Assembly (NCBI RefSeq): GCF_006402735.1 | Contig: NZ_CP017174.1 | Span: 2,235,001-2,299,000, forward strand | Origin: Myxococcus xanthus | GTDB lineage: Bacteria > Myxococcota > Myxococcia > Myxococcales > Myxococcaceae | Length of the DNA: 64,000 nucleotides | Direction: 5' to 3' | In this document: positions 1 through 64,000 of the stretch, one piece after another | Layout: each line of letters opens with the position of its first letter | How positions within the stretch are numbered: position 1 is the stretch's first letter | Program-made: the position numbers and the translations under genes | Notes under the pieces: model-generated | Databases searched by the model: none | Told to the model about the DNA's origin: nothing | Seen by the model: the letters and a program-made list of their open reading frames with translations, nothing else

Positions 1-2
1 CG

Positions 3-3000
3 GACGAGGACGCGCCGTCGGAGGAGGCGTCGAAGGACGAGGCTCCGAGTCCCACGGTGGCGCCCATGGCCGCTGCCCGGCTGCGCGCCGCCGCGCTGGG
101 GGATGCGGCGAAGCTGAAGCCCGCGAGCGCCGGTGCGGTGCCGGCGGGTGACGCCCCGGCGGCCGCTCGCGCGGATGTGGCATCCGAAGCCTCCGCGAAG
201 GACGCGGAGCAGGGGCGCACGAACGCGGACGCGGAAGGGAACGCTCAGGCGGGCTCGGACGTTGGCGCGGCGGAGCAGGGCGGAGCGGCAGTCCCTTCGG
301 ATGACGCGGCTCCGCGGGACGGTGGCCGTGACGCGAGCGCCTCGCTGGGCCTGTTGAACCGGCCGGTGCCGGTGTCGTCAGTCCTGGGCGCGGAGCTTCC
401 GAGCCTGGACCTGGGGCTGGGTGATGACGACGACGCCCCTCCGCGTGGCGTGGATGAAGCGGCTTCCGTGACCCAAGCGCCCTCGGAGGACTCCGCGTTC
501 GAGCAACGCGCTGACGCCGAGCAGGACTCCGGCGCTGTCGCGGACCCGCCGACGCAACAGGTGTCCGTCGCGGAGGAGACTGCCGCGGCCTCGGAGCCCG
601 AGGCGAGCGGTGACGTGGATGAACAGCAGGCCGGGGCCGCTCCGGCCGAGGACGCCGGGGCCTCTGTCGCGGGTGGTCTCCTGGGCGACCTTCCTCCTCC
701 CGAGCCGACGGCGTCGAGGCCCGTCGTGGCGAGCACGCCCGCGACGCCGCGAGGCTCTGGGGGCAAGCGCTCCTTGCTGGAGGAGATCCCGGACGCTGCG
801 CCCGCACCCGCGGCCACCGCCGCGAAGGCCAAGGCGCGCAAGCCGGACACCGAAGCGCTCACCGCCGAGTACGAGAAGGAACTGCGGGCGAAGCTGGCGC
901 GTGAGGCGGCGAAGACGTCGTTCATCGCCCGGCATGGCGTGAAGGTCGCTGGGGCCGTGGTGGGCGTGGTGGTGCTGGCCATCGTCGTCTTCAGCTTCGT
1001 CAACATCCGCGCGAGCCAGGGCGGACAGACGCTGAGCGAGACGCTGGCCCGGGCCGAGGACCTCATCATCCAGGACACTGGGGCCTCGCTGGATGCCGCG
1101 CTGGCGCAGCTCGAGAAGGCGCGGGACATGGACGAAAGCAGCAGCCGGGCCTGGGCGCTGACGGCCTGGGCGCACGCGCTGCGCTACGCGGACCATGGGC
1201 AGGCCTCCGAGGACCGACGCCAGGCACTGGAAGCGCTGGAGCGGCCGGGCGTGAAGGACGCGGCCCCCGCGCAGGTGCTGGTTACCAACGTGCTGGTGGC
1301 GGACGAGCGCGGACGTGCCCTGGCGCGGAGCGCGCTGCTGGGCTCGCAGCAGGACAGCACCGAGGTCCACGCGCTCGCTGGCAGCCTGCTGCTGGAGGCG
1401 AAGGACGAGAAGCAGGCGCTCGAGCGCTTTGACCGCGCGCTTCGTGCCTCTGGCGCCAACGTCCGCGCGCTGGTGGCCCTGGGTGATTACTACAAGGCTT
1501 CCGAGGACTTTCCGCAGGCCATCGAGATGTACGAGCGTGCGCGCAAGAAATCCCCCGAGCACCCCTCGGCCCGCATCGGCCAGGCGGAGGCTCGGCTCGC
1601 GCTGTACCAGGACCTGGATGCCGCGCTGGCGGACGTGGCGCGGCTCGCGGAGGACCCGAAGCTTCCTGCGGCGTTGAAGGCGCGCCAGCAGCTGGTGCAT
1701 GGCGAGCTGCTGTCCGCTCAGGGCAAGCATGCCGAGGCCCGCGCGCTGCTCTCCAAGGGCACCCAGGGCCCCCTGGCCTTCGAGTTCCAGCTCGCGCTCG
1801 GCGCCGCCAGTCGTGCGGCCGGGACGCTGGACGCGGCGCAGGCCGCCTACGAGGCCGCGCTCAAGCTGCGGCCCAAGAGCGAAGAGGCCCGCGAGGGGCT
1901 GGGCCGCACGCTGCTGGACCGCGACCGGGAGCGCGAAGTCCTCACCCGTCTGGAGGCCGACGGGGGCCGCAAGGTGGCCCTGGTGCGCGGCGCCGCGTAT
2001 GCGCGCCTGGGAGACTGGAAGAAGGCCCGCGCGGAGCTGGCGCGCACGCGTGTGAATGACCGGTATCCCCCGGAGGCCGTCTCCTGGCTGGCCCTGGCGG
2101 ACGCAGCCGAGGGCAACGGCGCCCAGGCGCGGGAGCTGCTGGAGAAGGCCCTGCACGCGGCGAAGCGGCCCCGCAACGACATGCGGCTGGCGCTGGGGCA
2201 GCTCTACTGGCGCGAGCGGGCCTACGACAAGGCGCAGGTCTTGTTCGAGGAGGCCCAGAAGGACCCGCGTGACTATGAGGCCGCGTGCTCGTTGGGGCGG
2301 TTGATGTTGTCGCGTGGGCTGCCCGACATGGCCCTCAAGCCGCTGACGCAGGCGGTGGAGCGCAACGGCGCGCACGGCGAGGCCCGGGACGCGCTGGGGC
2401 GCACGCTACTGGCCCTGGGGCGGACGCCGGACGCGCTCAAGCAGTTCGAGGCGTGGCAGCTGGAGAACCCGGGGAGCGCGGCCGCGCACAAGGGCTTCGC
2501 GCTGGCGCTGTTCCACTCTGGCCGCCGCAAGGACGCGGAGGGCGCGGTGCAGCGCTCGGTGAAGCTGGTGTCGGATGACGCCGAGGCGCACAAGCTTCGC
2601 GCGGCCATCCTCTTCGGCGCGGGAGACGCGCGGGGCGGCTTCTCCGCGCTGGAGCGCGCCAACAAGCTGGACCCGAAGGACGCGGGCACGTTCTGTGAGA
2701 TTGCCCTCGCCTTCATGCGCCAGGGCAACAGTGGCAACGCGGAGGCGGCCTTCGCCGCGGCCCGGCGAGAAGGGCCCGACGCCACCTGTGGCCGGGTGGG
2801 AGAGCTGTACGCGCAGTTGCCGGGCGGTGGGCGTGGCGCCGCTCGGACGCTCGAGGACCTGGCGGCCAGGGCGCCGACTGTCTGGGACAAGGCCTTCGCA
2901 CAGGCCACCATGGCGCGCGCGCTGCTGGGGGCGGGGGCCGTGAAGGATGCCCGTACCGCAGCGGATGAGGCCGTGCGCCTGGCGCCTTTCGATGGGCGCG

Positions 3001-3260
3001 CCCAGCTTGCACTGGGAATGGTGGCGCTCAAGCAGAAGCAGGAGGACGTGGCCCGGGCCGCGCTGGAGAAGGCCGTGGAGCTGGAGCCCGCGGATGGCCT
3101 GGCGCGCCTGGCGCTCGCGGATGCGTTGGTGCGCGAGCCCAGCGCCCTGCCTCGGGCCGTGGAGTCCTACGAGGCGTTCCTGAAGCTGGCCGGTGGCTCG
3201 AATGAGGCCGCGCGGGTGAAGAAGGCCCTGCCCAGCCTCAAGAAGAAGGCGGCGAGGTAG
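3..3260 (+). CDS. large membrane-anchored TPR protein (5' end outside window)
   Basis: The reading frame is open to the left edge, so the true start lies upstream; the first in-window candidate is a GTG at 57. The N-terminal ~280 residues are a low-complexity Ala/Asp/Glu/Pro-rich linker. One transmembrane helix follows (about residues 295-317 counted from 57, an AVVGVVVLAIVV-type core). The remaining ~740 residues are alpha-helical and carry many tetratricopeptide-type repeats. The predicted shape is a cytoplasmic disordered region, one membrane span and a long TPR solenoid, suggesting a scaffold. The next gene starts 2 bp after the stop and also encodes a membrane protein, so the two are probably co-transcribed. 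The specific function is unknown, and an N-terminal domain may be missing from view. Confidence 0.85.
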   Translation, partial: DEDAPSEEASKDEAPSPTVAPMAAARLRAAALGDAAKLKPASAGAVPAGDAPAAARADVASEASAKDAEQGRTNADAEGNAQAGSDVGAAEQGGAAVPSDDAAPRDGGRDASASLGLLNRPVPVSSVLGAELPSLDLGLGDDDDAPPRGVDEAASVTQAPSEDSAFEQRADAEQDSGAVADPPTQQVSVAEETAAASEPEASGDVDEQQAGAAPAEDAGASVAGGLLGDLPPPEPTASRPVVASTPATPRGSGGKRSLLEEIPDAAPAPAATAAKAKARKPDTEALTAEYEKELRAKLAREAAKTSFIARHGVKVAGAVVGVVVLAIVVFSFVNIRASQGGQTLSETLARAEDLIIQDTGASLDAALAQLEKARDMDESSSRAWALTAWAHALRYADHGQASEDRRQALEALERPGVKDAAPAQVLVTNVLVADERGRALARSALLGSQQDSTEVHALAGSLLLEAKDEKQALERFDRALRASGANVRALVALGDYYKASEDFPQAIEMYERARKKSPEHPSARIGQAEARLALYQDLDAALADVARLAEDPKLPAALKARQQLVHGELLSAQGKHAEARALLSKGTQGPLAFEFQLALGAASRAAGTLDAAQAAYEAALKLRPKSEEAREGLGRTLLDRDREREVLTRLEADGGRKVALVRGAAYARLGDWKKARAELARTRVNDRYPPEAVSWLALADAAEGNGAQARELLEKALHAAKRPRNDMRLALGQLYWRERAYDKAQVLFEEAQKDPRDYEAACSLGRLMLSRGLPDMALKPLTQAVERNGAHGEARDALGRTLLALGRTPDALKQFEAWQLENPGSAAAHKGFALALFHSGRRKDAEGAVQRSVKLVSDDAEAHKLRAAILFGAGDARGGFSALERANKLDPKDAGTFCEIALAFMRQGNSGNAEAAFAAARREGPDATCGRVGELYAQLPGGGRGAARTLEDLAARAPTVWDKAFAQATMARALLGAGAVKDARTAADEAVRLAPFDGRAQLALGMVALKQKQEDVARAALEKAVELEPADGLARLALADALVREPSALPRAVESYEAFLKLAGGSNEAARVKKALPSLKKKAAR

Positions 3261-3261
3261 C

Positions 3262-3645
3262 GTGAGGTATTTCTCCTCCCGGACGGATTCCCCACTGCTG
3301 CACATCATGTGGGGCAATGCGTTCCTGCTGTCGCTCATCTACCTGCTGCTGGGGCTGGGGGTGGAGATTGCCCTGCGCTACTTCCCCTCGCGCTTCCTCC
3401 AGCGGCTGTCGCTGTCGCTGGACTCGTTGCCGGCACGGGCCCTGGAGCTGACGGGGGCCATGGAGCCCTTGCGAGCGGCCTACTTCTCCGGCCGCATCTC
3501 CGAGGTGGGCGTGCGCGTCGTGTTCGGCATCACCACCATGGTGGTCATCTTCCTGCTCGCGATGGTGGTGGGCACGGTGATGGGCGGCGTCCGGACGCTG
3601 CTGGCGCGCCGGGCCCTGCGCGAGGGCGGACGCCGGCACCCCTGA
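3262..3645 (+). CDS. small membrane protein of unknown function
   Basis: A 127-residue protein with two clear hydrophobic segments, about residues 18-38 (AFLLSLIYLLLGLGVEIAL) and 86-108 (VVFGITTMVVIFLLAMVVG). They flank a soluble loop, and the tail is Arg-rich. Its GTG start lies 2 bp after the stop of the TPR gene, which suggests translational coupling and a shared role with that protein. I do not recognise a family. The positive tail would place both ends in the cytoplasm. It converges on recQ 13 bp further on. Confidence 0.75.
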   Translation: MRYFSSRTDSPLLHIMWGNAFLLSLIYLLLGLGVEIALRYFPSRFLQRLSLSLDSLPARALELTGAMEPLRAAYFSGRISEVGVRVVFGITTMVVIFLLAMVVGTVMGGVRTLLARRALREGGRRHP

Positions 3646-3658
3646 GGAGGCCGCGGCT

Positions 3659-5746
3659 TCAGCTCCGGCGACGAATGGTGGGCTTGCGCGCGCGCACCGC
3701 GGCGTCCGGCACGGCCTGGGGCTCGTGGCCCGCGGCGCGCGCCATCAGGCAGATTTCCACCACCTTGGGGCCAAAGCGCTCCCAGCGGCTCTCCCCGGTG
3801 CCCTTCACCGAGAGGAATCCCTCCCGGTCCACCGGCAGCGCCGCGGACAGGCCCAGCAGCGTGGCGTCGTTGAAGATGATGAAGGGGGCGACGCCCAGGT
3901 CCTTCGACAGTTCCTTGCGCCAGCGCCGCAGCTCCGTGGAGGCCAGCTCGCTGTAGTTCGTCACCACCGGCGCCGCCGCGGAGCCCGTGCCACGCGAGCG
4001 CGACGCTGCCGGCCCGTGGGCCAGCAGTGTGGGCATCTTTTCCGGCGTGCACACGTCGCAGTTGCCACACGACGTGTTGGTGTCGCGCTGGCCGAAGTAG
4101 CGGAGGATGGCCGAGCGTCGGCACTTCTTGTCCCGGTCCGTATAGGCGTACTCGGTCATCCGCCGCAGCAGCGACAGGTTCTGCCGCTCCTGCTCCCGCA
4201 CGCGGCTCAGGTCGAGCCCCAGCTCGCGGAAGGGCACCCGCTCCAACGCGCGGATGGAGCGCCCGGCGAAGGGGCGCCGGACCTTGACTACGTGGGCCTT
4301 CTCCAACAGGCCCAGCGCGTGGCGGACCTCGTCCACCGACAGCCCGATGCGGCGCGCGAGGATGGGCAGCTCCGTGGTGACCTGCCGGCCCACGGGGAAC
4401 GTCTCCAGCAAGGACTTGAGCAGCCGCTGCGCGTCCGGCGAGTGCGGCTGCGCCGAGGTGGCCTTCTCCAGCAGGGTGATGCCGTGCTCGCCCTCGCCTC
4501 GGCCACCACGCTCCACCTTGCCCTCGCGTTCGAGGATGCGCAGCGCGGCGGAGACCTCGAACTCGCTGGCGTTCACCGTGCCCGCGAGCGCGTGCACGCC
4601 TCGCTCGAACTCCTCCACTGACTGGAGCACGTTCCACACGTCCCCGAAGATGGCCTCGGCCGGGTGGCTGCTCTGGATGAGCCGCTCCTGGGTGAAGACG
4701 TCCGAGTGGTTGAAGAGCAGCACCGCGCGCGCGGCCTGTCCGTCGCGGCCCGCGCGGCCAATCTCCTGGTAGTACGCCTCCACCGCCCGCGGGATGTTGG
4801 CGTGGCCGACAAAGCGGATGTCCGGCTTGTCGATGCCCATGCCGAAGGCGTTGGTGGCCACCGCCACGGCTTCCTTCGCGGACATGAAGGTGTCCTGGGC
4901 GCGGCGCCGGGCGTCATCGTCCATGCCCGCGTGGTACAGCACCGCCTTCACCCCGCGCCCATGCAGTTCGGAGAAGATGTCTTCTGCCGCGCGCCGCGTG
5001 GAGCAGTACACGATGCCGCTCCCGCCCGTGGACGCCAGCCGTGCGCAGGCCTCGTGCCGGTCCGCGTCGCCGCCCACCTCCTGCTTGCCCAGGAAGAGGT
5101 TGGGGCGGTCAAAGCCCATGGCGAACTCCTGCGGGTCCTTCATCAGCAGGACCCGCACGATGTCCGCGCGGACCTCCGGCGTGGCCGTGGCGGTGAGCGC
5201 CACCGTGCGCGGCGGACGCAGCCGCTTTCTTACCTGTCCGAGCAGCGCGTAGTCCGGCCTGAAGTCGTGCCCCCACTGGGAGATGCAGTGCGCCTCGTCC
5301 ACGGCGAGCAGGTCCACGCCCAGCGCGGACACCGTCTCCAGGAAGCTCTGGCTGCGGAAGCGCTCGGGCGCCACGTAGAGCAGCTTGTACTCACGCGCGC
5401 GCAGCTTGCGCATCCGCTCCGCGCGCTCCAGGTCGGACAGCGATGAGTTGATGAAGGTCGCCGGGATGCCCCGCGCGGTGAGCTGCTCCACCTGGTCCTT
5501 CATCAGGGCAATCAGCGGCGACACCACCAGCGTCAGCCCCGGCAGCAGCGTGGCGGGCAGCTGGTAACACAGGCTCTTGCCCGCGCCGGTGGGCATCACC
5601 ACCACCGTGTTGCGGCCGCTCAAGACGGAGGAGATGACCTGGTCCTGCCCCGGCCGGAACTGGGACAGGCCGAAGTGGCGGACCAGCCCCTGCTGTGCTT
5701 CCTCGAGGTAGGGCAGGTCCACCGGCATCGCGCGCATGTTCATCAT
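3659..5746 (-). CDS. recQ: ATP-dependent DNA helicase RecQ
   Basis: A superfamily 2 3'-5' helicase acting in recombination and fork repair. The 695 residues show Walker A (PTGAGKS, ~52-58), a DEAH box (VDEAHCISQWGHDFR, ~150), and helicase motifs IV-VI with the arginine-finger region GRAGRDGQ. A RecQ zinc site follows, with one Cys before RRSAILRYFG and then CGNCDVC, and a C-terminal HRDC-like domain lies around FIIFNDATLLGL. It is longer than E. coli RecQ (~609). The frame is open upstream to 5908, but similarity starts at LPYLEEAQ, so I chose the paired ATG at 5746; ATG 5737 is also possible. It lies downstream of radC and the DUF3006-like gene on the same strand, giving a DNA-repair flavoured group. 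Confidence 0.95.
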   Translation of the reverse strand: MMNMRAMPVDLPYLEEAQQGLVRHFGLSQFRPGQDQVISSVLSGRNTVVVMPTGAGKSLCYQLPATLLPGLTLVVSPLIALMKDQVEQLTARGIPATFINSSLSDLERAERMRKLRAREYKLLYVAPERFRSQSFLETVSALGVDLLAVDEAHCISQWGHDFRPDYALLGQVRKRLRPPRTVALTATATPEVRADIVRVLLMKDPQEFAMGFDRPNLFLGKQEVGGDADRHEACARLASTGGSGIVYCSTRRAAEDIFSELHGRGVKAVLYHAGMDDDARRRAQDTFMSAKEAVAVATNAFGMGIDKPDIRFVGHANIPRAVEAYYQEIGRAGRDGQAARAVLLFNHSDVFTQERLIQSSHPAEAIFGDVWNVLQSVEEFERGVHALAGTVNASEFEVSAALRILEREGKVERGGRGEGEHGITLLEKATSAQPHSPDAQRLLKSLLETFPVGRQVTTELPILARRIGLSVDEVRHALGLLEKAHVVKVRRPFAGRSIRALERVPFRELGLDLSRVREQERQNLSLLRRMTEYAYTDRDKKCRRSAILRYFGQRDTNTSCGNCDVCTPEKMPTLLAHGPAASRSRGTGSAAAPVVTNYSELASTELRRWRKELSKDLGVAPFIIFNDATLLGLSAALPVDREGFLSVKGTGESRWERFGPKVVEICLMARAAGHEPQAVPDAAVRARKPTIRRRS

Positions 5747-5792
5747 CCTGGTCCAGCCGTCAACGGAAACGAGGCCGGCGCGCGGCCTCCAC

Positions 5793-6044
5793 TCACAGGT
5801 CGAACCCTGGTGGAACCGGAACAGCCAGCCGCGCTCGTATCCGCGCGACGTCCTGCCGCCGCGCCTCCGTTTGCCCTGGCTCCAGCCGGCCATCCACCAC
5901 GACGTCACCCTCGCGCACGCCCGTGGGCAGCGACGCGCGCTCCACCGTGCATGCCTGTCCGGTGTCCAGCCGCACCACTTGCGCCCGGACGTCCTCCAGC
6001 AGCTCCACCTGCACCGCTCCCCACAGCCCCACCATGCTCACCAT
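5793..6044 (-). CDS. DUF3006-like small protein
   Basis: An 83-residue protein resembling DUF3006. It begins with a short beta-rich stretch on vectors like WGAVQVELLED, has the signature LPTGVREGDVV, and ends in an Arg/Ala helix (TEARRQDVARIRARLA). The ATG at 6044 overlaps the radC stop (ATGA), with GGAGG six bases upstream, which fixes the start and implies translational coupling. In other bacteria DUF3006 genes often sit beside ComEC-type or metallo-beta-lactamase genes; here the partner is radC. The role is unknown. The family assignment is from memory of the motif and is moderate. Confidence 0.65.
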   Translation of the reverse strand: MVSMVGLWGAVQVELLEDVRAQVVRLDTGQACTVERASLPTGVREGDVVVDGRLEPGQTEARRQDVARIRARLAVPVPPGFDL

Positions 6045-6814
6045 CATCCGCCGCCTCCATTCGCGCTCCACGCCCGCCGCTTCTCCTGTGCTTCGTCCGG
6101 CATCAGCCCGCGCTCCAGCATCGACACGTAGCCGCCGTCTCCCATCACCACGTGGTCCAGCACCTTGATGTTGAGCAACTGCGCCCCCGCGACCAGATGC
6201 CGCGTCAGGCCCAGGTCCTGGACGCTGGGCTCCGGGTCTCCCGAAGGGTGGTTGTGCGCCAGCACGATGGACGTGGCGCGCGAGGTGAGCGCCGCGGCGA
6301 ACACCTCCCGCGGGTCCACCGGGCAGGTGTTCATGGTGCCCTCCGCCACGCGCGCGTCATGCACCAACACGTTGCGCGCGTTGAAGCACAGGACGTGGAA
6401 CACCTCGCGCCGCAGCGCCCCCAGCACCGGCGCCAGGTACGCGGCAATCTCCTTCGGCGTGCGCAGCCTGGGCCTGCGCTCCCGGGCACGCTGCGAGCGG
6501 CGGCCCAGCTCCAGCGCGGCCAGTGCCTGCGCCGCCCGGACAGGCCCCACGCCGGGCCGCAGACTCAGCGCCAGGGGCTCCTGCTGCACCAGCCCCTTCA
6601 GCCCACCGCCCTCCGACAGCAGTGCCCCCGCCACCGCCCACGCTCCAGGCGCGCGAGGCCCGGAGCTCCACACCAAGCACAACAGCTCCGGGTCGGTGAG
6701 TGCCGCCGCCCCCAACCGGAAGAGGCGCTCCCGTGACGCCTCCGCGCCTCCCACCCCTCGCGCCCTCACCGACCCTTCGCCCGCCCACGCCGCTCCCGCC
6801 GCCGCCTGCTCCAT
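6044..6814 (-). CDS. radC: RadC family JAB-domain protein
   Basis: A 256-residue protein with an N-terminal helix-hairpin-helix-like region (LTDPELLCLVWSSG; GVGPVRAAQALAALELGRR). The C-terminal JAB/MPN metalloprotease-fold domain carries the metal motif HNHPSGDPEPS followed by D. A conserved Glu sits upstream in the region leading to NTCPVDPREVFAAAL. Despite the name, RadC has no established repair role. A longer frame begins at 6847, but ATG 6814 has GGAGGG at ideal spacing and is preferred. It is coupled by overlap to the DUF3006-like gene and probably cotranscribed with recQ. Confidence 0.9.
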   Translation of the reverse strand: MEQAAAGAAWAGEGSVRARGVGGAEASRERLFRLGAAALTDPELLCLVWSSGPRAPGAWAVAGALLSEGGGLKGLVQQEPLALSLRPGVGPVRAAQALAALELGRRSQRARERRPRLRTPKEIAAYLAPVLGALRREVFHVLCFNARNVLVHDARVAEGTMNTCPVDPREVFAAALTSRATSIVLAHNHPSGDPEPSVQDLGLTRHLVAGAQLLNIKVLDHVVMGDGGYVSMLERGLMPDEAQEKRRAWSANGGGG

Positions 6815-6971
6815 CCCGCCGCCCTCCACGGGGCGGGGACAAAGCAACCCGTGTGCCTGCTTGTGCTACCTGGGGAGTGGGGTGCGTACCCGTCCCGACA
6901 CGTGGGAAGGGGCTCGGATGCCGGACGGACATCCCTGCACCAGCTGGCTTCTCGGGGGCTGAGACGGACTG

Positions 6972-7430
6972 TCAGAAGCGGGAGAGGGCGAAGAAGCCCT
7001 TGATCTTCTCGTTCGTCTCGCGGAGCCGTTCGCTCAGCGTGCGGACGAACGTCCAGAGCAGCACGTACGCCAGGTCCTTGTCGGTGAACATCAGCTGGTC
7101 CAACCGGGAGCGCTCGATGACCCAGACGGCGCAACTCACGTGGGCGATGGCGTCCGCCGAGCGCGGCGAATCCTCGATGACCGCCATCTCACCGAAATAC
7201 TGGCCGGGCTCCAGGATGGCGAGCGCCTCCTCGCCGATGCCGGGCACCGACTTGGAGATGCGGACCTTGCCCTCGGCGATTACGAACATCTCCTGGCCGG
7301 TTTCCCCCTCACGGAACAGAAAGGCGCCCGCCGGGTAGGTCCGGGAGTGGCCAATCTGGGCGACCTTGGCGAGCTGTCCCTGGGTCAAACCCTCGAACAG
7401 CGCAACCTTCTTGAGGACGGCGGCATCCAT
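6972..7430 (-). CDS. cyclic nucleotide-binding domain protein
   Basis: A 152-residue protein that is essentially a single cNMP-binding (CAP-like) beta-roll. It has the phosphate-binding cassette signature FGEMAVIEDSPRSADAIA and upstream YPAGAFLFREGETGQEMFVI. No helix-turn-helix follows; after the beta-roll there is only a C-terminal helix (LLWTFVRTLSERLRETNEKIKGFF). It is therefore a stand-alone sensor or regulatory subunit rather than a transcription factor. It is transcribed divergently from trxB across a 75-bp gap. The myxobacteria encode many such solitary domains. Confidence 0.88.
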   Translation of the reverse strand: MDAAVLKKVALFEGLTQGQLAKVAQIGHSRTYPAGAFLFREGETGQEMFVIAEGKVRISKSVPGIGEEALAILEPGQYFGEMAVIEDSPRSADAIAHVSCAVWVIERSRLDQLMFTDKDLAYVLLWTFVRTLSERLRETNEKIKGFFALSRF

Positions 7431-7505
7431 GAGGCCAGCTTCGTATCACGCGCCCGAGGCGCTCTGGTACCTTGGGGCCATCAACGAGATTTGGGAGGAG
7501 TCGTG

Positions 7506-8465
7506 GTGGAGGAGAAGATCAACAAGGTGACCATCATCGGCTCGGGGCCCGCGGGCTACACCGCGGCCATCTACGCCGCGCGCGCCAACCTGCAGCCGGT
7601 GGTGTTCGCCGGGGGCCCCACCCTGGAGCACCCGCAGCGTGTGCCGGGTGGCCAGCTCATGGTGACCACCGACGTGGAGAACTACCCGGGCTTTCCGGAG
7701 GCCATCACCGGCCCGGAGTTGATGGAGCGTTTCCAGAAGCAGGCGGAGCGGTTTGGCACCACCATCCACATGGAGAACGTGGTGAAGGTGGACTTCTCCC
7801 AGCGCCCCTTCCTCATCCAGGGGGAGAGCGTCAGCTGCCGCTCGGAGACGGTCATCATCTCCACCGGCGCCACCGCCAAGTGGCTGGGCGTCAAGGGCGA
7901 GGACACCTACAAGAACCGCGGCGTCTCCGCGTGCGCCACCTGCGACGGTGCCTTCTTCAAGAAGCAGGACGTGCTGGTGGTGGGCGGCGGTGACACGGCG
8001 ATGGAAGAGGCGACGTACCTGGCGAAAATCGTCAACCACGTCACCCTCATCCACCGCCGCGACACGCTGCGCGCCTCCAAGGTGATGCAGGAGCGCGCCC
8101 GCCAGAATCCGAAAATCTCCTTCATGTGGGACTCCGCGGTGGAGGAGGTCCTCGGCGACGCGAAGGGGATGAATGGCGCGGTGGTGCGCAACCTGAAGAC
8201 GGGTGACAGCCATCAGGTGAAGGCGACCGGCTTGTTCGTGGCCATTGGCCACACGCCCAACACGGAGCTGTTCCAGGGCGTGCTGGAGACGCACCAGGGC
8301 GGCTACCTCAAGACGGTGCCGGGCTCCACGCGCACCAACATCGAGGGCGTGTTCGCCTGTGGTGACGTGCAGGACCACTACTACCGCCAGGCCATCACCG
8401 CGGCGGGCACGGGCTGCATGGCCGCCATCGACGCAGAGCGCTGGCTCATCGAGCACGGCGAGTAG
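7506..8465 (+). CDS. trxB: thioredoxin-disulfide reductase
   Basis: An FAD- and NADPH-dependent reductase of thioredoxin. The 319 residues show the FAD GxGxxG (IIGSGPAGYTAA), the redox pair in CATC (Cys143 and Cys146), the NADPH-binding VVGGGDTAMEEA, and the C-terminal FACGDVQDHYYRQAITAAGTGC typical of low-molecular-weight TrxB. The frame is open far upstream. GTG 7506 is chosen because a GGAGG sits seven bases before it; GTG 7503 is adjacent. A strong hairpin terminator follows at 8502. It is probably monocistronic. Confidence 0.96.
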   Translation: MEEKINKVTIIGSGPAGYTAAIYAARANLQPVVFAGGPTLEHPQRVPGGQLMVTTDVENYPGFPEAITGPELMERFQKQAERFGTTIHMENVVKVDFSQRPFLIQGESVSCRSETVIISTGATAKWLGVKGEDTYKNRGVSACATCDGAFFKKQDVLVVGGGDTAMEEATYLAKIVNHVTLIHRRDTLRASKVMQERARQNPKISFMWDSAVEEVLGDAKGMNGAVVRNLKTGDSHQVKATGLFVAIGHTPNTELFQGVLETHQGGYLKTVPGSTRTNIEGVFACGDVQDHYYRQAITAAGTGCMAAIDAERWLIEHGE

Positions 8466-8501
8466 TCCACCCGCCCGCGCGGCTCCGCTGAGCATTCCCA
8501 G

Positions 8502-8528
8502 GCCGGCCCCTTCCCGGGGCCGGCTTTT
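8502..8528 (+). terminator. intrinsic terminator after trxB
   Basis: A 9-bp perfect GC stem (GCCGGCCCC, loop TTCCC, GGGGCCGGC) is followed by TTTT. It separates trxB from the PLP-enzyme operon. Confidence 0.85.
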
Positions 8529-8557
8529 CCATTCCCGCGAAGGACGCAGCAATCCCC

Positions 8558-9738
8558 ATGAGCTCGAAGCAGAAGACGGTGGCGGTGCACGCCGGGACGC
8601 GGCTGGCTGGAAGCAAGGCGGTGCCGGTGTCGCCGCCCATCTACCCGGCGGCGGTGAACTGGTTCGACAGCAGCGATGACCTGGACAGCGCCCTGGACGG
8701 GAAGGACTACGCGTACGCCCGCATCAGCGCGCCCAACACGACGCTTCTGGAGGAGGCGGTGGCCGCGCTGGAAGGCGCCGAGGCCTGCGTGGCCTATGCC
8801 AGCGGCATGGCCGCGCTGCGCTCCGTCTTCGAGGCCCAGGGCTTCCGGGCGGGGGACACGCTGGTGATGCCGGCGGATGGCTACGGCGTCACGCGCGCGC
8901 TGTACAAGAGTCTGTGCGCCACGCTGGGCGTGGAGCTGCACGCGTTCCTGATGACGGACCCCGAGGTGCCCGGGCGCATCCGTGAGCTGAAGCCGCGCAT
9001 GGTGCTGGCGGAGAGCATCTCCAACCCGCTGCTGCGCGTGCCCGACCTGCGCGTGCTGGCGCGGGCCTGCCAGGACGTGGGCGCGACGTTCGTGGTGGAT
9101 GGCACCTTCCCGTCGCCCGTGGGACAGCGCGCGTTGGCGCTGGGCGCGGACTACGCGGTGCAGTCCACCAGCAAGTGGCTCAACGGGCACAGCGACGCGC
9201 TGGGCGGAACGGTGAGCGCCTCACGTGAGCGGATGGCGCCGCTGCGCGCCGCGCGGGTGCTGGCGGGTGACGTGCTGGGGCCCTTCGAGGCGTGGCTCAC
9301 CTTGCGCGGACTGCGGACGCTGCCGGTCCGCATGAAGGCGCATGTCGAGCACGCGGCGCACGTGGCGCGGCGCCTCGCGGAGTCGCCTTTGCTGGAGCGG
9401 GTCATCTACCCGGGGTTGGCTTCGCACCCGGACCACGCCACCGCGCAGGAACTGCTGCTGGGCGGCGGCCCCATGGTGGCCTTTGAAATCAAGGGCGCGG
9501 GGCGGCCGGAGTGCATGCGCTTCCTGGAGGCGCTGAAGGTGGGACGGCCCGGTCCTTCACTGGGGGACGTGTGCACGCTGGTGATGCACGCGGCCAGCGC
9601 CAGCGCGCGCCGGTTCACACCGGAGGAGCGGGAGGCCGCGGGCATCCGGGAGAATCTCATCCGCGTCTCCGTGGGGTTGGAGGACCCGGACGATATCGTG
9701 GATGACCTGCTCGCCGCGGTGGCCCAGGGGGTGCGCCG

Positions 9739-9742
<4 letters not shown>
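8558..9742 (+). CDS. PLP-dependent Cys/Met metabolism family enzyme (cystathionine gamma-synthase/lyase type)
   Basis: A 394-residue fold-type I PLP enzyme. The Schiff-base lysine is K206 in STSKWLNGHSDALGG, the pyridine-N aspartate lies in VVDGTFPSP, and ASGMAALRS is the phosphate-side motif. The family covers cystathionine gamma-synthase, beta/gamma-lyase, methionine gamma-lyase and O-acylhomoserine sulfhydrylase; the sequence alone does not settle which. VVDGTF instead of the usual VVDNTF is a minor deviation. Its stop overlaps the moaC start (ATGA), so the two are translationally coupled. A link between sulfur amino-acid chemistry and molybdopterin synthesis is possible but speculative. 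Confidence 0.85.
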
Positions 9743-10233
<491 letters not shown>

Positions 10234-10452
10234 AGGGGGGGCCTCCCCCGAAGCCGAAGTGCCCGTGCGTTGGCGGACACAGGCGGGCTCAAGCCCCGCC
10301 TTCTGTCCGTCTCCACACGCCGCGAATGTGACGCCGTCCACGCCCAGGGCACGCTTGTCCCCGAGGGGGCTCCCGGTGCGCGGGGAAGGCCCCCACGTTG
10401 CACTTCAGGCCATGCGGGCGCGAAGGACATGCGCCGGTTCGAGAGGTGACGG

Positions 10453-10704
10453 GTGTTCGACTTGCGGGGCGTTCTGACGCTGCTGACGGCCCTGGGGGCC
10501 GCGGGCTGCGGTGCGCTCACGGAAGAGGGCGACGCGGCCGACGTGTCGCAACCCGTGGCGGACCGAGCCGCCTGCGACGCACAGGCGGCCCAGCGCCGCT
10601 ACGTGTCCGAGGACAGGAAGGAGTGCCAGGTCGTCTTCTTCGTCTGCGCCCGGGGCGAGTCGCCCTTCTTCGACGCATGCGGCTGCGGCTGCTCGCGTCC
10701 CTGA
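10453..10704 (+). CDS. small Cys-rich lipoprotein
   Basis: An 83-residue protein with a lipoprotein signal (LTALGAAGC; lipid Cys19) and a short mature part. The mature part has Cys pairs and the ending FFDACGCGCSRP, a CGCGC motif I associate with small myxobacterial lipoproteins. The start is a GTG. The predicted location is the outer membrane or periplasm. It converges on the Nudix gene. Function unknown. Confidence 0.7.
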   Translation: MFDLRGVLTLLTALGAAGCGALTEEGDAADVSQPVADRAACDAQAAQRRYVSEDRKECQVVFFVCARGESPFFDACGCGCSRP

Positions 10705-10713
10705 TGCACGGGC

Positions 10714-11268
10714 CTACTTCGACTCGCTGAGCAGGCGCTCCTGGAAGAAGGCCGCCACCACCAGCGAGTGGGAGATGTGTCCTTCCAAGATGAGGCGCGG
10801 CAGGTCGGCGCGCGGGTGCAGCTCCACGGCGATGTCCTCGCCCGCGTCCTGCCGCCCCTCGTGCCGCTTCACGCAGTCGAGCGCGAGGAAGTTGAAGCAC
10901 ACGTTGCCCTGGAACGCGGGGTTGGGGTGCACCTGGCCCACCGGCACCATTCGGCCCGGCACGTAGCCCGTCTCCTCTTCCAGCTCGCGCGCCGCGGCCC
11001 GCTCCGGCGCTTCACCCGGCTCCACGATTCCACCGGGGAGCTCCAGTGTGGATGCCTCGACGCCAAAGCGGAACTGCCGCACCAGCACGAGCTGCGCGTC
11101 CGGCGTCACCGCGATGACGTTCACCCAGTCCGCGCAGTCGACGCGCACGCGTGGGTGTTCGTGGCCCGTGCGTGGGTCCGCCCACCAGTCCTCGCGCACC
11201 CGGGCGACGCTGAAGTCATGCTCCAGCCCTCGCCGCAGCCGGCGCCAGGGCTTCACCTCTCGAGCCAC
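10714..11268 (-). CDS. Nudix hydrolase, ADP-ribose pyrophosphatase type
   Basis: A 184-residue protein with a complete Nudix box at about residues 80-102 (GGIVEPGE, then REL, then EEETGY), which binds the divalent metals for pyrophosphate hydrolysis. The preceding sheet (VNVIAVTPDAQLVLVRQFRFGVE) and the absence of extra domains resemble ADP-ribose or nucleoside-diphosphate-sugar pyrophosphatases. Substrate is not determinable. It lies downstream of the SirB1-type gene on the same strand, with a 16-bp gap, so the two may be cotranscribed. Confidence 0.9.
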   Translation of the reverse strand: MAREVKPWRRLRRGLEHDFSVARVREDWWADPRTGHEHPRVRVDCADWVNVIAVTPDAQLVLVRQFRFGVEASTLELPGGIVEPGEAPERAAARELEEETGYVPGRMVPVGQVHPNPAFQGNVCFNFLALDCVKRHEGRQDAGEDIAVELHPRADLPRLILEGHISHSLVVAAFFQERLLSESK

Positions 11269-11284
11269 GTGAAAGTCCTTCCCG

Positions 11285-12139
11285 TCAGTTGAGCAGCGCG
11301 GCGCGCTCCCGCAGCTCGCGAGCCGTCATCTCCAGCCGGTCGCGGTCGGGGGCCTCGGGCGAAAGCTCCAGGCAGCGCTCCACGTCCTTCAGCGCCGCGC
11401 GGTAGGCACCCAGGCTGCTGAGCAGCGCGGCACGGGTGCGCAGCTCGCCCGGGTGGTCCGGCGCCAGGAGCAGCAGCAGGTCCACCACCGCCAGCCCGCG
11501 CTCACAGTCCTCTCGGCCCAGGTACACGCGCCGCAGGTTGGACAGCATCCGGTACGTAATGAGCTCCACCGGCGCGGGCGCCAGCATGTTGCGGTCGAAC
11601 TTGAGCTGCGGCGCCACGCGCTTGAGCAGCTCCTCGCAGCCGTGCTCGGTGAGGATGTCCCCTTGATGGAACGGGTCCATGAGCAGCTTGTGGTCCCCCG
11701 CGTCGTGCGCCACCAGGAAGTGGCCGGGGAAGGGGACGCCGTACAGGGGGATGCCCGCGCGACGCGCCACCTCCAGGTAGACGACGGACAACGTAATTGG
11801 CAGCCCCAGCTTCCGCTCCAGCACCTGGTCCAGGAAGCTGTTCTCCGGGGAGTGGTAGTCGTCCTCGTTGCCGCGGAAGCCCTCGATGTCCGCCAGCACG
11901 TGGCGCAAGGCGCGCAGCGGCGCCAGGACTTCGCCCTTCTCGCTCAGCCGCTCCGCTTCCACCTGGACCCGGCACGCGAGCACGTCCAGCATGTGCAGGC
12001 ACCCCGGGGCGTCCAGCAGGGGCTTGTCCAGCGTGGCGATGGCCAGCGCCGCTAGGTCCAGCCGCGGGGGCTCCGCGGCCAGGGCCGACACCAGACGCTC
12101 TCGCGCCAACGGTGGGCTGAATCCAGAGGGAATGCTCAC
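11285..12139 (-). CDS. SirB1 family protein (transglutaminase-like plus TPR)
   Basis: A 284-residue protein of the SirB1/transglutaminase-like family. The conserved stretch around residues 90-160 reads FRGNEDDYHSPENSFLDQVLERK then LPITLSVVYLEVARR and GVPFPGHFLV, where the His is retained. The catalytic Cys of true transglutaminases is absent, as in SirB1. A C-terminal TPR pair follows (ELRTRAALLSSLGAYRAALKDVERCLEL). The biochemical role of the family is unclear; some members are called PSPTO- or UPF0162-type regulators of cell envelope or virulence genes. It is probably in one unit with the Nudix gene. Confidence 0.85.
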   Translation of the reverse strand: MSIPSGFSPPLARERLVSALAAEPPRLDLAALAIATLDKPLLDAPGCLHMLDVLACRVQVEAERLSEKGEVLAPLRALRHVLADIEGFRGNEDDYHSPENSFLDQVLERKLGLPITLSVVYLEVARRAGIPLYGVPFPGHFLVAHDAGDHKLLMDPFHQGDILTEHGCEELLKRVAPQLKFDRNMLAPAPVELITYRMLSNLRRVYLGREDCERGLAVVDLLLLLAPDHPGELRTRAALLSSLGAYRAALKDVERCLELSPEAPDRDRLEMTARELRERAALLN

Positions 12140-12193
12140 GGCGAGAACCAGTAACCCACGAGGGCCCGGACGGCAAAGGCAGGCGGCCGAGCG

Positions 12194-12469
12194 TCAGAAT
12201 GCTGGAGGTTCAAGCGGCAGCCGTCCCTTGATTTCCGCCCGCAGGGCAATCTGGGCCGCAATCAGCCCGGACAGGATTCCATCCTCGAACTCAAATGTAG
12301 GATGTTCCTTGAGTTCCGGGAAATCGTGGGAATTGCGCACCTCCTCCGGGGAGATGTTGGGCACGGCCTCGCGGGCCAGGCGCAGCACCTTGGCCTGCTG
12401 CTGGGAAATCATCTTCTCGAAGAGCTGGGTGGACAGCTGCAGCATCTCTTCGGCCATCTGCTCCGTCAT
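12194..12469 (-). CDS. small conserved protein downstream of the YiiX-like gene
   Basis: A 91-residue acidic, largely helical protein (starts MTEQMAEEMLQLSTQLFEKM). The frame is open further upstream, but that part is a shadow of the preceding gene. The ATG at 12469 follows an AGGAG ten bases upstream and sits 7 bp after the preceding stop. The C-terminal part (FEFEDGILSGLIAAQIALRAEIKGRLPLE) looks structured. I do not recognise a family. Co-transcription with the YiiX-like gene suggests a partner role. Confidence 0.65.
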   Translation of the reverse strand: MTEQMAEEMLQLSTQLFEKMISQQQAKVLRLAREAVPNISPEEVRNSHDFPELKEHPTFEFEDGILSGLIAAQIALRAEIKGRLPLEPPAF

Positions 12470-12476
12470 CGTGTGT

Positions 12477-14051
12477 CTACTCCTGGGCGATGTCCCACTT
12501 GGCACGGCGGTAGCTGTAACGGAAAGCGGTGGCGTCCGCCTCCCTGGCGTTGCCTTCCGCCTCCCGGCCGTCCAGGAAGGCCACGAAGTCCAGCTGCCGG
12601 TCCTCGCGTCCGTATTCCGCGTCGAAGAGGCGGACCAGCTCGTTGGCGGGCAGGGTGCGGCGGCCAGCCACGCTGACCAGGGGGATGCGCAGGCCCGCCA
12701 TGTCGCCCGCGGGAGCGTAGGACTTCCACACCAGCTCCGTGCACACGAGCGTCTGGTCGGAGAAGAAGTCGAAGTCGAAGTCATACGGGCGGCCCTGGAA
12801 GGTGAAGGCGCGCACGATGGCGCGAGCCTTCTCCAGGCGGGACAGGCGCGGGCGCATGACGCCCAGGTAGTCCACTCGCATGCCGTGCTCCAGGCCGGTG
12901 AAGGACACGCCTTCGCTGATGGATTCGATGATGCGCAGGGGGTCGCCGTGCGCGTCGTTGCCGCTGTACTCGGCCCACTTGGCGGGGAAGGCGCGCGCCA
13001 GGTGCTGGGTGAGCGAGCCCGGTGCGCCGGGAAGGGTGGCCACCCAGGCCTTCACGTCCGAGTCCTCGTCGAAGTACGCGCCAAGCTGGGCGGGCGTGCC
13101 GATGAAGAGCTCCGCGTGTGGCCAGAATCCCGGCAGGCCGATGTTGGAGAGGTACCAGTTCTGCCGGGCCACCACGATGTCGCCGGGCTCCATCTTCTCC
13201 AGCAGGGACAGGGCCTGCTCGCGGGAGATGAGCGGCTGGCCCACGCGGCGCACGCGGGTGTCGCCCATCCATTCGGCCACCGCGCGCTGCACGGGGAAGA
13301 AGGCGCGCTGCGCGGTGTCCGCCGTCAGGTCCACCGTGGCCTTGGCGAAGAGCGTGGCGCCGCGCCGGGTGAGCAGTCCCTTCGCCACCTTGCTGTTGTG
13401 CTTCATCTCCTGCAGCAGCCAGGGCACGCGCGGGGCGTCCAGCGCGCCGGCCTTCACCAGCAGCGGGCGGAGCTGTTCCTTGTACCCATCCCCCGTGAGC
13501 AGCTGCGTGCTGGTGGAGACGTGGATGGCCTTGTCCTTGAACCGGGCGAAGGCGCGCGAGGGCAGGCCGTACTCGGGCGCGGGCTCGTCCAGCAGCACCT
13601 CGAGCTGCTTCTTGCCCAGGGTGAGCTCCGCGTAGGTGAGGCCGTGGGCCAGCTCCGTGGTGAGCGCGCCGTGGGTGAGGAGGAAGCCCCAGGCGTGCTT
13701 CTTCGGATGCGCGTGGGCGGGCACCTTCACGAAGTCCCAGTAGCGCTGGCGGATGACCTCCACGGACACGAAGTAGTCGAAGAAGGCCGCCCAGGTGCTG
13801 AGCAGCAGCTGCTTCTGGTCCGGCGTGTACGGCACGCTCTGCTTCTGCAGGTACACGGCGCGCGACTGCTTCACGGCCTCCTGCAGCCCGCGCAGGCCCC
13901 GGACGTGGCGCTCCAACAGCGCGAGGTCGGTCTGGGCCTGGGCGACGAAGGCCGCTTCGTCCAGGGCGAAGACGTCATGGACGGGCGGCGGGGCGGCGGC
14001 GGGCGTACTGGCGAGCGTGAGCCAGGCAAGCAGCAGGGGCGCGGCGGACAT
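12477..14051 (-). CDS. secreted YiiX/C92-like permuted papain-fold protein
   Basis: A 524-residue protein with a signal peptide (MSAAPLLLAWLTLASTPAAA), so exported. The N-terminal ~260 residues are helical and unassigned. The C-terminal half resembles the YiiX/YebB (peptidase C92) permuted NlpC/P60 fold: PGDIVVARQNW, then the catalytic His in FWPHAELFIG (~residue 311), and the nucleophile candidate in LVCTELVWKSY (~436). Those enzymes cleave amide or lipid-linked bonds, often in the cell envelope. ATG 14051 is preferred to 14093 because it gives a clean signal peptide and has AGGAG upstream. Substrate unknown. Confidence 0.75.
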   Translation of the reverse strand: MSAAPLLLAWLTLASTPAAAPPPVHDVFALDEAAFVAQAQTDLALLERHVRGLRGLQEAVKQSRAVYLQKQSVPYTPDQKQLLLSTWAAFFDYFVSVEVIRQRYWDFVKVPAHAHPKKHAWGFLLTHGALTTELAHGLTYAELTLGKKQLEVLLDEPAPEYGLPSRAFARFKDKAIHVSTSTQLLTGDGYKEQLRPLLVKAGALDAPRVPWLLQEMKHNSKVAKGLLTRRGATLFAKATVDLTADTAQRAFFPVQRAVAEWMGDTRVRRVGQPLISREQALSLLEKMEPGDIVVARQNWYLSNIGLPGFWPHAELFIGTPAQLGAYFDEDSDVKAWVATLPGAPGSLTQHLARAFPAKWAEYSGNDAHGDPLRIIESISEGVSFTGLEHGMRVDYLGVMRPRLSRLEKARAIVRAFTFQGRPYDFDFDFFSDQTLVCTELVWKSYAPAGDMAGLRIPLVSVAGRRTLPANELVRLFDAEYGREDRQLDFVAFLDGREAEGNAREADATAFRYSYRRAKWDIAQE

Positions 14052-14254
14052 TGGGTGTGGGACTCCTGCGAGGAAGGCGTCGCGGGCCGACACCTTAGCC
14101 GGGAAGGGGCCAGGGCGGCTGTCCCCCTGGCTGGACAGGGGCTGGGACGGGGGCGCCCCGGGTGGTCCCGCGCCCCGGCCATCCCCACGTTGTCATTGCA
14201 CACGAACGCACCGGTGCCGGGGCCAGCGCGCCCCGGCAGAAAGGCAGACAGACG

Positions 14255-14575
14255 ATGGCTTATGGACTCGCGGAGGATCCAGCGCTCTCCATCACCCCGC
14301 ACCTCGACGCGGTGGAGTACCCCGTCGAACGGGAGCAACTGGCGGCGGCTGCCGCTGACGCAGGCGCCCCCCCCGACGTCATCAACCTCTTCAAGTGCCT
14401 GCCGCGCCGCGAGTACGCCACCCGCGAGGCCGTGCAGCGGGACCTCTCCGAGGCGTCCCGTCGCTCCGCCCTGGGGGGCTCGAGGGACGACGATGACGGG
14501 GTGAACCGGGACCGCCGCAACATCGGGCGGGACGCGGTGGAGGATGCACCGGACGGCCAGACGCGTCATCCGTGA
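14255..14575 (+). CDS. DUF2795 domain protein
   Basis: A 106-residue protein with a DUF2795 pattern: LDAVEYPVEREQLAAAAADAGA, then VINLFKCLPRREYATREAVQRDL. In other bacteria this small helical domain has the form YPVTREQLVRHA...LPD..Y.s..DV. The tail is charged (DDDDGVNRDRRN) and probably disordered. The start is the ATG after the GACAGACG stretch; a frame to 14162 exists but lacks support. It is divergent from the YiiX-like gene. Function unknown. Confidence 0.75.
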   Translation: MAYGLAEDPALSITPHLDAVEYPVEREQLAAAAADAGAPPDVINLFKCLPRREYATREAVQRDLSEASRRSALGGSRDDDDGVNRDRRNIGRDAVEDAPDGQTRHP

Positions 14576-14641
14576 ACCGGTGGGCGTTGGGGAGGGGAGG
14601 CCTGGTGGAAGCGCTCGCGGGCGCGGGCGCTTTCTGCCAGC

Positions 14642-15559
14642 GTGCGACCGCGCATGCGTCCCGGCCCCTTGACGTCCAGTCTTCTCCTGTCACTGACCGC
14701 CACTGCCTGCAGCCACAAGGCGCCGCTTTCCGTGTCGCCTTCGGAGCCGCGGCCGGCGTCGGTGCGACTGGACTTCCAGCCCCCCGTGGACCGCGTGCTC
14801 ACGGAGACGCAGCGCAGCGTGCGTTCGGTGGAGCGGCGGGGTGACACCCTTCGAGAGGAAGTGGAGCTGACCACGCAGACGCGCTTCACGCCCTCCGAAG
14901 GGGGCTGGCTGCTGGCGCAGGCGGTGCCGCGCTCGCGCCTGACGCGCAATGGTCAGGAGGTACCCACCGGCGTGGCGGACGTGCTGGCGCGCTTCACGCT
15001 GCAGGCGTGGCTGGCAGCGGATGGCACCTTCGTGAAGCTGGTGGCCCCCGAAGCCGCGCAGGAGGCGCTCCGCCAGGTGGCGCCCGCGGGCACGGAGGCG
15101 GGCGTGCTGGAGCGCTTCTTCGAGCCCGAGGCCCTGGAGACGCGGGCGCGGCGTGAGTGGGAGGTGAAGTTCGCCGGCCTCTTCCAGCGCAACCTCGTGG
15201 AGGGCCAGCAGAGCTGGGTGGTGGACCTGGTGCCCGTGGGGGACAGCCAGGTGGCCTACGTGCTGGAGCGCACGGTCCAGGGCACGCGGGACACGCCGCT
15301 GGGAGACGCGGTGGTGCTGGGCCTGCGCTGCCTGGACGCGGTGCCGGAGGATGCGCCGGACGCGCTGTCGGAGGCGTGGGTGATGGCGGGCCGGCCGGAG
15401 CTGACGCCGGGCGTGTCTTGCGAGGGAGAACAGCTGGTGGGCCGGGGGCGCTTCATGCCCGTGAGCCGCCAACTCACGGTGCGGGCGACGGTGGCGGGCG
15501 AAGCGTGGACTGTCACGATGGAGTCCCGGGCAGAGGGGCTCCAGGAGGAGGCGCGATGA
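14642..15559 (+). CDS. lipoprotein of unknown function
   Basis: A 305-residue protein with a lipoprotein signal (LLLSLTATAC; lipid Cys23 from GTG 14642 or Cys19 from the ATG at 14654). The mature part is beta-rich and reads like a two-domain periplasmic fold; VRLDFQPPVDRVLTETQRSVRSVERRG appears early, and no catalytic motif is visible. The start is uncertain between the two codons, because neither has a strong ribosome-binding site. The stop overlaps the start of the CoA-binding gene (ATGA), so the two are translationally coupled. Confidence 0.75.
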   Translation: MRPRMRPGPLTSSLLLSLTATACSHKAPLSVSPSEPRPASVRLDFQPPVDRVLTETQRSVRSVERRGDTLREEVELTTQTRFTPSEGGWLLAQAVPRSRLTRNGQEVPTGVADVLARFTLQAWLAADGTFVKLVAPEAAQEALRQVAPAGTEAGVLERFFEPEALETRARREWEVKFAGLFQRNLVEGQQSWVVDLVPVGDSQVAYVLERTVQGTRDTPLGDAVVLGLRCLDAVPEDAPDALSEAWVMAGRPELTPGVSCEGEQLVGRGRFMPVSRQLTVRATVAGEAWTVTMESRAEGLQEEAR

Positions 15560-15999
15560 GCTGGGAGCAGAACCTCATCGAGGACGAAGCGGGTGTGGAG
15601 CGCGTGGTGAAGAGTGCCCGGCGGGTGGCGGTGCTGGGCATCAAGACGGAGCAGCAGTCAGGGCAGCCGGCCTACTACGTGCCGGACTACCTGGCGCGCT
15701 CGGGCGTGGAGGTGGTGCCCGTGCCCGTCTACTACCCGGACGTGACGCACATCCTGGGCAAGCCGGTGTTCCGGCGGCTGACGGACGTGCCCGGCGGCCT
15801 GGACCTGGTGGACGTCTTCCGCAGGCCGCAGGACATCGACGGGCACGTGGACGAGCTCATCGCCAAGAAGCCGAAGGCGGTGTGGTTCCAGTCCGGCATC
15901 CGCAACGACGCCGCCGCGGAGAAGCTGGCGAAGGCGGGCATCCAGGTGGTCCAGGACCGCTGCCTGATGGTGGACCACCGCCGCTACGGCGGGCGGTAG
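15556..15999 (+). CDS. CoA-binding (YccU-type) protein
   Basis: A 147-residue Rossmann-fold protein of the CoA-binding YccU family: RVAVLGIKTEQQSGQPAYYVPDYL at the nucleotide-binding start, VVPVPVYYPDVTHILGKPVFRRL, DLVDVFRRPQDI, and AVWFQSGIRNDAAAEKLAKAGIQVVQDRCLMVDHRR near the end. The family is the stand-alone equivalent of the N-terminal domain of ADP-forming acyl-CoA synthetases. No ligase domain is present. The start overlaps the stop of the lipoprotein gene. Physiological role unknown. Confidence 0.9.
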   Translation: MSWEQNLIEDEAGVERVVKSARRVAVLGIKTEQQSGQPAYYVPDYLARSGVEVVPVPVYYPDVTHILGKPVFRRLTDVPGGLDLVDVFRRPQDIDGHVDELIAKKPKAVWFQSGIRNDAAAEKLAKAGIQVVQDRCLMVDHRRYGGR

Positions 16000-16017
16000 T
16001 CACTTCGCCGCCAGGAA

Positions 16018-16055
16018 ACGCACCCCCATCCGTCCTGACGCGGAGGGTGGGGGCG
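16018..16055. terminator. possible bidirectional hairpin between convergent genes
   Basis: An imperfect GC-rich inverted repeat (ACGCACCCCCATCCG / CGGAGGGTGGGGGCGT) lies between the ends of the CoA-binding gene (+) and the subtilase gene (-). There is no clear T-tract, so a terminator role is tentative. Confidence 0.35.
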
Positions 16056-16070
16056 TGCCGAGCATCCGGC

Positions 16071-17684
16071 TCAGTAGTCGCCCGCGATGACCTTGGGCAG
16101 GACCTTGGCCAGGTCCGGTAGCGGGCCAATCTGGCGCGTGTTCGCGGGTTGCGGAGTGCCGTTGGCGCGCAGCAGCGAACGCATCTGCGTGCTGGTCAGG
16201 CGTCGCCCGTTGGCCAGGGCCACGCCCTGCGCGCTGGCGGCGGCGCCCACCACGATGGGGGACGCGCTGGAGGTGCCGCTGAAGCTGGACGTGTAGAACT
16301 GGTCCTCGCCATGGCTGGCGCCGAACACGTTGCCGTAGCCCATGCTGTAGACGCGCTCACCCCAGCCGTGCACGTCCACGCGGTTGCCGAAGTTCGTCCA
16401 GCACATGGGCAAGCGCGTGGTGGCCGTACTACCACCCACGAAGATGGCCCCCGAGTCCCGGGTGTTGCGGTTGAACACGCTCCCGTATGCGGGCGCATCC
16501 AGGTCGGCGCTGCCGTTGCCCGCCGCTTCCACGACGATGACGCCGTTGGCGGTGGCCGTCTTGATGGCGTCGTAGTTGGCCTGCCAGTACTCCATCGCGA
16601 TGTAGTCGCACTGGGAGGTGTTGCACGAGCACGCCGTGCCGTCCGAGGGGCCGCGGGCGTGCAGCTCGATGAGGACGATGCCACCCAGACCCGCGGCCGT
16701 GGCCGCCTTGGTGATGGCGCTCGCCGTGCTCTGGGCCCCGATGGACTCGTAGCCCGCCTTGGCCTGGTGCGCGATGCCCGTCACGCCATAGGCGTTGCTC
16801 GCGCCCACGATTTCACCCAGCACCGCCGTGCCGTGGTCGCGCCAGCTCCGGTCGGTGTACTGGGTGCCGCCCATGTGGAAGAGGTCGGGCATGTCCTCGT
16901 GCGTGGTGCGCCACCCGCCCTCGATGTCCACCACCTTCACGTTCTGCCCCTGGCCGCCACGGACCGTCCACGCGTACTTCGCGTCGATGCCGTCAGGCGC
17001 GGCGTTGAGGTATCCCTGGTTGCTCTCGTAGAGCGGTGTGACGGGTGGGAGGTCCGCCGCGGCCAGCAGGCTGCGCACCGCCGCGTCCATGCCGAAGTTC
17101 ACCATGGCCGGCTCGGGGGGCGGCTCGGCGTAGGCCACCTCGACGCCGTCCAGCGCGTTGAGCGCGGCGACCAGGTCGGCCACGCGCTCGGACGTGGTGC
17201 CCGGCATCAAGGGGACTTCGAAGTACAGGTTCAGGTCCGCCAGTTGCTCACCGCTCTGCCGCTCCCCGGAGGCCTTGCGCGCCTCCAGCGTGGACTCGGC
17301 GTCGTCGAACAGGCGGGCCATGGCGCCAATGCGGGGCGCGCGCTCCAGCAGTGACATCACATGGCCCAGGTCAGCCTCCATGCGCGCGTCGCCCAGCCCT
17401 CGTCTGGCCAGCAGCGAGCGCTCCGCGGCGTCCCGGTCCGACGTCAGGGCCACCAGTTGCTGGTCGCGCAGGCGCACCCGGCTGCCTTCGTGGAACTTCA
17501 CCACGATGCGCTCCACATAGGTGTCCGCGGCCAGTTCGCGGCCGGTGGGCTTGGCGACAAGCGCGCGTGGCTTCAGTGACTTCGCGGGCGGAGCGGCCAC
17601 CGCCGTGGGGGCGAAGGCGAGCACCGACAGGGACAGCATCGCGTACCGCAGGGGGCGCATCGACAGGAGCGACGACATCGTCAT
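16071..17684 (-). CDS. secreted S8 subtilisin-like serine protease
   Basis: A 537-residue protease with a signal peptide (LRYAMLSLSVLAFAPTAVAA). The propeptide region runs to about residue 200. The S8 catalytic triad is visible: Asp in VKVVDIEGGW (~252), His in RDHGTAVLGEIVG (~283), and Ser in SFSGTSSASPIVVGAA (~472), with the oxyanion Asn in VVEAAGNGSAD. A Cys-containing insert (TACSCNTSQCDY) sits in the catalytic domain and may form disulfides. ATG 17684 is preferred because GGAGG lies six bases before it. It is likely an exported enzyme for prey or development, which fits predatory myxobacteria. A perfect palindrome lies ~42 bp upstream. Confidence 0.93.
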   Translation of the reverse strand: MTMSSLLSMRPLRYAMLSLSVLAFAPTAVAAPPAKSLKPRALVAKPTGRELAADTYVERIVVKFHEGSRVRLRDQQLVALTSDRDAAERSLLARRGLGDARMEADLGHVMSLLERAPRIGAMARLFDDAESTLEARKASGERQSGEQLADLNLYFEVPLMPGTTSERVADLVAALNALDGVEVAYAEPPPEPAMVNFGMDAAVRSLLAAADLPPVTPLYESNQGYLNAAPDGIDAKYAWTVRGGQGQNVKVVDIEGGWRTTHEDMPDLFHMGGTQYTDRSWRDHGTAVLGEIVGASNAYGVTGIAHQAKAGYESIGAQSTASAITKAATAAGLGGIVLIELHARGPSDGTACSCNTSQCDYIAMEYWQANYDAIKTATANGVIVVEAAGNGSADLDAPAYGSVFNRNTRDSGAIFVGGSTATTRLPMCWTNFGNRVDVHGWGERVYSMGYGNVFGASHGEDQFYTSSFSGTSSASPIVVGAAASAQGVALANGRRLTSTQMRSLLRANGTPQPANTRQIGPLPDLAKVLPKVIAGDY

Positions 17685-17725
17685 GGACAGCCTCCACATC
17701 GGAAGAGAGGACGGCTGTGTCCCGG

Positions 17726-17744
17726 GTCCACTTGCACAGTGGAC
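17726..17744. promoter_or_regulatory. perfect 7-5-7 palindrome upstream of the subtilase
   Basis: GTCCACT-TGCAC-AGTGGAC, in the 293-bp gap between the subtilase (start 17684, minus) and the membrane protein gene (start 17978, plus). Its position 42-60 bp upstream of the protease start suits an operator. No regulator is identified. I see nothing else defined in this gap. Confidence 0.4.
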
Positions 17745-17977
17745 TGGTTCACACGGACATCTTGCATTTCGGGTCTGTCTTGAAATGAGGAGCCGGCGTC
17801 CGCAACCGTCCGGAAGCCGACATCGGCGCGCCCTGTTGGAGGAGACGCGCGCCCGCGTCGACGGGGTGCGTCACTGGCGCGGGGGCATCTCTCGTGGAAT
17901 TGTGGCTCCACCCTGGAACCGGGCTTGTCGCCGCGGCGGGGGACAAGGGCGGTCTTCCGTCCTGGGAGCATCGGTCG

Positions 17978-18688
17978 ATGCGGGTCGCAGGCGCGTTGGG
18001 GCAGGGGCTGCTGGTCGCCTTCCGGTTGATGGGCGTGGGGCTTTGGGGCGCGCTGAAGGGCGGAGCGCTCTTCGGTCTGGTGGGGTTGGCGGTGGGCGCG
18101 GCCACCTACGCGTTGCCCCGGTGGCTGGGGATTCCGCCCGCGCCCACGTGGCTCGTCATTCTGAGCGCGGTGTTGCCGCCGCTGGCCCTGTCGGTGGCGG
18201 GCGGCTACGCGTTCATGTTGCAGGCGGTGTCGGGGCGGCTGGCCGAGGAGGCCAAGGCGCGGGGCGTGGTGGCCCGCGTCTATGCCGTGCTCAAGCCCGT
18301 CACGGTGCAGGTGGCGCGGCGGCTCCAAGGCTCGGGCTCACTGTCGCGCGAGGAGTTGTCGCGCGTCGTGGACGAATCGATGAGTGAGCACCTGCGGCAG
18401 GCCGAGCAGTCCCGGAGCGAAACGCCGTCCTCACGCATGGCGGAGGTGGAGCGCTTCCTCATGGAGCAATCCCGCCGCGTCCTGGGCGTGCTGGCGCTGC
18501 GCGCCGTCGTCTCCGCGCCAGACACCGCCACCGCGGTGCGGAACCTGGAGACGCTGGGCATCGAGCGCGTGGAGATGACGCTGGTGGAGACGCTGGAGGA
18601 CCTCTTCTTCCTCCAGGTGCTACTGGCCTTCGGGGCGGGCGTGCTCGTGGCGGCCACGCCCGCGCTGCTCATGGTGTGGCTGCGCTGA
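17978..18688 (+). CDS. multi-span membrane protein of unknown function
   Basis: A 236-residue protein with likely membrane segments near residues 8-45 (LKGGALFGLVGLAVGAATYAL), 58-80 (WLVILSAVLPPLALSVAGGYAFML) and 212-236 (LLAFGAGVLVAATPALLMVWLR). They flank a long soluble helical region of about 120 residues (EEAKARGVVARVYAVL; EELSRVVDESMSEHL). ATG 17978 is preceded by GGGAG; the frame is open earlier (to 17894) but that part looks non-coding. I do not recognise a family. It converges on the patatin gene with only 3 bp between stops. Confidence 0.75.
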   Translation: MRVAGALGQGLLVAFRLMGVGLWGALKGGALFGLVGLAVGAATYALPRWLGIPPAPTWLVILSAVLPPLALSVAGGYAFMLQAVSGRLAEEAKARGVVARVYAVLKPVTVQVARRLQGSGSLSREELSRVVDESMSEHLRQAEQSRSETPSSRMAEVERFLMEQSRRVLGVLALRAVVSAPDTATAVRNLETLGIERVEMTLVETLEDLFFLQVLLAFGAGVLVAATPALLMVWLR

Positions 18689-18691
18689 GGC

Positions 18692-19582
18692 TCACCACTC
18701 CGCCTGCGCGAAGGGCACCGGAGGCCGTGCCAGGGCGCGCTCGGCGGCCAGCTTCGCCTGGTCCAGCGCGTCGAAGCCGCGCTCCATGGTGGTGGGGGAC
18801 ACGGGCGGCAGGTTGGAGACGACGACGTAGACGGGCACCTGCTTCTGCTCCAGCACGGTGAGCTGGAGGCGGAAGTGGTCCTGCCGCAGCGCCGCCGAGC
18901 CCGCGGCCAGGCCCTGCGCGTACGCCATGGGGCCGCCCACCACCTTGCGCGTCTTGCTGGGCAGGTAGTGCACGAGGATGGCGTCCAGCTCCGCGCCCAC
19001 CGCGCTCTCGTGCAGCGACAGCGCGGGCGCCTTGTCCACCAGGCCACCGTCCCAGTACAGGCTGCCCTCCAGGGGCACCGCGCGGAACAGGCCGGGGTAG
19101 GCACACGTCGCGTGGACGCGCGGGGCCAGCTCTCCCGAGGTGAACACGTCGTGGCTGCCCAGCGTGAGGTTGGCGCCCACCAGCAGCAGCGGGTGCGGCA
19201 GCTCCTCGAAGGTGCGCACCGGCAGCGTGGCGTCCAGCAGCTTGCGGAAGCGCTCGCCCTTGAGCAGGCCCGTCAGGCCGTGCCCCGCCGCGTCCGCGTT
19301 GAGCACCGCGCCAATGGGGTCCGGGTCCCAGAAGTTGGCGCGCGTCTGGCGCAGCACCAGCTCCTCCACGTCACGCACTGGCGTGCCCGCCGCGGCGTAG
19401 GCCGCCACCATGCCGCCCGCGGACGTGCCCGCGTACGCATGAGGACTGAGGCCCGCGGCGGCCAGCCCCTTGAGGAAGCCAGCGTGACCGTAGAAGCCGA
19501 AATATCCAGCGGAGAGGACGAGTCCGAAGCGCTTGCCGGCGAGCAGCTCGTGAAGGGTCGGGGTGTGGGTGGGAGTCGCCAT
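18692..19582 (-). CDS. patatin-like phospholipase
   Basis: A 296-residue patatin-family lipid acyl hydrolase. It has the nucleophile motif G-T-S-A-G (Ser54 in YAGTSAGGMVAAYAA), the dyad Asp in YWDGGLVDKAP (D178), and the anion-hole Gly-rich stretch near the N-terminus (LVLSAGYFGFYGHAGFLKGL), which is less canonical than the usual GGGxxG. No signal peptide or membrane span is apparent, so it is presumably cytoplasmic or an effector. Substrate unknown. It is divergent from the ArsR-methyltransferase operon. Confidence 0.88.
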   Translation of the reverse strand: MATPTHTPTLHELLAGKRFGLVLSAGYFGFYGHAGFLKGLAAAGLSPHAYAGTSAGGMVAAYAAAGTPVRDVEELVLRQTRANFWDPDPIGAVLNADAAGHGLTGLLKGERFRKLLDATLPVRTFEELPHPLLLVGANLTLGSHDVFTSGELAPRVHATCAYPGLFRAVPLEGSLYWDGGLVDKAPALSLHESAVGAELDAILVHYLPSKTRKVVGGPMAYAQGLAAGSAALRQDHFRLQLTVLEQKQVPVYVVVSNLPPVSPTTMERGFDALDQAKLAAERALARPPVPFAQAEW

Positions 19583-19652
19583 GCTTCGCCTGTACGCGAC
19601 TGTCGGGGCACAGGCAACGCGTCGCGTCTAGAGAATGCTGGCCTCGGGCCCG

Positions 19653-19672
19653 GCATCGACATATGTTGATGC
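19653..19672. promoter_or_regulatory. 20-bp near-perfect palindrome just before the ArsR-methyltransferase start
   Basis: GCATCGACATATGTTGATGC, palindromic except for one symmetric position pair (both are G-T type mismatches), centred on CATATG. It ends 6 bp before the ATG at 19679. ArsR-family repressors commonly bind dyads over their own promoter, so this is a good candidate autoregulatory operator for the ArsR-methyltransferase-metH operon. Confidence 0.6.
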
Positions 19673-19678
19673 GGCGAT

Positions 19679-20575
19679 ATGGAAGAGCTCTCCCAGTCAT
19701 TCCGGGTGCTCGGAGACCCGACACGGCTGCGCATCCTCCGGTTGGTGGCAGAGGCCCCGTTGAATGTGACGGAGCTGGTGTCCCTGGTGGGCGTGGCGCA
19801 GTCCTCCGTGTCCCATCACCTGGGCAAGCTGAAGGGACTGGGCCTGCTGCGCGAGGAGCGCCACGCGGGCTACAGCTACTACTCGCTGGCCTTGGAGCAG
19901 GCGGATGGCCGCTGGCCGCTCATCCAGATGGCGCGTCAGGCGGAGGACGCGGCGGGGGACTCGGCGCGGCTGAAGGATTTGCTGCGAGCGCGCGAGGACC
20001 GGCAGGCCCTCAACGAGCGGCTGCTGGAGCCAGGGCAGTCGTGGTTCCTGTGGGCGGGTGCGCTGGCGTCGCTGCTGCCACCGCTGGAGGTGGCCGACTT
20101 CGGCTGCGGCACCGGTGTGCTGAGCGTGGCCATTGCCCGCTGGGCGCGGCGCGTCTGGGCCATTGACCAGAACGCGGACGCGCTGGAACAGGCGCGGGAG
20201 CGGGCGGGCCGCGAGGGCCTGGAGAACATCCGCTTCCTCCGCGAGGACCTGCACCGGCTGTCGCTCGCGTCCGCCAGCCTGGACCTGGTGGTGATTTCGC
20301 AGAGCCTCCACCACGTGGAGGAGCCGCAGGCGGTGCTGGCCGAGTCCGCCCGCCTGCTCAAGCCGGGCGGCCGGCTGGTGCTGTTGGAGTTGATGCCGCA
20401 CGAGGAGCGCTGGGTGCTGGAACGGCTGGGCCACCGGCACCTGGGCTTCGCGCCTGAATCCCTCGAAGCCGCGCTGCGCGAGGCCGGCTTCACGTCCCTG
20501 ACCCGGGAGACACACGCCCGGGACGGGGCCAGCCCCTTTCGTGTCTTCCTGCTGACTGGAGTCAAACCGTCATGA
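19679..20575 (+). CDS. ArsR-type regulator fused to a SAM-dependent methyltransferase domain
   Basis: A 298-residue fusion. Residues 1-75 are a winged-helix ArsR domain (SFRVLGDPTRLRILRLV; NVTELVSLVGVAQSSVSHHLGKLKGLGLL). From ~130 there is a class I methyltransferase fold: VADFGCGTGVLSVAIA (motif I), an acidic loop AIDQNADALEQA, and LDLVVISQSLHHVEEPQAVLAESARLLKPGG. The methyltransferase part may sense SAM or SAH rather than catalyse. The gene overlaps metH by four bases (ATGA). Fusions of this type next to methionine-cycle genes have been proposed to regulate them; here that is inferred from linkage. A palindrome lies directly upstream. Confidence 0.88.
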   Translation: MEELSQSFRVLGDPTRLRILRLVAEAPLNVTELVSLVGVAQSSVSHHLGKLKGLGLLREERHAGYSYYSLALEQADGRWPLIQMARQAEDAAGDSARLKDLLRAREDRQALNERLLEPGQSWFLWAGALASLLPPLEVADFGCGTGVLSVAIARWARRVWAIDQNADALEQARERAGREGLENIRFLREDLHRLSLASASLDLVVISQSLHHVEEPQAVLAESARLLKPGGRLVLLELMPHEERWVLERLGHRHLGFAPESLEAALREAGFTSLTRETHARDGASPFRVFLLTGVKPS

Positions 20576-23500
20576 CGAGCCCTGTCCCCACTGCCCTCCC
20601 GCTGCCTCCTGGTGAGAACGGCCGTCGCGTGGAGGCCCTGCGCGCCGCGATGCGTGAGCGCGTGCTGGTGCTGGATGGCGCCATGGGCACGCTGCTCCAG
20701 AACGAGGACCTCAAGGCGGCGGACTTCGGCGGCCCGGAGTACGAGGGGTGCAACGAGTACCTCGTCCTCACGCGGCCGGAGCTGGTGGAGAGCATCCACG
20801 CGCGCTACTTCGCGGCCGGCGCGGACGTGACGGAGACGGACAGCTTCGGCGGCACGCCGCTGGTGCTGGCGGAGTTCGGCCTGGGCCACAAGGCGCTCGA
20901 AATCAACGAGGTCTCCGCCCGGCTGGCGCGCAACGCCGCCGCCGCCGCCGAGGCGAAGGACGGCCGCATGCGCTGGGTCGCGGGCTCGATTGGCCCCACC
21001 ACCAAGGCCATCAGCGTCACCGGCGGCGTCACCTTCGAGGAGTTGGTGGACAACTTCGCGGTGCAGGCCGAAGGGCTCGCGCTGGGGGGCTCGGACTACC
21101 TGCTGATTGAGACGGCGCAGGACACCCGCAACGTGAAGGCGGCGCTGCTGGGCGCCGAGCGCGCGTTCCAGAAGCTGGGCTACGCGCTGCCGGTGGCGGT
21201 GTCCGGCACGATTGAGCCCATGGGCACCATGCTGGCCGGGCAGAGCGTGGAGAGCCTGGCCGCGTCGCTGGAGCACGCGGACCTGCTGTACCTGGGCCTC
21301 AACTGCGCCACGGGGCCGGACTTCATGACGGACCACCTGCGCTCGCTGGCGTCGATGAGCGCGTTCCCCGTGTCATGTGTGCCCAACGCGGGCCTGCCGG
21401 ACGAGAACGGCCACTACCTGGAGACGCCGGAGATGCTGGCGCGCTCCGTGCGGCGCTTCTGTGAGCAGGGCTGGCTCAACGTGGTGGGGGGGTGTTGTGG
21501 CACGCACGCGGGGCACATCGAGACGATGGCCAAGGCGGTGCAAGGGCTGAAGCCACGCGCGGGCTCGCCGCGTTCCCGGGCCTCGCTGTCCGGCGTGGAC
21601 TACCTGGAGGTGACGGACGAGCAGCGCCCCCTCATCGTGGGCGAGCGCACCAACGTCATCGGCAGCAAGAAGTTCAAGGAGCTCATCGTCGCCGGCCAGT
21701 TCGACGACGCGTCGGAGATTGCGCGCGCGCAGGTGAAGCGGGGCGCGCAGGTCATCGACATCTGCCTGGCCAACCCGGACCGGGACGAAATGGAGGACAT
21801 GCGCAGCTTCCTGGAGGTGGTCATCAAGAAGGTGCGCGTGCCCTTGATGATTGACTCCACCGACGAGCGCGTCATCGAGATGGCGCTCACCTACAGCCAG
21901 GGCAAGGCCATCATCAACTCGGTCAACCTGGAGGACGGCGAGGAGCGCTTCGAGAAGGTGGTGCCGCTGGCGCGCCGCTTCGGCGCGGCCCTGGTGGTGG
22001 GTTGCATCGATGAGGTGGGCATGGCCGTCACGCGCCAGCGCAAGCTGGAGGTGGCGGAGCGCTCGTACGAGCTGCTGACGAAGAAGTACGGCATGAAGCC
22101 GGAGGACCTGTACTTCGACCCGCTCGTGTTCCCCTGCGCCTCGGGTGACGCGCAGTACACCGGCAGCGGCGTGGAGACGATTGAAGGCGTGCGCCTCATC
22201 AAGCAGCGCTTCCCGCGCTGCAAGACGGTGCTGGGCATCTCCAACGTGTCCTTCGGCCTGCCCACCGCGGGCCGCGAGGTGCTCAACTCCGTCTTCCTGT
22301 ACCACAGCGTCCAGGCGGGCCTGGACATGGCGCTGGTCAACTCGGAGAAGCTGGAGCGCTACCCGTCGCTCCCCGAGGAAGAGCGCAAGCTGTCCGAGGA
22401 CCTGCTCTACAACCGCGGCGCGGACCCGGTGACGCCCTTCGCCGCGGCCTTCCGTGAGCGCAAGGCCGCGCGGGCCCAGGTGAGCACGCTGCCGCTGGAA
22501 GAGCGGCTCCAGCGCTACATCATCGAAGGCACGCGTGACGGCCTCACCGCGGACCTGGAAGCGGCCATGCAGAAGTACTCGCCGCTGGAAATCATCAACG
22601 GTCCGCTGATGAAGGGCATGGATGAGGTGGGCCGCCTCTTCGGCGCCAACGAGTTGATTGTCGCGGAGGTGCTCCAGAGCGCCGAGTCCATGAAGGCCGC
22701 GGTGGGCTTCCTGGAGCCGCACATGAGCAAGGCCCAGGCGGCCATGCGAGGCAAGGTGGTGCTCGCCACGGTGAAGGGCGACGTGCACGACATCGGGAAG
22801 AACCTGGTGGAAATCATCCTGGCCAACAACGGCTTCCACGTGGTGAATCTGGGCATCAAGGTGCCCCCCGAGCAGCTGGTGCTTGCCGTGCGTGAGCACC
22901 AGCCGGACATCCTGGGCCTGTCGGGCCTGCTGGTGAAGAGCGCGCACCAGATGGTGGCCACCGCGGAGGACCTGAAGCGGGCGGGCGTGGACGTGCCGAT
23001 TCTGGTGGGCGGCGCCGCGCTCAGCCGCAACTTCGTGGACCGCAACATCGCCCCGGCCTACGGCGCCGGCACGGTGGCCTACGCGCAGGACGCGATGAAC
23101 GGGCTCGAGCTGGCCAAGCAGATTGTGGACCCGTCCTCGCACGAGAAGCTGCGCGGCGAGCTGACCGTCCGCCGGGAGAAGCTGGCGCGCGAGGTGAAGG
23201 AGCGGCCGGCTCCGGCGGCGGTGGTGTCGCGCGGGCGCAGCGCGGAGGTGAAGGTGCTGGACAGCGTGCCGTCCGCGCCGGACTGGGATCGGCACGTGCT
23301 GTCCAACACGCCGCTGGACCACATCTGGAAGTTCATCAACCCGGTGATGCTCTACGGACGGCACCTGGGGCTTCGCTCTTCATCTCGGGTGCTGGGCACG
23401 CCGGCCGAGGCGGAGCTGGCGAAGACGGAGGAGGGCCGCAAGGCGCTGGCCCTCAAGGAGGCCGTGGAGGAGCTGAAGGGCTTCCTGCGCGGCGGCCTCA

Positions 23501-24087
23501 TGCAGGCGCGCGCGGTGTTCCAGTTCTACAAGGCGGGCAGTGACGGCAACCGGGTGGTGCTCTTCGACGGCGCGTCCGGCAAGGAGGCCGCGTCCTTCGA
23601 CTTCCCGCGCCAGGACCGCGAAGGCGGCCTGTGCCTGGCGGACTACCTGCGGCCGCTGGAGGGCGGCGCGCCGACGGACAACGTGGCCATGTTCGTCGTC
23701 ACCGCGGGCTCCGGCATCCGCGAGCTGTCCGAGGAGCTGAAGGCGAAGGGTGAGTTCCTGAAGATGCACGCGGTGCAGGCCCTGGCGCTGGAGACAGCGG
23801 AGGGCTACGCGGAGCTGCTGCACACGCAGCTGCGCAGCATGTGGGGCACGCCGGACCGGCAGGACATGACGATGCTGGAGCGCTTCCGCGCGGAGTATGT
23901 GGGCAAGCGCTACTCCTTCGGCTACCCGGCCTGTCCCCGGCTGGAGGACCAGTCGAAGCTGTTCGCGGCGCTGCGGCCGGAGGACATCGGCGTGCAGCTC
24001 ACGGATGGCTCCATGATGGAGCCGGAGGCCTCGGTGTCCGCCATCGTCTTCCACCACCCGCAGGCGTCGTACTTCTCCGTGACGTGA
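20572..24087 (+). CDS. metH: cobalamin-dependent methionine synthase MetH
   Basis: Full-length MetH (1171 residues; E. coli 1227) transferring methyl from methyltetrahydrofolate through cobalamin to homocysteine. The homocysteine domain has its zinc Cys residues (LNCATGP ~244; GGCCGTH ~307). The pterin-binding domain starts near LIVGERTNVIGSKKFKELI. The cobalamin cap and binding modules follow (MDEVGRLFGANELIV; His in GDVHDIGKN ~739). The SAM-activation domain contains GKRYSFGYPACP near 1111. It is translationally coupled to the upstream ArsR-methyltransferase, so regulation by that protein is plausible. Confidence 0.98.
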   Translation: MTSPVPTALPLPPGENGRRVEALRAAMRERVLVLDGAMGTLLQNEDLKAADFGGPEYEGCNEYLVLTRPELVESIHARYFAAGADVTETDSFGGTPLVLAEFGLGHKALEINEVSARLARNAAAAAEAKDGRMRWVAGSIGPTTKAISVTGGVTFEELVDNFAVQAEGLALGGSDYLLIETAQDTRNVKAALLGAERAFQKLGYALPVAVSGTIEPMGTMLAGQSVESLAASLEHADLLYLGLNCATGPDFMTDHLRSLASMSAFPVSCVPNAGLPDENGHYLETPEMLARSVRRFCEQGWLNVVGGCCGTHAGHIETMAKAVQGLKPRAGSPRSRASLSGVDYLEVTDEQRPLIVGERTNVIGSKKFKELIVAGQFDDASEIARAQVKRGAQVIDICLANPDRDEMEDMRSFLEVVIKKVRVPLMIDSTDERVIEMALTYSQGKAIINSVNLEDGEERFEKVVPLARRFGAALVVGCIDEVGMAVTRQRKLEVAERSYELLTKKYGMKPEDLYFDPLVFPCASGDAQYTGSGVETIEGVRLIKQRFPRCKTVLGISNVSFGLPTAGREVLNSVFLYHSVQAGLDMALVNSEKLERYPSLPEEERKLSEDLLYNRGADPVTPFAAAFRERKAARAQVSTLPLEERLQRYIIEGTRDGLTADLEAAMQKYSPLEIINGPLMKGMDEVGRLFGANELIVAEVLQSAESMKAAVGFLEPHMSKAQAAMRGKVVLATVKGDVHDIGKNLVEIILANNGFHVVNLGIKVPPEQLVLAVREHQPDILGLSGLLVKSAHQMVATAEDLKRAGVDVPILVGGAALSRNFVDRNIAPAYGAGTVAYAQDAMNGLELAKQIVDPSSHEKLRGELTVRREKLAREVKERPAPAAVVSRGRSAEVKVLDSVPSAPDWDRHVLSNTPLDHIWKFINPVMLYGRHLGLRSSSRVLGTPAEAELAKTEEGRKALALKEAVEELKGFLRGGLMQARAVFQFYKAGSDGNRVVLFDGASGKEAASFDFPRQDREGGLCLADYLRPLEGGAPTDNVAMFVVTAGSGIRELSEELKAKGEFLKMHAVQALALETAEGYAELLHTQLRSMWGTPDRQDMTMLERFRAEYVGKRYSFGYPACPRLEDQSKLFAALRPEDIGVQLTDGSMMEPEASVSAIVFHHPQASYFSVT

Positions 24088-24101
24088 GGTGACGTGGCGG
24101 C

Positions 24102-24698
24102 TCAGAAGCGCGCGCCCAGGCTGAGGTCGGCGCTGAAGAGGTTGCCGACGTCGGCGCTGCCCGGGGCGAAGTCCCGCGCCACGAGCACGCGGTAGGTGGC
24201 GCGCAGGCCGGCGGTGACGCCGCTGTACCGGTACTCGAGTCCGGCGGCGAGCGGCACCTCCGCGCCCCAGCCCTTCTCGAAGGCGGTGCCCACGTCCATG
24301 GGCGTGGGGTGGAAGTAGCTGACGCCCGCGCCCGCGCCGACAAAGGGCTTCCACTGCGAGAAGAGCGTGGGGCCCACCTTGGCCAGCAGGCCGCCGTTGT
24401 GCCGCCACAGCGTGCCGCGCCGGGGCTCCGCGTAGCCGTTGGCGGAGCCCTCGTAGCCCAGCTCCAGGCCCACGCCGGAGACGATGGGGACTTCTCCCAG
24501 CAGGGCCAGGAACGCGCCCACGCCCGTCTCCCTGCCCACGTTGCCCGACCACGTCGTCACGCCGCTGCGCACCGTCAGGCCGGATGCCCCGAAGCCCGGG
24601 GCGGGCTGCGCCTTGACGCGGGGCGTCTCCGCGACGGCGGGACTGGCGAGCAATGCCGCCGCAAGGGTGCCCGTCCCCCATCCACATCGCCTGTTCAT
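24102..24698 (-). CDS. outer-membrane barrel-like protein
   Basis: A 198-residue protein with a signal peptide (GTLAAALLASPAVAE). The mature part is Gly/Tyr/Phe-rich, with alternating short beta strands (VGLELGYEGSANGY; GAGAGVSYFHP; GLEYRYSGVTAGLRATYRVLV) and ends in a terminal aromatic residue (SLGARF) as in many outer-membrane barrels. It is small, consistent with an 8-strand barrel. ATG 24698 follows GGGAGGGGG. Function unknown. It lies between metH and the MetE-like gene on the opposite strand, and is convergent with metH. Confidence 0.7.
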   Translation of the reverse strand: MNRRCGWGTGTLAAALLASPAVAETPRVKAQPAPGFGASGLTVRSGVTTWSGNVGRETGVGAFLALLGEVPIVSGVGLELGYEGSANGYAEPRRGTLWRHNGGLLAKVGPTLFSQWKPFVGAGAGVSYFHPTPMDVGTAFEKGWGAEVPLAAGLEYRYSGVTAGLRATYRVLVARDFAPGSADVGNLFSADLSLGARF

Positions 24699-24837
24699 GA
24701 ATGCCCCCTCCCTTGTCCGCCGGGGTGTCTCCCGGTTCTCGGGTGGAACGTTGTTGCCGGACAGGAAGGTCGGGAACCCGGCGCATCGGGGATGGGCAGC
24801 CACACCGGAAGGCCGGGGAGGGGATAGAGTCCGCGCC

Positions 24838-25929
24838 ATGAGCGCGCCGAACATCCGCCGAGCCGTCCAGTTGCTGCCTGCCTGTGCCACCACCGGAATC
24901 GGGAGCCTGCCGCACACGCAAGTGGAGCTGGGGCTCCAGGCCGCGCTGGCCCTGGACATCCCGTTCCTGCCGCAACTGCCGGTGGGCAAGCCCTCGGAGT
25001 TGATGATTCCCGCGGCGCTGGAGGGGCTGCCGGGCCTGGCCTTCGATGAGGAGGGCCTATGTACGGTGGACCTCGCGGCCTGGCAGGCGGGGCGCGCGGC
25101 CTTCGAGGCGCGGCTGGAGGCCGCGTTCCAGTCCGGCCAGTTCGAGGCCTTCGAACCCTCACCCGAGGCATGCCGGGCGTGGCGGCCCTTCCTGTGGGAG
25201 GTGGAGACGCGGAAGCTGGCCTTCGCGAAGGCGCAGCTCGCGGGCCCCTTCACGGTGCGCTCGGTGGCGCGCACCACCGACGGACAGCCCGCGCTGGAGG
25301 TGCCAGGCCTGGATGAAGCGATGTACCGGCTGACGCTGGCGCGCTCACTGGCCATGGTGAAGGCGCTTCGCCGCGCGGGCACCACGCCGCTGTTCTACCT
25401 GGACGAGCCCGGGCTCTATGCGCTCCAGCGGACGAATCCCCGGCACCTGATTGCCATGCAGGAGCTGAAGCTGCTGGTGGTGGCCTTGCAGCGCGAAGGC
25501 GCGCTGGTGGGCCTGCACTGCTGCGGCAACACGGACTGGGCCGCGTTGCTGGATGTCCAGCCGGACCTGCTCTCCCTGGACGTGCGTCTGTCATTGGACG
25601 CGATGGTGGAGGCGGGCGCCGCGCTGGAGCGTTTCCTCGGCGCGGGCGCGACGTTGAGCCTGGGCATCATCCCCACGGACCTGGCGTCCACCTATGAAGT
25701 GGGAGAGCTGGTGGACTCGGTGGAGGCCACGCTGAAGGCGGCGCTGCCTCGCGGCTTCACCTTCGCGCAGGTGGTGTCCACGGTGGTGCTGACGCCCGCG
25801 TGTGGACTGGCGATGCGCTCGGTCATCGACGCGGAGCGCATCCTGGAGGAGCTCAAGGTGGCGCAGCGGCGGCTCCGGAGCGCGCTCTCCGCCGAGCGTC
25901 CCTCCGTTGACACCGTGAATCCCCACTGA
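24838..25929 (+). CDS. short MetE-like (UROD/MetE fold) methyltransferase
   Basis: A 363-residue protein corresponding to the C-terminal catalytic domain of cobalamin-independent methionine synthase. It starts CATTGIGSLPHTQVE, has YLDEPGLYAL, and retains candidate zinc ligands: H227 and C229 in GLHCCGNTDW, and C322 in TPACGLAMRS (compare HxC and DCGL in MetE). The N-terminal domain of MetE is absent. Such short forms exist in several bacteria and some use methyl donors other than folate; the donor here is unknown. The frame is open upstream, but ATG 24838 begins the conserved part. Confidence 0.8.
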   Translation: MSAPNIRRAVQLLPACATTGIGSLPHTQVELGLQAALALDIPFLPQLPVGKPSELMIPAALEGLPGLAFDEEGLCTVDLAAWQAGRAAFEARLEAAFQSGQFEAFEPSPEACRAWRPFLWEVETRKLAFAKAQLAGPFTVRSVARTTDGQPALEVPGLDEAMYRLTLARSLAMVKALRRAGTTPLFYLDEPGLYALQRTNPRHLIAMQELKLLVVALQREGALVGLHCCGNTDWAALLDVQPDLLSLDVRLSLDAMVEAGAALERFLGAGATLSLGIIPTDLASTYEVGELVDSVEATLKAALPRGFTFAQVVSTVVLTPACGLAMRSVIDAERILEELKVAQRRLRSALSAERPSVDTVNPH

Positions 25930-26017
25930 GCGGGCTCATCCCCCCGCGCTGAAGGATTCCCTGCCCAGGGGCATGGGCCGCCGCGATGCATATCTTGTCG
26001 CGGGGGTTCATGCGCCC

Positions 26018-26848
26018 ATGTTGGAGCAGCGTATCGGGACATGGTTGGAGTTGCAGGACGCGCTCTTCGCCGGGTCGTGGAGCGAGGTGTTGGGGCGTCA
26101 CCGCTCCACCTTCGTTTTCCGTGGCATGCCCCAGGTGGCCAACGATTTGTCCACGGCGCTCAACCGCAAGGGCCTGTTCGTGCGCAAGGAGAAGGACCTG
26201 CTGAGGGCCTTCCGAAAGTACGCGCGGGGCTACAGCCCGCAGTCCGTGGAGTCACTCTGGGACTGGCTCGCCCTGGCCCAGCATCATGGACTGCCCACGC
26301 GGATGCTGGATTGGACCTTCAGCCCCTATGTGGCGCTCCACTTCCTCACCGAGAACCCGGAGCGGTATGGCGAGGACGGCGTGGTGTGGTGCGTGGACTA
26401 CCGCCAGACGAATCGCCACCTTCCCAGGCGGCTGAAGACACTGCTCCGGCGAGAAGGCGCGGACGTCTTCACGGGGGAGATGCTGGCCATGGCGGCGTCG
26501 GACCTCTCTACTTTCGACCACCTCGCGAAGCACCCGTTCGTGCTCTTCCTGGAGCCACCGTCGTTGGATGCCCGCATCGTGAATCAGTTCGCACTCTTCT
26601 CGGTGATGAACGGGCCCGAGCTCTGCCTGGACACCTTTCTCGAAGCCCAGGCGGAAGGCGTGCGCAAGCTCATCATTCCCGCCGCGCTCAAGTGGGAGGT
26701 GCGCGACAAACTGGACCAGAGCAACATCACCGAGCGCGTGCTCTTCCCTGGCTTCGACGGGCTCAGCCGCTGGCTCCGGCGTTACTACAGCCCACGTGCC
26801 TCCGTGTACGCTCCGGCGGGGCGCCCGCGGCGGCGTGTGGCGAAGTGA
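26018..26848 (+). CDS. FRG domain protein
   Basis: A 276-residue protein with the FRG motif region (STFVFRGMPQVANDLSTALNRKG) and a conserved aromatic/His segment (WLALAQHHGLPTRMLDWTFSPYVALHF), the typical FRG pattern. FRG domains are found in phage-defence and toxin-type proteins as well as stand-alone proteins; their activity is not established. No catalytic triad of another family is visible. The start is uncertain: ATG 25973 opens the frame, while ATG 26018 precedes the conserved part. It stands alone among unrelated genes. Confidence 0.8.
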   Translation: MLEQRIGTWLELQDALFAGSWSEVLGRHRSTFVFRGMPQVANDLSTALNRKGLFVRKEKDLLRAFRKYARGYSPQSVESLWDWLALAQHHGLPTRMLDWTFSPYVALHFLTENPERYGEDGVVWCVDYRQTNRHLPRRLKTLLRREGADVFTGEMLAMAASDLSTFDHLAKHPFVLFLEPPSLDARIVNQFALFSVMNGPELCLDTFLEAQAEGVRKLIIPAALKWEVRDKLDQSNITERVLFPGFDGLSRWLRRYYSPRASVYAPAGRPRRRVAK

Positions 26849-26879
26849 GTCGGCCGGGCGGCTACGCGACGGCGGACTG

Positions 26880-27104
26880 TCATTGACGGCCGAGCTGAAG
26901 CTCTCGCTCGGCCTGAAACCAGTCCTGCTCGGAGTTGCCGTGCGTACCGCCCCGGGCCAGGAAGATTTCGTAGGCCCGGCGGGCAAGCTGCTCGTTGGTG
27001 GGGCCGGGGCGCGACTCCGGAGCCCGAGGCTTGGTTGGGGCCGGGGGGGCAGGCGGCTTGCTCGAAGACGGCCCCGTCTGCTTGTTGGCGGTGTGGCGTG
27101 CCAT
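26880..27104 (-). CDS. DUF2934 protein
   Basis: A 74-residue protein. The first ~35 residues are Pro/Ser/Lys-rich and disordered. The rest matches DUF2934: EQLARRAYEIFLARGG and HGNSEQDWFQAERELQ. The domain is a short helical pair of unknown function, common in proteobacteria and often fused or near other genes. GGAGG lies nine bases before the ATG. It lies downstream of mutY on the same strand, across a 156-bp gap. Confidence 0.8.
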   Translation of the reverse strand: MARHTANKQTGPSSSKPPAPPAPTKPRAPESRPGPTNEQLARRAYEIFLARGGTHGNSEQDWFQAERELQLGRQ

Positions 27105-27260
27105 GCTCGGATTCCTCCGGTGGAAAGAGTCCGCGGAGATTGGGGCGCGTCGATGCTGAAAGAAACCGGCATGCGGGGGCCGGGGTTGTCAGTGCGACAG
27201 GAGGACTGCCTCTGTGTCGAGCGACGGACAGCGGGACGTGCGGGGTCGGCGTTGAAGCGC

Positions 27261-28643
27261 TCAACCTCCTGACAGCACGCTCGCCCCAAGCACGACGTCG
27301 AGCGCTCGCTGCATCGCGGTGCTCATGCCGAGGTCCCCCGCATCAGCAGGGGAGCACCAGCGAAGCTCCTGGAAGGCGGGTGTGCTCGTGGGCCGGCGAG
27401 GACCGGAGACGCGCAGCAGCCGCAGCGAGAGGTCACGGTGGGTGAGCTGCCGCTTCACGGTGCCCAGCGCGCCTTCCAACGTCACGTCGACGCCCAGCGC
27501 GGCGGCGAGCCGGGCGCGGGCTTCGCTGTCCGGTGCATCGTCGGCGATTTCGGCGGCCGGCAGCTCCCATAGGCCTCCGAAGAGCCCGGCGTCCGCGCGG
27601 CGGGCGAAGAGGAGGGTGCCAGCATGGGGCCACACGGCGACGGCCAGCGTCAGCTTCTTGGGCGTGGCTCGCACCTTGGCGGGGGGCAGCTCGTCCACGC
27701 GGCCCTTGCGGAAGGCGACACAGGCTCCGCGCACGGGGCACAGCAGGCACAGCGGGTTCTCTGGCCGGCACGTGGTTGCGCCGTGCTCCATGAGGGCCTG
27801 GTTGAAGTCACCGGGCCGCTCGCCCTTCACCAGCGCGGTGGCGAGTGCCCACAGTGTGGCCTCTCGCTGGCGGTCTCCTGGAGCGCCTTCGACCTCGAAG
27901 ATGCGAGAGAAGACGCGCGCGACGTTGCCGTCCACCAGCGGCGCTTCTTCGCCAAAGGCGATGGAGGCCACCGCGCCTGCGGTGTAGCGGCCGAAGCCGG
28001 GCAGTTCGAGCAGCTCTGCGGCGGCGGACGGCAGGGTGCCGCCGAAGCGCGCGACGACTTCCTGTGCGGCGCGGTGCAGGTTGCGGGCGCGGCTGTAGTA
28101 GCCCAGGCCCTTCCAGCCCGCGAGCACGTCATCCAGCGGCGCCGAGGCCAACGCGCGCGCCGTGGGGAATCGCGCGAGGAACCGCTCCCAGTAGGGAATC
28201 ACCGTCGACACCTGGGTCTGCTGGAGCATGACTTCGCTCAGCCAGATGGCATACGGGTCCCGGGTGCGGCGCCAGGGCAGGTCGCGTTTGTTCCGGTCGT
28301 ACCAGTCCAGCAGCGGCCCACGCACGCTGGCGAGGTGCGCCGGGGCGGGGGGGACAGTGGCCGCGGGCGGCGCGGAAGGAGGACGCCCGGCGCGAGTCTT
28401 CCGGGCTGGCGCTTCCTCGGGTGGTGCCGCGGCCGTGACGGCAGCTCGCGTCTTCGTGGCGATGCTTTCGCGCGGCACCTGCGCGTCCTCGATGGCGGGC
28501 TTCGCGCGGACCTTCGATGTGCCACTCGCGCCGGCGAGCGTTGCGTCTTCTGTGGCGGGCTTCGAGCGAGTCTTGGATGCGGCGCCGCCGGACGTTGAAG
28601 CAGAAGGCTTCGTGCGGGGGACACGGGGACTGCGGGAGGTCAT
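27261..28643 (-). CDS. mutY: A/G-specific adenine glycosylase MutY with basic N-terminal extension
   Basis: Removes adenine mispaired with 8-oxoguanine. The 460 residues show a conserved catalytic Glu (EVMLQQTQ), the helix-hairpin-helix (LPGFGRYTAGAVASIAFG), the catalytic Asp region VDGNVARV, and the 4Fe-4S Cys cluster C-x6-C-x2-C-x5-C (CRPENPLCLLCPVRGAC). The C-terminal part is Nudix-like for 8-oxoG recognition. It begins with about 100 residues of Lys/Ala/Thr-rich low-complexity sequence containing two similar units (KTRSKPATEDA and KVRAKPAIEDA). ATG 28643 overlaps the SDR stop (ATGA), so the genes are coupled. Confidence 0.95.
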   Translation of the reverse strand: MTSRSPRVPRTKPSASTSGGAASKTRSKPATEDATLAGASGTSKVRAKPAIEDAQVPRESIATKTRAAVTAAAPPEEAPARKTRAGRPPSAPPAATVPPAPAHLASVRGPLLDWYDRNKRDLPWRRTRDPYAIWLSEVMLQQTQVSTVIPYWERFLARFPTARALASAPLDDVLAGWKGLGYYSRARNLHRAAQEVVARFGGTLPSAAAELLELPGFGRYTAGAVASIAFGEEAPLVDGNVARVFSRIFEVEGAPGDRQREATLWALATALVKGERPGDFNQALMEHGATTCRPENPLCLLCPVRGACVAFRKGRVDELPPAKVRATPKKLTLAVAVWPHAGTLLFARRADAGLFGGLWELPAAEIADDAPDSEARARLAAALGVDVTLEGALGTVKRQLTHRDLSLRLLRVSGPRRPTSTPAFQELRWCSPADAGDLGMSTAMQRALDVVLGASVLSGG

Positions 28644-29452
28644 GCGTCCTTCTTCTTCGAAGCCACCGCCATGCGGCGGGCGACACGGTCGAACAGGGAG
28701 GGCACCCACCGGTTGGCCACCACCATCACCCGGCCGGGCAGCGTGAGTACGGTGTCGCGCCGTCCACTCCGGCTCGCACGAACCATCGCGTCGGCGACTT
28801 CTTCCGCGGACATGGCCTTCAGCGGGATGGCGTCCTGTCGCCAGCCCTCCGCATGGAGGCGGTTCTCCCGGAAGTCGCTTTCGGTGAAGCCGGGCGACAC
28901 GAGCAGCACCTGGATGCCCTCGGCGGCCAGCTCCGCGCGCAGCGACTCCGTCATTGCATTCACCGCGGCCTTGGACGCGCAGTAGCCGCCCAGCAGCGGC
29001 AGTCCCCGGTGGCCCAGCACGGAGCTGACGTTGACCACCTGCGCGCCACGCCGCTTGCGCAACAGCTGCAGTGCCTCGCGCGTCATCCGCCATAGACTGA
29101 AGACGTTCAGCTCGAAGACCTGCCGGAGTTGCTCCTCCCCAACGCCCTCCAGCGGTCCGTAGAGTCCCTGGCCCGCGTTGTTGACGAGCACATCCAGCCC
29201 ACCGAAGGCGGCATCCGTCTCGCGCACCAGCCGCGTCACGTCGTCGCCCACCGTGACGTCGCACCGCACCGGCAGTGCCCTCACGCCCAGTGACGCCACT
29301 TCACGGGCTGCGTCCTCGAGTTCGGGAAGCCGGCGCGCGGCCAGGACGACATCCGCGCCCGCGGCGGCGTAGGCCCTCGCCGCCGCCCTGCCAATGCCTC
29401 CGGAAGCCCCCGTGATGAGGACCACCCGGCCCTTGAAGGGTTGGGTCTTCAT
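28640..29452 (-). CDS. short-chain dehydrogenase/reductase
   Basis: A 270-residue SDR. It has the cofactor motif TGASGGIGRAAARAY, the NNAG motif (LVNNAGQGLYGPL), the catalytic Ser region VNVSSVLGHRGL, and the YxxxK pair in GYCASKAAVNAMTESLRAEL. R/A-rich turn AARR suggests NADP(H) preference. Substrate is unknown. A longer start at 29467 is possible. It is translationally coupled to mutY (ATGA), an unlikely functional partner, so perhaps just operon economy. Confidence 0.92.
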   Translation of the reverse strand: MKTQPFKGRVVLITGASGGIGRAAARAYAAAGADVVLAARRLPELEDAAREVASLGVRALPVRCDVTVGDDVTRLVRETDAAFGGLDVLVNNAGQGLYGPLEGVGEEQLRQVFELNVFSLWRMTREALQLLRKRRGAQVVNVSSVLGHRGLPLLGGYCASKAAVNAMTESLRAELAAEGIQVLLVSPGFTESDFRENRLHAEGWRQDAIPLKAMSAEEVADAMVRASRSGRRDTVLTLPGRVMVVANRWVPSLFDRVARRMAVASKKKDA

Positions 29453-29563
29453 GCCGGCGCGCACCATACCTTCCCGGTTGCCTGGGGGGACTGTCTTTCA
29501 GCGACCAGCGGGGGCCTGTTTCCTCGCCTGTTCCCCTTCTGGTGGAGCGGGCGAACGCCTAGG

Positions 29564-30547
29564 ATGCGCGCCTTCATGCGGCGCCCCCCTCTCAGCAACG
29601 ACTTCTCCTGGTCCAAGAGCCGCCACGAGAAGTTCTCCGAGTGCCTTCGCGCGTACTACCTCTACTACTACCGCTCCTGGGGCGGCTGGGAGGCGAGCGC
29701 GCCCAAGGACGTACGCGAGCTCTACGTGCTGAAGAAGCTGGGCAACCGCTACACGTGGGCCGGCAGCGTGGTGCACGAGAGCATCAAGGACGTGCTGTTG
29801 GACTGGCGCGCGGGCCGCGAGGTGGACCCGGCGGCGGTGGAGGCGCGCACGCGCAAGCTGATGCAGGACGACTTCCGGCACTCGCGCTCGAAGAACTACT
29901 GGTCGCAGAAGTACCGCAAGCAGTTCACCGGCCTGGTGGAGCACGAGTACGCCGAAGCCGTGCCGGACGAGGCGTGGAAGCAGAACTGGGAGACGGTGCG
30001 CTCCGCGCTGTCGTGGTTCTTCTCCTCGCGCTGGAAGGACCTGGCGCACAGCCTCAAGCCCGAGCAGTGGCTGGAGGTGGACGCGGGCTTCGACTTCGCC
30101 CACTTCACGATGGACGGCCTCAAGGTCTTCGCGATTCCCGACCTGGCCTTCGTGGACGCGGATGGCACGCCGGTGGTGGTGGACTGGAAGACGGGCAAGT
30201 CGCGCGACGGGTACGACGAGCAGGTGCTCGGCTACGCGCTCTACGTGGCCCAGCGCTACCGCTTCCCGGTGGAGAAGGTGCGCGCCTCGCTCGTGTACCT
30301 CAACGAGGGCAAGGAGCAGGACGTCACGGTGGACCCGGAGGCCATGGCCTCCTTCCACCGGCACTTCGAGCAGAGTGTGGCGAAGATGCGCTCGCTGCTG
30401 AAGGACCCGGCCACCAACACGCCGCTGGACGCGTCCGCGTTTCCGCCCACGGAGTCGCTGACGTCCTGCGCGCGGTGTGTCTTCCGCCGTCCCTGCGGAC
30501 GTGAGGGTGCCGCGGCCGAGGTGCCCCAACCGCAGCAGGTGGTCTGA
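29564..30547 (+). CDS. PD-(D/E)XK nuclease with a predicted Fe-S Cys cluster
   Basis: A 327-residue stand-alone nuclease of the RecB/PD-(D/E)XK type. The active-site motifs are VFAIPDLAF (Asp), VVVDWKTGKS (the D-x-K element) and the QxxxY motif in QVLGYALY. A Cys cluster CARCVFRRPC near the C-terminus together with Cys in FSECLRAYYLYYY near the N-terminus matches the four-Cys layout of Cas4/AddB-type Fe-S nucleases. No helicase domain is attached. Starts at 29564 or ATG 29576 are both possible. Its partner is unknown; a helicase (recQ, or the UvrD-type gene at 41.3 kb) is not adjacent. Confidence 0.85.
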   Translation: MRAFMRRPPLSNDFSWSKSRHEKFSECLRAYYLYYYRSWGGWEASAPKDVRELYVLKKLGNRYTWAGSVVHESIKDVLLDWRAGREVDPAAVEARTRKLMQDDFRHSRSKNYWSQKYRKQFTGLVEHEYAEAVPDEAWKQNWETVRSALSWFFSSRWKDLAHSLKPEQWLEVDAGFDFAHFTMDGLKVFAIPDLAFVDADGTPVVVDWKTGKSRDGYDEQVLGYALYVAQRYRFPVEKVRASLVYLNEGKEQDVTVDPEAMASFHRHFEQSVAKMRSLLKDPATNTPLDASAFPPTESLTSCARCVFRRPCGREGAAAEVPQPQQVV

Positions 30548-30551
30548 GCGC

Positions 30552-31418
30552 CTAGCGCGCCGACGCGAGCCGCCGCACCACCACGCCCGCCGCGTTCATC
30601 CCGAAGCAGGACGTGACGAAGGCCACGCTGCCGTCAATCTGCGTGCGGTGGTCGCAGGTGTGGAACTCGTTGTCCTGCGGGCACACGCACAGGAAGCCGT
30701 CGGTGGCGTCGTCGTACTGGAGCGTCACCGGCAGCCGCCGCGCTTCGATGGAGTACACGGCGGTGATGCCCGTGTGCTTGTCCGTCTCCACCGCGTACTT
30801 GCGCTTGAGCAGCTTGCGGATGTCCTTGGCGAAGGGGTCCATGTGCGTCTCGGACAGGTCCTCCACGCGGATGGCGGTGGGGTCCAACCGGCCCGCGGCG
30901 CCCATGGAGCTGACCACCGGCACGCCCAGCGTCACGCAGCGGTGCAGCAGGTGCAGCTTCGCCTTCACGTTGTCGATGGCGTCCACGACGAAGTCGTACT
31001 GGCCCGGCTGGAGCATCTGCTCGGCCACGTCCGCGCGGTAGAACTCGCGCACCGCCTCCACCTTCGCCGCCGGATTGATTTCCTGGCAGCGCTGCGCCAT
31101 CAGCTCCGCCTTGGGCTTGCCCACGGCCTTCACCGTCGCGTGGAGTTGGCGGTTGGTGTTGGTGACGCACACGTCGTCATGGTCCACCAGCGTCAGGTGG
31201 CCAATGCCGCTGCGCACCAGGCCCTCCGCCGCGAAGCTGCCCACGCCGCCCAGGCCGAACACCACCACGCGCGCGTTGGCCAGCCGCTCCATCGCGGAGT
31301 CGCCCAGCAGGCGGCCGGTCCGGTCGAAGCGCCGGGAGAGCTTGAAGGGACGGGCGAGCGAGTCCGGGGCGGTGGGCGGAGTCTCAGGGGCAGGGGCGGG
31401 GAGCGGCTGCGGGTTCAT
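30552..31418 (-). CDS. tcdA: tRNA threonylcarbamoyladenosine dehydratase TcdA (ThiF/MoeB superfamily)
   Basis: A 288-residue E1-like enzyme. The ATP-binding motif is VVFGLGGVGSFAAEGLVRSGIG (~52-70), followed by VDHDDVCVTNTNRQ, and DAIDNVKAKLHLL later. The C-terminal GSVAFVTSCFGMNAAGVVVRRL matches the TcdA subgroup, which cyclises t6A to ct6A in ANN-decoding tRNAs. The short N-terminal extension is low-complexity. Convergent with the nuclease gene, with a 4-bp gap. Identification against MoeB and other ThiF members rests on the C-terminal signature. Confidence 0.88.
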   Translation of the reverse strand: MNPQPLPAPAPETPPTAPDSLARPFKLSRRFDRTGRLLGDSAMERLANARVVVFGLGGVGSFAAEGLVRSGIGHLTLVDHDDVCVTNTNRQLHATVKAVGKPKAELMAQRCQEINPAAKVEAVREFYRADVAEQMLQPGQYDFVVDAIDNVKAKLHLLHRCVTLGVPVVSSMGAAGRLDPTAIRVEDLSETHMDPFAKDIRKLLKRKYAVETDKHTGITAVYSIEARRLPVTLQYDDATDGFLCVCPQDNEFHTCDHRTQIDGSVAFVTSCFGMNAAGVVVRRLASAR

Positions 31419-31446
31419 GGCGGTCCTCTATAACGCGACCGCTCGC

Positions 31447-32244
31447 CTACCGCGAAGGCGCAGGGAAAGCTTCCCGGAAGAAGCGGCGGGCATTCTCGGT
31501 CGTCTGCCGGGCGACCTCCTCGACGGGCTCCCCTCGGACGCGGGCCATGCCCTCCAGGATGTGGGGAAGGTAGCCCGGCTCGGAGCGCGTCCCCCGGTGG
31601 GGCGTGGGGGCCTGGTCCGGGGCGTCCGTCTCCGCCATCAGCCGGTCCAGGGGGATGGCCCGGAGCGCATCCAGGGGCTTGCGGGCCCCCGCCCAGGTGA
31701 CGGGGCCCGCGAAGGAGAAGTGGCAGCCCTTCTGGAGATAGAAGCGCGCCAGCTCCACGCCGCCGCTGTAGCTGTGCATGAGCAGGCCGGCCTCGGGGAG
31801 GGGCTCCTCCTTCAGCAGTTCGATGAGGGCCGGGTGCAGCCGGTGACAGTGCATCAGCACGGGCAGGCCGTGCTTGCGCGCCAGCGCGAGGTGTCGCTTC
31901 AGCACCGTCACCTGCCGTTCCAGCGGCGCGCCCGGAAGGCTGGGGCCGTCCAATCCGCACTCACCCACGGCCGCCGCGCCGCCCTTCGCGAGCAGCGCGT
32001 CCAGGTGTTCGAGCACGGCGTCGTCCTCTTCCGGGGGCATGTCGGGGAGGAGCTGCGGGTGGATGCCCAGGCCCACCTGAAGGCGGGCATCCTGGCGGGA
32101 CATCTCCAGCAAGGGCTCCCAGTCATGCGGGCCCACGCCAGGGATGACGATGCCGTGGAGGCCCGCGGCCCATGCGCGTGAGAGGACTTCATTCCTGTCG
32201 GCGTCGAAGCGGGACGCATCCAGGTGGCAATGGGTGTCTATCAT
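31447..32244 (-). CDS. TatD family metal-dependent DNase/hydrolase
   Basis: A 265-residue TIM-barrel amidohydrolase-like enzyme. Metal-ligand motifs are in order: HCHLDAS (His5, His7), VGECGLD, VLMHCHRLHP, LLMHSYSGG, and ETDAPDQAP near the end. The family includes TatD and YcfH-type 3'-5' DNases. The long frame to 34062 is antisense to the lipoprotein gene; ATG 32244 with GGGAGC about ten bases before it is the start. Confidence 0.93.
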   Translation of the reverse strand: MIDTHCHLDASRFDADRNEVLSRAWAAGLHGIVIPGVGPHDWEPLLEMSRQDARLQVGLGIHPQLLPDMPPEEDDAVLEHLDALLAKGGAAAVGECGLDGPSLPGAPLERQVTVLKRHLALARKHGLPVLMHCHRLHPALIELLKEEPLPEAGLLMHSYSGGVELARFYLQKGCHFSFAGPVTWAGARKPLDALRAIPLDRLMAETDAPDQAPTPHRGTRSEPGYLPHILEGMARVRGEPVEEVARQTTENARRFFREAFPAPSR

Positions 32245-32364
32245 TGAGCAGGCAGCTCCCTTGGGCCGTTCATTCAGGAACACGCTGCGTGCTCCTGCGC
32301 ATCCGGGTAAGCGCGCCCGGAAAGGCTGACGGTATACGCGCCCTCTATTCTCCGGAGGGTTTCC

Positions 32365-33849
32365 ATGACCAAGCGTGTCGTTATCAGCGCGCTGTGTGGC
32401 GTGCTGCTGGTGCTGTCGACGGGGTGCGGTGACGAGTGTGTCGATGCATTCGACTGCCGCAGCGACAACGGGCCACCCCCGGCGGGGAAGGATTGGACGT
32501 GCCGCTCGGGCAACTGTGAGCTGCGCGATGTCCAGCGGCCGCCCGAGGAGGACGCTGGGACGGAAGAGGACGCCGGCACCGAGGAAGACGCTGGCACCGA
32601 AGCGGACGCGGGCACTGAAGTGGACGCCGGCACGGGCGACGACGGTGGCGTGGTCGTCATCGGCACGGGGGCCAAGGGCGAGGCTTGCACCGCGTCCTCC
32701 GACTGCGCCGCGGGCCTGCGTTGTGAGGGCACGACCGAGGCCATGACGTGTCAGGCGCTGCACGTGGCCTTCACGGCCATGGACGACACCGACGAAATGG
32801 CTGCGGTGGTGACGCGCTTTGATGAGCCGGAGCCCACGCGGCTGTCGGACGCCGCAGAGAACAGCCTCTACCCGCGCTGGAACCCGGCCGGCAACCGGAT
32901 TGCCTTCGTCCAGGGCGCCACCGAGACGGGCAGCTCGACGGGGAACCTGGCCGGTGAGCTGGTGGCGCGCGACGTGCCGCTGGTGGCGGGCACGCCCACG
33001 ATGCTCGCCAACGGCACCACGGGCAGCACCGAGGGCTTCCTCTACCTGGAGTGGGAGCCGGGTGATTCTCTCCTGTACGTGCGCCGCGATGGCGACAGCA
33101 TCTCCGGCATCTCCCGCGTCCCGGCAGAGGGCGGCAAGGTGGAGCAGGTCACAGCGTTGGGTTCCTCCCCGGCCTGGCGCAATGGCAACACGTTCGCGTT
33201 CAGCACCGCCACCGTCGGCATCTCCACGGACACCGTGGGTGGCGGCGCGCCCAAGCCGCTGGCCATCGCGGGCCCCACGGCGGAGCAGCCGCACTACAAC
33301 CGCGTCAATGACCAGCTCCTGTTCCTCCGTCCGGATGACTCGCGGCCGGTGGGGCTGAACACCGCGCTCTACATCGTCCCCGTGAGCGGCGCCGCCGTGC
33401 AGACAATTGCCGAGTTCAGCACGGCGGCCGTCGAGGGTGGCTCGGTGGATTCCTACATCGCCAACCCCACCTGGGCGCGGGATGGCAGCTGGGTGGCGTA
33501 CGTGCGCGCCTACTTCTTCAACCCCACCACGGGTGAGCCGGAGCTCTGCGGCGCCGGCACCTCGCCCTGCGCCGGCGACCCGGGCAACATCATCTTCCTG
33601 CGCCGCATCAACCCGGCGGACGGCGCCCCGGTGGGGGATGAGGTCAGCTTCGCCGAGGGCGCCACGCTCCCGTCGTTCTCTCCGGATGGCCACTACGTGG
33701 CCTACATCCAGGCGGGGCAGCTCTACGTCCAGCAGATTGACCCGGCGGCGGGCGCGAAGGTGGGTGACCCCATCGTCCACCCGCTGGGGGACTACACCCT
33801 CCAGACGTCGCGCGGCGATGACCACCGCCCGCGCTGGCAGCCCCGGTAG
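32365..33849 (+). CDS. TolB-like beta-propeller lipoprotein with 6-residue repeat
   Basis: A 494-residue lipoprotein (CGVLLVLSTGC; lipid Cys21). Residues 61-90 are five tandem [E-x-D-A-G-T] units, encoded by five 18-bp units with varied wobble bases. A Cys-rich segment follows (ACTASSDCAAGLRC, an EB-module-like pattern). From ~140 the protein has repeated beta-propeller blades (YPRWNPAGNRIAFVQGA; SPAWRNGNTFAF; NPTWARDGSWVAYVRA; LPSFSPDGHYVAYIQ), resembling TolB/PD40 repeats. It is probably exposed at the outer membrane or periplasm. A terminator-like hairpin follows at 33879. Confidence 0.85.
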   Translation: MTKRVVISALCGVLLVLSTGCGDECVDAFDCRSDNGPPPAGKDWTCRSGNCELRDVQRPPEEDAGTEEDAGTEEDAGTEADAGTEVDAGTGDDGGVVVIGTGAKGEACTASSDCAAGLRCEGTTEAMTCQALHVAFTAMDDTDEMAAVVTRFDEPEPTRLSDAAENSLYPRWNPAGNRIAFVQGATETGSSTGNLAGELVARDVPLVAGTPTMLANGTTGSTEGFLYLEWEPGDSLLYVRRDGDSISGISRVPAEGGKVEQVTALGSSPAWRNGNTFAFSTATVGISTDTVGGGAPKPLAIAGPTAEQPHYNRVNDQLLFLRPDDSRPVGLNTALYIVPVSGAAVQTIAEFSTAAVEGGSVDSYIANPTWARDGSWVAYVRAYFFNPTTGEPELCGAGTSPCAGDPGNIIFLRRINPADGAPVGDEVSFAEGATLPSFSPDGHYVAYIQAGQLYVQQIDPAAGAKVGDPIVHPLGDYTLQTSRGDDHRPRWQPR

Positions 33850-33878
33850 CCCCAGGCTGTTGACGGCGTGAAGTCCCA

Positions 33879-33910
33879 GGCCCGCGTCTCCCCAGGGGGG
33901 CGCGGGCCTT
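33879..33910 (+). terminator. intrinsic terminator after the beta-propeller lipoprotein
   Basis: GGCCCGCG ... CGCGGGCC stem (8 bp), with an inner CCCC/GGGG extension, followed by TT. The T-tract is short, so it is likely but not certain. Confidence 0.65.
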
Positions 33911-34012
33911 CGTCGCTTCCGGGATGGCGCGCGGCGCCTTGTCACCGCGCGAGATGCGGCATAGGGAGGGGCGCGCGGGCCCACCCCAGGGTCCGTCCAC
34001 CGGAGGACCCGC

Positions 34013-34264
34013 ATGAGGCGCTTTCTTGTTCCTGGCTTCCTGCTCTTCACCGCCTGCGCCACCGTGCCGGCTCACAGCCTGGACGAGGGCTGTGGTGGCA
34101 CCGTGGCCGAGGAGCCACAGCCGCTGGCCGCACCTGTGCGCCTGGAGACACTCTCCGGCAGCTTCCTGGTGCACCCGAACAACGCGGAAGACTTCGAGAA
34201 GCTGCTCGCGGGAGAACCCACGCGGCAGCGCTACAACGCTGGCATCCTGATGGCGGGAGACTGA
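34013..34264 (+). CDS. small lipoprotein
   Basis: An 83-residue protein with a lipoprotein signal (VPGFLLFTAC; lipid Cys15). The mature part is short, with a pair of Cys near the N-terminus (DEGCGG) and the acidic stretch FLVHPNNAEDFEKLLAGE. GGAGG lies six bases before the ATG at 34013. No family recognised; function unknown. Confidence 0.65.
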   Translation: MRRFLVPGFLLFTACATVPAHSLDEGCGGTVAEEPQPLAAPVRLETLSGSFLVHPNNAEDFEKLLAGEPTRQRYNAGILMAGD

Positions 34265-34325
34265 CGTCCACGCCGCCGCGGGGGCAGACGCGCGCGCCAC
34301 GCCGGCCGGGACAGGGGCGGAGGGC

Positions 34326-34568
34326 TCAGCCTTCCACGACGATGCGGCGCCCCAGCGCCCGGGTCATCTGCGGCGAGGTGAGCTGGGCCAGCACGTCCAC
34401 CAGCTCCCCGCCGGAGGTCTCGAAGGCCGCCGCGATGACCTCGCCCACCGTCAGGTGGACCTTGCCCGCCGCCGCCCGGGCCCGCTGGGCCGTTCGCCGG
34501 AGCGCGGGCATCACCCGCCGGCCCTGCCTGGGAACCGCGCCACTTCTACGAGTCGTCCGCTTGCCCAT
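34326..34568 (-). CDS. small basic protein
   Basis: An 80-residue protein starting MGKRTTRRSGAVPRQGRR, strongly basic for the first ~35 residues, then helical (VHLTVGEVIAAAFETSGGELVDVLAQL) and ending in RALGRRIVVEG. ATG 34568 follows GGGAGGAA at five bases. A nucleic-acid-binding role is suggested only by charge. I do not recognise the family. Confidence 0.65.
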   Translation of the reverse strand: MGKRTTRRSGAVPRQGRRVMPALRRTAQRARAAAGKVHLTVGEVIAAAFETSGGELVDVLAQLTSPQMTRALGRRIVVEG

Positions 34569-34748
34569 GGGTTCCTCCCACCGCACCGTGCTACGCGGGT
34601 GAGTACACCGTGGGTCTGACACATGCAGTTGAGGTGCCAGCGGCCTGACTACCTGGCCGGTGGGACAATGCCCCTCATTTCCCAGGCAGAAAGCGGGGTT
34701 AAGCAGATAGTCAGCTCGCTGGGTTCACGGTGCTGCCCGGGTATGAAT

Positions 34749-34817
34749 CGTTTCATCGAGCGTTTTCGTTCACTCTGAGCGCAATCTCGACGTTTCGTTC
34801 AACGGCCCCGTTTCGTC
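34749..34817. repeat. four CGTTTCGT-like direct repeats
   Basis: Copies begin at 34749 (CGTTTCATC), 34761 (CGTTTTCGTTCA), 34791 (CGTTTCGTTCA) and 34809 (CGTTTCGTCA). Spacing is irregular (about 12, 30 and 18 bp). They could be iterons or tandem protein-binding sites upstream of the zinc-ribbon gene. Confidence 0.5.
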
Positions 34818-34893
34818 ACGTGGCTTACAATTCTTGGCACCTAGGTCCAATCTGACCTCGATGTCAGAGTCGAGCCTTCCCGCAGAAGTCCGT

Positions 34894-34936
34894 CTTTCCG
34901 GGCGGAAAGCCAGAACATCCTGACACGACTGTCGTG
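34894..34936. promoter_or_regulatory. two adjacent perfect palindromes upstream of the zinc-ribbon gene
   Basis: CTTTCCG-GG-CGGAAAG (34894-34909) and CACGAC-T-GTCGTG (34924-34936), both perfect. They lie 42-84 bp upstream of the preferred start at 34978. They look like regulator-binding dyads; the regulator is unknown. Confidence 0.5.
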
Positions 34937-34977
34937 GCCTCGTGGGCGGCGCGGGCAGTGCGGTATACGCCGGGGGC

Positions 34978-36039
34978 ATGCCCCAGACTCTCTGTCCGAA
35001 CTGCGGCCACAGCCCCATTCCGCGCGGTGCCAGAGCGTGCCCCTCGTGCGGGGAGCCGTTCGACCATCTCCAGTCCCACAAGAAGGTTGGCCGGATGCGG
35101 TTGGACCGGCCCATGGTGGAGGCGGACGACGACGCCACGGTGTTCGGCGGGGACCTTGTCACCAGCGCGGTGTCCGCCCATCCGGGCCCTGCTGCGGGGG
35201 TGTTGCTGGCGAGCGCCGCGGCCTGGTTCGTCCGCGCCGCGGGCCTGTTGGGCTCGCTGGAGGACCCCACGTGGACGTACGGCCTGGTGTGCCTGGGCGC
35301 GGTGCTCGCGCTGGTGCTGGTGCTCAACCGCGGCCCCGCGAAGGGGATGGCGCAGGTGGGCGTGGTGGTGCAACTGCTGGCCACGGGCTGGTTGGCGCGC
35401 GAGGCACCGCTGGCCCCCGTCCACGTGGCCTACTTCATCCTCGGGGTGCTCGCGCTGGTCATGGTGGTGGGCGAGCCGGGGCCCATGCGGCGCTACCTGG
35501 GGTTGGGTTTGGGGCTGGGGGCGGCGGTCGCCTCCGCGGGGTTGCTGGCGCTCCCCATCGCGGGGACGTCGGGCGCGGGTGTGCGTCAGTCCCTGGTGGG
35601 CAGCGAGCTGGGGTATCGGCTGGAGCTGCCCGCGGGGTGGGGACAGCTGACGCGCGAGCAGCTCGCACCGCACCTGGTGCTGCCCGCGTCCACCCTGCAG
35701 GGCGGCGGCGTGGGCTTCGGCGACATGGCGCAGGGGCGTTATGGCCTGCTCTGGGTGGAGCGCGGCACGGGCAAGGCGGCGGCCGTGGGGTGCAAGGGGT
35801 TACTCCAGGCGCTGGGCGGCACGTTGGGTGAGGCGGTGTCACTTCCCGCGCCTCCGGCGTTGGGGAGCAAGGCCACCGTGCATCCGCTGCGCACGCCGGG
35901 TGGCGCGGGAGGCACGCTGGCGTGCGGGGTGCTGGCGGACGGGCGGCTCGTGGGGCTGGCGGTGGTGGCTGCCCAGGCGAGTGGCGGCGCGGACGAGGTG
36001 GCCTTCACGACGGTGGGCGCGGGACTCGCGTTGCAGTAA
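34978..36039 (+). CDS. zinc-ribbon membrane protein
   Basis: A 353-residue protein. The N-terminus has a zinc ribbon with two CxxC pairs (LCPNCGHSP, then ACPSCGEPF). Four to five hydrophobic segments follow between residues ~65 and 205 (AAGVLLASAAAWFVRAAGLL; YGLVCLGAVLALVLVL; VGVVVQLLATGWL; VHVAYFILGVLALVMVV; LGLGLGAAVASAGLLALPIAG). The remainder (ELGYRLELPAGWGQLTREQL...) is a soluble domain of unknown type. A frame to 34942 exists, but ATG 34978 begins just before the ribbon. The function is unknown. Palindromes and repeats lie directly upstream. Confidence 0.8.
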   Translation: MPQTLCPNCGHSPIPRGARACPSCGEPFDHLQSHKKVGRMRLDRPMVEADDDATVFGGDLVTSAVSAHPGPAAGVLLASAAAWFVRAAGLLGSLEDPTWTYGLVCLGAVLALVLVLNRGPAKGMAQVGVVVQLLATGWLAREAPLAPVHVAYFILGVLALVMVVGEPGPMRRYLGLGLGLGAAVASAGLLALPIAGTSGAGVRQSLVGSELGYRLELPAGWGQLTREQLAPHLVLPASTLQGGGVGFGDMAQGRYGLLWVERGTGKAAAVGCKGLLQALGGTLGEAVSLPAPPALGSKATVHPLRTPGGAGGTLACGVLADGRLVGLAVVAAQASGGADEVAFTTVGAGLALQ

Positions 36040-36052
36040 GGGGCTCATCGCC

Positions 36053-37015
36053 ATGAACGTCCAGGTCCTCTTTCACGACAGCTGCTTCGACGGCGCCGCG
36101 AGCGCGGCCGTGTTCTCCCGCTTCTACCGGGAGCGCATCCGTCCGGAGGCGGCCTTCCGGTACCTCGGTCTGAACCACAAGCCGGGCGCCGAGGGCATCG
36201 ATCCGGCCGTGTTCACCGGCGAGGAGAATGTCATCGTCGACTTCCGCTACAGCCAGGACGCGCGGCTTACCTGGTGGTTCGACCACCACGCCTCCGCCTT
36301 CCAGCAGCCGGGGGACGAGGCGCACTTCCGCGCGGACACCAGCGGGCGCAAGTTCCACGACGCGCACCGCAAGAGTTGCACGAAGTACCTGGCGGACGTG
36401 GCCCGGGAGCGCTTCGGCTGGGATGCGTCGCCTCTGGCGGACCTCATCCACTGGGCGGAAATCATCGATGGGGCCCAGTTCCCCTCGCCGCAGATGGCGG
36501 TGGCGCTGGAGGAGCCCGCGCTGCGCATCATGACGGTGCTGGAGGCCAACAAGGACCCGGGCCTCATCCCCGAGGTCATCCGCCGCATGCAGTCCGAGTC
36601 GCTGGCGGACATCGCCGCCTCGCCGCTCATCGCCACGCCGCTGGCGCCGCTGCTGGCGCGCCACCAGTCGAACATCGAGCTGGTGCGTGCCCGGGCGCGC
36701 TACGAGCGCGGCGTCGTCTTCTTCGACCTGGTGGACGAGGGCGTGGACAGCCTCAACAAGTTCATCGCCTATGCCCTCTACCCGGACGCGCGCTACACGC
36801 TGTGGGTGGGGAAGGGCGCCTCGCGGGCCAAGGTGTCCATCGGCTCCAACCCGTGGAAGCCGGAGCTGCGGCGGCACGATTTGTCCGCCATCGCGGGGCG
36901 CTACGGCGGCGGCGGACACCCGGTGGTGGCCGCGGTGAGCTTCAAGGCGGACCAGGCCGACAAGGCGCGCGCCGCCTACGCGGAGATTCTCGGGGAGCTG
37001 TCCTCCGACGCGTGA
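36053..37015 (+). CDS. DHH family phosphoesterase
   Basis: A 320-residue DHH-DHHA1 phosphoesterase. The metal-binding elements are HDSCFDGAASAAVFSRF, IVDFRYS, and FDHHASAFQ. The DHHA1 part ends in GGGGHPVVAAVSF. Substrates in this superfamily include pyrophosphate, polyphosphate, nanoRNA and cyclic di-nucleotides; this one lacks CBS or GGDEF domains, so the choice is open. It starts 14 bp after the zinc-ribbon gene and is probably cotranscribed. Confidence 0.88.
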   Translation: MNVQVLFHDSCFDGAASAAVFSRFYRERIRPEAAFRYLGLNHKPGAEGIDPAVFTGEENVIVDFRYSQDARLTWWFDHHASAFQQPGDEAHFRADTSGRKFHDAHRKSCTKYLADVARERFGWDASPLADLIHWAEIIDGAQFPSPQMAVALEEPALRIMTVLEANKDPGLIPEVIRRMQSESLADIAASPLIATPLAPLLARHQSNIELVRARARYERGVVFFDLVDEGVDSLNKFIAYALYPDARYTLWVGKGASRAKVSIGSNPWKPELRRHDLSAIAGRYGGGGHPVVAAVSFKADQADKARAAYAEILGELSSDA

Positions 37016-37036
37016 CGGCGCGGGCGTCAGCGGCGC

Positions 37037-37609
37037 TCAGAAGAACCGGAAGCCCGCCTCCCGCAGCAGTCGCACCACCGTCACCATGGGCAGGCCCTGC
37101 ACGTTGGAGCGGTCGCCGTCGAGCCGCTCCAATAGGGCCTGTCCGGCGTCCTCCACGCGGTAGCTGCCGCAGCAGCCCTCCCATTCGTTCAGGTCGAGGT
37201 ATCGCTCCAGCTCCTCCTCCTTCACCGGGTAGAAGGTCAGCCGGGCCGTCTCCACTGCTTCGAGCACCTTGCCTCCGGGGCCCACCAGGCACACCCCGGT
37301 GTGGATGGCGTGGGTGTTGCCCACCAGCTTGCGCAGTTGCTCGCGCGCCGCGTTCCGGTCCACGGGCTTGGAGAGGACTTCGCCCGCCACCTCGACGAGC
37401 TGGTCCGCGCCCAGCACCCAGGCCTCCGGGTGCCGCTGATGCACCGCGCGGGCCTTGCGTGACGCGAGCTCCCGCACGGCCTCCGTCACCGACAGGTGTG
37501 GGGCTACGACCTCGTCCACGCCGGGGGCCTCGGCGCGGTAGGGCAGCCTCAGTCCATCCATCAGGGCCCGCCGGGCGCTCGACGTGGAGGCCAGAATCAA
37601 TTCGCTCAT
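37037..37609 (-). CDS. maf: Maf-like nucleotide pyrophosphatase
   Basis: A 190-residue Maf protein, an NTP pyrophosphatase that removes modified or non-canonical nucleotides. It begins with the signature [14 protein letters not shown], has VDEVV, a conserved Asp in [18 protein letters not shown] and the [24 protein letters not shown] motif near the end. It converges on the DHH gene across 21 bp. Confidence 0.92.
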
Positions 37610-37721
37610 GGGATGGGCAACCTAGTGCAGTGCGGGGCGGGTGGGTGTCCGGTCGCGTCAGCAAGCGGGCGTGCACGTCTCGGCTTCCCGGCCACGGGGT
37701 GATGCCGTACCCTGGCGGCCC

Positions 37722-38954
37722 ATGTCGCGGCGCGGTCTGCTCGCCTTCTGTCTCCTCATCGCTGCCTGCAAGCGCGGCCCTCCGGCCTCTGAAGCGCCGG
37801 ACGCGTCCTGTCCGGCCGTGCCCGCCCTCAGCGCGCCTGGCGCCGGGGCGCCCACCGCCAGCGTGCGTCCCGCACCGCCCCTGGAGGACGCCACTCACCG
37901 GATGCAGCCGCTGGCCGTGTGCCGCTCGGACGGCGCCGCCCCGTTGGATGCGTCGCGCCGCTACTTCGAGGAAGGCCGCTTCGAGGAATCACTGTCCTGC
38001 GCCGCCCAGGCCGCCGCGCTGGAGCCGGACCTGGCCGCCGCCCACGCGGAGCGCGGCGTGGCGCTGGCCGCCCTGGGCCGCGAGACAGAGGCGCAGCTCG
38101 CCTACGCGCGGGCGCTCGCCATCGACCCGGGGGACCCGTCCGCGCTTCTGGGCTCGGCGCACCTGTACGCCGTGCAGCTGCCCTCCACCCGGGAGCGGGA
38201 CGAGCTGGGCGCCCTCTACGCCGAGCGCGGCCTGTCCCAGCCCAACACGCCCCCGGAGCTGATCCCGCATCTCGCGCTGGTGGCCGCCATGGCCTTCAAC
38301 GATTTGGGGCAGGCGGAGTCCTCGCTGGCGCACTCGGCCATCGTCCTCGCGCGCAACCCCGGCAGCCGCGAGGCCCTCTACGAGCGCGCCCTGGCCCTCT
38401 TCGAGCTGTGCCGCTTCCGCGAGGCCCGCACCGCCTTCACCAGCCTCGTGGACGACCCGGAGCGGGCCGCGCACGCCCATCACCACCTGGGGCTCCTGCT
38501 GGAGCGCGAGGGCAAGTGGAAGCAGGCGCAGGGCCACTTCGACAAGGCGCGCACGCTGGCGCCGGACGACTTCCCCGAGCCTCCGCTGCCCGCGGAGGAG
38601 GACTTCCGCGCCGAGGTGGTGAGGGCCGTCGCCGAGCTGCCCAAGGACATGCGCGGGGACTTGGACGGCGTGCCCGTCACGGCGGAGGAACTGCCCGCGG
38701 ACGCGGACCTGCTGGCCAACCAGCCGCCGCTGTCGCCCACGATTCTCGGGCTCTTCCGGGGCCCTCCGCTGGCTGAGCCCTGTGATGGCTCCGAGGTACC
38801 GTGCCGCTCCGTGGTGCTCTACCGCCGCAACCTGGCGCGCGCCGTCCGGACGCCTGAGGAACTTCGCGAGCAGATCCGCGTGACGTTGCTGCACGAAATC
38901 GGGCACCTTCGCGGCGAGGACGACGAAGAACTGGCCGCTCGCGGCCTGGAGTGA
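37722..38954 (+). CDS. lipoprotein with TPR repeats fused to a zincin-like metallopeptidase
   Basis: A 410-residue protein with a lipoprotein signal (FCLLIAAC; lipid Cys16). Residues ~65-300 are TPR-like helical repeats. The C-terminal ~50 residues carry an HEIGH zinc motif (H391, E392, H395) in IRVTLLHEIGHLRGEDDEELAARGL. That matches the small zincin_1-type metallopeptidase family (PF06262), usually a free-standing ~120-residue protein. Here it is fused to a TPR region and a lipid anchor. The start of the methyltransferase overlaps or abuts the stop. Unknown substrate. Confidence 0.8.
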   Translation: MSRRGLLAFCLLIAACKRGPPASEAPDASCPAVPALSAPGAGAPTASVRPAPPLEDATHRMQPLAVCRSDGAAPLDASRRYFEEGRFEESLSCAAQAAALEPDLAAAHAERGVALAALGRETEAQLAYARALAIDPGDPSALLGSAHLYAVQLPSTRERDELGALYAERGLSQPNTPPELIPHLALVAAMAFNDLGQAESSLAHSAIVLARNPGSREALYERALALFELCRFREARTAFTSLVDDPERAAHAHHHLGLLLEREGKWKQAQGHFDKARTLAPDDFPEPPLPAEEDFRAEVVRAVAELPKDMRGDLDGVPVTAEELPADADLLANQPPLSPTILGLFRGPPLAEPCDGSEVPCRSVVLYRRNLARAVRTPEELREQIRVTLLHEIGHLRGEDDEELAARGLE

Positions 38955-38959
38955 GCCTG

Positions 38960-40147
38960 ATGCCCCCCCATGCAGCCCTGCCCGTCGCGCGCGTCACCCC
39001 CAAGGGGGCGCGCTCGCTGCGGCACTTCAATCCCTGGGTGTACCGCACCGAAATCGCCGCCCCGCCCGACGTGAAGGGCGCCGGCGCCGTGGTGCTGGTG
39101 GTGGACTCCCAGGGCAATCCCATTGGCCAGGCGCTCTACGCTCGCCGCTCGCCCCTGGCGCTGCGCCTGCTGACGCGCAAGGGGCCCGCCGAGGAGCCGG
39201 TGGACGACGCCTTCTTCCGCCGCCGTCTGGAGGCCGCCCTGGCGCGCCGGGCATTCCTGTCCGGCCGTGACGGGCTGCGGCTGGTGCACGGCGAGGCGGA
39301 CCAGCTCCCGGGCCTCTTCGTGGACCGCTACGGAAAGGGCCTCACGCTCCAGACGCTCTCCGAGGGCATGGACGCGCGCAAGGAGACGCTGGCGAAGATG
39401 CTGGTGGAGCTCACCGGCGCCACCCACGTCATGTGCCGGGACGACGCCTCCGGCCGTGACTTCGAGGGCCTGCCCCGCGAGGCGCGCCTGCTGCACGGCG
39501 AGGGCGCCGCGCGCTTCGCCTACCACGAGGGGGAGAACCGCTTCGAGGTCGACCTCCAGGGCGACATGAAGACGGGCGCCTTCCTGGACCAGGTGGACAA
39601 CCACCTGCGGGCCGGGGAGCTGGCGCGCGGCGACGCGCTGGACCTCTTCAGCTACCACGGCGGCTTCGCGCTCTCGCTTTCACGCACCTGCACGTCCGTG
39701 CTGGCGGTGGAGCAGGACGAGAAGGCCGCCGCGCGCGCCAAGGCCAACGCCGAGGCCAACGGCCGCGCCAACGTCACCGTGGAGAACGCCAACGCCTTCG
39801 ACGTGCTGCGCCGCTTCGACACCAGCGGGCGCCGCTTCGACACCGTGGTGTTGGATCCGCCCGGACTGGCCAAGCGCCGTGAGGGCCTGGCCACCGCGCT
39901 GCGCGCCTACCACGAGCTGAACCTGCGCGCCTTCCGCTGCCTCAAGCCGGACGGGCTGCTCGTCACCTGCTCCTGCTCCGGCAAGCTGGACCGCGCCGCC
40001 TTCGAGGAGATGGTGCTGGCGGCCGCCGCGGATGCGAAGCGGCCAGTGCAGATTCTGGAGCGGCGGGGCGCGGGGCTGGACCACCCGGTGCTGGCCGGGC
40101 TGCCGGAGACGGAGTACCTGAAGGCCCTCTACGTGCGCGCCCTCTAG
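38960..40147 (+). CDS. RlmI-like 23S rRNA (cytosine-C5) methyltransferase
   Basis: A 395-residue SAM-dependent methyltransferase. The N-terminal PUA-like region reads ARVTPKGARSLRHFNPWVYRTEI. The RNA-binding middle has GLFVDRYG. The catalytic domain starts DMKTGAFLDQVDNHL and has DALDLFSYHGGFALSLS (SAM motif I) and VVLDPPGLAKRR (motif IV), with Cys in VTCSCSGKLD, the catalytic-type Cys. Resembles RlmI/RlmK (C1962). A GTG at 38951 also overlaps the upstream stop; ATG 38960 with GGAG eight bases before it is preferred. Confidence 0.88.
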   Translation: MPPHAALPVARVTPKGARSLRHFNPWVYRTEIAAPPDVKGAGAVVLVVDSQGNPIGQALYARRSPLALRLLTRKGPAEEPVDDAFFRRRLEAALARRAFLSGRDGLRLVHGEADQLPGLFVDRYGKGLTLQTLSEGMDARKETLAKMLVELTGATHVMCRDDASGRDFEGLPREARLLHGEGAARFAYHEGENRFEVDLQGDMKTGAFLDQVDNHLRAGELARGDALDLFSYHGGFALSLSRTCTSVLAVEQDEKAAARAKANAEANGRANVTVENANAFDVLRRFDTSGRRFDTVVLDPPGLAKRREGLATALRAYHELNLRAFRCLKPDGLLVTCSCSGKLDRAAFEEMVLAAAADAKRPVQILERRGAGLDHPVLAGLPETEYLKALYVRAL

Positions 40148-40171
40148 CGAGCGAAGGGGAGGGGCTGGGGC

Positions 40172-40678
40172 CTATGGAATCCCCAGCTCCTTGCGCAGCC
40201 GGCCCACGACCTTGAAGTACTCCGTCCGTGGGAAGGGCACGTTGAGGATGTGGAAGTCCTTCTTCGCCAGGCCCACGCAGCCGAAGCAGTAGTTGCAGTC
40301 CTGCAGGTTGCGGCACAGCACCAGGTACGCGCTGGTGGAGCAATTTTCGCTCTGGACGCAGTACGCGCAGGCGTTGCAGCTCTTGCAGTCCACGCAGTGC
40401 GAGCAGTTGTTGCACAGCTCGCACCGGGTGCAGTGCGTGCACGTGAAGCAGCTGTCGCAGTCCTTGCAGAACATGCAGTTGGCGCAGCGCTGACAGCCCT
40501 CGCACGCGTAGGAGCCGGGGTTGCCCGGGTCGGACGCGAAGCTCTTGGCCAGCTTCTGGAACTGATCCAGGAACTCCCGCTTGCCCAGGGTGGACACCAG
40601 CTCCCGCGCCGCCTTCTCCTGCGCGACCAGGTCCGCCTTATCGGGCCGCGTTCCTTTGTCCTTCACCACCTGGGACAC
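40172..40678 (-). CDS. Cys-rich protein with cysteine at every third residue
   Basis: A 168-residue protein with 22 cysteines. Residues 59-107 contain 17 Cys in perfect period 3 (59, 62, 65 ... 107), each separated by two non-Cys residues, then Cys 113, 122, 128, 131 and 134. The N-terminal 50 residues are a charged helical stretch, and a conserved-looking C-terminus follows (FHILNVPFPRTEYFKVVGRLRKELG). No signal peptide is seen, so it should be cytoplasmic. Homologues I have seen in databases carry misleading names (caib/baif). A GTG start at 40678 is used; GTG codons at 40669 or 40666 fit the AAGGAG spacing better. The gene is 7 bp downstream of a lipoprotein gene. Confidence 0.85.
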   Translation of the reverse strand: MSQVVKDKGTRPDKADLVAQEKAARELVSTLGKREFLDQFQKLAKSFASDPGNPGSYACEGCQRCANCMFCKDCDSCFTCTHCTRCELCNNCSHCVDCKSCNACAYCVQSENCSTSAYLVLCRNLQDCNYCFGCVGLAKKDFHILNVPFPRTEYFKVVGRLRKELGIP

Positions 40679-40685
40679 TCCTTCA

Positions 40686-41261
40686 TCAGTTCGGACCGGG
40701 CCTCAGGCGAGCCAGTCCCGCAAGGTCGATGCCGCGCGCCACCCGGCGCACCTCCACCGTACCCGGAAATCCCCGGCTGGTGACGGCAACCACGTAGCGC
40801 CCCCCCACAAGGAGGTTCGCTTCGGCCACGGACTCCTCCGCGTCGTACCGCACGAAGCCCACGGCGTCGTCCAGGTGGATGGGGGCGGACGGGTCACTGG
40901 CCGCCTTGCCCCGGGAGCGGTCGGCGGCCTCCTGGATGGCCTTGCCAATGCGCTCGCCCATGGTGGTGTCCACGATGCGCACCTTCACCTCACGTCCCTC
41001 ACCTCGGGTGTAGAGCCGCTCGGCCTCGGAGACGGACACCTCGCCGTACTTCCCGGTGGAGCCCTGGGTGTGCGCCACCGTGAAGCCGTCCAGCCGTTCT
41101 GGAAGGAAGGGCGCCAGTTGCTTGAAGTACACGCAGGGCGCGTTCTCCGCCGACACCTCGGGTGTCACCTCCGGGGACGAGCCGGACTCGCCGAGGCAGC
41201 CCGTGCCCAGGACGAATGCGAGAACAGCGCCAGAGCGCCTGGGGAAAAAAGAGTCGCGCAC
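40686..41261 (-). CDS. lipoprotein upstream of the Cys-rich gene
   Basis: A 191-residue lipoprotein. The signal reads GAVLAFVLGTGC (lipid Cys22 from the GTG at 41261), and the mature part is alpha-beta without an evident enzyme motif (LAPFLPERLDGFTVAHTQGSTGKYGEVSVSEAE; VGFVRYDAEESVAEANLLVGGRYVVAVTSRG). The GTG start has no strong ribosome site. It is divergent from the UvrD-type helicase (gap 34 bp) and lies 7 bp upstream of the Cys-rich gene, with which it probably forms an operon. Function unknown. Confidence 0.75.
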   Translation of the reverse strand: MRDSFFPRRSGAVLAFVLGTGCLGESGSSPEVTPEVSAENAPCVYFKQLAPFLPERLDGFTVAHTQGSTGKYGEVSVSEAERLYTRGEGREVKVRIVDTTMGERIGKAIQEAADRSRGKAASDPSAPIHLDDAVGFVRYDAEESVAEANLLVGGRYVVAVTSRGFPGTVEVRRVARGIDLAGLARLRPGPN

Positions 41262-41295
41262 GAACGAATCAAAGGGTATCCCCGCCCCGCGCGCA

Positions 41296-43371
41296 ATGGA
41301 CCTCTCGAAGCTCAATCCTCCGCAGCGCGAGGCCGTGGTCACCATCGAGGGACCGCTGCTCGTGCTGGCAGGCGCTGGCAGCGGCAAGACTCGCGTCATC
41401 ACCCACCGCATCGTCCACCTGCTCAACGAGCGGCCGGGCCTCATCATGGCCCGCAACATCCTGGCGGTGACCTTCACCAACAAGGCCGCCACGGAGATGA
41501 AGGAGCGCCTGGTCCACATGGCGGGACCTCGGGCGCAGGGCGTGCTGGTGTGCACCTTCCACGCCTTTGGCGCGGAGATGCTCCGCGAGGACATCCACCG
41601 GCTGGGTTGGCCCAAGAAGTTCGCCATCGCCGACATGGGCGACCAGCTGGCCAACATCCGGCGCGCCATGCGCGAGCACAAAATCGACGACCGCTCGTTC
41701 GACGCGCGCAAGGTGCTCAACCTCATCTCCAAGGCGAAGAACTCCGGCAAGGCGCCGGAGCCCAAGCCGGAGGGGATTGGGGATGATTACGACCTCATCA
41801 CCCACATGGTGTACCCGGACTATCAGCTGTCGCTGAAGGCGCAGGGGTCGGTGGACTTCGACGACCTGCTGCTGCTGCCCGCGCGCCTGTTGCGCGAGCA
41901 TCCGGACCTCTACGAGAAGTACACCAAGCGCTTCCGCTACCTGCTGGTGGACGAGTTCCAGGACACCAACACCGCGCAGCTGGAGCTTCTGAAGCTGCTG
42001 GCGGGCCGCTCCCGCAACGTGTGCGCGGTGGGTGACGACGACCAGTGCATCTATTCGTGGCGCGGCGCGGAGGTGCGCAACATCCTCGACTTCGACCGCC
42101 TCTTCCCGGGAGGGAAGGAGGTCCGGTTGGAGCAGAACTACCGCTCCGTCCAGACGGTCCTGGACGCGGCCAACGCCGTCATCGCCAAGAACCCCGAGCG
42201 CAAGGCCAAGCAGATGTGGACCGACCGCACCGGGGGCACGAAGGTGAAGGTGGTGACGTGTCCCAATGACGAAGAGGAGGCCCGCTTCGTCGCGCACGAA
42301 ATCCAGAAGCACATGGCCCTGGGCATCTCCGCGGACGACATCGCCGTGCTCTACCGGACCAACGGCCAGTCCCGCCCCATCGAGGAGACGCTGCGGGAGA
42401 AGAACATCGGCTACGAGGTGGTGGGCGGCAGCGAGTTCTTCGATCGGCGCGAGGTGAAGGACGTCATCGCGTACTTCAAGGTCATCGTGAACAAGCTGGA
42501 CGAAATCTCGCTCCTGCGCATCGTCAACGTGCCCTCGCGCGGCATTGGCGACGTGACGATGGAGCGCCTGAACGTCCACGCGCGGGGCGAGGGCGTCACG
42601 CTGTGGACGGTGATGAAGAAGGCCGCCGACTACGAGGACCTGCCGCCGGGGGCCGGGGCCCGGGTGATGGACTTCGTGGACTTGGTGGAGCGCTACCGCG
42701 CCGCGTACGAGCACGGCCAGCTGGCCAACGTGACGCGCAAGCTGCTGGAGGAGATTGGCTTCCGCGAGGCCACCCGCGCCCACGCGACCAGCGCCACCGC
42801 CGCGGACAAGAAGCTGAAGGGCGTGGACGGCGTCCTCAACTCGCTGGAGAACTTCGAGAAGCGCGAGGGCCCCAAGGCCAGCCTGCCGACGTACCTCAAC
42901 CGCCTGAGCCTGGACACCCGGCAGGAGGAGGAGGAGGTGCCGGGCGCCAACCGCCGCGTCACCCTGATGACGGTGCACGCCTCCAAGGGCCTGGAGTACC
43001 GGCTCGTCTTCTTCATCGGCATGGAGGAGGACCTGATGCCCCACGGAGGCATGCAGGGCGAGGCGCAGAACCTCGAGGAGGAGCGGCGCCTCTGCTACGT
43101 GGGCATCACCCGCGCCAAGGAGGTCCTCTACCTCACCCGCGCGGCCACCCGCGTGAAGCGCGGCAAGGAGGTGCCCCGCACGCCCTCGCGCTTCCTGGAG
43201 GACCTGCCTCCGGAGGTGATTGAGATAGTGGAGTTAGACGCGCCGCGTCAGGGGCCTCCGACCACGGAGGAGAAGAACTTCTTCGCCAACTTGAAGGAGC
43301 GCTTCAAGAAACCCGGGATTCCGGGAGCGCCTCCGGGTGGCACCGGGACGTCTGGGGGAGCAGCCAGGTAG
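41296..43371 (+). CDS. UvrD/Rep family ATP-dependent DNA helicase
   Basis: A 691-residue superfamily 1 3'-5' helicase. It has Walker A LAGAGSGKTRV (~25-33), motif Ia (AVTFTNKAATEM), DEFQDTN (motif II, Walker B), GDDDQCIYSWRGA (motif III), and the arginine motifs VEQNYRS and TVHASKGLEY. The length and GDDDQ motif resemble Rep more than UvrD. A long frame begins upstream at 41056, but ATG 41296 begins the conserved DLSKLNPPQREAV start. Roles are replication restart or repair. Divergent from the lipoprotein gene. Confidence 0.93.
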   Translation: MDLSKLNPPQREAVVTIEGPLLVLAGAGSGKTRVITHRIVHLLNERPGLIMARNILAVTFTNKAATEMKERLVHMAGPRAQGVLVCTFHAFGAEMLREDIHRLGWPKKFAIADMGDQLANIRRAMREHKIDDRSFDARKVLNLISKAKNSGKAPEPKPEGIGDDYDLITHMVYPDYQLSLKAQGSVDFDDLLLLPARLLREHPDLYEKYTKRFRYLLVDEFQDTNTAQLELLKLLAGRSRNVCAVGDDDQCIYSWRGAEVRNILDFDRLFPGGKEVRLEQNYRSVQTVLDAANAVIAKNPERKAKQMWTDRTGGTKVKVVTCPNDEEEARFVAHEIQKHMALGISADDIAVLYRTNGQSRPIEETLREKNIGYEVVGGSEFFDRREVKDVIAYFKVIVNKLDEISLLRIVNVPSRGIGDVTMERLNVHARGEGVTLWTVMKKAADYEDLPPGAGARVMDFVDLVERYRAAYEHGQLANVTRKLLEEIGFREATRAHATSATAADKKLKGVDGVLNSLENFEKREGPKASLPTYLNRLSLDTRQEEEEVPGANRRVTLMTVHASKGLEYRLVFFIGMEEDLMPHGGMQGEAQNLEEERRLCYVGITRAKEVLYLTRAATRVKRGKEVPRTPSRFLEDLPPEVIEIVELDAPRQGPPTTEEKNFFANLKERFKKPGIPGAPPGGTGTSGGAAR

Positions 43372-43442
43372 GTGCCCGCCTCCTGAAGGGGGCGTTGGGG
43401 CGGGGGTGATCGGGGAATCCGGGCGTCTGGTGCGGTGTGACC

Positions 43443-43471
43443 TTGACTTGATCCGCCACACCCACTAGGAC
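43443..43471 (+). promoter_or_regulatory. sigma70-like promoter of rplM-rpsI
   Basis: TTGACT (43443-43448), a 17-bp spacer, and TAGGAC (43466-43471), in the 214-bp gap upstream of rplM. The -35 is close to consensus and the -10 moderate. I see no other element in the gap. Confidence 0.5.
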
Positions 43472-43585
43472 GGTCGGCCTTTCCGGGCCTCCGTGAAGTT
43501 TTCACGGTCGACCCGCGGTTGATTAAGCACGAGCAGCGGTCCCTGGAATGCACACGGCGGCCGCGAGAAGTCTGGAGTGCACGAA

Positions 43586-44032
43586 ATGTCGCAGAAGACC
43601 TACAGCGCGAAGGCTGGGGACATCAAGCGCCAGTGGCACGTCATCGACGTGTCCGACAAGGTGCTGGGCCGCGCGGCGAGCCAGATTGCCACCCTGCTGA
43701 AGGGCAAGCACAAGGCCATCTACACGCCGTCCATTGACACGGGCGACCACGTGGTCGTCATCAACGCCGAAAAGGTGAAGGTGACGGGTACGAAGGAGCA
43801 GAACAAGATGTACTACCGGCACCCGCACGCGGGTTTCCCGGGCGCCCTGAAGGTCACCAACCTGGAGAAGCTCCGCCAGCGTCACCCCGAGGACATCATC
43901 ATCAACGCCGTGCGGCGCATGCTTCCGCGCAACGCGCTGGGCCGCCAGATGATGACGAAGCTGAAGGTCTACGCAGGTGACACGCACCCGCACGCGGCCC
44001 AGAAGCCTGCCGCGTTCGAGGTCGAGGCGTAA
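43586..44032 (+). CDS. rplM: 50S ribosomal protein L13
   Basis: A 148-residue L13 ([74 protein letters not shown]). GTG 43577 is in frame, but ATG 43586 begins the usual SQKTYSAK start. It is followed 14 bp later by rpsI, the standard pair. Confidence 0.97.
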
Positions 44033-44046
44033 GGGAGATAACGTCC

Positions 44047-44448
44047 ATGCCCATCCACCAAGAGCTCGGTTTCTACGCCACCGGCCGCCGCAAGGAGGCC
44101 ACCGCCCGCGTCTGGATTCGTCCTGGCACTGGCCTCGTCACCATCAACGGCCGCGAGCTGAACGAGTACTTCGGCCGTGAGACGTCCAAGATGGTCCTCA
44201 ACCAGCCCCTCGAGATCCTCGAGCAGAAGGGCAAGGTTGACGTGACGGTCAACGTCAAGGGTGGCGGTCTCTCCGGCCAGGCCGGCGCCATCCGTCACGG
44301 CATCGCCCGTGCGCTGTGCTCCTTCAACCCGGAGTTCCGTCCGGCGCTGAAGAAGGCCGGCTTCCTCACCCGCGATGCTCGCGCGGTCGAGCGTAAGAAG
44401 TACGGCCAGCCGGGCGCGCGTCGCCGGTTCCAGTTCTCCAAGCGCTAA
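44047..44448 (+). CDS. rpsI: 30S ribosomal protein S9
   Basis: A 133-residue S9 with the conserved start [35 protein letters not shown], and the C-terminal [17 protein letters not shown] tail that reaches the P-site tRNA anticodon region. AAGGGAG precedes the ATG. A hairpin terminator follows. Confidence 0.98.
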
Positions 44449-44480
44449 GCCACTCGCTTGGCAGCTGGGTTGTCCTCACG

Positions 44481-44522
44481 CGGCGGGGGTCCTCATCCGA
44501 GGGCCTCCGCCGATGTGTTTTC
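44481..44522 (+). terminator. intrinsic terminator between rpsI and pilT paralogue
   Basis: A 13-bp GC stem with two G-T pairs (CGGCGGGGGTCCT / AGGGCCTCCGCCG), loop CATCCG, followed by ATGTGTTTT. It would end the rplM-rpsI transcript before pilT. Confidence 0.7.
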
Positions 44523-44581
44523 GGGGTCCATCACGCCCCATCGCATGCGTGCGCGAGCGTCTGGTAGGATTTGCGCCGCTC

Positions 44582-45997
44582 ATGGAACTCAACGAGATCC
44601 TCCAGATCGCCCTGCGCGGCGGTGCCTCCGACATTCATCTCAAGGCAGGCCTGCCGCCCATGTTCCGCGTGGACGGTTCGCTGGTTCCGCTGAAGGACGG
44701 CCGCCGCCTCCCTCCCGAGGAGGTGGCGCGCATGGCCTTTGGCATCATGAACGAGTTCCAGAAGGAGAAGTTCAAGGGGAGCAACGAGGTGGACCTGGCC
44801 TACGGCGTGCCGGGGCTCGGGCGCTTCCGCGTGAACGTCTTCCAGCAGCGCGGCACCGTGGGCGCCGTGCTGCGTGTCATCCCCTTCAAGGTGATGACCA
44901 TCCAGGACCTGTTGCTGCCGCAGATTCTCGCCAAGATTTGCGGTGAGGAGCGCGGCCTGGTGCTGGTGACGGGCACCACGGGCTCCGGCAAGTCCACCAC
45001 GCTGGCGGCGATGATCGACCACATCAACGCCAACGAGACCAGCCACATCATGACGATTGAGGACCCCATCGAGTTCCTCATTCGCGACAAGCGCTCCATC
45101 GTGAACCAGCGCGAGGTGGGCGTGGACACGATGAGCTTCGCGCAGGCGCTCAAGAGCGCGCTGCGGCAGGACCCGGACGTCATCCTCGTGGGCGAAATGC
45201 GTGACCACGAGACCATCGAAACGGCGCTCCACGCCGCGGAGACGGGCCACCTGGTGATGTCCACGCTGCACACGCTGGACGCGACGGAGACCATCAACCG
45301 CATCGTCTCCGCCTTCCCGCCGCATCAGCAGAAGCAGGTGCGCCTCCAGTTGGCCAGCGTGCTCAAGGCCGTGGTGTCCCAGCGTCTGGTGCCGCGCGCG
45401 GACGGCAAGGGCCGCGTGGCCGCCGTGGAGGTGCTGCGCGTCACGGCCCGTGTCCGCGAGATGATCGAAGACAAGGACCGCACGAAGGAGATCCACGACG
45501 CCATTGCCCAGGGCACGGACACGTACGGGATGCAGACCTTCGACCAGTCCCTGATGAGTCTGGTGCGGCAGGGGCTCGTCACCTACGAGGAGGCCCACCG
45601 GCAGGCCACCAACCCGGACGACTTCGCGCTGCGCTTCTCCGGCATCAGCGGCACGTCCGACTCCAAGTGGGACAACTTCGATTCGAAGCCCGGCGAGTCG
45701 CGGCCCATCCCCGGCTCCTCCGCCTTCGCTCAGAAGGGGGCGCCCACGGCTGTTCCGGCGCCACAGGCCGCGCCTGCTCCGGCGCCCATGGCACAGCCCA
45801 TGCGCCCGGCGGCTCCGGCATCGCAGCAGATGCGTCCGGGCGTTCCGCCGCCGCAGGCCATGCGTCCGGGGGCTCCGGCTGGCGCGCCAGTGGGGCGTCC
45901 CATGGCGCCGCCTGCCGCGCGCCCGCCAGCGCCCGCTCCGGCCCCGGCACCCGCCGCGGCAGGTGGGGACGACGACTTCCAGATCGAGCGCTTCTAG
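44582..45997 (+). CDS. PilT family type IV pilus retraction ATPase paralogue with a Pro/Ala-rich tail
   Basis: A 471-residue ATPase. The PilT core has GGASDIHLKAGLPPMFRVDG at the N-terminus, Walker A GTTGSGKSTT (~130), the Asp box MTIEDPIEFL, VILVGEMRDHETIETALHAAETGHLV (Walker B) and LHTLDATETINRI with its His box. After about residue 370 there is a ~100-residue Pro/Ala/Met-rich tail ending in acidic-aromatic DDDFQIERF, absent from the standard ~345-residue PilT. M. xanthus has several PilT-like ATPases; this is not in a pil cluster. A frame open upstream to 44375 is spurious; ATG 44582 fits the conserved start. Confidence 0.93.
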   Translation: MELNEILQIALRGGASDIHLKAGLPPMFRVDGSLVPLKDGRRLPPEEVARMAFGIMNEFQKEKFKGSNEVDLAYGVPGLGRFRVNVFQQRGTVGAVLRVIPFKVMTIQDLLLPQILAKICGEERGLVLVTGTTGSGKSTTLAAMIDHINANETSHIMTIEDPIEFLIRDKRSIVNQREVGVDTMSFAQALKSALRQDPDVILVGEMRDHETIETALHAAETGHLVMSTLHTLDATETINRIVSAFPPHQQKQVRLQLASVLKAVVSQRLVPRADGKGRVAAVEVLRVTARVREMIEDKDRTKEIHDAIAQGTDTYGMQTFDQSLMSLVRQGLVTYEEAHRQATNPDDFALRFSGISGTSDSKWDNFDSKPGESRPIPGSSAFAQKGAPTAVPAPQAAPAPAPMAQPMRPAAPASQQMRPGVPPPQAMRPGAPAGAPVGRPMAPPAARPPAPAPAPAPAAAGGDDDFQIERF

Positions 45998-46047
45998 CGG
46001 TTCACGGCGCCCACCCGGAAAGGGCAGGGCGTTCCGTGCCGCGGCTG

Positions 46048-46785
46048 CTACGCGTCGTCCTCACCTAGCAGTGCGCGCAGCCGGGACAAGCGGATGGGGC
46101 CGATGAGGCCCTCCTTGGACAGCGCCTGGAGCAGCTGCGCGGTCGCCTGCACCTTGGCCTCCTGTTCCTCCTCGGGCCGGTCCACCACCTCCGCGTCGAG
46201 CACGGCCTCCATGTGCTCGGGGTTGATGGGCGCGGGCCCTTCCGACCACGCGATGTCGAAGAGGGCGCGGGCCACGCCCTCACGCACCTTCCGCTCCGCG
46301 TCGTTGGCGGCGGCCTTCACGAACGTGAGGAAGAGCGCGTCCACCGCCTCCTTGGTGAGCGCGGCCAGCGCGGGCACTTCGCCCAGCGACTCCTTCACGT
46401 ATTCGCTGTCGAACGCGTCCACGTCCTGCTCGTAGCCGAAGGCCTCCTCCAGGAGGATGGAGGCCAGGAACGCGTCCGTCTCCTCCGGGCTGGCGCCTTC
46501 CTCGGCCAGGGCTTCGCGGGCCTTCTTCGTGGGCTCCGCCAGGGTGGCGTCCTGGTCCAGCGCGCGGACCGCGGCGTGGGCCGCCAGCAGCACCAGCGAA
46601 GCCTGGGCATCGGTGGACAGGGTGCGGCCGCCCACGCCCAGCAGCACGGACTTGTGCTTCGGGTTCGCGGAGGCGGCGTCGGTGAAGGCCTGCTCTTCCG
46701 GAGAGAGGTCTCCGCCCGACTGCTGCTTGAGGAGCGTCTCCCGAGCGGCATCGGCGGCGAGGAAGCGGGCGAGTACGGGGTGCAT
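46048..46785 (-). CDS. hypothetical acidic helical protein
   Basis: A 245-residue protein, starting MHPVLARFLAADAARETLLK, rich in Ala, Glu and Asp, predicted all-helical with no signal or membrane span. No enzyme motif is visible. A frame open to 46803 exists. It is divergent from recX, with 35 bp between the starts. I do not recognise the family. Confidence 0.7.
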   Translation of the reverse strand: MHPVLARFLAADAARETLLKQQSGGDLSPEEQAFTDAASANPKHKSVLLGVGGRTLSTDAQASLVLLAAHAAVRALDQDATLAEPTKKAREALAEEGASPEETDAFLASILLEEAFGYEQDVDAFDSEYVKESLGEVPALAALTKEAVDALFLTFVKAAANDAERKVREGVARALFDIAWSEGPAPINPEHMEAVLDAEVVDRPEEEQEAKVQATAQLLQALSKEGLIGPIRLSRLRALLGEDDA

Positions 46786-46820
46786 GGCCGGGCCTGTTAC
46801 CACATGCTAGGTATCCCGCC

Positions 46821-47327
46821 ATGCATCCGGAGGACGAAGGGCCCGACGCTGTTCGCCGTGCCACGGACGCGTGCCTGAAGCTCCTGTCCATGCGCGGGCG
46901 CAGCCGCCGCGAGCTGGAGCAGGCCCTGGCCCGGAAGGGCTTCACCGAAGCGGTGTGCGAAGCCGCGCTCGCCCGCGTGAAGGATTGGGGCTACCTGGAC
47001 GACGAACGCTTCGCGCGCGAGCGAGCCACCCTGCTCCTGGGCCGAGGCCGGCTGGGGCCAGATGCGGTGGCGCACCGGCTGCGGGCGCACGGGCTGGAGG
47101 AGGGGACCGCCCAGCAGGCCATCTCCGAGGCGAGCGACGCGGTGTCCTTCGACGCGCTGGCCACGGCGCGGGCGGTGCTGGAGAAGCGGGGACTGCTCGG
47201 CCGCCCGCTGGGGGCCAAGGAGCGGGCCCGCGCAGGACGGCTCCTGGACAGCCGAGGCTTCTCGGAGGACGTCATCTACCGGTTGCTCGGAGAAGCTTCG
47301 CTGGACCCCTCGGGGCCGGAGGAATAG
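46821..47327 (+). CDS. recX: RecA regulator RecX
   Basis: A 168-residue helical-repeat protein with RecX features: CLKLLSMRGRSRRELEQALARKGF, then ALARVKDWGYLDDERFARERATLLL and RLRAHGLEE. RecX limits RecA filament extension. It is not next to recA here. bamD follows at once. Confidence 0.88.
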   Translation: MHPEDEGPDAVRRATDACLKLLSMRGRSRRELEQALARKGFTEAVCEAALARVKDWGYLDDERFARERATLLLGRGRLGPDAVAHRLRAHGLEEGTAQQAISEASDAVSFDALATARAVLEKRGLLGRPLGAKERARAGRLLDSRGFSEDVIYRLLGEASLDPSGPEE

Positions 47328-47328
47328 C

Positions 47329-48114
47329 GTGGTGGGGATGCGTTCCGCCGTCGCCTTTCTGTCCGCCTTCCTGCTGTTCGGTACCGGGTGTGCGTCCCTC
47401 ACGCAGGGCCAGGCCGGTGAGCCTGACTATGCCGCCGTCGCCGATGAAAACCTGCGGCTCGGCTCCGAGGCCCTGGAGAACAAGGACTTCTTCCGCGCCC
47501 AGAAGTACTTCGAGTACGTCCGGACGAAGTTCCCGTACCAGGAGGCCGCCCGCGAGGCCGAGCTGAAGCTGGCCGACGTGGACTTCGAGCGCGACGCCTT
47601 CCCCGAGGCCAAGGAGCAGTACCAGGCGTTCATCAAGCTCCACCCCACGCACGCCAAGGTGGACTACGCCGCCTTCCGCTCCGCGATGACGCACGTGCGG
47701 GCCTACCCCTCCGAGTTCTTCGCCCTGCCGCCGTCCCGCGAGAAGGACCAGGGCGAAATCCGCTCCGCGCTGGTGGCCATGGAGGAGTTCCTGCGCCAGT
47801 ACCCCCAGTCTCAGTACGTGGCGGAGGCGAAGACGCACCGGGAGGACGCCCGGCGCCGGCTCGCCTCGCACGAGCTGTACGCGGCCCAGTTCTACCAGAA
47901 GCGTGAGCGCTGGAAGGCCGTGGCTCAGCGCCTGGAAGGGTTGCTGCGCCGCTACCCGGGCACGGAGTACGAGGAGGAGGCCCTCTTCGACCTGCACGAC
48001 GCGTACGTGAAGCTGAATGACACGCAGAAGGCGCAGGACACGCTGCGCCAGGTGCTGCGTCGGCTGCCCGGCACGCCCGCCGCGGAGCGCGCCCAGCGTA
48101 TGCTGGGCTCGTGA
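47329..48114 (+). CDS. bamD: outer-membrane assembly lipoprotein BamD
   Basis: A 261-residue TPR lipoprotein of the Bam complex that inserts outer-membrane barrels. The lipid signal is AFLLFGTGC; five TPR-like helical repeats follow (NLRLGSEALENKDFFRAQKYFEYVRTKFP; AFPEAKEQYQAFIKLHP; ALVAMEEFLRQYPQSQYV; KAVAQRLEGLLRRYPGTEY). GTG 47329 has GGAGG six bases before it, while ATG 47338 gives a tighter signal peptide; both are possible. The stop overlaps the next gene (GTGA). Confidence 0.9.
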   Translation: MVGMRSAVAFLSAFLLFGTGCASLTQGQAGEPDYAAVADENLRLGSEALENKDFFRAQKYFEYVRTKFPYQEAAREAELKLADVDFERDAFPEAKEQYQAFIKLHPTHAKVDYAAFRSAMTHVRAYPSEFFALPPSREKDQGEIRSALVAMEEFLRQYPQSQYVAEAKTHREDARRRLASHELYAAQFYQKRERWKAVAQRLEGLLRRYPGTEYEEEALFDLHDAYVKLNDTQKAQDTLRQVLRRLPGTPAAERAQRMLGS

Positions 48115-48815
48115 GAACGACCCAGGACTGGAGCCGCCTCGGTGGCGGCCTCATCGTCCTCCTGGCGCTGGGCGCCACCCTGGCCCTGTTCGTCCCACGC
48201 TTCCTGGGCGCCGCGGCCGGTCCCGAGCTGGAAATCATCACCGCGCTCAAGGCGACGGAATCCAGCGGCCTGTCGTTGCCCGTCCCCGGCGCGCCGGTGC
48301 CCCTGACGTCCCGGCAGCACCGCTTCGCCCGCATCACCGTCAACGTGGCGCCTGGAGGTCAGCGGGCGGAAGCGCAGGCCACGCTCGACTTCGAGGGCGC
48401 CCTGGGCGACACCCGGGTGGGCACGGCAGGCGTGGAGCGGGTACCCTTCGTGGTGCGAAACGGGTCCTGGGTGCCGGAGACGACGGCGGCGCCCCGGCTC
48501 CAGGCGCTGGTGACGGCATTGGAGTCCCGCCGCAGGGCGCTCCAGGCGGCGGACGCGGAGTCCCTGGGGCGGCTGGCGGGACCGGGCACGCCCGGCGTGG
48601 GCGGGCCGGAGTGGGAGCAATTGCGCCAGGTCCGGGCGCGGGGTTACCAGGTGGAAGCGTGGTACGTCCGGCTGGAGCGGGACGATGCGGTGGTGACGGA
48701 GCATTGGCGCCTGCAGGGGGCGCTGCCGGCGCGGCCGGTGGACACCCGGGGCCAGCGGCAACTCTCGTTGTCGCTCAGTGGTGATGAATTCTTGTTTTCT
48801 GCCAGCCTCATGTAG
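48111..48815 (+). CDS. membrane-anchored protein coupled to bamD
   Basis: A 234-residue protein with one N-terminal hydrophobic span (GGGLIVLLALGATLALFVPRFL), not a cleavable lipoprotein signal, and a periplasmic part with beta character (RFARITVNVAPGGQRAEAQATLDFEGALG). No recognised domain. The GTG start overlaps the bamD stop (GTGA), so it is translationally coupled and probably works at the envelope. Confidence 0.8.
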   Translation: MRTTQDWSRLGGGLIVLLALGATLALFVPRFLGAAAGPELEIITALKATESSGLSLPVPGAPVPLTSRQHRFARITVNVAPGGQRAEAQATLDFEGALGDTRVGTAGVERVPFVVRNGSWVPETTAAPRLQALVTALESRRRALQAADAESLGRLAGPGTPGVGGPEWEQLRQVRARGYQVEAWYVRLERDDAVVTEHWRLQGALPARPVDTRGQRQLSLSLSGDEFLFSASLM

Positions 48816-48854
48816 GCTAGCCGTCTCGGAGGCAGGGCCCTGGCGGGCCGATTC

Positions 48855-49577
48855 ATGGACGAGCCCCTCAAGCAGCTACTGACCCTCGGGCGCGGCTACT
48901 TCGAGAAGAAGCAGTACGCGCAGGCCGAGCAATACCTCGCGAAGATCGTCGAGCAGAATCCGACGTTCGCGGACGTATTCAACATGCTCGGCATCATCTA
49001 CCACGACCAGGGGCAGTTCGCCCGGGCGCAGCGCGCGTTCGAATCCGCGCTGAAGCTCAACCCCGCCTATACCGAGGCGGCGCTCAACCTGGCCGTCATC
49101 TACAACGACATGGGGAAGTACGCCGAGGCGAAGGAGGTCTACCAGGCCGCCCTCTCCCAGCAGAAATCCGGCCCGGACGAGCTGGACCCCTACGTGGAGA
49201 AGAAGATCGCCAACATGTACGGCGAGATTGGCGACGTCTTCGCCTCCAGCGGCGTGTGGGCCAAGGCCATTGAGGAGTACCGGCGCGCGCTCGCGCTGTG
49301 TCCTCAGTTCGTGGACATCCGCCTCAAGCTGGGCAACGCCCTGCGCGACGCGGGGGACAACGCGGCGGCCCTCATCGAATACGAGCAGGTCATCGCCCAG
49401 AACCCGGCTTTCATTCCGGGACACATCCAGTATGGAGTCGCGCTGTACTCGGCCGGGCGGCGGGCGGAGGCGGTGCAGGTCTGGGAGGACGTGCTGGTGC
49501 GCAGCCCCGGTAACAAGAGCGCGCAGATGTACCTCAACCTGGTGAAGGACCCCGGCAAGGCGGAGCAGGCTGGCTGA
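48855..49577 (+). CDS. TPR protein
   Basis: A 240-residue protein with about six TPR repeats (AEQYLAKIVEQNPTFADVFNMLGIIYHDQGQFARAQRAFESALKLNPAY and continuing). No signal peptide or membrane span is clear. It lies between bamD's partner and the FHA gene, on the same strand with only 5 bp to the next gene, suggesting one unit. Confidence 0.88.
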   Translation: MDEPLKQLLTLGRGYFEKKQYAQAEQYLAKIVEQNPTFADVFNMLGIIYHDQGQFARAQRAFESALKLNPAYTEAALNLAVIYNDMGKYAEAKEVYQAALSQQKSGPDELDPYVEKKIANMYGEIGDVFASSGVWAKAIEEYRRALALCPQFVDIRLKLGNALRDAGDNAAALIEYEQVIAQNPAFIPGHIQYGVALYSAGRRAEAVQVWEDVLVRSPGNKSAQMYLNLVKDPGKAEQAG

Positions 49578-49582
49578 CGACC

Positions 49583-50521
49583 ATGGACACCCAAAAGACC
49601 TACGCCCTCAAGTTCATCTCAGGGAAGTACCAGGGCGGCGAATTCCCGCTGAAGGCGGACAAGCAGATCGTCATCGGCCGCTCCAGTGAGCTGGACATGG
49701 TGCTCGTGGAGGACATGGTCTCCCGCAAGCACGCGCGCATCAGCTTCTCCGATGGGAGCATCACCATCGAGGACCTGGGCTCCACCAACGGGACCTTCGT
49801 CAACGGTGAGAAGGTGAAGCAGTCCCGCCTGAAGGAAGGGGACCGCATCCTCATCGGGACCTCCATCCTCAAGCTGGTGCACCAGGGCGCCGAAGGCGCC
49901 AGCGTGGATGAGGGCACCGCCCGGTTGAAGCTGGAGGAGGCCGCCGCGGCCCAGGCCGCGCGGACGACCAACAAGGCCAGCTCCATGACGGGGAAGATCG
50001 AGGAGATTCCCCTCCCGGACCTGCTCCAGCTGTTCCACACGTCCAAGAAGAACGGCGTGCTGGTGGTGCAGCGCAGCGACCAGGAAGGGCGCATCTACCT
50101 GCGCCAGGGCCGCGTGTACTACGCCGTCATCGGCGAGAACCACAACCTGGGTCCGCAGAAGAGCTTCAACCGCATCATCACCTGGGAAGAGGGCGACTTC
50201 GAGCTGCGCCCGGCGGAGAACCAGGAGTTCATGGTGGAGCTGGACTCGTCCACCGAGGCGCTCCTCATGGACGCGCTCCGCCAGCTGGACGAAATCAAGC
50301 GCCTGCAGCCGAGCTTGCCGACGGCGGGTGCCTCGCTGGCGCTGGCCTCTCCGCTGACGCCGCCGCTCAAGGAGCTGGCGCCGGAGCTGCTGGACGTGCT
50401 GCAACTGGTGCACAACTACGGCACCCTGAACGCGGTGATGGACCACGCGGACGCGGACGACGTCGTCACCGCCGAGGCCGTGGTGCAGCTGCTCAAGCGG
50501 GACTACATCCGAGCGGCCTGA
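49583..50521 (+). CDS. FHA domain plus DUF4388 protein
   Basis: A 312-residue protein. Residues ~20-100 form an FHA phosphothreonine-binding domain (IVIGRSSELD, MVSRKHARISFSDG, DLGSTNGTFVNGEKV). Residues ~135-240 match DUF4388 (PatA N-terminal-like: LPDLLQLFHTSKKNGVLVVQRSDQEGRIYLRQGRVYYAVIG). This pairing is common in myxobacteria and is thought to link Ser/Thr-kinase signalling to other outputs. The C-terminus is helical. Confidence 0.9.
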   Translation: MDTQKTYALKFISGKYQGGEFPLKADKQIVIGRSSELDMVLVEDMVSRKHARISFSDGSITIEDLGSTNGTFVNGEKVKQSRLKEGDRILIGTSILKLVHQGAEGASVDEGTARLKLEEAAAAQAARTTNKASSMTGKIEEIPLPDLLQLFHTSKKNGVLVVQRSDQEGRIYLRQGRVYYAVIGENHNLGPQKSFNRIITWEEGDFELRPAENQEFMVELDSSTEALLMDALRQLDEIKRLQPSLPTAGASLALASPLTPPLKELAPELLDVLQLVHNYGTLNAVMDHADADDVVTAEAVVQLLKRDYIRAA

Positions 50522-50585
50522 GCGGTGAACGGGCCGGGCCCTTTCCGGGGCCCGTGCCGGGACGGCGAGGCGCGGGGAAGCGGGC

Positions 50586-51644
50586 ATGGCGGAGAAGAAG
50601 ACGGACAAGGTGAAGCGCCTCACCGAGCTGAGCCACTGCGCGGGCTGCGCGGCGAAGCTGCGGGCCTCGGACCTGGCGCAGGTTCTGGGAGGGCTGAAGT
50701 CCACGAAGGGCCCCCAGGCGCTGGTGGGGTTCTCCACCAACGACGACGCGGCCGTGTACCGGCTGGCGCCCGGCATGGCCGTGGTGGAGACGGTGGACTT
50801 CTTCCCGCCGGTGGTGGACGACCCGTTCCAGTTCGGGGCCATCGCCGCGGCGAACGCGCTGTCGGACATCTACGCCATGGGCGCGCGGCCCCTCTTCGCG
50901 CTCAACCTGGTGTGCTTCCCGGACGAGCTCCCGCTGAAGGTGCTGTCGAAAATCCTGGCGGGCGGCCAGTCCAAGGCGGACGAGGCTGGCATCCCCATCC
51001 TGGGCGGCCACAGCATCCGCGACCCCGAGCCGAAGTTCGGCATGGCCGTCACCGGCGTGGTGCATCCGAAGAAGGTGCTCACCAACGCGGGCGCGAAGCC
51101 GGGGGACGTGCTCTTCCTCACCAAGCCCCTGGGCTCGGGCATCGCCACCACCGCCATCAAGCGGGGCGTGGCGTCCAAGCAGCTGGCGAAGCGGGCGCTG
51201 GGGGTGATGACGACGCTCAACCGCGCCGCCGGCGAGGTGTTCGCCTCCGGGAAGTTCAAGGTGAACGCCCTCACGGACGTGACGGGCTACGGCCTGTTGG
51301 GGCACCTGCTGGAGATGATGACCGCGGCGAAGACGCGCGCCACGCTGGACCTGGAGCGCATCCCGCTCATCGCGGAAGTGCCCGCGCTGGCGGAGGACGG
51401 CGTGGTGCCCGGCGGCACCAGGTCCAACCTCGCCCATGTCCACAAGAAGGTCCGCTTCCCCGAAGGACTGCCCGAGTGCATCCAGTGGGTGCTGGCGGAC
51501 GCGCAGACCAACGGCGGCCTCCTGGCCAGCGTCCCCGCACGTCAGGCGCTCAAGGCGCTCAAGGCGCTGGAAGCGGCTGGCGTGGACGCGGCGCTGATTG
51601 GTGAAGTCCAGGCGGGGAAACCGGGCATCGACGTGGTGGGCTGA
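50586..51644 (+). CDS. selD: selenophosphate synthetase SelD
   Basis: A 352-residue AIR-synthase-fold enzyme making selenophosphate from selenide and ATP. The catalytic Cys and Lys are in HCAGCAAKL (C21 and K24, matching the Cys17/Lys20 pair in E. coli); the position can be Sec in some bacteria but is Cys here. DDAAVYRL, NALSDIYAMGARPLFALNL, LGGHSIRDPEPKFGMAVTGVV and TDVTGYGLLGHLLEM follow. No selA, selB or selC is visible in this window, so the sink for selenophosphate is not shown. Confidence 0.95.
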   Translation: MAEKKTDKVKRLTELSHCAGCAAKLRASDLAQVLGGLKSTKGPQALVGFSTNDDAAVYRLAPGMAVVETVDFFPPVVDDPFQFGAIAAANALSDIYAMGARPLFALNLVCFPDELPLKVLSKILAGGQSKADEAGIPILGGHSIRDPEPKFGMAVTGVVHPKKVLTNAGAKPGDVLFLTKPLGSGIATTAIKRGVASKQLAKRALGVMTTLNRAAGEVFASGKFKVNALTDVTGYGLLGHLLEMMTAAKTRATLDLERIPLIAEVPALAEDGVVPGGTRSNLAHVHKKVRFPEGLPECIQWVLADAQTNGGLLASVPARQALKALKALEAAGVDAALIGEVQAGKPGIDVVG

Positions 51645-51694
51645 GGCCCGGATTTCGCTCTCGCGGCCGGGCTCCGCTAGCATGGGGCCCCAGC

Positions 51695-52504
51695 ATGCCG
51701 TCGCCGCGCCGCCCCCTCCTCGGCCTCCTGTCCTTGCTCTGGCTGGTCCCCGTCATCGCCGGGGCCGCGGAGCGTCCCGCGCGCATCATCATCGACCCGG
51801 GACACGGTGGCGCGAAGGAAGGCGCCAAGGGCCCCGGAAAGCTGCGGGAGAAGGACGTCGCGCTCCAGATTTCGCTCCGGCTCCGGGACAAGCTCGAGGC
51901 CGCGGGGGGCGACGTGTTCCTGACGCGCGAGCGCGACACGCTGGTGTCGTTGACGGAGCGCGTGGCGTGGACCAATGACCACGCGCCCGACCTGTTCATC
52001 TCCATCCACGCCAACTCCATGCCCACCAAGCGGATGCGCGCGCGCACCGAGGGCGTGGAGACGTACTTCCTGTCCGCCAGCGCCTCCGGTGACGCCGCGC
52101 TCGCCGTGGCGGACCGGGAGAACGCGGAGGCGCCCATGTCGCGCGCCGCGCGCACCGACTCCACGCTGGCCTTCATCCTCCAGGACCTGGCGCGCACGGA
52201 GGCGCACGCGGATTCCTCGCGCCTGGCCTACGCCATCCACCCGCGCCTCGTGCGCGGCACCCGCGCGGTGAACCGGGGCGTGCAGCAGGCGCCCTTCTTC
52301 GTCCTCTCCGGCGTGGAGTGTCCGGCGGTCCTCGTGGAGGTGGGCTACATCTCCCATCCCGTGGAGGGCCCCCGGCTGGGCCGGCCGGAGTACCAGGAGA
52401 AGCTGGCCGAGGCGATTACCGAGGGCGTGCTGGCCTTCCTCAAGGAGACGCGCCGCCGGGACGCCGCCCGGGGAACCGAGGTGGCTGGCCCCGTGTCGCC
52501 CTGA
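51695..52504 (+). CDS. N-acetylmuramoyl-L-alanine amidase (Amidase_3)
   Basis: A 269-residue secreted cell-wall amidase with a signal peptide (LLGLLSLLWLVPVIAGAAE). The zinc ligands are His37 in IDPGHGGAKEG, Glu52 in LREKDVAL and His in FISIHANSM (~105), with Glu in VLVEVGYI near the end. It cleaves the amide between muramic acid and the stem peptide. No SPOR or AMIN targeting domain is attached. Monocistronic or with rph. Confidence 0.92.
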   Translation: MPSPRRPLLGLLSLLWLVPVIAGAAERPARIIIDPGHGGAKEGAKGPGKLREKDVALQISLRLRDKLEAAGGDVFLTRERDTLVSLTERVAWTNDHAPDLFISIHANSMPTKRMRARTEGVETYFLSASASGDAALAVADRENAEAPMSRAARTDSTLAFILQDLARTEAHADSSRLAYAIHPRLVRGTRAVNRGVQQAPFFVLSGVECPAVLVEVGYISHPVEGPRLGRPEYQEKLAEAITEGVLAFLKETRRRDAARGTEVAGPVSP

Positions 52505-52591
52505 GTGCAACGGCGCCAAGGCAATCGACACCCGCGCGGCGTGGCTCTGGTAGAGAAGGGGACGCTCGTCCTCATTTCCCAGGAGCCTGCT

Positions 52592-53305
52592 GTGCGTTCC
52601 TTTCAACGTGGTGCGCTGGACCTTCGCCCCGTCGTCCTCACCCCCGGTGTCTCCCGCTACGCGGAGGGCTCGGTCCAGGTGGAGTTCGGCCACACCAAGG
52701 TGCTCGTCACCTGCTCCACGGAGGAGCGCGTTCCGCCGCACCTGATGGGCAAGGGCTCCGGCTGGGTGACGGCGGAGTACGGCATGCTGCCGCGCGCCAC
52801 GCACTCGCGGAACCAGCGTGAGTCCGCCAAGGGCAAGCAGACGGGCCGCACCATGGAAATCCAGCGGCTCATCGGCCGCTCCCTGCGCGCCGCGGTGGAC
52901 CTGTCCACCCTGGGCCCTCGCACCCTGACGCTGGACTGTGACGTGCTCCAGGCGGACGGCGGCACCCGCACCGCTTCCATCACCGGGGCCTACGTGGCGC
53001 TGGTGCTGGCGCTGCGCTCGCTGCAGAAGGCCGGGACCATCTCCAAGCTGCCCAAGCTCACGCCGTTGGCGGCCGTGTCCGTGGGCATCGTCAAGGGCGA
53101 GGTCCGGGTGGATCTGGACTACGACGAGGATTCCACCGCGGATGTGGACCTGAACCTGGTGGCCACCGCGGACGGCCGCATGGTGGAGCTGCAGGGGACG
53201 GCGGAGCACCAGCTCTTCGACCGCAAGGCCCTGGACGCCATGGTGGACGGCGGGCTGGCCGCCATCCAGAAGCTGACCGCCGCGCAGGCGCAGGTGCTGG
53301 GATGA
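52592..53305 (+). CDS. rph: ribonuclease PH
   Basis: A 237-residue phosphorolytic exonuclease for tRNA 3' ends. It begins [21 protein letters not shown] with the family's [54 protein letters not shown] and [23 protein letters not shown] motifs. GTG 52592 has AGGAG six bases before it; a longer frame exists. Overlaps rdgB. Confidence 0.96.
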
Positions 53306-53895
53306 CGGTGAAGCCCCGGCTGCTCTTCGCCACGTCCAACAAGGGCAAGCTGCGCGAGCTGCGCGGCCTCGTCGGAGACTCGGTGGAGGTGGTGTCCCTG
53401 GCGGACCTGCCTCCCGTGCCCGAGCCCGTGGAGGACGGCGCCACGTTCGAGGAGAACGCCGTGAAGAAGGCCCGCGCCTATGCGGACGCCACGGGGATGC
53501 TCACCCTGGCGGATGACTCCGGGCTGTGCGTGGACGCGCTGGGCGGCAGGCCCGGTGTGCAGTCCGCGCGCTATGCCCCGGGGGATGACCGGGCCCGCTA
53601 CGAGAAGCTTCTGACCGAGCTGGCCGGCGTGCCCGACGCGCAGCGCACCGCGTCCTTCCGCTGCGCGCTGGCGCTGGTGGGGCCCGGAGGAGGGGAGGCG
53701 AAGGTGGAGGTGGGGCAGTGCCAGGGCCGTATCGGCCACGCGCCGAAGGGGAGCCATGGTTTCGGCTATGACCCCGTCTTCATCCTTCCGGACGGCGACC
53801 GTGCCCTGGCGGAGCTGACGCCGGAGGAGAAGTCGGCCATCTCCCACCGGGGGAAGGCCTTCCAGAAGATGAAGCCCCACCTGCTGGGCTTGTAG
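53302..53895 (+). CDS. rdgB: XTP/dITP diphosphatase RdgB
   Basis: A 197-residue enzyme removing non-canonical purine NTPs. It starts [19 protein letters not shown], has [38 protein letters not shown] and [15 protein letters not shown], the full family signature. The ATG overlaps the rph stop (ATGA), the classical rph-rdgB pair. Confidence 0.96.
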
Positions 53896-53971
53896 CCGTC
53901 CGGAATGCGAGGCCGTCAGTCACGTCGGCCTTGCGCGTCCGTTCGGGATGGTTCAACAATGCCGGACTTCT

Positions 53972-54046
<75 letters not shown>

Positions 54047-54081
54047 TTGAAGTGCAGCATCGGAAGCAGGCGGCCCGGCCA

Positions 54082-54155
54082 GCTCCAGTAGCTCAGCTGG
54101 ATAGAGCACCGGCCTTCTAAGCCGGGGGTCGCAGGTTCGAGCCCTGCCTGGGGCG
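54082..54155 (+). tRNA. tRNA-Arg (anticodon TCT)
   Basis: 74-nt cloverleaf. The acceptor GCTCCAG pairs with CTGGGGC (two G-T type pairs), and the anticodon loop is CTTCTAA in a CCGGC/GCCGG stem. CCA is not encoded. It reads AGA codons. Confidence 0.93.
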
Positions 54156-54253
54156 CTAACCTGGCCGTAAGTAACATTTGGGCCTTGTCAGGGTCCTGGT
54201 TTCCAAGGTAGGGAAGCCGCCGCTTCAAACGCCGTTCGCGGTAAAGCTGTAAC

Positions 54254-54328
54254 GGCGGCCATAGCTCAACTGGTTAGAGCGCCGGACTGTGACTCCGGAG
54301 GTTGCCGGTTCGATCCCGGTTGGCCGCC
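54254..54328 (+). tRNA. tRNA-His (anticodon GTG)
   Basis: 75-nt including the extra 5' G at position -1 opposite C73, the histidine identity element. The acceptor GCGGCCA pairs with TGGCCGC, and the anticodon loop is CTGTGAC in a CCGGA/TCCGG stem. Confidence 0.95.
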
Positions 54329-54351
54329 CTTCTTTACCCGCCCTCGAAATT

Positions 54352-54425
54352 GCGTTCGTAGCTCAACTGGATAGAGCACCGGGCTTCGAACCCGGGGGTT
54401 GGGGGTTCAAGTCCCTCCGAGCGCG
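54352..54425 (+). tRNA. tRNA-Arg (anticodon TCG)
   Basis: 74-nt cloverleaf. The acceptor GCGTTCG pairs with CGAGCGC, the anticodon loop is CTTCGAA in a CCGGG/CCCGG stem, and the T loop is TTCAAGT with a G-T pair in the stem. Confidence 0.93.
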
Positions 54426-54451
54426 CACCTTCCAGCAGACTGAAGCAGGAA

Positions 54452-54479
54452 CGCCCCCGCCATTTTCGCAGCGGGGGCG
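54452..54479. terminator. hairpin between tRNA cluster and bet-type gene
   Basis: A 9-bp perfect stem (CGCCCCCGC / GCGGGGGCG) with loop CATTTTCGCA, in the short gap where the plus-strand tRNA cluster meets the minus-strand Bet gene. It may end both transcripts, though no strong T-tract follows. Confidence 0.5.
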
Positions 54480-54511
54480 CCCCTCACAGCCTGACGGTTT
54501 CCTGCTCAGCG

Positions 54512-55648
54512 TTACGCATCATGGGCCGCGCCGTTGCCGCCGCCCGTCGACGCCGGCACCCGGCAGCGCAGCTCCGTCTCCGCCTCCAACGCCAGCAGGT
54601 TCTCCCGCATGGCCTTGGCCCAGCGCGCCCGGGGCTGCTCCATCAGCTTCTCGTTGGCCAGGTCGATGGACTCGCTCAGCTCGTCGTCGGAGAGCTCGGA
54701 GGCCGTCTTTCCCTTATGGGGGCCGAACGCCACCACCACGGCGCTCGGCTTGGGGCGTGGCGCGGTCTCTGGACTGGCGGCGGGCTGGGCCTTGGCCACC
54801 GGCTCCCGCTGAGGGGCCGGGGCGGCGGGCCCCGCCTCCAGCGTGGACTCGCGGGGCTGCTTGGGCTGGAGCGGCACGTCGATGTCCAACTGCGCCGCGG
54901 CGGCCTGGGACGCGCGCGGCTCCTGGGGCGCCAGTGGAGGGAAGGACGCCTTGAGGGGACCGGGCTTGGAGCCTAGCACCTCGTAGGGGCCGCTGCCGTG
55001 CTCGTCCGAGTGCGACTCGTAATCCTCGGCGGGCATCTCCTCCCGCACATAGAGTCCACCGAAGGCCTCCGGGTACGCCTTGCGCAGGGCGGCCACGCGG
55101 GCGCACTTCTCAATCATGGTGGTGGGAATCTTGGACCACAGCGGCGTCTGCTGGACGTAGCCGCTGAAGTCCAACCACACCACCACGGGCAGCTTGTCCT
55201 CGCGCACCACGCGCGACCATGCACCCACCAGCGCGCCCTTGCGCTTGGCGGGGTTGAAGCGGTGCACCACCTCGCCTCGGCCCTGGTCCACGACGATGTC
55301 GTCCTCGGCGAACACCGCGCTCGCCTGGATGCCCTTGAAGTCCGGGAAGCGCTCGGCGCGCGCGAGCATTCCGGCCTCGGAGGGCTGGAACTCGTACTTC
55401 GTCACCCAGTTGGGCCGCTCGCGGTTGCCGGCATTCTGCCGGCGCGCCACGCAGAAGGCCTCCTTGAGGAGCGGGTCCAGGCCACTGCGCTTGCACTGCT
55501 CGATGAAGAGGGCGAACTCGTCCTCGCTGATGCCGCGAGGGCAGATGGTCCGCTTCACGAGCTCCACGCGCTCCCGCGTCCACCCGGCGTGCTGGCCACC
55601 CTGGCCGGCCGCCGTTCCTTCCGCCTTCTGTTGGGGGTTGGCTTCCAT
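54512..55648 (-). CDS. bet: phage-type single-strand annealing recombinase (Bet/RecT) with C-terminal extension
   Basis: A 378-residue protein. The N-terminal ~215 residues match the Bet/RecT annealing family: VELVKRTICPRGISEDEFALFIEQCKRSGLDPLLKEAF, WVTKYEFQPSEAGMLARAE, and SKIPTTMIEKCARVAALRKAYPEAFGGLYVREEM. A Pro/Ala-rich linker is followed by ~55 residues (VVAFGPHKGKTASELSDDELSESIDLANEKL) resembling the C-terminal domain of exodeoxyribonuclease X-like phage proteins. AGGAG is nine bases before the ATG. It lies antisense between tRNA-Arg(TCG) and tRNA-Lys. No other phage gene (exonuclease, integrase, capsid) is nearby, so it may be a domesticated or relic recombinase. Confidence 0.85.
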   Translation of the reverse strand: MEANPQQKAEGTAAGQGGQHAGWTRERVELVKRTICPRGISEDEFALFIEQCKRSGLDPLLKEAFCVARRQNAGNRERPNWVTKYEFQPSEAGMLARAERFPDFKGIQASAVFAEDDIVVDQGRGEVVHRFNPAKRKGALVGAWSRVVREDKLPVVVWLDFSGYVQQTPLWSKIPTTMIEKCARVAALRKAYPEAFGGLYVREEMPAEDYESHSDEHGSGPYEVLGSKPGPLKASFPPLAPQEPRASQAAAAQLDIDVPLQPKQPRESTLEAGPAAPAPQREPVAKAQPAASPETAPRPKPSAVVVAFGPHKGKTASELSDDELSESIDLANEKLMEQPRARWAKAMRENLLALEAETELRCRVPASTGGGNGAAHDA

Positions 55649-55677
55649 CTCTGTCTTCTCCTGCTACGTCCTGCGCG

Positions 55678-55704
55678 AAAAGGGCGGACGACCTCCGTCC
55701 GCCC
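55678..55704 (-). terminator. hairpin plus T4 in the leader of the Bet gene (attenuator-like)
   Basis: On the minus strand, GGGCGGACG-GAGGT-CGTCCGCCC is followed by TTTT, about 30 nt before the Bet start codon, upstream of its ribosome site. No gene on the minus strand lies upstream, so it is either a transcription attenuator for bet or a remnant. Confidence 0.55.
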
Positions 55705-55953
55705 GCATGGTTGCCGCGGGGTGCTCGGTGCTCTTGAGGTGACTGACCGCGAGCCGTCACACGCTCGCCGTCCCGCCAGCCTGGGACGAACAGCGTGCTA
55801 CGGCCATGTTGAACATCGGAGTGGGGCGCTCGCTTCACATGCCTGCGTCACGCGCCGGGCCCGGCTGAAGAGCATGCGGACCAGCATCGACTCCGGAAAT
55901 CACCGGAGACAGATCGCCACGGACAGGAATGAAGGGGGGCGCGAAAAAACGTT

Positions 55954-55982
55954 TTGACACAGCCAGCGGCGTTCTGTAGTTA
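55954..55982 (+). promoter_or_regulatory. promoter for tRNA-Lys (with overlapping palindrome)
   Basis: A perfect -35 TTGACA (55954-55959), a 17-bp spacer, and TAGTTA (55977-55982), about 46 bp before tRNA-Lys. The palindrome AAAACGTTTT (55946-55955) overlaps the -35 start. Confidence 0.6.
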
Positions 55983-56028
55983 CCGCCGCCACCTGGACGC
56001 CGCGCAGGCGGCGGACCGGGGCAGTGCC

Positions 56029-56101
56029 GGGAGCGTAGCTCAATTGGCAGAGCAATGGACTCTTAATCCATAGGTTGTGGGTTCGATTCCCTCCGCTCTC
56101 A
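56029..56101 (+). tRNA. tRNA-Lys (anticodon CTT)
   Basis: 73-nt cloverleaf. The acceptor GGGAGCG pairs with CGCTCTC (one G-T), and the anticodon loop is CTCTTAA in an ATGGA/TCCAT stem. The T stem (GTGGG/CCCTC) has a T-T mismatch at the second pair, which is unusual. A strong terminator follows. Confidence 0.9.
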
Positions 56102-56106
56102 CTGTG

Positions 56107-56142
56107 AGGCCCCTCCAGAAATGGAGGGGCCTTTTTGTTTTT
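56107..56142 (+). terminator. intrinsic terminator after tRNA-Lys
   Basis: A perfect 11-bp stem (AGGCCCCTCCA / TGGAGGGGCCT), GAAA loop, then TTTTTGTTTTT. Confidence 0.95.
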
Positions 56143-56206
56143 CCGGCCCTCTGCCGTTCCGTGGACGTTTCACGGTAAGACGGTGCAGCGCACGACGACG
56201 CAACCC

Positions 56207-56288
56207 GGGCGGGTGGCGAAACTGGTAGACGCGCCAGACTTAGGATCTGGTACCGCAAGGTGTGAGGGTTCGAGTCCCTCCTCGCCCA
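56207..56288 (+). tRNA. tRNA-Leu (anticodon TAG)
   Basis: 82-nt class II tRNA. The acceptor GGGCGGG pairs with CTCGCCC (one G-T), the anticodon loop is CTTAGGA in a CCAGA/TCTGG stem, a long variable arm is present, and the T loop is TTCGAGT. It reads CUA codons. Confidence 0.93.
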
Positions 56289-56394
56289 TTTCGCGTTGAC
56301 CCGTTCGTGCCTATCCCCTAAAGGCGCACGTCCCACTTTTCCGGCACCGCCCGAAACGACTGATTGTCCGGCGGCGGTGGCGAGCGAGGCCCGC

Positions 56395-57672
56395 ATGAAG
56401 GTCCAGGTCGAGGAGCTTTCTCCCATCGAGAAGAAGCTCTCCATCGAGGTCGACAATGCCCGCGTGGCGGAGGAGCTGTCCCGCGCGTACTCCAACCTGG
56501 GCCGCCAGGTGCGGCTGCCAGGGTTCCGTCAGGGCAAGGTGCCTCGTCGCATCCTGGAGCAGCGCTACCGCGACCAGGTGGAGGACGAGGTCATCCAGCG
56601 CGTGGTGCAGAGCGCGTACGTGGAGGCCATCCGCGAGCACAACGTGGAGGTCGTCGCCACGCCGCAGGTGACCAACTCCGGTCTCAAGCCCAACACCCCG
56701 TTCACCTTCGAGGCTCGCGTCGAGGTGAAGCCCAAGGTGGAGGCCAAGGACTACCAGGCGCTGCCGCTGACGAAGTCCGACACCGCCGTCACCGACGAGC
56801 AGGTGAACGAGCAGTTGGAGCGCATGCGCCAGTCGATGGCTCGGCTGGAGCCCGTCACCGACCGCGACACCGCCGCCTCCGGCGACTACGCCACCGTGGA
56901 CTTCGACGCCACCGTGGACGGCCAGCCCTTCGCGGGCAGCAAGGCGGAGGGCATCACCGTGCAGGTGCAGCCCGGTGAGCTGGTGGAGTCCAAGATTGCC
57001 GCCCTGGAGGGCGTGAAGGTCGGCGAGTCCAAGGACATCGACTACGCCTTCCCGCAGGAGTACCAGGTGGAGGAGGTGCGCGGAAAGACGGCGCGCTTCC
57101 ACATCACGCTCAAGGGCGTGCAGAAGGAAATCGTCCCCGAGCTGAACGACGACTTCGCCAAGCAGACGGGCGTCTCCCAGTCCATTGACGAGCTGCGCAC
57201 CAAGCTCCGTGAGGACATGGAGAAGGCGCGCAAGTCCCAGGTGGAGGGCGAGGAGCGCGAGGCGCTGGTGAAGGCGCTGCTGGAGCGCAACACCTTCGAC
57301 GTGCCCCGCGCCATGGTGGAGCGGGCCATGGACTCCATGCTGCGTGGTGCGCTGCAGCAGCTCCAGCGCTCCGGTGTGGACCCCCGCCAGCTGAACCTGG
57401 ACTTCAACCGTCTGCGCGAGGACATGCGCGAGAAGGCCCTCCAGGAAGTGAAGGGCACGCTGCTCTTCGAGTCCATCGCTCAGAAGGAGGGCATCCAGGC
57501 CTCCGACGCGGATGTGGACGCCCGCATCGAGCAGCTCGCCAACGAGGCGGGCCAGCCGCTCGCCGTGGTGCAGAAGTACTTCAAGGGCGCCGACGAGCGG
57601 CTCGGGTTGTCTCTCCGACTCAGGGAGGAAAAGACGATTGAATTCCTGAGGAGCCGGGCGAAGTATTCGTAA
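56395..57672 (+). CDS. tig: trigger factor
   Basis: A 425-residue ribosome-associated chaperone. It has the ribosome-binding tail motif [16 protein letters not shown], the peptidyl-prolyl isomerase domain ([24 protein letters not shown]), and a long helical C-terminal domain. ATG 56395 has GAGG five bases before it; the frame extends upstream. It starts the tig-clpP-clpX-lon quality-control block. Confidence 0.97.
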
Positions 57673-57693
57673 GGTTCCCTCACCGAGGTCGAC

Positions 57694-58314
57694 ATGCCCT
57701 TCATGCCCGTTCCCTACGTCATCGAGCAGACCCACCGGGGTGAGCGCTCGTACGACATCTACAGCCGGCTCCTGAAGGACCGCATCGTGATGCTGGGCAC
57801 GGAGATCGACGATGACGTGGCCAACGTCATCGTCGCCCAGCTGCTGTTCCTGGAGTCGGAAGACCCGGACAAGGACATCAACCTCTACATCAACTCGCCG
57901 GGTGGTTCGGTGACGGCGGGCCTCGCCATCTACGACACCATGCAGTACGTGAAGTGTCCGGTGTCCACCATCTGCGTCGGGCAGGCGGCCTCCATGGGGG
58001 CCGTCCTCCTGCTCGCCGGTGCCAAGGGCAAGCGTTACGCCCTGCCGTCCAGCCGCATCATGATTCACCAGCCCTTGGGCGGTGTGCGCGGTCAGGCAAC
58101 GGACATTGAAATCCAGGCGAAGGAAATCCTCCGGATGAAGGCGAAGCTCAACGAGCTCATCGTCAAGCACACCGGACAGTCCATCGAGCGTGTCGAGAAG
58201 GACACGGACCGCGACTACTTCATGGGCGCGTCCGAGGCGAAGGCCTACGGCATCATCGATGAAATCCAGAACCCCCGGAAGGTCGTGGGACTGGGCAAGG
58301 AAGAGAAGAAGTAG
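57694..58314 (+). CDS. clpP: ATP-dependent Clp protease proteolytic subunit ClpP
   Basis: A 206-residue serine protease with the triad Ser100 ([14 protein letters not shown]), His125 ([10 protein letters not shown]) and Asp174 ([18 protein letters not shown]). The N-terminus [31 protein letters not shown] is the usual ClpP start. Its ATPase partner clpX follows after 217 bp with a terminator-like hairpin between them. Confidence 0.98.
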
Positions 58315-58347
58315 GCGGATTGCCGAGGCTTCGGGGCCTCGGTCGGC

Positions 58348-58396
58348 AGCCGGAGCCGCGGGAATGCGCCCCCGCGACTCCGGCTTTCTGCTTTCT
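58348..58396 (+). terminator. intrinsic terminator after clpP
   Basis: A long near-perfect stem (AGCCGGAG-CGCGGG / CCCGCG-CTCCGGCT with one bulge) followed by TTTCTGCTTTCT. It could make clpP and clpX partly independent transcripts. Confidence 0.8.
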
Positions 58397-58531
58397 GCGT
58401 CATGGCACAGGCCCTGTTAAGTACCCGGAAGGCGCGTGGACGTTCCGGACGGGGGCTGACTAGATTGGTCCCGAGCCAGGAACGGGGTGGAGTTCGGGGT
58501 CGGGGGCCTTTCAGGCGCAGCGAGGGACGAA

Positions 58532-59815
58532 ATGGCGGGCAAGAACGTGGAGAAGCGAGACAACCAGACCCTCTGCTGCTCCTTCTGTGGAAAGTCACAG
58601 AAGGAGGTCAAGAAGCTCATCGCGGGGCCGACGGTCTACATCTGCGACGAGTGCATCGGGCTGTGCAACGACATCATCGCGGAGGAGATCGACCGCGAGG
58701 AGACGAAGGACACCAAGCTGCGCATCCCCCGGCCCTCCGAAATCAAGGCGGTGCTGGACGAGTACGTGATTGGGCAGGAGCGGGCGAAGAAGACGCTCTC
58801 CGTCGCCGTGCACAACCACTACAAGCGCATCGAGTCCAAGGTCGCGATGGAGGACGTGGAGCTCCAGAAGAGCAACATTCTTCTCCTGGGGCCTACCGGT
58901 AGCGGCAAGACGCTGCTGGCGCAGACGCTGGCGCGCATCCTCAACGTGCCCTTCACCATCGCCGACGCGACGTGCCTCACCGAGGCCGGCTACGTGGGCG
59001 AGGACGTGGAGAACATCATCGTCAACCTGCTGCAGGCCGCCGACCACGACATCGAGCGGGCCCAGCGCGGCATCGTCTACATCGACGAAATCGACAAGAT
59101 CGCGCGCAAGTCGGAGAACCCCTCCATCACCCGCGATGTCAGCGGCGAGGGCGTTCAGCAGGCGCTGCTCAAGCTCATCGAAGGCACGGTGGCCAATGTT
59201 CCGCCCAAGGGCGGCCGCAAGCACCCGCAGCAGGAGTTCCTGCAGGTGGACACCACCAACATCCTCTTCATCTGCGGCGGCGCCTTCGGCGGGCTGGACC
59301 AGGTGATTGAGCGGCGCATGGGCGGTCGCAGCCTGGGCTTTGGCGCGGAGGTGCAGTCCAAGAAGCAACGCAGCCTCACGGAGCTGCTCAAGCACGTGGA
59401 GCCGGAGGACCTGCTGAAGTTCGGCATGATTCCGGAGTTCATCGGCCGCCTGCCCATCATCACCGCGCTGGAGGAGCTGGATGAGGCTGCCCTCATCAAC
59501 ATCCTCAACCAGCCGAAGAACGCGCTCACCAAGCAGTACCGCAAGCTCTTCGAGCTGGACGGCGTGACGCTGAAGTTCACCGACGGCGCCCTCAAGGCCA
59601 TTGCCAACGAGGCCATCCGCCGCAAGGCGGGCGCCCGTGGCCTGCGCTCCATCCTGGAGTCGGCCATGCTGGACGTGATGTACGAAATCCCGTCCCGCAA
59701 GACGGCCCGCGAGGTGCTCATCTCCGAGGAAGTGATTCTCAAGAAGAGCGAGCCGGTGGTGCTGCACGCCCAGCCGGAGAAGGAAGCCGCGGAGCCGAAG
59801 AAGGAATCCGCCTGA
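58532..59815 (+). CDS. clpX: ATP-dependent Clp protease ATP-binding subunit ClpX
   Basis: A 427-residue AAA+ unfoldase. It has the zinc-binding domain at the N-terminus ([13 protein letters not shown] ... ICDECIGLC), Walker [19 protein letters not shown], Walker [17 protein letters not shown], the ClpP-binding loop (IGF equivalent in the conserved region), and sensor motifs [13 protein letters not shown] 58532 has GAGGGA before it. A longer GTG frame is not supported. Confidence 0.98.
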
Positions 59816-59982
59816 CGCCAGGGCCCGTAGGGGCCCGGTGTTGTCTGGTTGACGGGGCGCGTCACGGAACCACCAGGTGTGGTCCGGGCGCGCCTCTTTC
59901 GTCAGGGGAGGGGCCGGGCTTGCGTTGGCCCCGCCACACTTTTTGTGGGACGGCCGGGGGCCTTTCTGTATGTGCTGGGCCC

Positions 59983-62175
59983 ATGAGAAAGCTGCTCGTT
60001 CCCGCCCTGATGTCGCTCGCGGCGTGTGCCTCCCAGAAGGAGGCCGCGCGTGATGAGCTGCCCGCGGCAGCCTCCGCGGCCCCCGTATCCGAGGAGTCTC
60101 CCCGCATGTCCTACCCGGCGACCCGGGCGGAGCAGGTTGTCGACACATTGCACGGCGTCCAGGTAGCGGACCCCTACCGCTGGCTCGAGGACGAGAAGGC
60201 CCCCGAGGTCCAGACGTGGATGACGGCGCAGAACGCGCACGCCCGCGAAGCGCTGGCGAAGCTCCCCGGCCGTGAGGCCCTGGCCGCGCGCTTCAAGGAG
60301 CTGTTCTACACCGACTCCGTCTCCACCCCGTCGCGCCGCAACGGGCGCTTCTTCTACGTCCGCACCCACAAGGACAAGGAGAAGGCCATCCTCTACTGGC
60401 GCCAGGGGGAGAGCGGGCAGGAGAAGGTGCTGTTGGATCCGAACGGCTGGAGCAAGGACGGCACCGTGTCCCTGGGGACCTGGGCCGTGTCCTGGGACGG
60501 CAAGAAGGTGGCCTTCGCCCAGAAGCCCAACGCCGCGGATGAGGCGGTGCTGCACGTCATCGACGTGGACTCCGGCGAGTGGTCCAAGGTCGACGTCATC
60601 GAGGGTGGCAAGTACGCCACGCCCAAGTGGACGCCCGACAGCAAGGGCTTCTATTACGAGTGGCTGCCCACGGACCCGTCCATCAAGGTGGACGAGCGCC
60701 CCGGCTACACCACCATCCGCTACCACACGCTGGGCACGGAGCCGTCGAAGGACACCGTGGTGCACGAGCGCACCGGCGACCCGACGACGTTCCTCCAGAG
60801 CGACCTGAGCCGCGACGGCAAGTACCTGTTCGTCTACATCCTCCGCGGCTGGAGCGAGAACGACGTCTACTGGAAGCGGCCGGGTGAGAAGGACTTCCGC
60901 CTGCTGGTGAAGGGCGCGGGCGCCAAGTACGAGGTGCACGCCTGGAAGGACCGCTTCTACGTCCTCACCGACGAGGGCGCCCCGCGCCAGCGCGTCTTCG
61001 AGGTGGATCCGGCGAAGCCGACCCGCGCGTCGTGGAAGGAGATTGTCCCCGAGGACCCGTCCGCGTCCCTGCTGTCCGCCAGCATCGTCGGCGGGCACCT
61101 GTCGCTGGAGTACCTCAAGGACGCGACGTCCGAGGTGCGCGTGGCCACGCTGAAGGGCAAGCCGGTGCGCACGGTGCAACTGCCGGGCGTGGGCGCGGCG
61201 TCCAACCTGATGGGCCTGGAGGACCTGGATGACGCCTACTACGTCTTCACGTCCTTCACCACGCCCCGTCAAATCTACAAGACGTCCGTCAGCACCGGGA
61301 AGTCGGAGCTCTGGGCCAAGGTGGACGTGCCCATGAACCCGGAGCAGTACCAGGTCGAGCAGGTCTTCTACGCGTCCAAGGACGGGACGAAGGTGCCCAT
61401 GTTCGTGGTGCACCGCAAGGACCTGAAGCGTGACGGCAACGCGCCCACGCTGCTCTACGGCTACGGCGGCTTCAACGTGAACATGGAGGCCAACTTCCGC
61501 TCGAGCATCCTGCCCTGGCTGGACGCGGGCGGCGTGTACGCGGTGGCCAACCTGCGCGGCGGCGGCGAGTACGGCAAGGCCTGGCACGACGCCGGCCGCC
61601 TGGACAAGAAGCAGAACGTCTTCGACGACTTCCACGCGGCGGCCGAGTACCTAGTCCAGCAGAAGTACACGCAGCCCAAGCGGCTGGCCATCTACGGCGG
61701 CAGCAACGGCGGCCTGCTGGTGGGCGCGGCCATGACGCAGCGGCCGGAGCTGTACGGCGCGGTGGTGTGCGCGGTGCCCCTGCTGGACATGGTGCGCTAC
61801 CACCTCTTCGGCAGCGGCCGGACCTGGATTCCGGAGTACGGCACGGCGGAGAAGCCCGAGGACTTCAAGACGCTGCACGCCTACTCGCCCTACCACCACG
61901 TGCGGCCGGACGTGCGCTACCCCGCGCTGCTGATGATGGCGGCGGACCACGATGACCGGGTGGACCCCATGCACGCCCGCAAGTTCGTGGCGGCGGTGCA
62001 GAACGCGCCCGGAAACCCGGCGACGACGCTGCTGCGCATCGAGGCCAACGCGGGTCACGGCGGCGCGGATCAGGTGGCCAAGGCCATTGAGTCCAGCGTG
62101 GACCTGTATTCGTTCCTGTTCCATGCCCTGGAGGTCCAGGGGGCACAGGGTGGGGTGGCGGCGCAGGGCCGCTGA
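59983..62175 (+). CDS. prolyl oligopeptidase (lipoprotein form)
   Basis: A 730-residue S9A prolyl endopeptidase: an N-terminal beta-propeller and a C-terminal alpha/beta hydrolase with Ser574 (GGSNGGLL), an Asp in the [14 protein letters not shown] segment (~658) and His692 (NAGHGGADQ). It closely matches the M. xanthus prolyl endopeptidase as I know it, whose described form begins at M42 ([12 protein letters not shown]). Upstream of that is a lipoprotein signal ([10 protein letters not shown]; lipid Cys15), so the genomic form may be an envelope lipoprotein. It sits between clpX and lon, inside a proteolysis locus. Confidence 0.96.
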
Positions 62176-62187
62176 CACCCCAAGCGG

Positions 62188-62215
62188 ACACCCGAGGGAG
62201 TCTCGGGTGTTCCCT
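62188..62215 (+). terminator. hairpin after the prolyl oligopeptidase gene
   Basis: ACACCCGAG-GGAGT-CTCGGGTGT, a 9-bp perfect stem, followed by TCCCTT. The T-tract is weak. Confidence 0.5.
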
Positions 62216-62226
62216 TGATGGCACGA

Positions 62227-62259
62227 CGCCGTTCCCCAATCTTGAGCCGGGGAACGGCG
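62227..62259. promoter_or_regulatory. 11-bp perfect inverted repeat upstream of lon
   Basis: CGCCGTTCCCC - 11-nt spacer - GGGGAACGGCG, ending 114 bp before the lon ATG. A TATAGA-like -10 element (62276) lies downstream. It is not CIRCE. It is a candidate operator or an mRNA hairpin. Confidence 0.45.
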
Positions 62260-62373
62260 CCGCGAATCGCCGTGTTATAGAACTGCTGCATCCCGTACGA
62301 ATGCTCGGCGAGCGAGCAGACGGGCAACTCTTCTAGGGGCCTGCAACTCCGAGGGCCCGCAGGTGGCGGATAC

Positions 62374-64000
<1,627 letters not shown>

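Follow-up and report, generated by a model that had tools for sequence, protein, structure and literature searches.

A possible thiol-cored beta-solenoid in Myxococcota: a conserved single-copy protein with a period-3 Cys register and a 12-residue outward repeat

Introduction

The beetle antifreeze protein TmAFP (1EZG) is a regular right-handed beta-helix composed of 12-residue coils, and in a model of its close homologue DhbAFP6, which was built on TmAFP, the residues follow the order out-in-out-out-in with C2, S5, C8, and A11 pointing inward and with an assumed bridge between C2 and C8, six residues apart (PMC8038014). Each third residue in a stretch of the 1EZG chain reads CCCACSCACSCACSC..., namely, 23 positions that are all C, S, or A, 13 of them being Cys. 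Closely spaced Cys residues are also a feature of heterocycloanthracin-type precursors; in the published precursor, 13 Cys are placed mostly two residues apart (PMC2674419).

Here, we have examined a gene in a 64 kb stretch of DNA (hereafter, the window) from Myxococcus xanthus, the genome of which is a single contig of 9.3 Mb. A preliminary description of this gene pointed to an unbroken series of Cys at every third residue and held that ferredoxins, metallothioneins, and zinc ribbons have no unbroken run of this length. A period-3 inward pattern as such is known from the 23 positions of TmAFP; in that protein, however, three period-3 Cys occur in a row near the start and never 17.

Results

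The Cys register and the architecture of the protein

The gene and the segments of its product, as delimited by the analysis described below, are the following:

40172..40678, minus strand: the whole gene including the stop codon, encoding 168 amino acids (list of open reading frames; the listed start is GTG)
40505..40678, minus strand: N-terminal segment, residues 1-58, composed of a variable part and then KREFLDQFQKL and NPGS (alignments)
40358..40504, minus strand: 17 successive period-3 Cys, residues 59-107 (translation)
40268..40504, minus strand: repeat domain, residues 59-137, with 27 putative inward positions in about six predicted 12-residue coils (gap-free in 52 homologues; lag-12 signal)
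40175..40267, minus strand: C-terminal segment, residues 138-168 (KKDFHILN..Y.R.EYF...L), strongly conserved (52-sequence alignment)

The 168-residue protein contains 22 Cys in total. As had been described, 17 of these succeed one another with a period of three in residues 59-107, and five more follow at 113, 122, 128, 131, and 134; shuffling the protein's own residues 100,000 times gave period-3 runs of Cys of at most 7. No second period-3 run of at least four Cys was found when the whole window was read in six frames. The register does not stop at residue 107, furthermore, but continues up to residue 137, positions 110, 116, 119, 125, and 137 being occupied by S or L, and the repeat is therefore better delimited as residues 59-137.

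Translation may in fact begin at codon 4 or 5 (GTG GTG; first base 40669 or 40666), because an AAGGA stretch immediately adjoins the listed GTG and because the frame of one homologue (L011) is without a start codon ahead of that point. The N terminus is hydrophilic and no signal peptide was seen in it by eye; the protein is probably cytoplasmic. In the N-terminal segment, for which a low-confidence AlphaFold2 model has helices, KREFLDQFQKL is probably a helix cap. The C-terminal segment, in which L145, N146, Y154, and F155 are invariant (52/52 homologues), is probably also a cap with a helix, and a helix at 151-164 appears in the low-confidence AlphaFold2 model.

Distribution and conservation in Myxococcota

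When genome contigs were scanned with the window protein, a procedure sensitive to close relatives only, 35 loci were obtained, and all except one were labelled Myxococcus, Corallococcus, Archangium, or close kin. In the same scan, the product of a contig that carries the label Comamonas sp. KCTC 72670 (L004) shared 96% identity with the Myxococcus protein of the window, and this assembly is probably mislabelled or mixed. A profile (A1) that combined the window protein with 27 of the 35 scan loci detected the gene in 127 out of 195 Myxococcota genomes, always as a single match per genome; the other 68, including 12 listed genomes of family f2, gave no match at E 0.001. Addition of 40 further regions, mostly divergent, led to an alignment of 52 proteins (A2), the identity of which to the window protein is 37-89%.

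Residues 53-155 are free of gaps in all 52 aligned sequences, and the seven pairs for which dN/dS was computed over residues 53-168 gave values of 0.07-0.34. The wide occurrence, the gap-free alignment, and the low dN/dS therefore indicate that the repeat is maintained by selection. At the 27 register positions (59, 62, ... 137), only C, S, L, V, A, M, T, or I is found in 1404 of 1404 cells, and none is charged; Cys occupies 1022 of these cells (73%), followed by Ser (14.0%) and Leu (11.0%). The number of register Cys per protein varies from 12 to 23 among the 52 homologues, with the longest unbroken run being 2-19. Cys is present in at least 48 of the 52 sequences at nine positions, namely, 65, 68, 77, 80, 86, 113, 128, 131, and 134, and Ser, Leu, Val, or Met substitutes for Cys at the remaining ones. 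The preliminary description had left the repeat to be judged by its homologues, and these keep the register without exception (52/52), though many single Cys are exchangeable. The constant trait is thus a small or aliphatic uncharged residue at every third position, not each Cys.

A 12-residue period and a conserved side

Periodicity was examined by subtracting the mean profile and comparing the outward columns by cosine, with shuffling of whole triplets (5000 times) as the control. At lag 12, the mean cosine of the outward columns was 0.271 versus 0.070 in the shuffles (sd 0.042), and no shuffle was as high (0/5000); lag 24 was reached by 5 and the weaker lag 36 by 213 of the 5000 shuffles, and no elevated similarity was seen at lags 3, 6, 9, 15, and 18. 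The period is evident in a ladder of aromatic residues and His: F, Y, H, or W occupies residues 70, 82, 94, 106, 118, and 130 in 309 of 312 cells versus 212 of 2392 other outward cells. In the window protein, these residues are F, H, H, Y, Y, and Y, and all six ladder positions are taken by members of its eight outward aromatics (hypergeometric probability 1.4e-6 for this phase, uncorrected). When periods 4-30 were compared for each sequence alone, period 12 in the same phase came out best in 50 of the 52 sequences, which are related and hence do not amount to 50 independent tests.

The outward residues also differ by their position in the 12-residue period (class). At the residue preceding each of the three inward columns outside the aromatic ladder (classes 1, 4, and 7), G, N, D, or S accounts for 164, 170, and 185 of 312 cells, respectively, as expected if these classes formed turns; in class 10, the corresponding count is 0 of 312. 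Class 0 is V, I, or T in 162 of 312 cells. The mean column entropy is 0.19 in class 10, 0.96 in class 9, and 1.64 in class 6 versus 2.0-2.7 in classes 0, 1, 3, 4, and 7, and charged residues fill 1, 5, and 0 of 312 cells in classes 10, 9, and 6 versus 59-202 in the other classes. One side of the repeat (classes 6, 9, and 10) is thus conserved and uncharged, and the opposite side is variable and charged.

Structure prediction, which the preliminary description had also envisaged, could be carried out with AlphaFold2 but returned models of low confidence: the mean pLDDT was 43.3 and pTM 0.37 for the full length with the A1 alignment (28 rows), and 41.2 and 0.32, respectively, for residues 53-168 with a third alignment (A3; 30 rows). 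Both alignments were shallow and made of close relatives, the divergent rows L057-L096 having been left out, and the outcome therefore speaks neither for nor against a 12-residue coil.

Gene neighbourhood

Upstream of the Cys gene, the following frame was noted:

40686..41261, minus strand: reading frame of about 190 amino acids with an uncertain start, ending 7 bases ahead of the Cys gene

Its product is a probable lipoprotein as judged by eye, and no Pfam match was obtained for the frame when it was tested with a longer start (41315). Frames resembling it are located upstream also in L064 and, more weakly, in L059. When the reading frames in the fetched stretches of 59 loci were compared by BLAST, relatives of a helicase frame of the window, which we take from its motif to be UvrD/PcrA-like, were found in 26 of the 58 other loci, those of the window's methyltransferase frame (PUA_3 and methyltransferase domains) in 23 of the 58, and those of the putative lipoprotein (L064 copy) in 17 loci. 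Among the 18 loci listed, the more distant ones have different neighbours, and the neighbourhood hence gave no functional inference.

Searches for related families

No match was found for the window protein in Pfam and NCBIfam at E up to 1 or for four divergent homologues in Pfam at E up to 0.1; the literature search found no paper on the Cys-repeat family among the matches listed. The family is real and conserved, and it has no model in these two libraries. A phage family without an assigned function, phrog_15341, matches the window protein at E 4.4e-9. We nonetheless rejected membership in this family, because five of five copies of the protein with shuffled outward residues match it too (E 3.1e-9 to 2.3e-6, one of them better than the original); the match therefore reflects shared Cys spacing and not descent. 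Proteins of the phrog_15341 type, i.e., those of Campylobacter phage CP220, Vibrio phage 1.238, and the IMG/VR contig L097, also have period-3 Cys runs, but the C-terminal 42 residues of the window protein have no relative better than E 1 in the phage collection; one match each was obtained for them in phages (E 1) and in plasmids (E 0.6). In viral contigs, none of 159 candidate stretches was confirmed with the A1 profile, and one of 81 was confirmed with the A2 profile, namely, a phage contig with an open reading frame having the repeat alone.

Several further Cys-repeat frames were noticed in mobile elements. The viral contig L097 has two adjoining open reading frames (4627-5178 and 5190-5642) of 183 and 150 amino acids with mostly NC/DC-type period-3 Cys repeats, together with terminase- and portal-like frames named by eye. 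Genes matching the Cys repeat occur in phages of Campylobacter (L098:1387-1758), Vibrio (L099:1378-1752), and Flavobacterium (L100:1445-1789), of which the Vibrio one is annotated as "insect antifreeze protein" and the Flavobacterium one is without a PHROG match. A Campylobacter fetus plasmid also matches the repeat (L101:1501-1707; E 2e-3), and the PLSDB table has no gene there. In the search for relatives outside Myxococcota, the DNA pattern for CFGC[VI]GL..NK gave no match. Similar Cys-rich proteins of the CFGCVGL type are presumably present in Patescibacteria, and "caib baif family protein" is presumably a label for such proteins.

Discussion

The striking Cys pattern of this family can be explained well in structural terms. 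A turn of four triplets, a core-type residue recurring every three positions, and three turns combined with one strand correspond to the coil of the beetle antifreeze proteins, and we propose, with a probability of roughly one half, that the protein is a 12-residue beta-solenoid of about six coils with a core composed mainly of Cys thiols and with an uncharged aromatic face as a docking surface. The coil geometry would be like that of TmAFP, with the core packed chiefly with Cys thiols. Each coil would provide four inward residues, with C (or S/L) recurring every three residues, and would contain three turns rich in G, N, D, and S as well as a single strand reading aromatic/His, an inward residue, and often V/T/I; examples of the strand would be F70-C71, H82-C83, H94-C95, Y106-C107, Y118-L119, and Y130-C131. 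The helix would be right-handed. The thiols would serve mainly for packing of the core, for which neither metal binding nor fixed disulfides would be required, and the side of classes 6, 9, and 10 would most likely be the surface on which a protein partner docks or the protein self-associates. Neither a neighbouring gene in the 59 loci compared nor a partner protein was found to support a docking role. The 12-residue period could also, perhaps in part, trace an old 12-residue duplication. A beta-helix was among the folds considered in the preliminary description and agrees with the 12-residue period; a linear ladder of Cys on one face, also considered there, does not, since an outward period of 12 means four triplets per turn and would distribute the inward residues over four columns.

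Thiols in a reduced cytoplasm are accessible to soft metals, and one or two Cys4 sites made of the most conserved Cys might bind Zn, Cu(I), or an Fe-S cluster while the remaining ladder is structural. The candidate quartets are C65/C68/C77/C80, which would stack in neighbouring coils, and C113/C128/C131/C134; these are complete in 47 and 46 of the 52 sequences, respectively, above the inward average of 73%, and CXXC zinc fingers account for three of the six weak PDB matches of the profile (E 0.049 to 0.9). By a hand estimate, however, the nine most conserved Cys do not cluster in space beyond chance, and metal-protein families (metallothionein, ferredoxin, or zinc ribbon) gave no matches in Pfam/NCBIfam at E up to 1, so that we regard such sites as unlikely, if worth bearing in mind. 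Metals or Fe-S clusters arranged in a row, as suggested in the preliminary description, are not supported as a general mechanism, given that Cys is kept in at least 48 of 52 sequences at only 9 of 27 positions and is replaced elsewhere by Leu, Val, Met, or Ser; replacement by Leu or Val makes a metal unlikely at most positions and leaves room for local sites. It is quite improbable that the reduced thiol core holds a column of Cu(I)/Zn ions or a cluster with stacked CxxC pairs as ligands, which, if true, would make the solenoid a store or conduit for metal different from the known metallothioneins and ferredoxins. The same thiols might alternatively form i,i+6 bridges across the coils under oxidation, as in the beetle proteins, and thereby brace the solenoid or act as a redox switch. 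The six-apart C2-C8 bridge in the DhbAFP6 model (PMC8038014) is a precedent, and the likeness of the inward columns, calculated with no shuffle control, was 0.408 at lag 6 versus 0.128, 0.077, and 0.268 at lags 3, 9, and 12. Fixed i,i+6 bridges would nonetheless predict joint loss of the partners, but loss of Cys at i is uncoupled from that at i+6 (weighted mean phi -0.037, with an effective number of 17.5, versus 0.172, 0.233, and 0.173 at lags 3, 9, and 12); also, the count of register Cys is odd in 26 of the 52 sequences and no signal peptide was seen by eye, and we consider this disulfide chemistry distinctly unlikely.

Two explanations would dispense with the proposed solenoid. Low-complexity drift with no ordered structure would be in line with the low-confidence AlphaFold2 models but is hardly credible for a gene of 127 out of 195 genomes that is aligned without gaps, shows dN/dS of 0.07-0.34, and has one side conserved. 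The protein might instead be the precursor of a ribosomally made heterocycle-bearing peptide with Cys-Xaa-Xaa repeats as in heterocycloanthracin, given the similar spacing of Cys in the published precursor (PMC2674419) and the presence of two YcaO genes in the M. xanthus genome. These genes are, however, about 485 kb and 4 Mb distant, and a YcaO match is absent in 30 of the 127 gene-bearing genomes, some of which are incomplete. The identity as a bacteriocin precursor was rejected on this ground, i.e., because YcaO is neither nearby nor in every gene-bearing genome. Furthermore, the repeat does not change in length among the 52 sequences, a conserved segment follows it, and NCBIfam gave no match at E up to 1. 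According to PMC2674419, heterocycloanthracin-type precursors are short, have a leader, vary by indels, and are always accompanied by maturation genes, none of which fits the window protein, and this reading retains almost no weight.

If the thiol-cored solenoid is correct, much of one bacterial phylum would have a single-copy protein with a core of stacked thiols, and a family to which no function is assigned could be given a testable fold together with a probable surface for binding. To our knowledge, the 12-residue coil geometry is otherwise limited to secreted, disulfide-bonded insect antifreeze proteins; such a coil would then be able to dispense with fixed disulfides.

In comparison with TmAFP, significant similarity was not found: 1EZG is the second of six PDB matches of the A2 profile, with a composition-biased E of 0.093, and the top match, the TET1 CXXC zinc finger (E 0.049), is likewise not significant. 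The T-C-T ice-binding motif of TmAFP is absent in the window protein and is replaced by the aromatic/His column; namely, the residue before one inward column is F, Y, H, or W in 309 of 312 cells, and that before the other three is mostly G/N/D/S or charged. The window protein differs from TmAFP also in that Cys fills most of its inward positions, in that loss of Cys is not coupled between i and i+6, and in that extra segments are present at both termini; TmAFP has a signal peptide (PMC8038014), whereas none was seen by eye in the window protein. Common to the two proteins are the 12-residue repeat and the core-type residue at each third position, and we propose by analogy that the protein of Myxococcota may have the same architecture as TmAFP, with a thiol core, reached through convergence or through descent too old to see.
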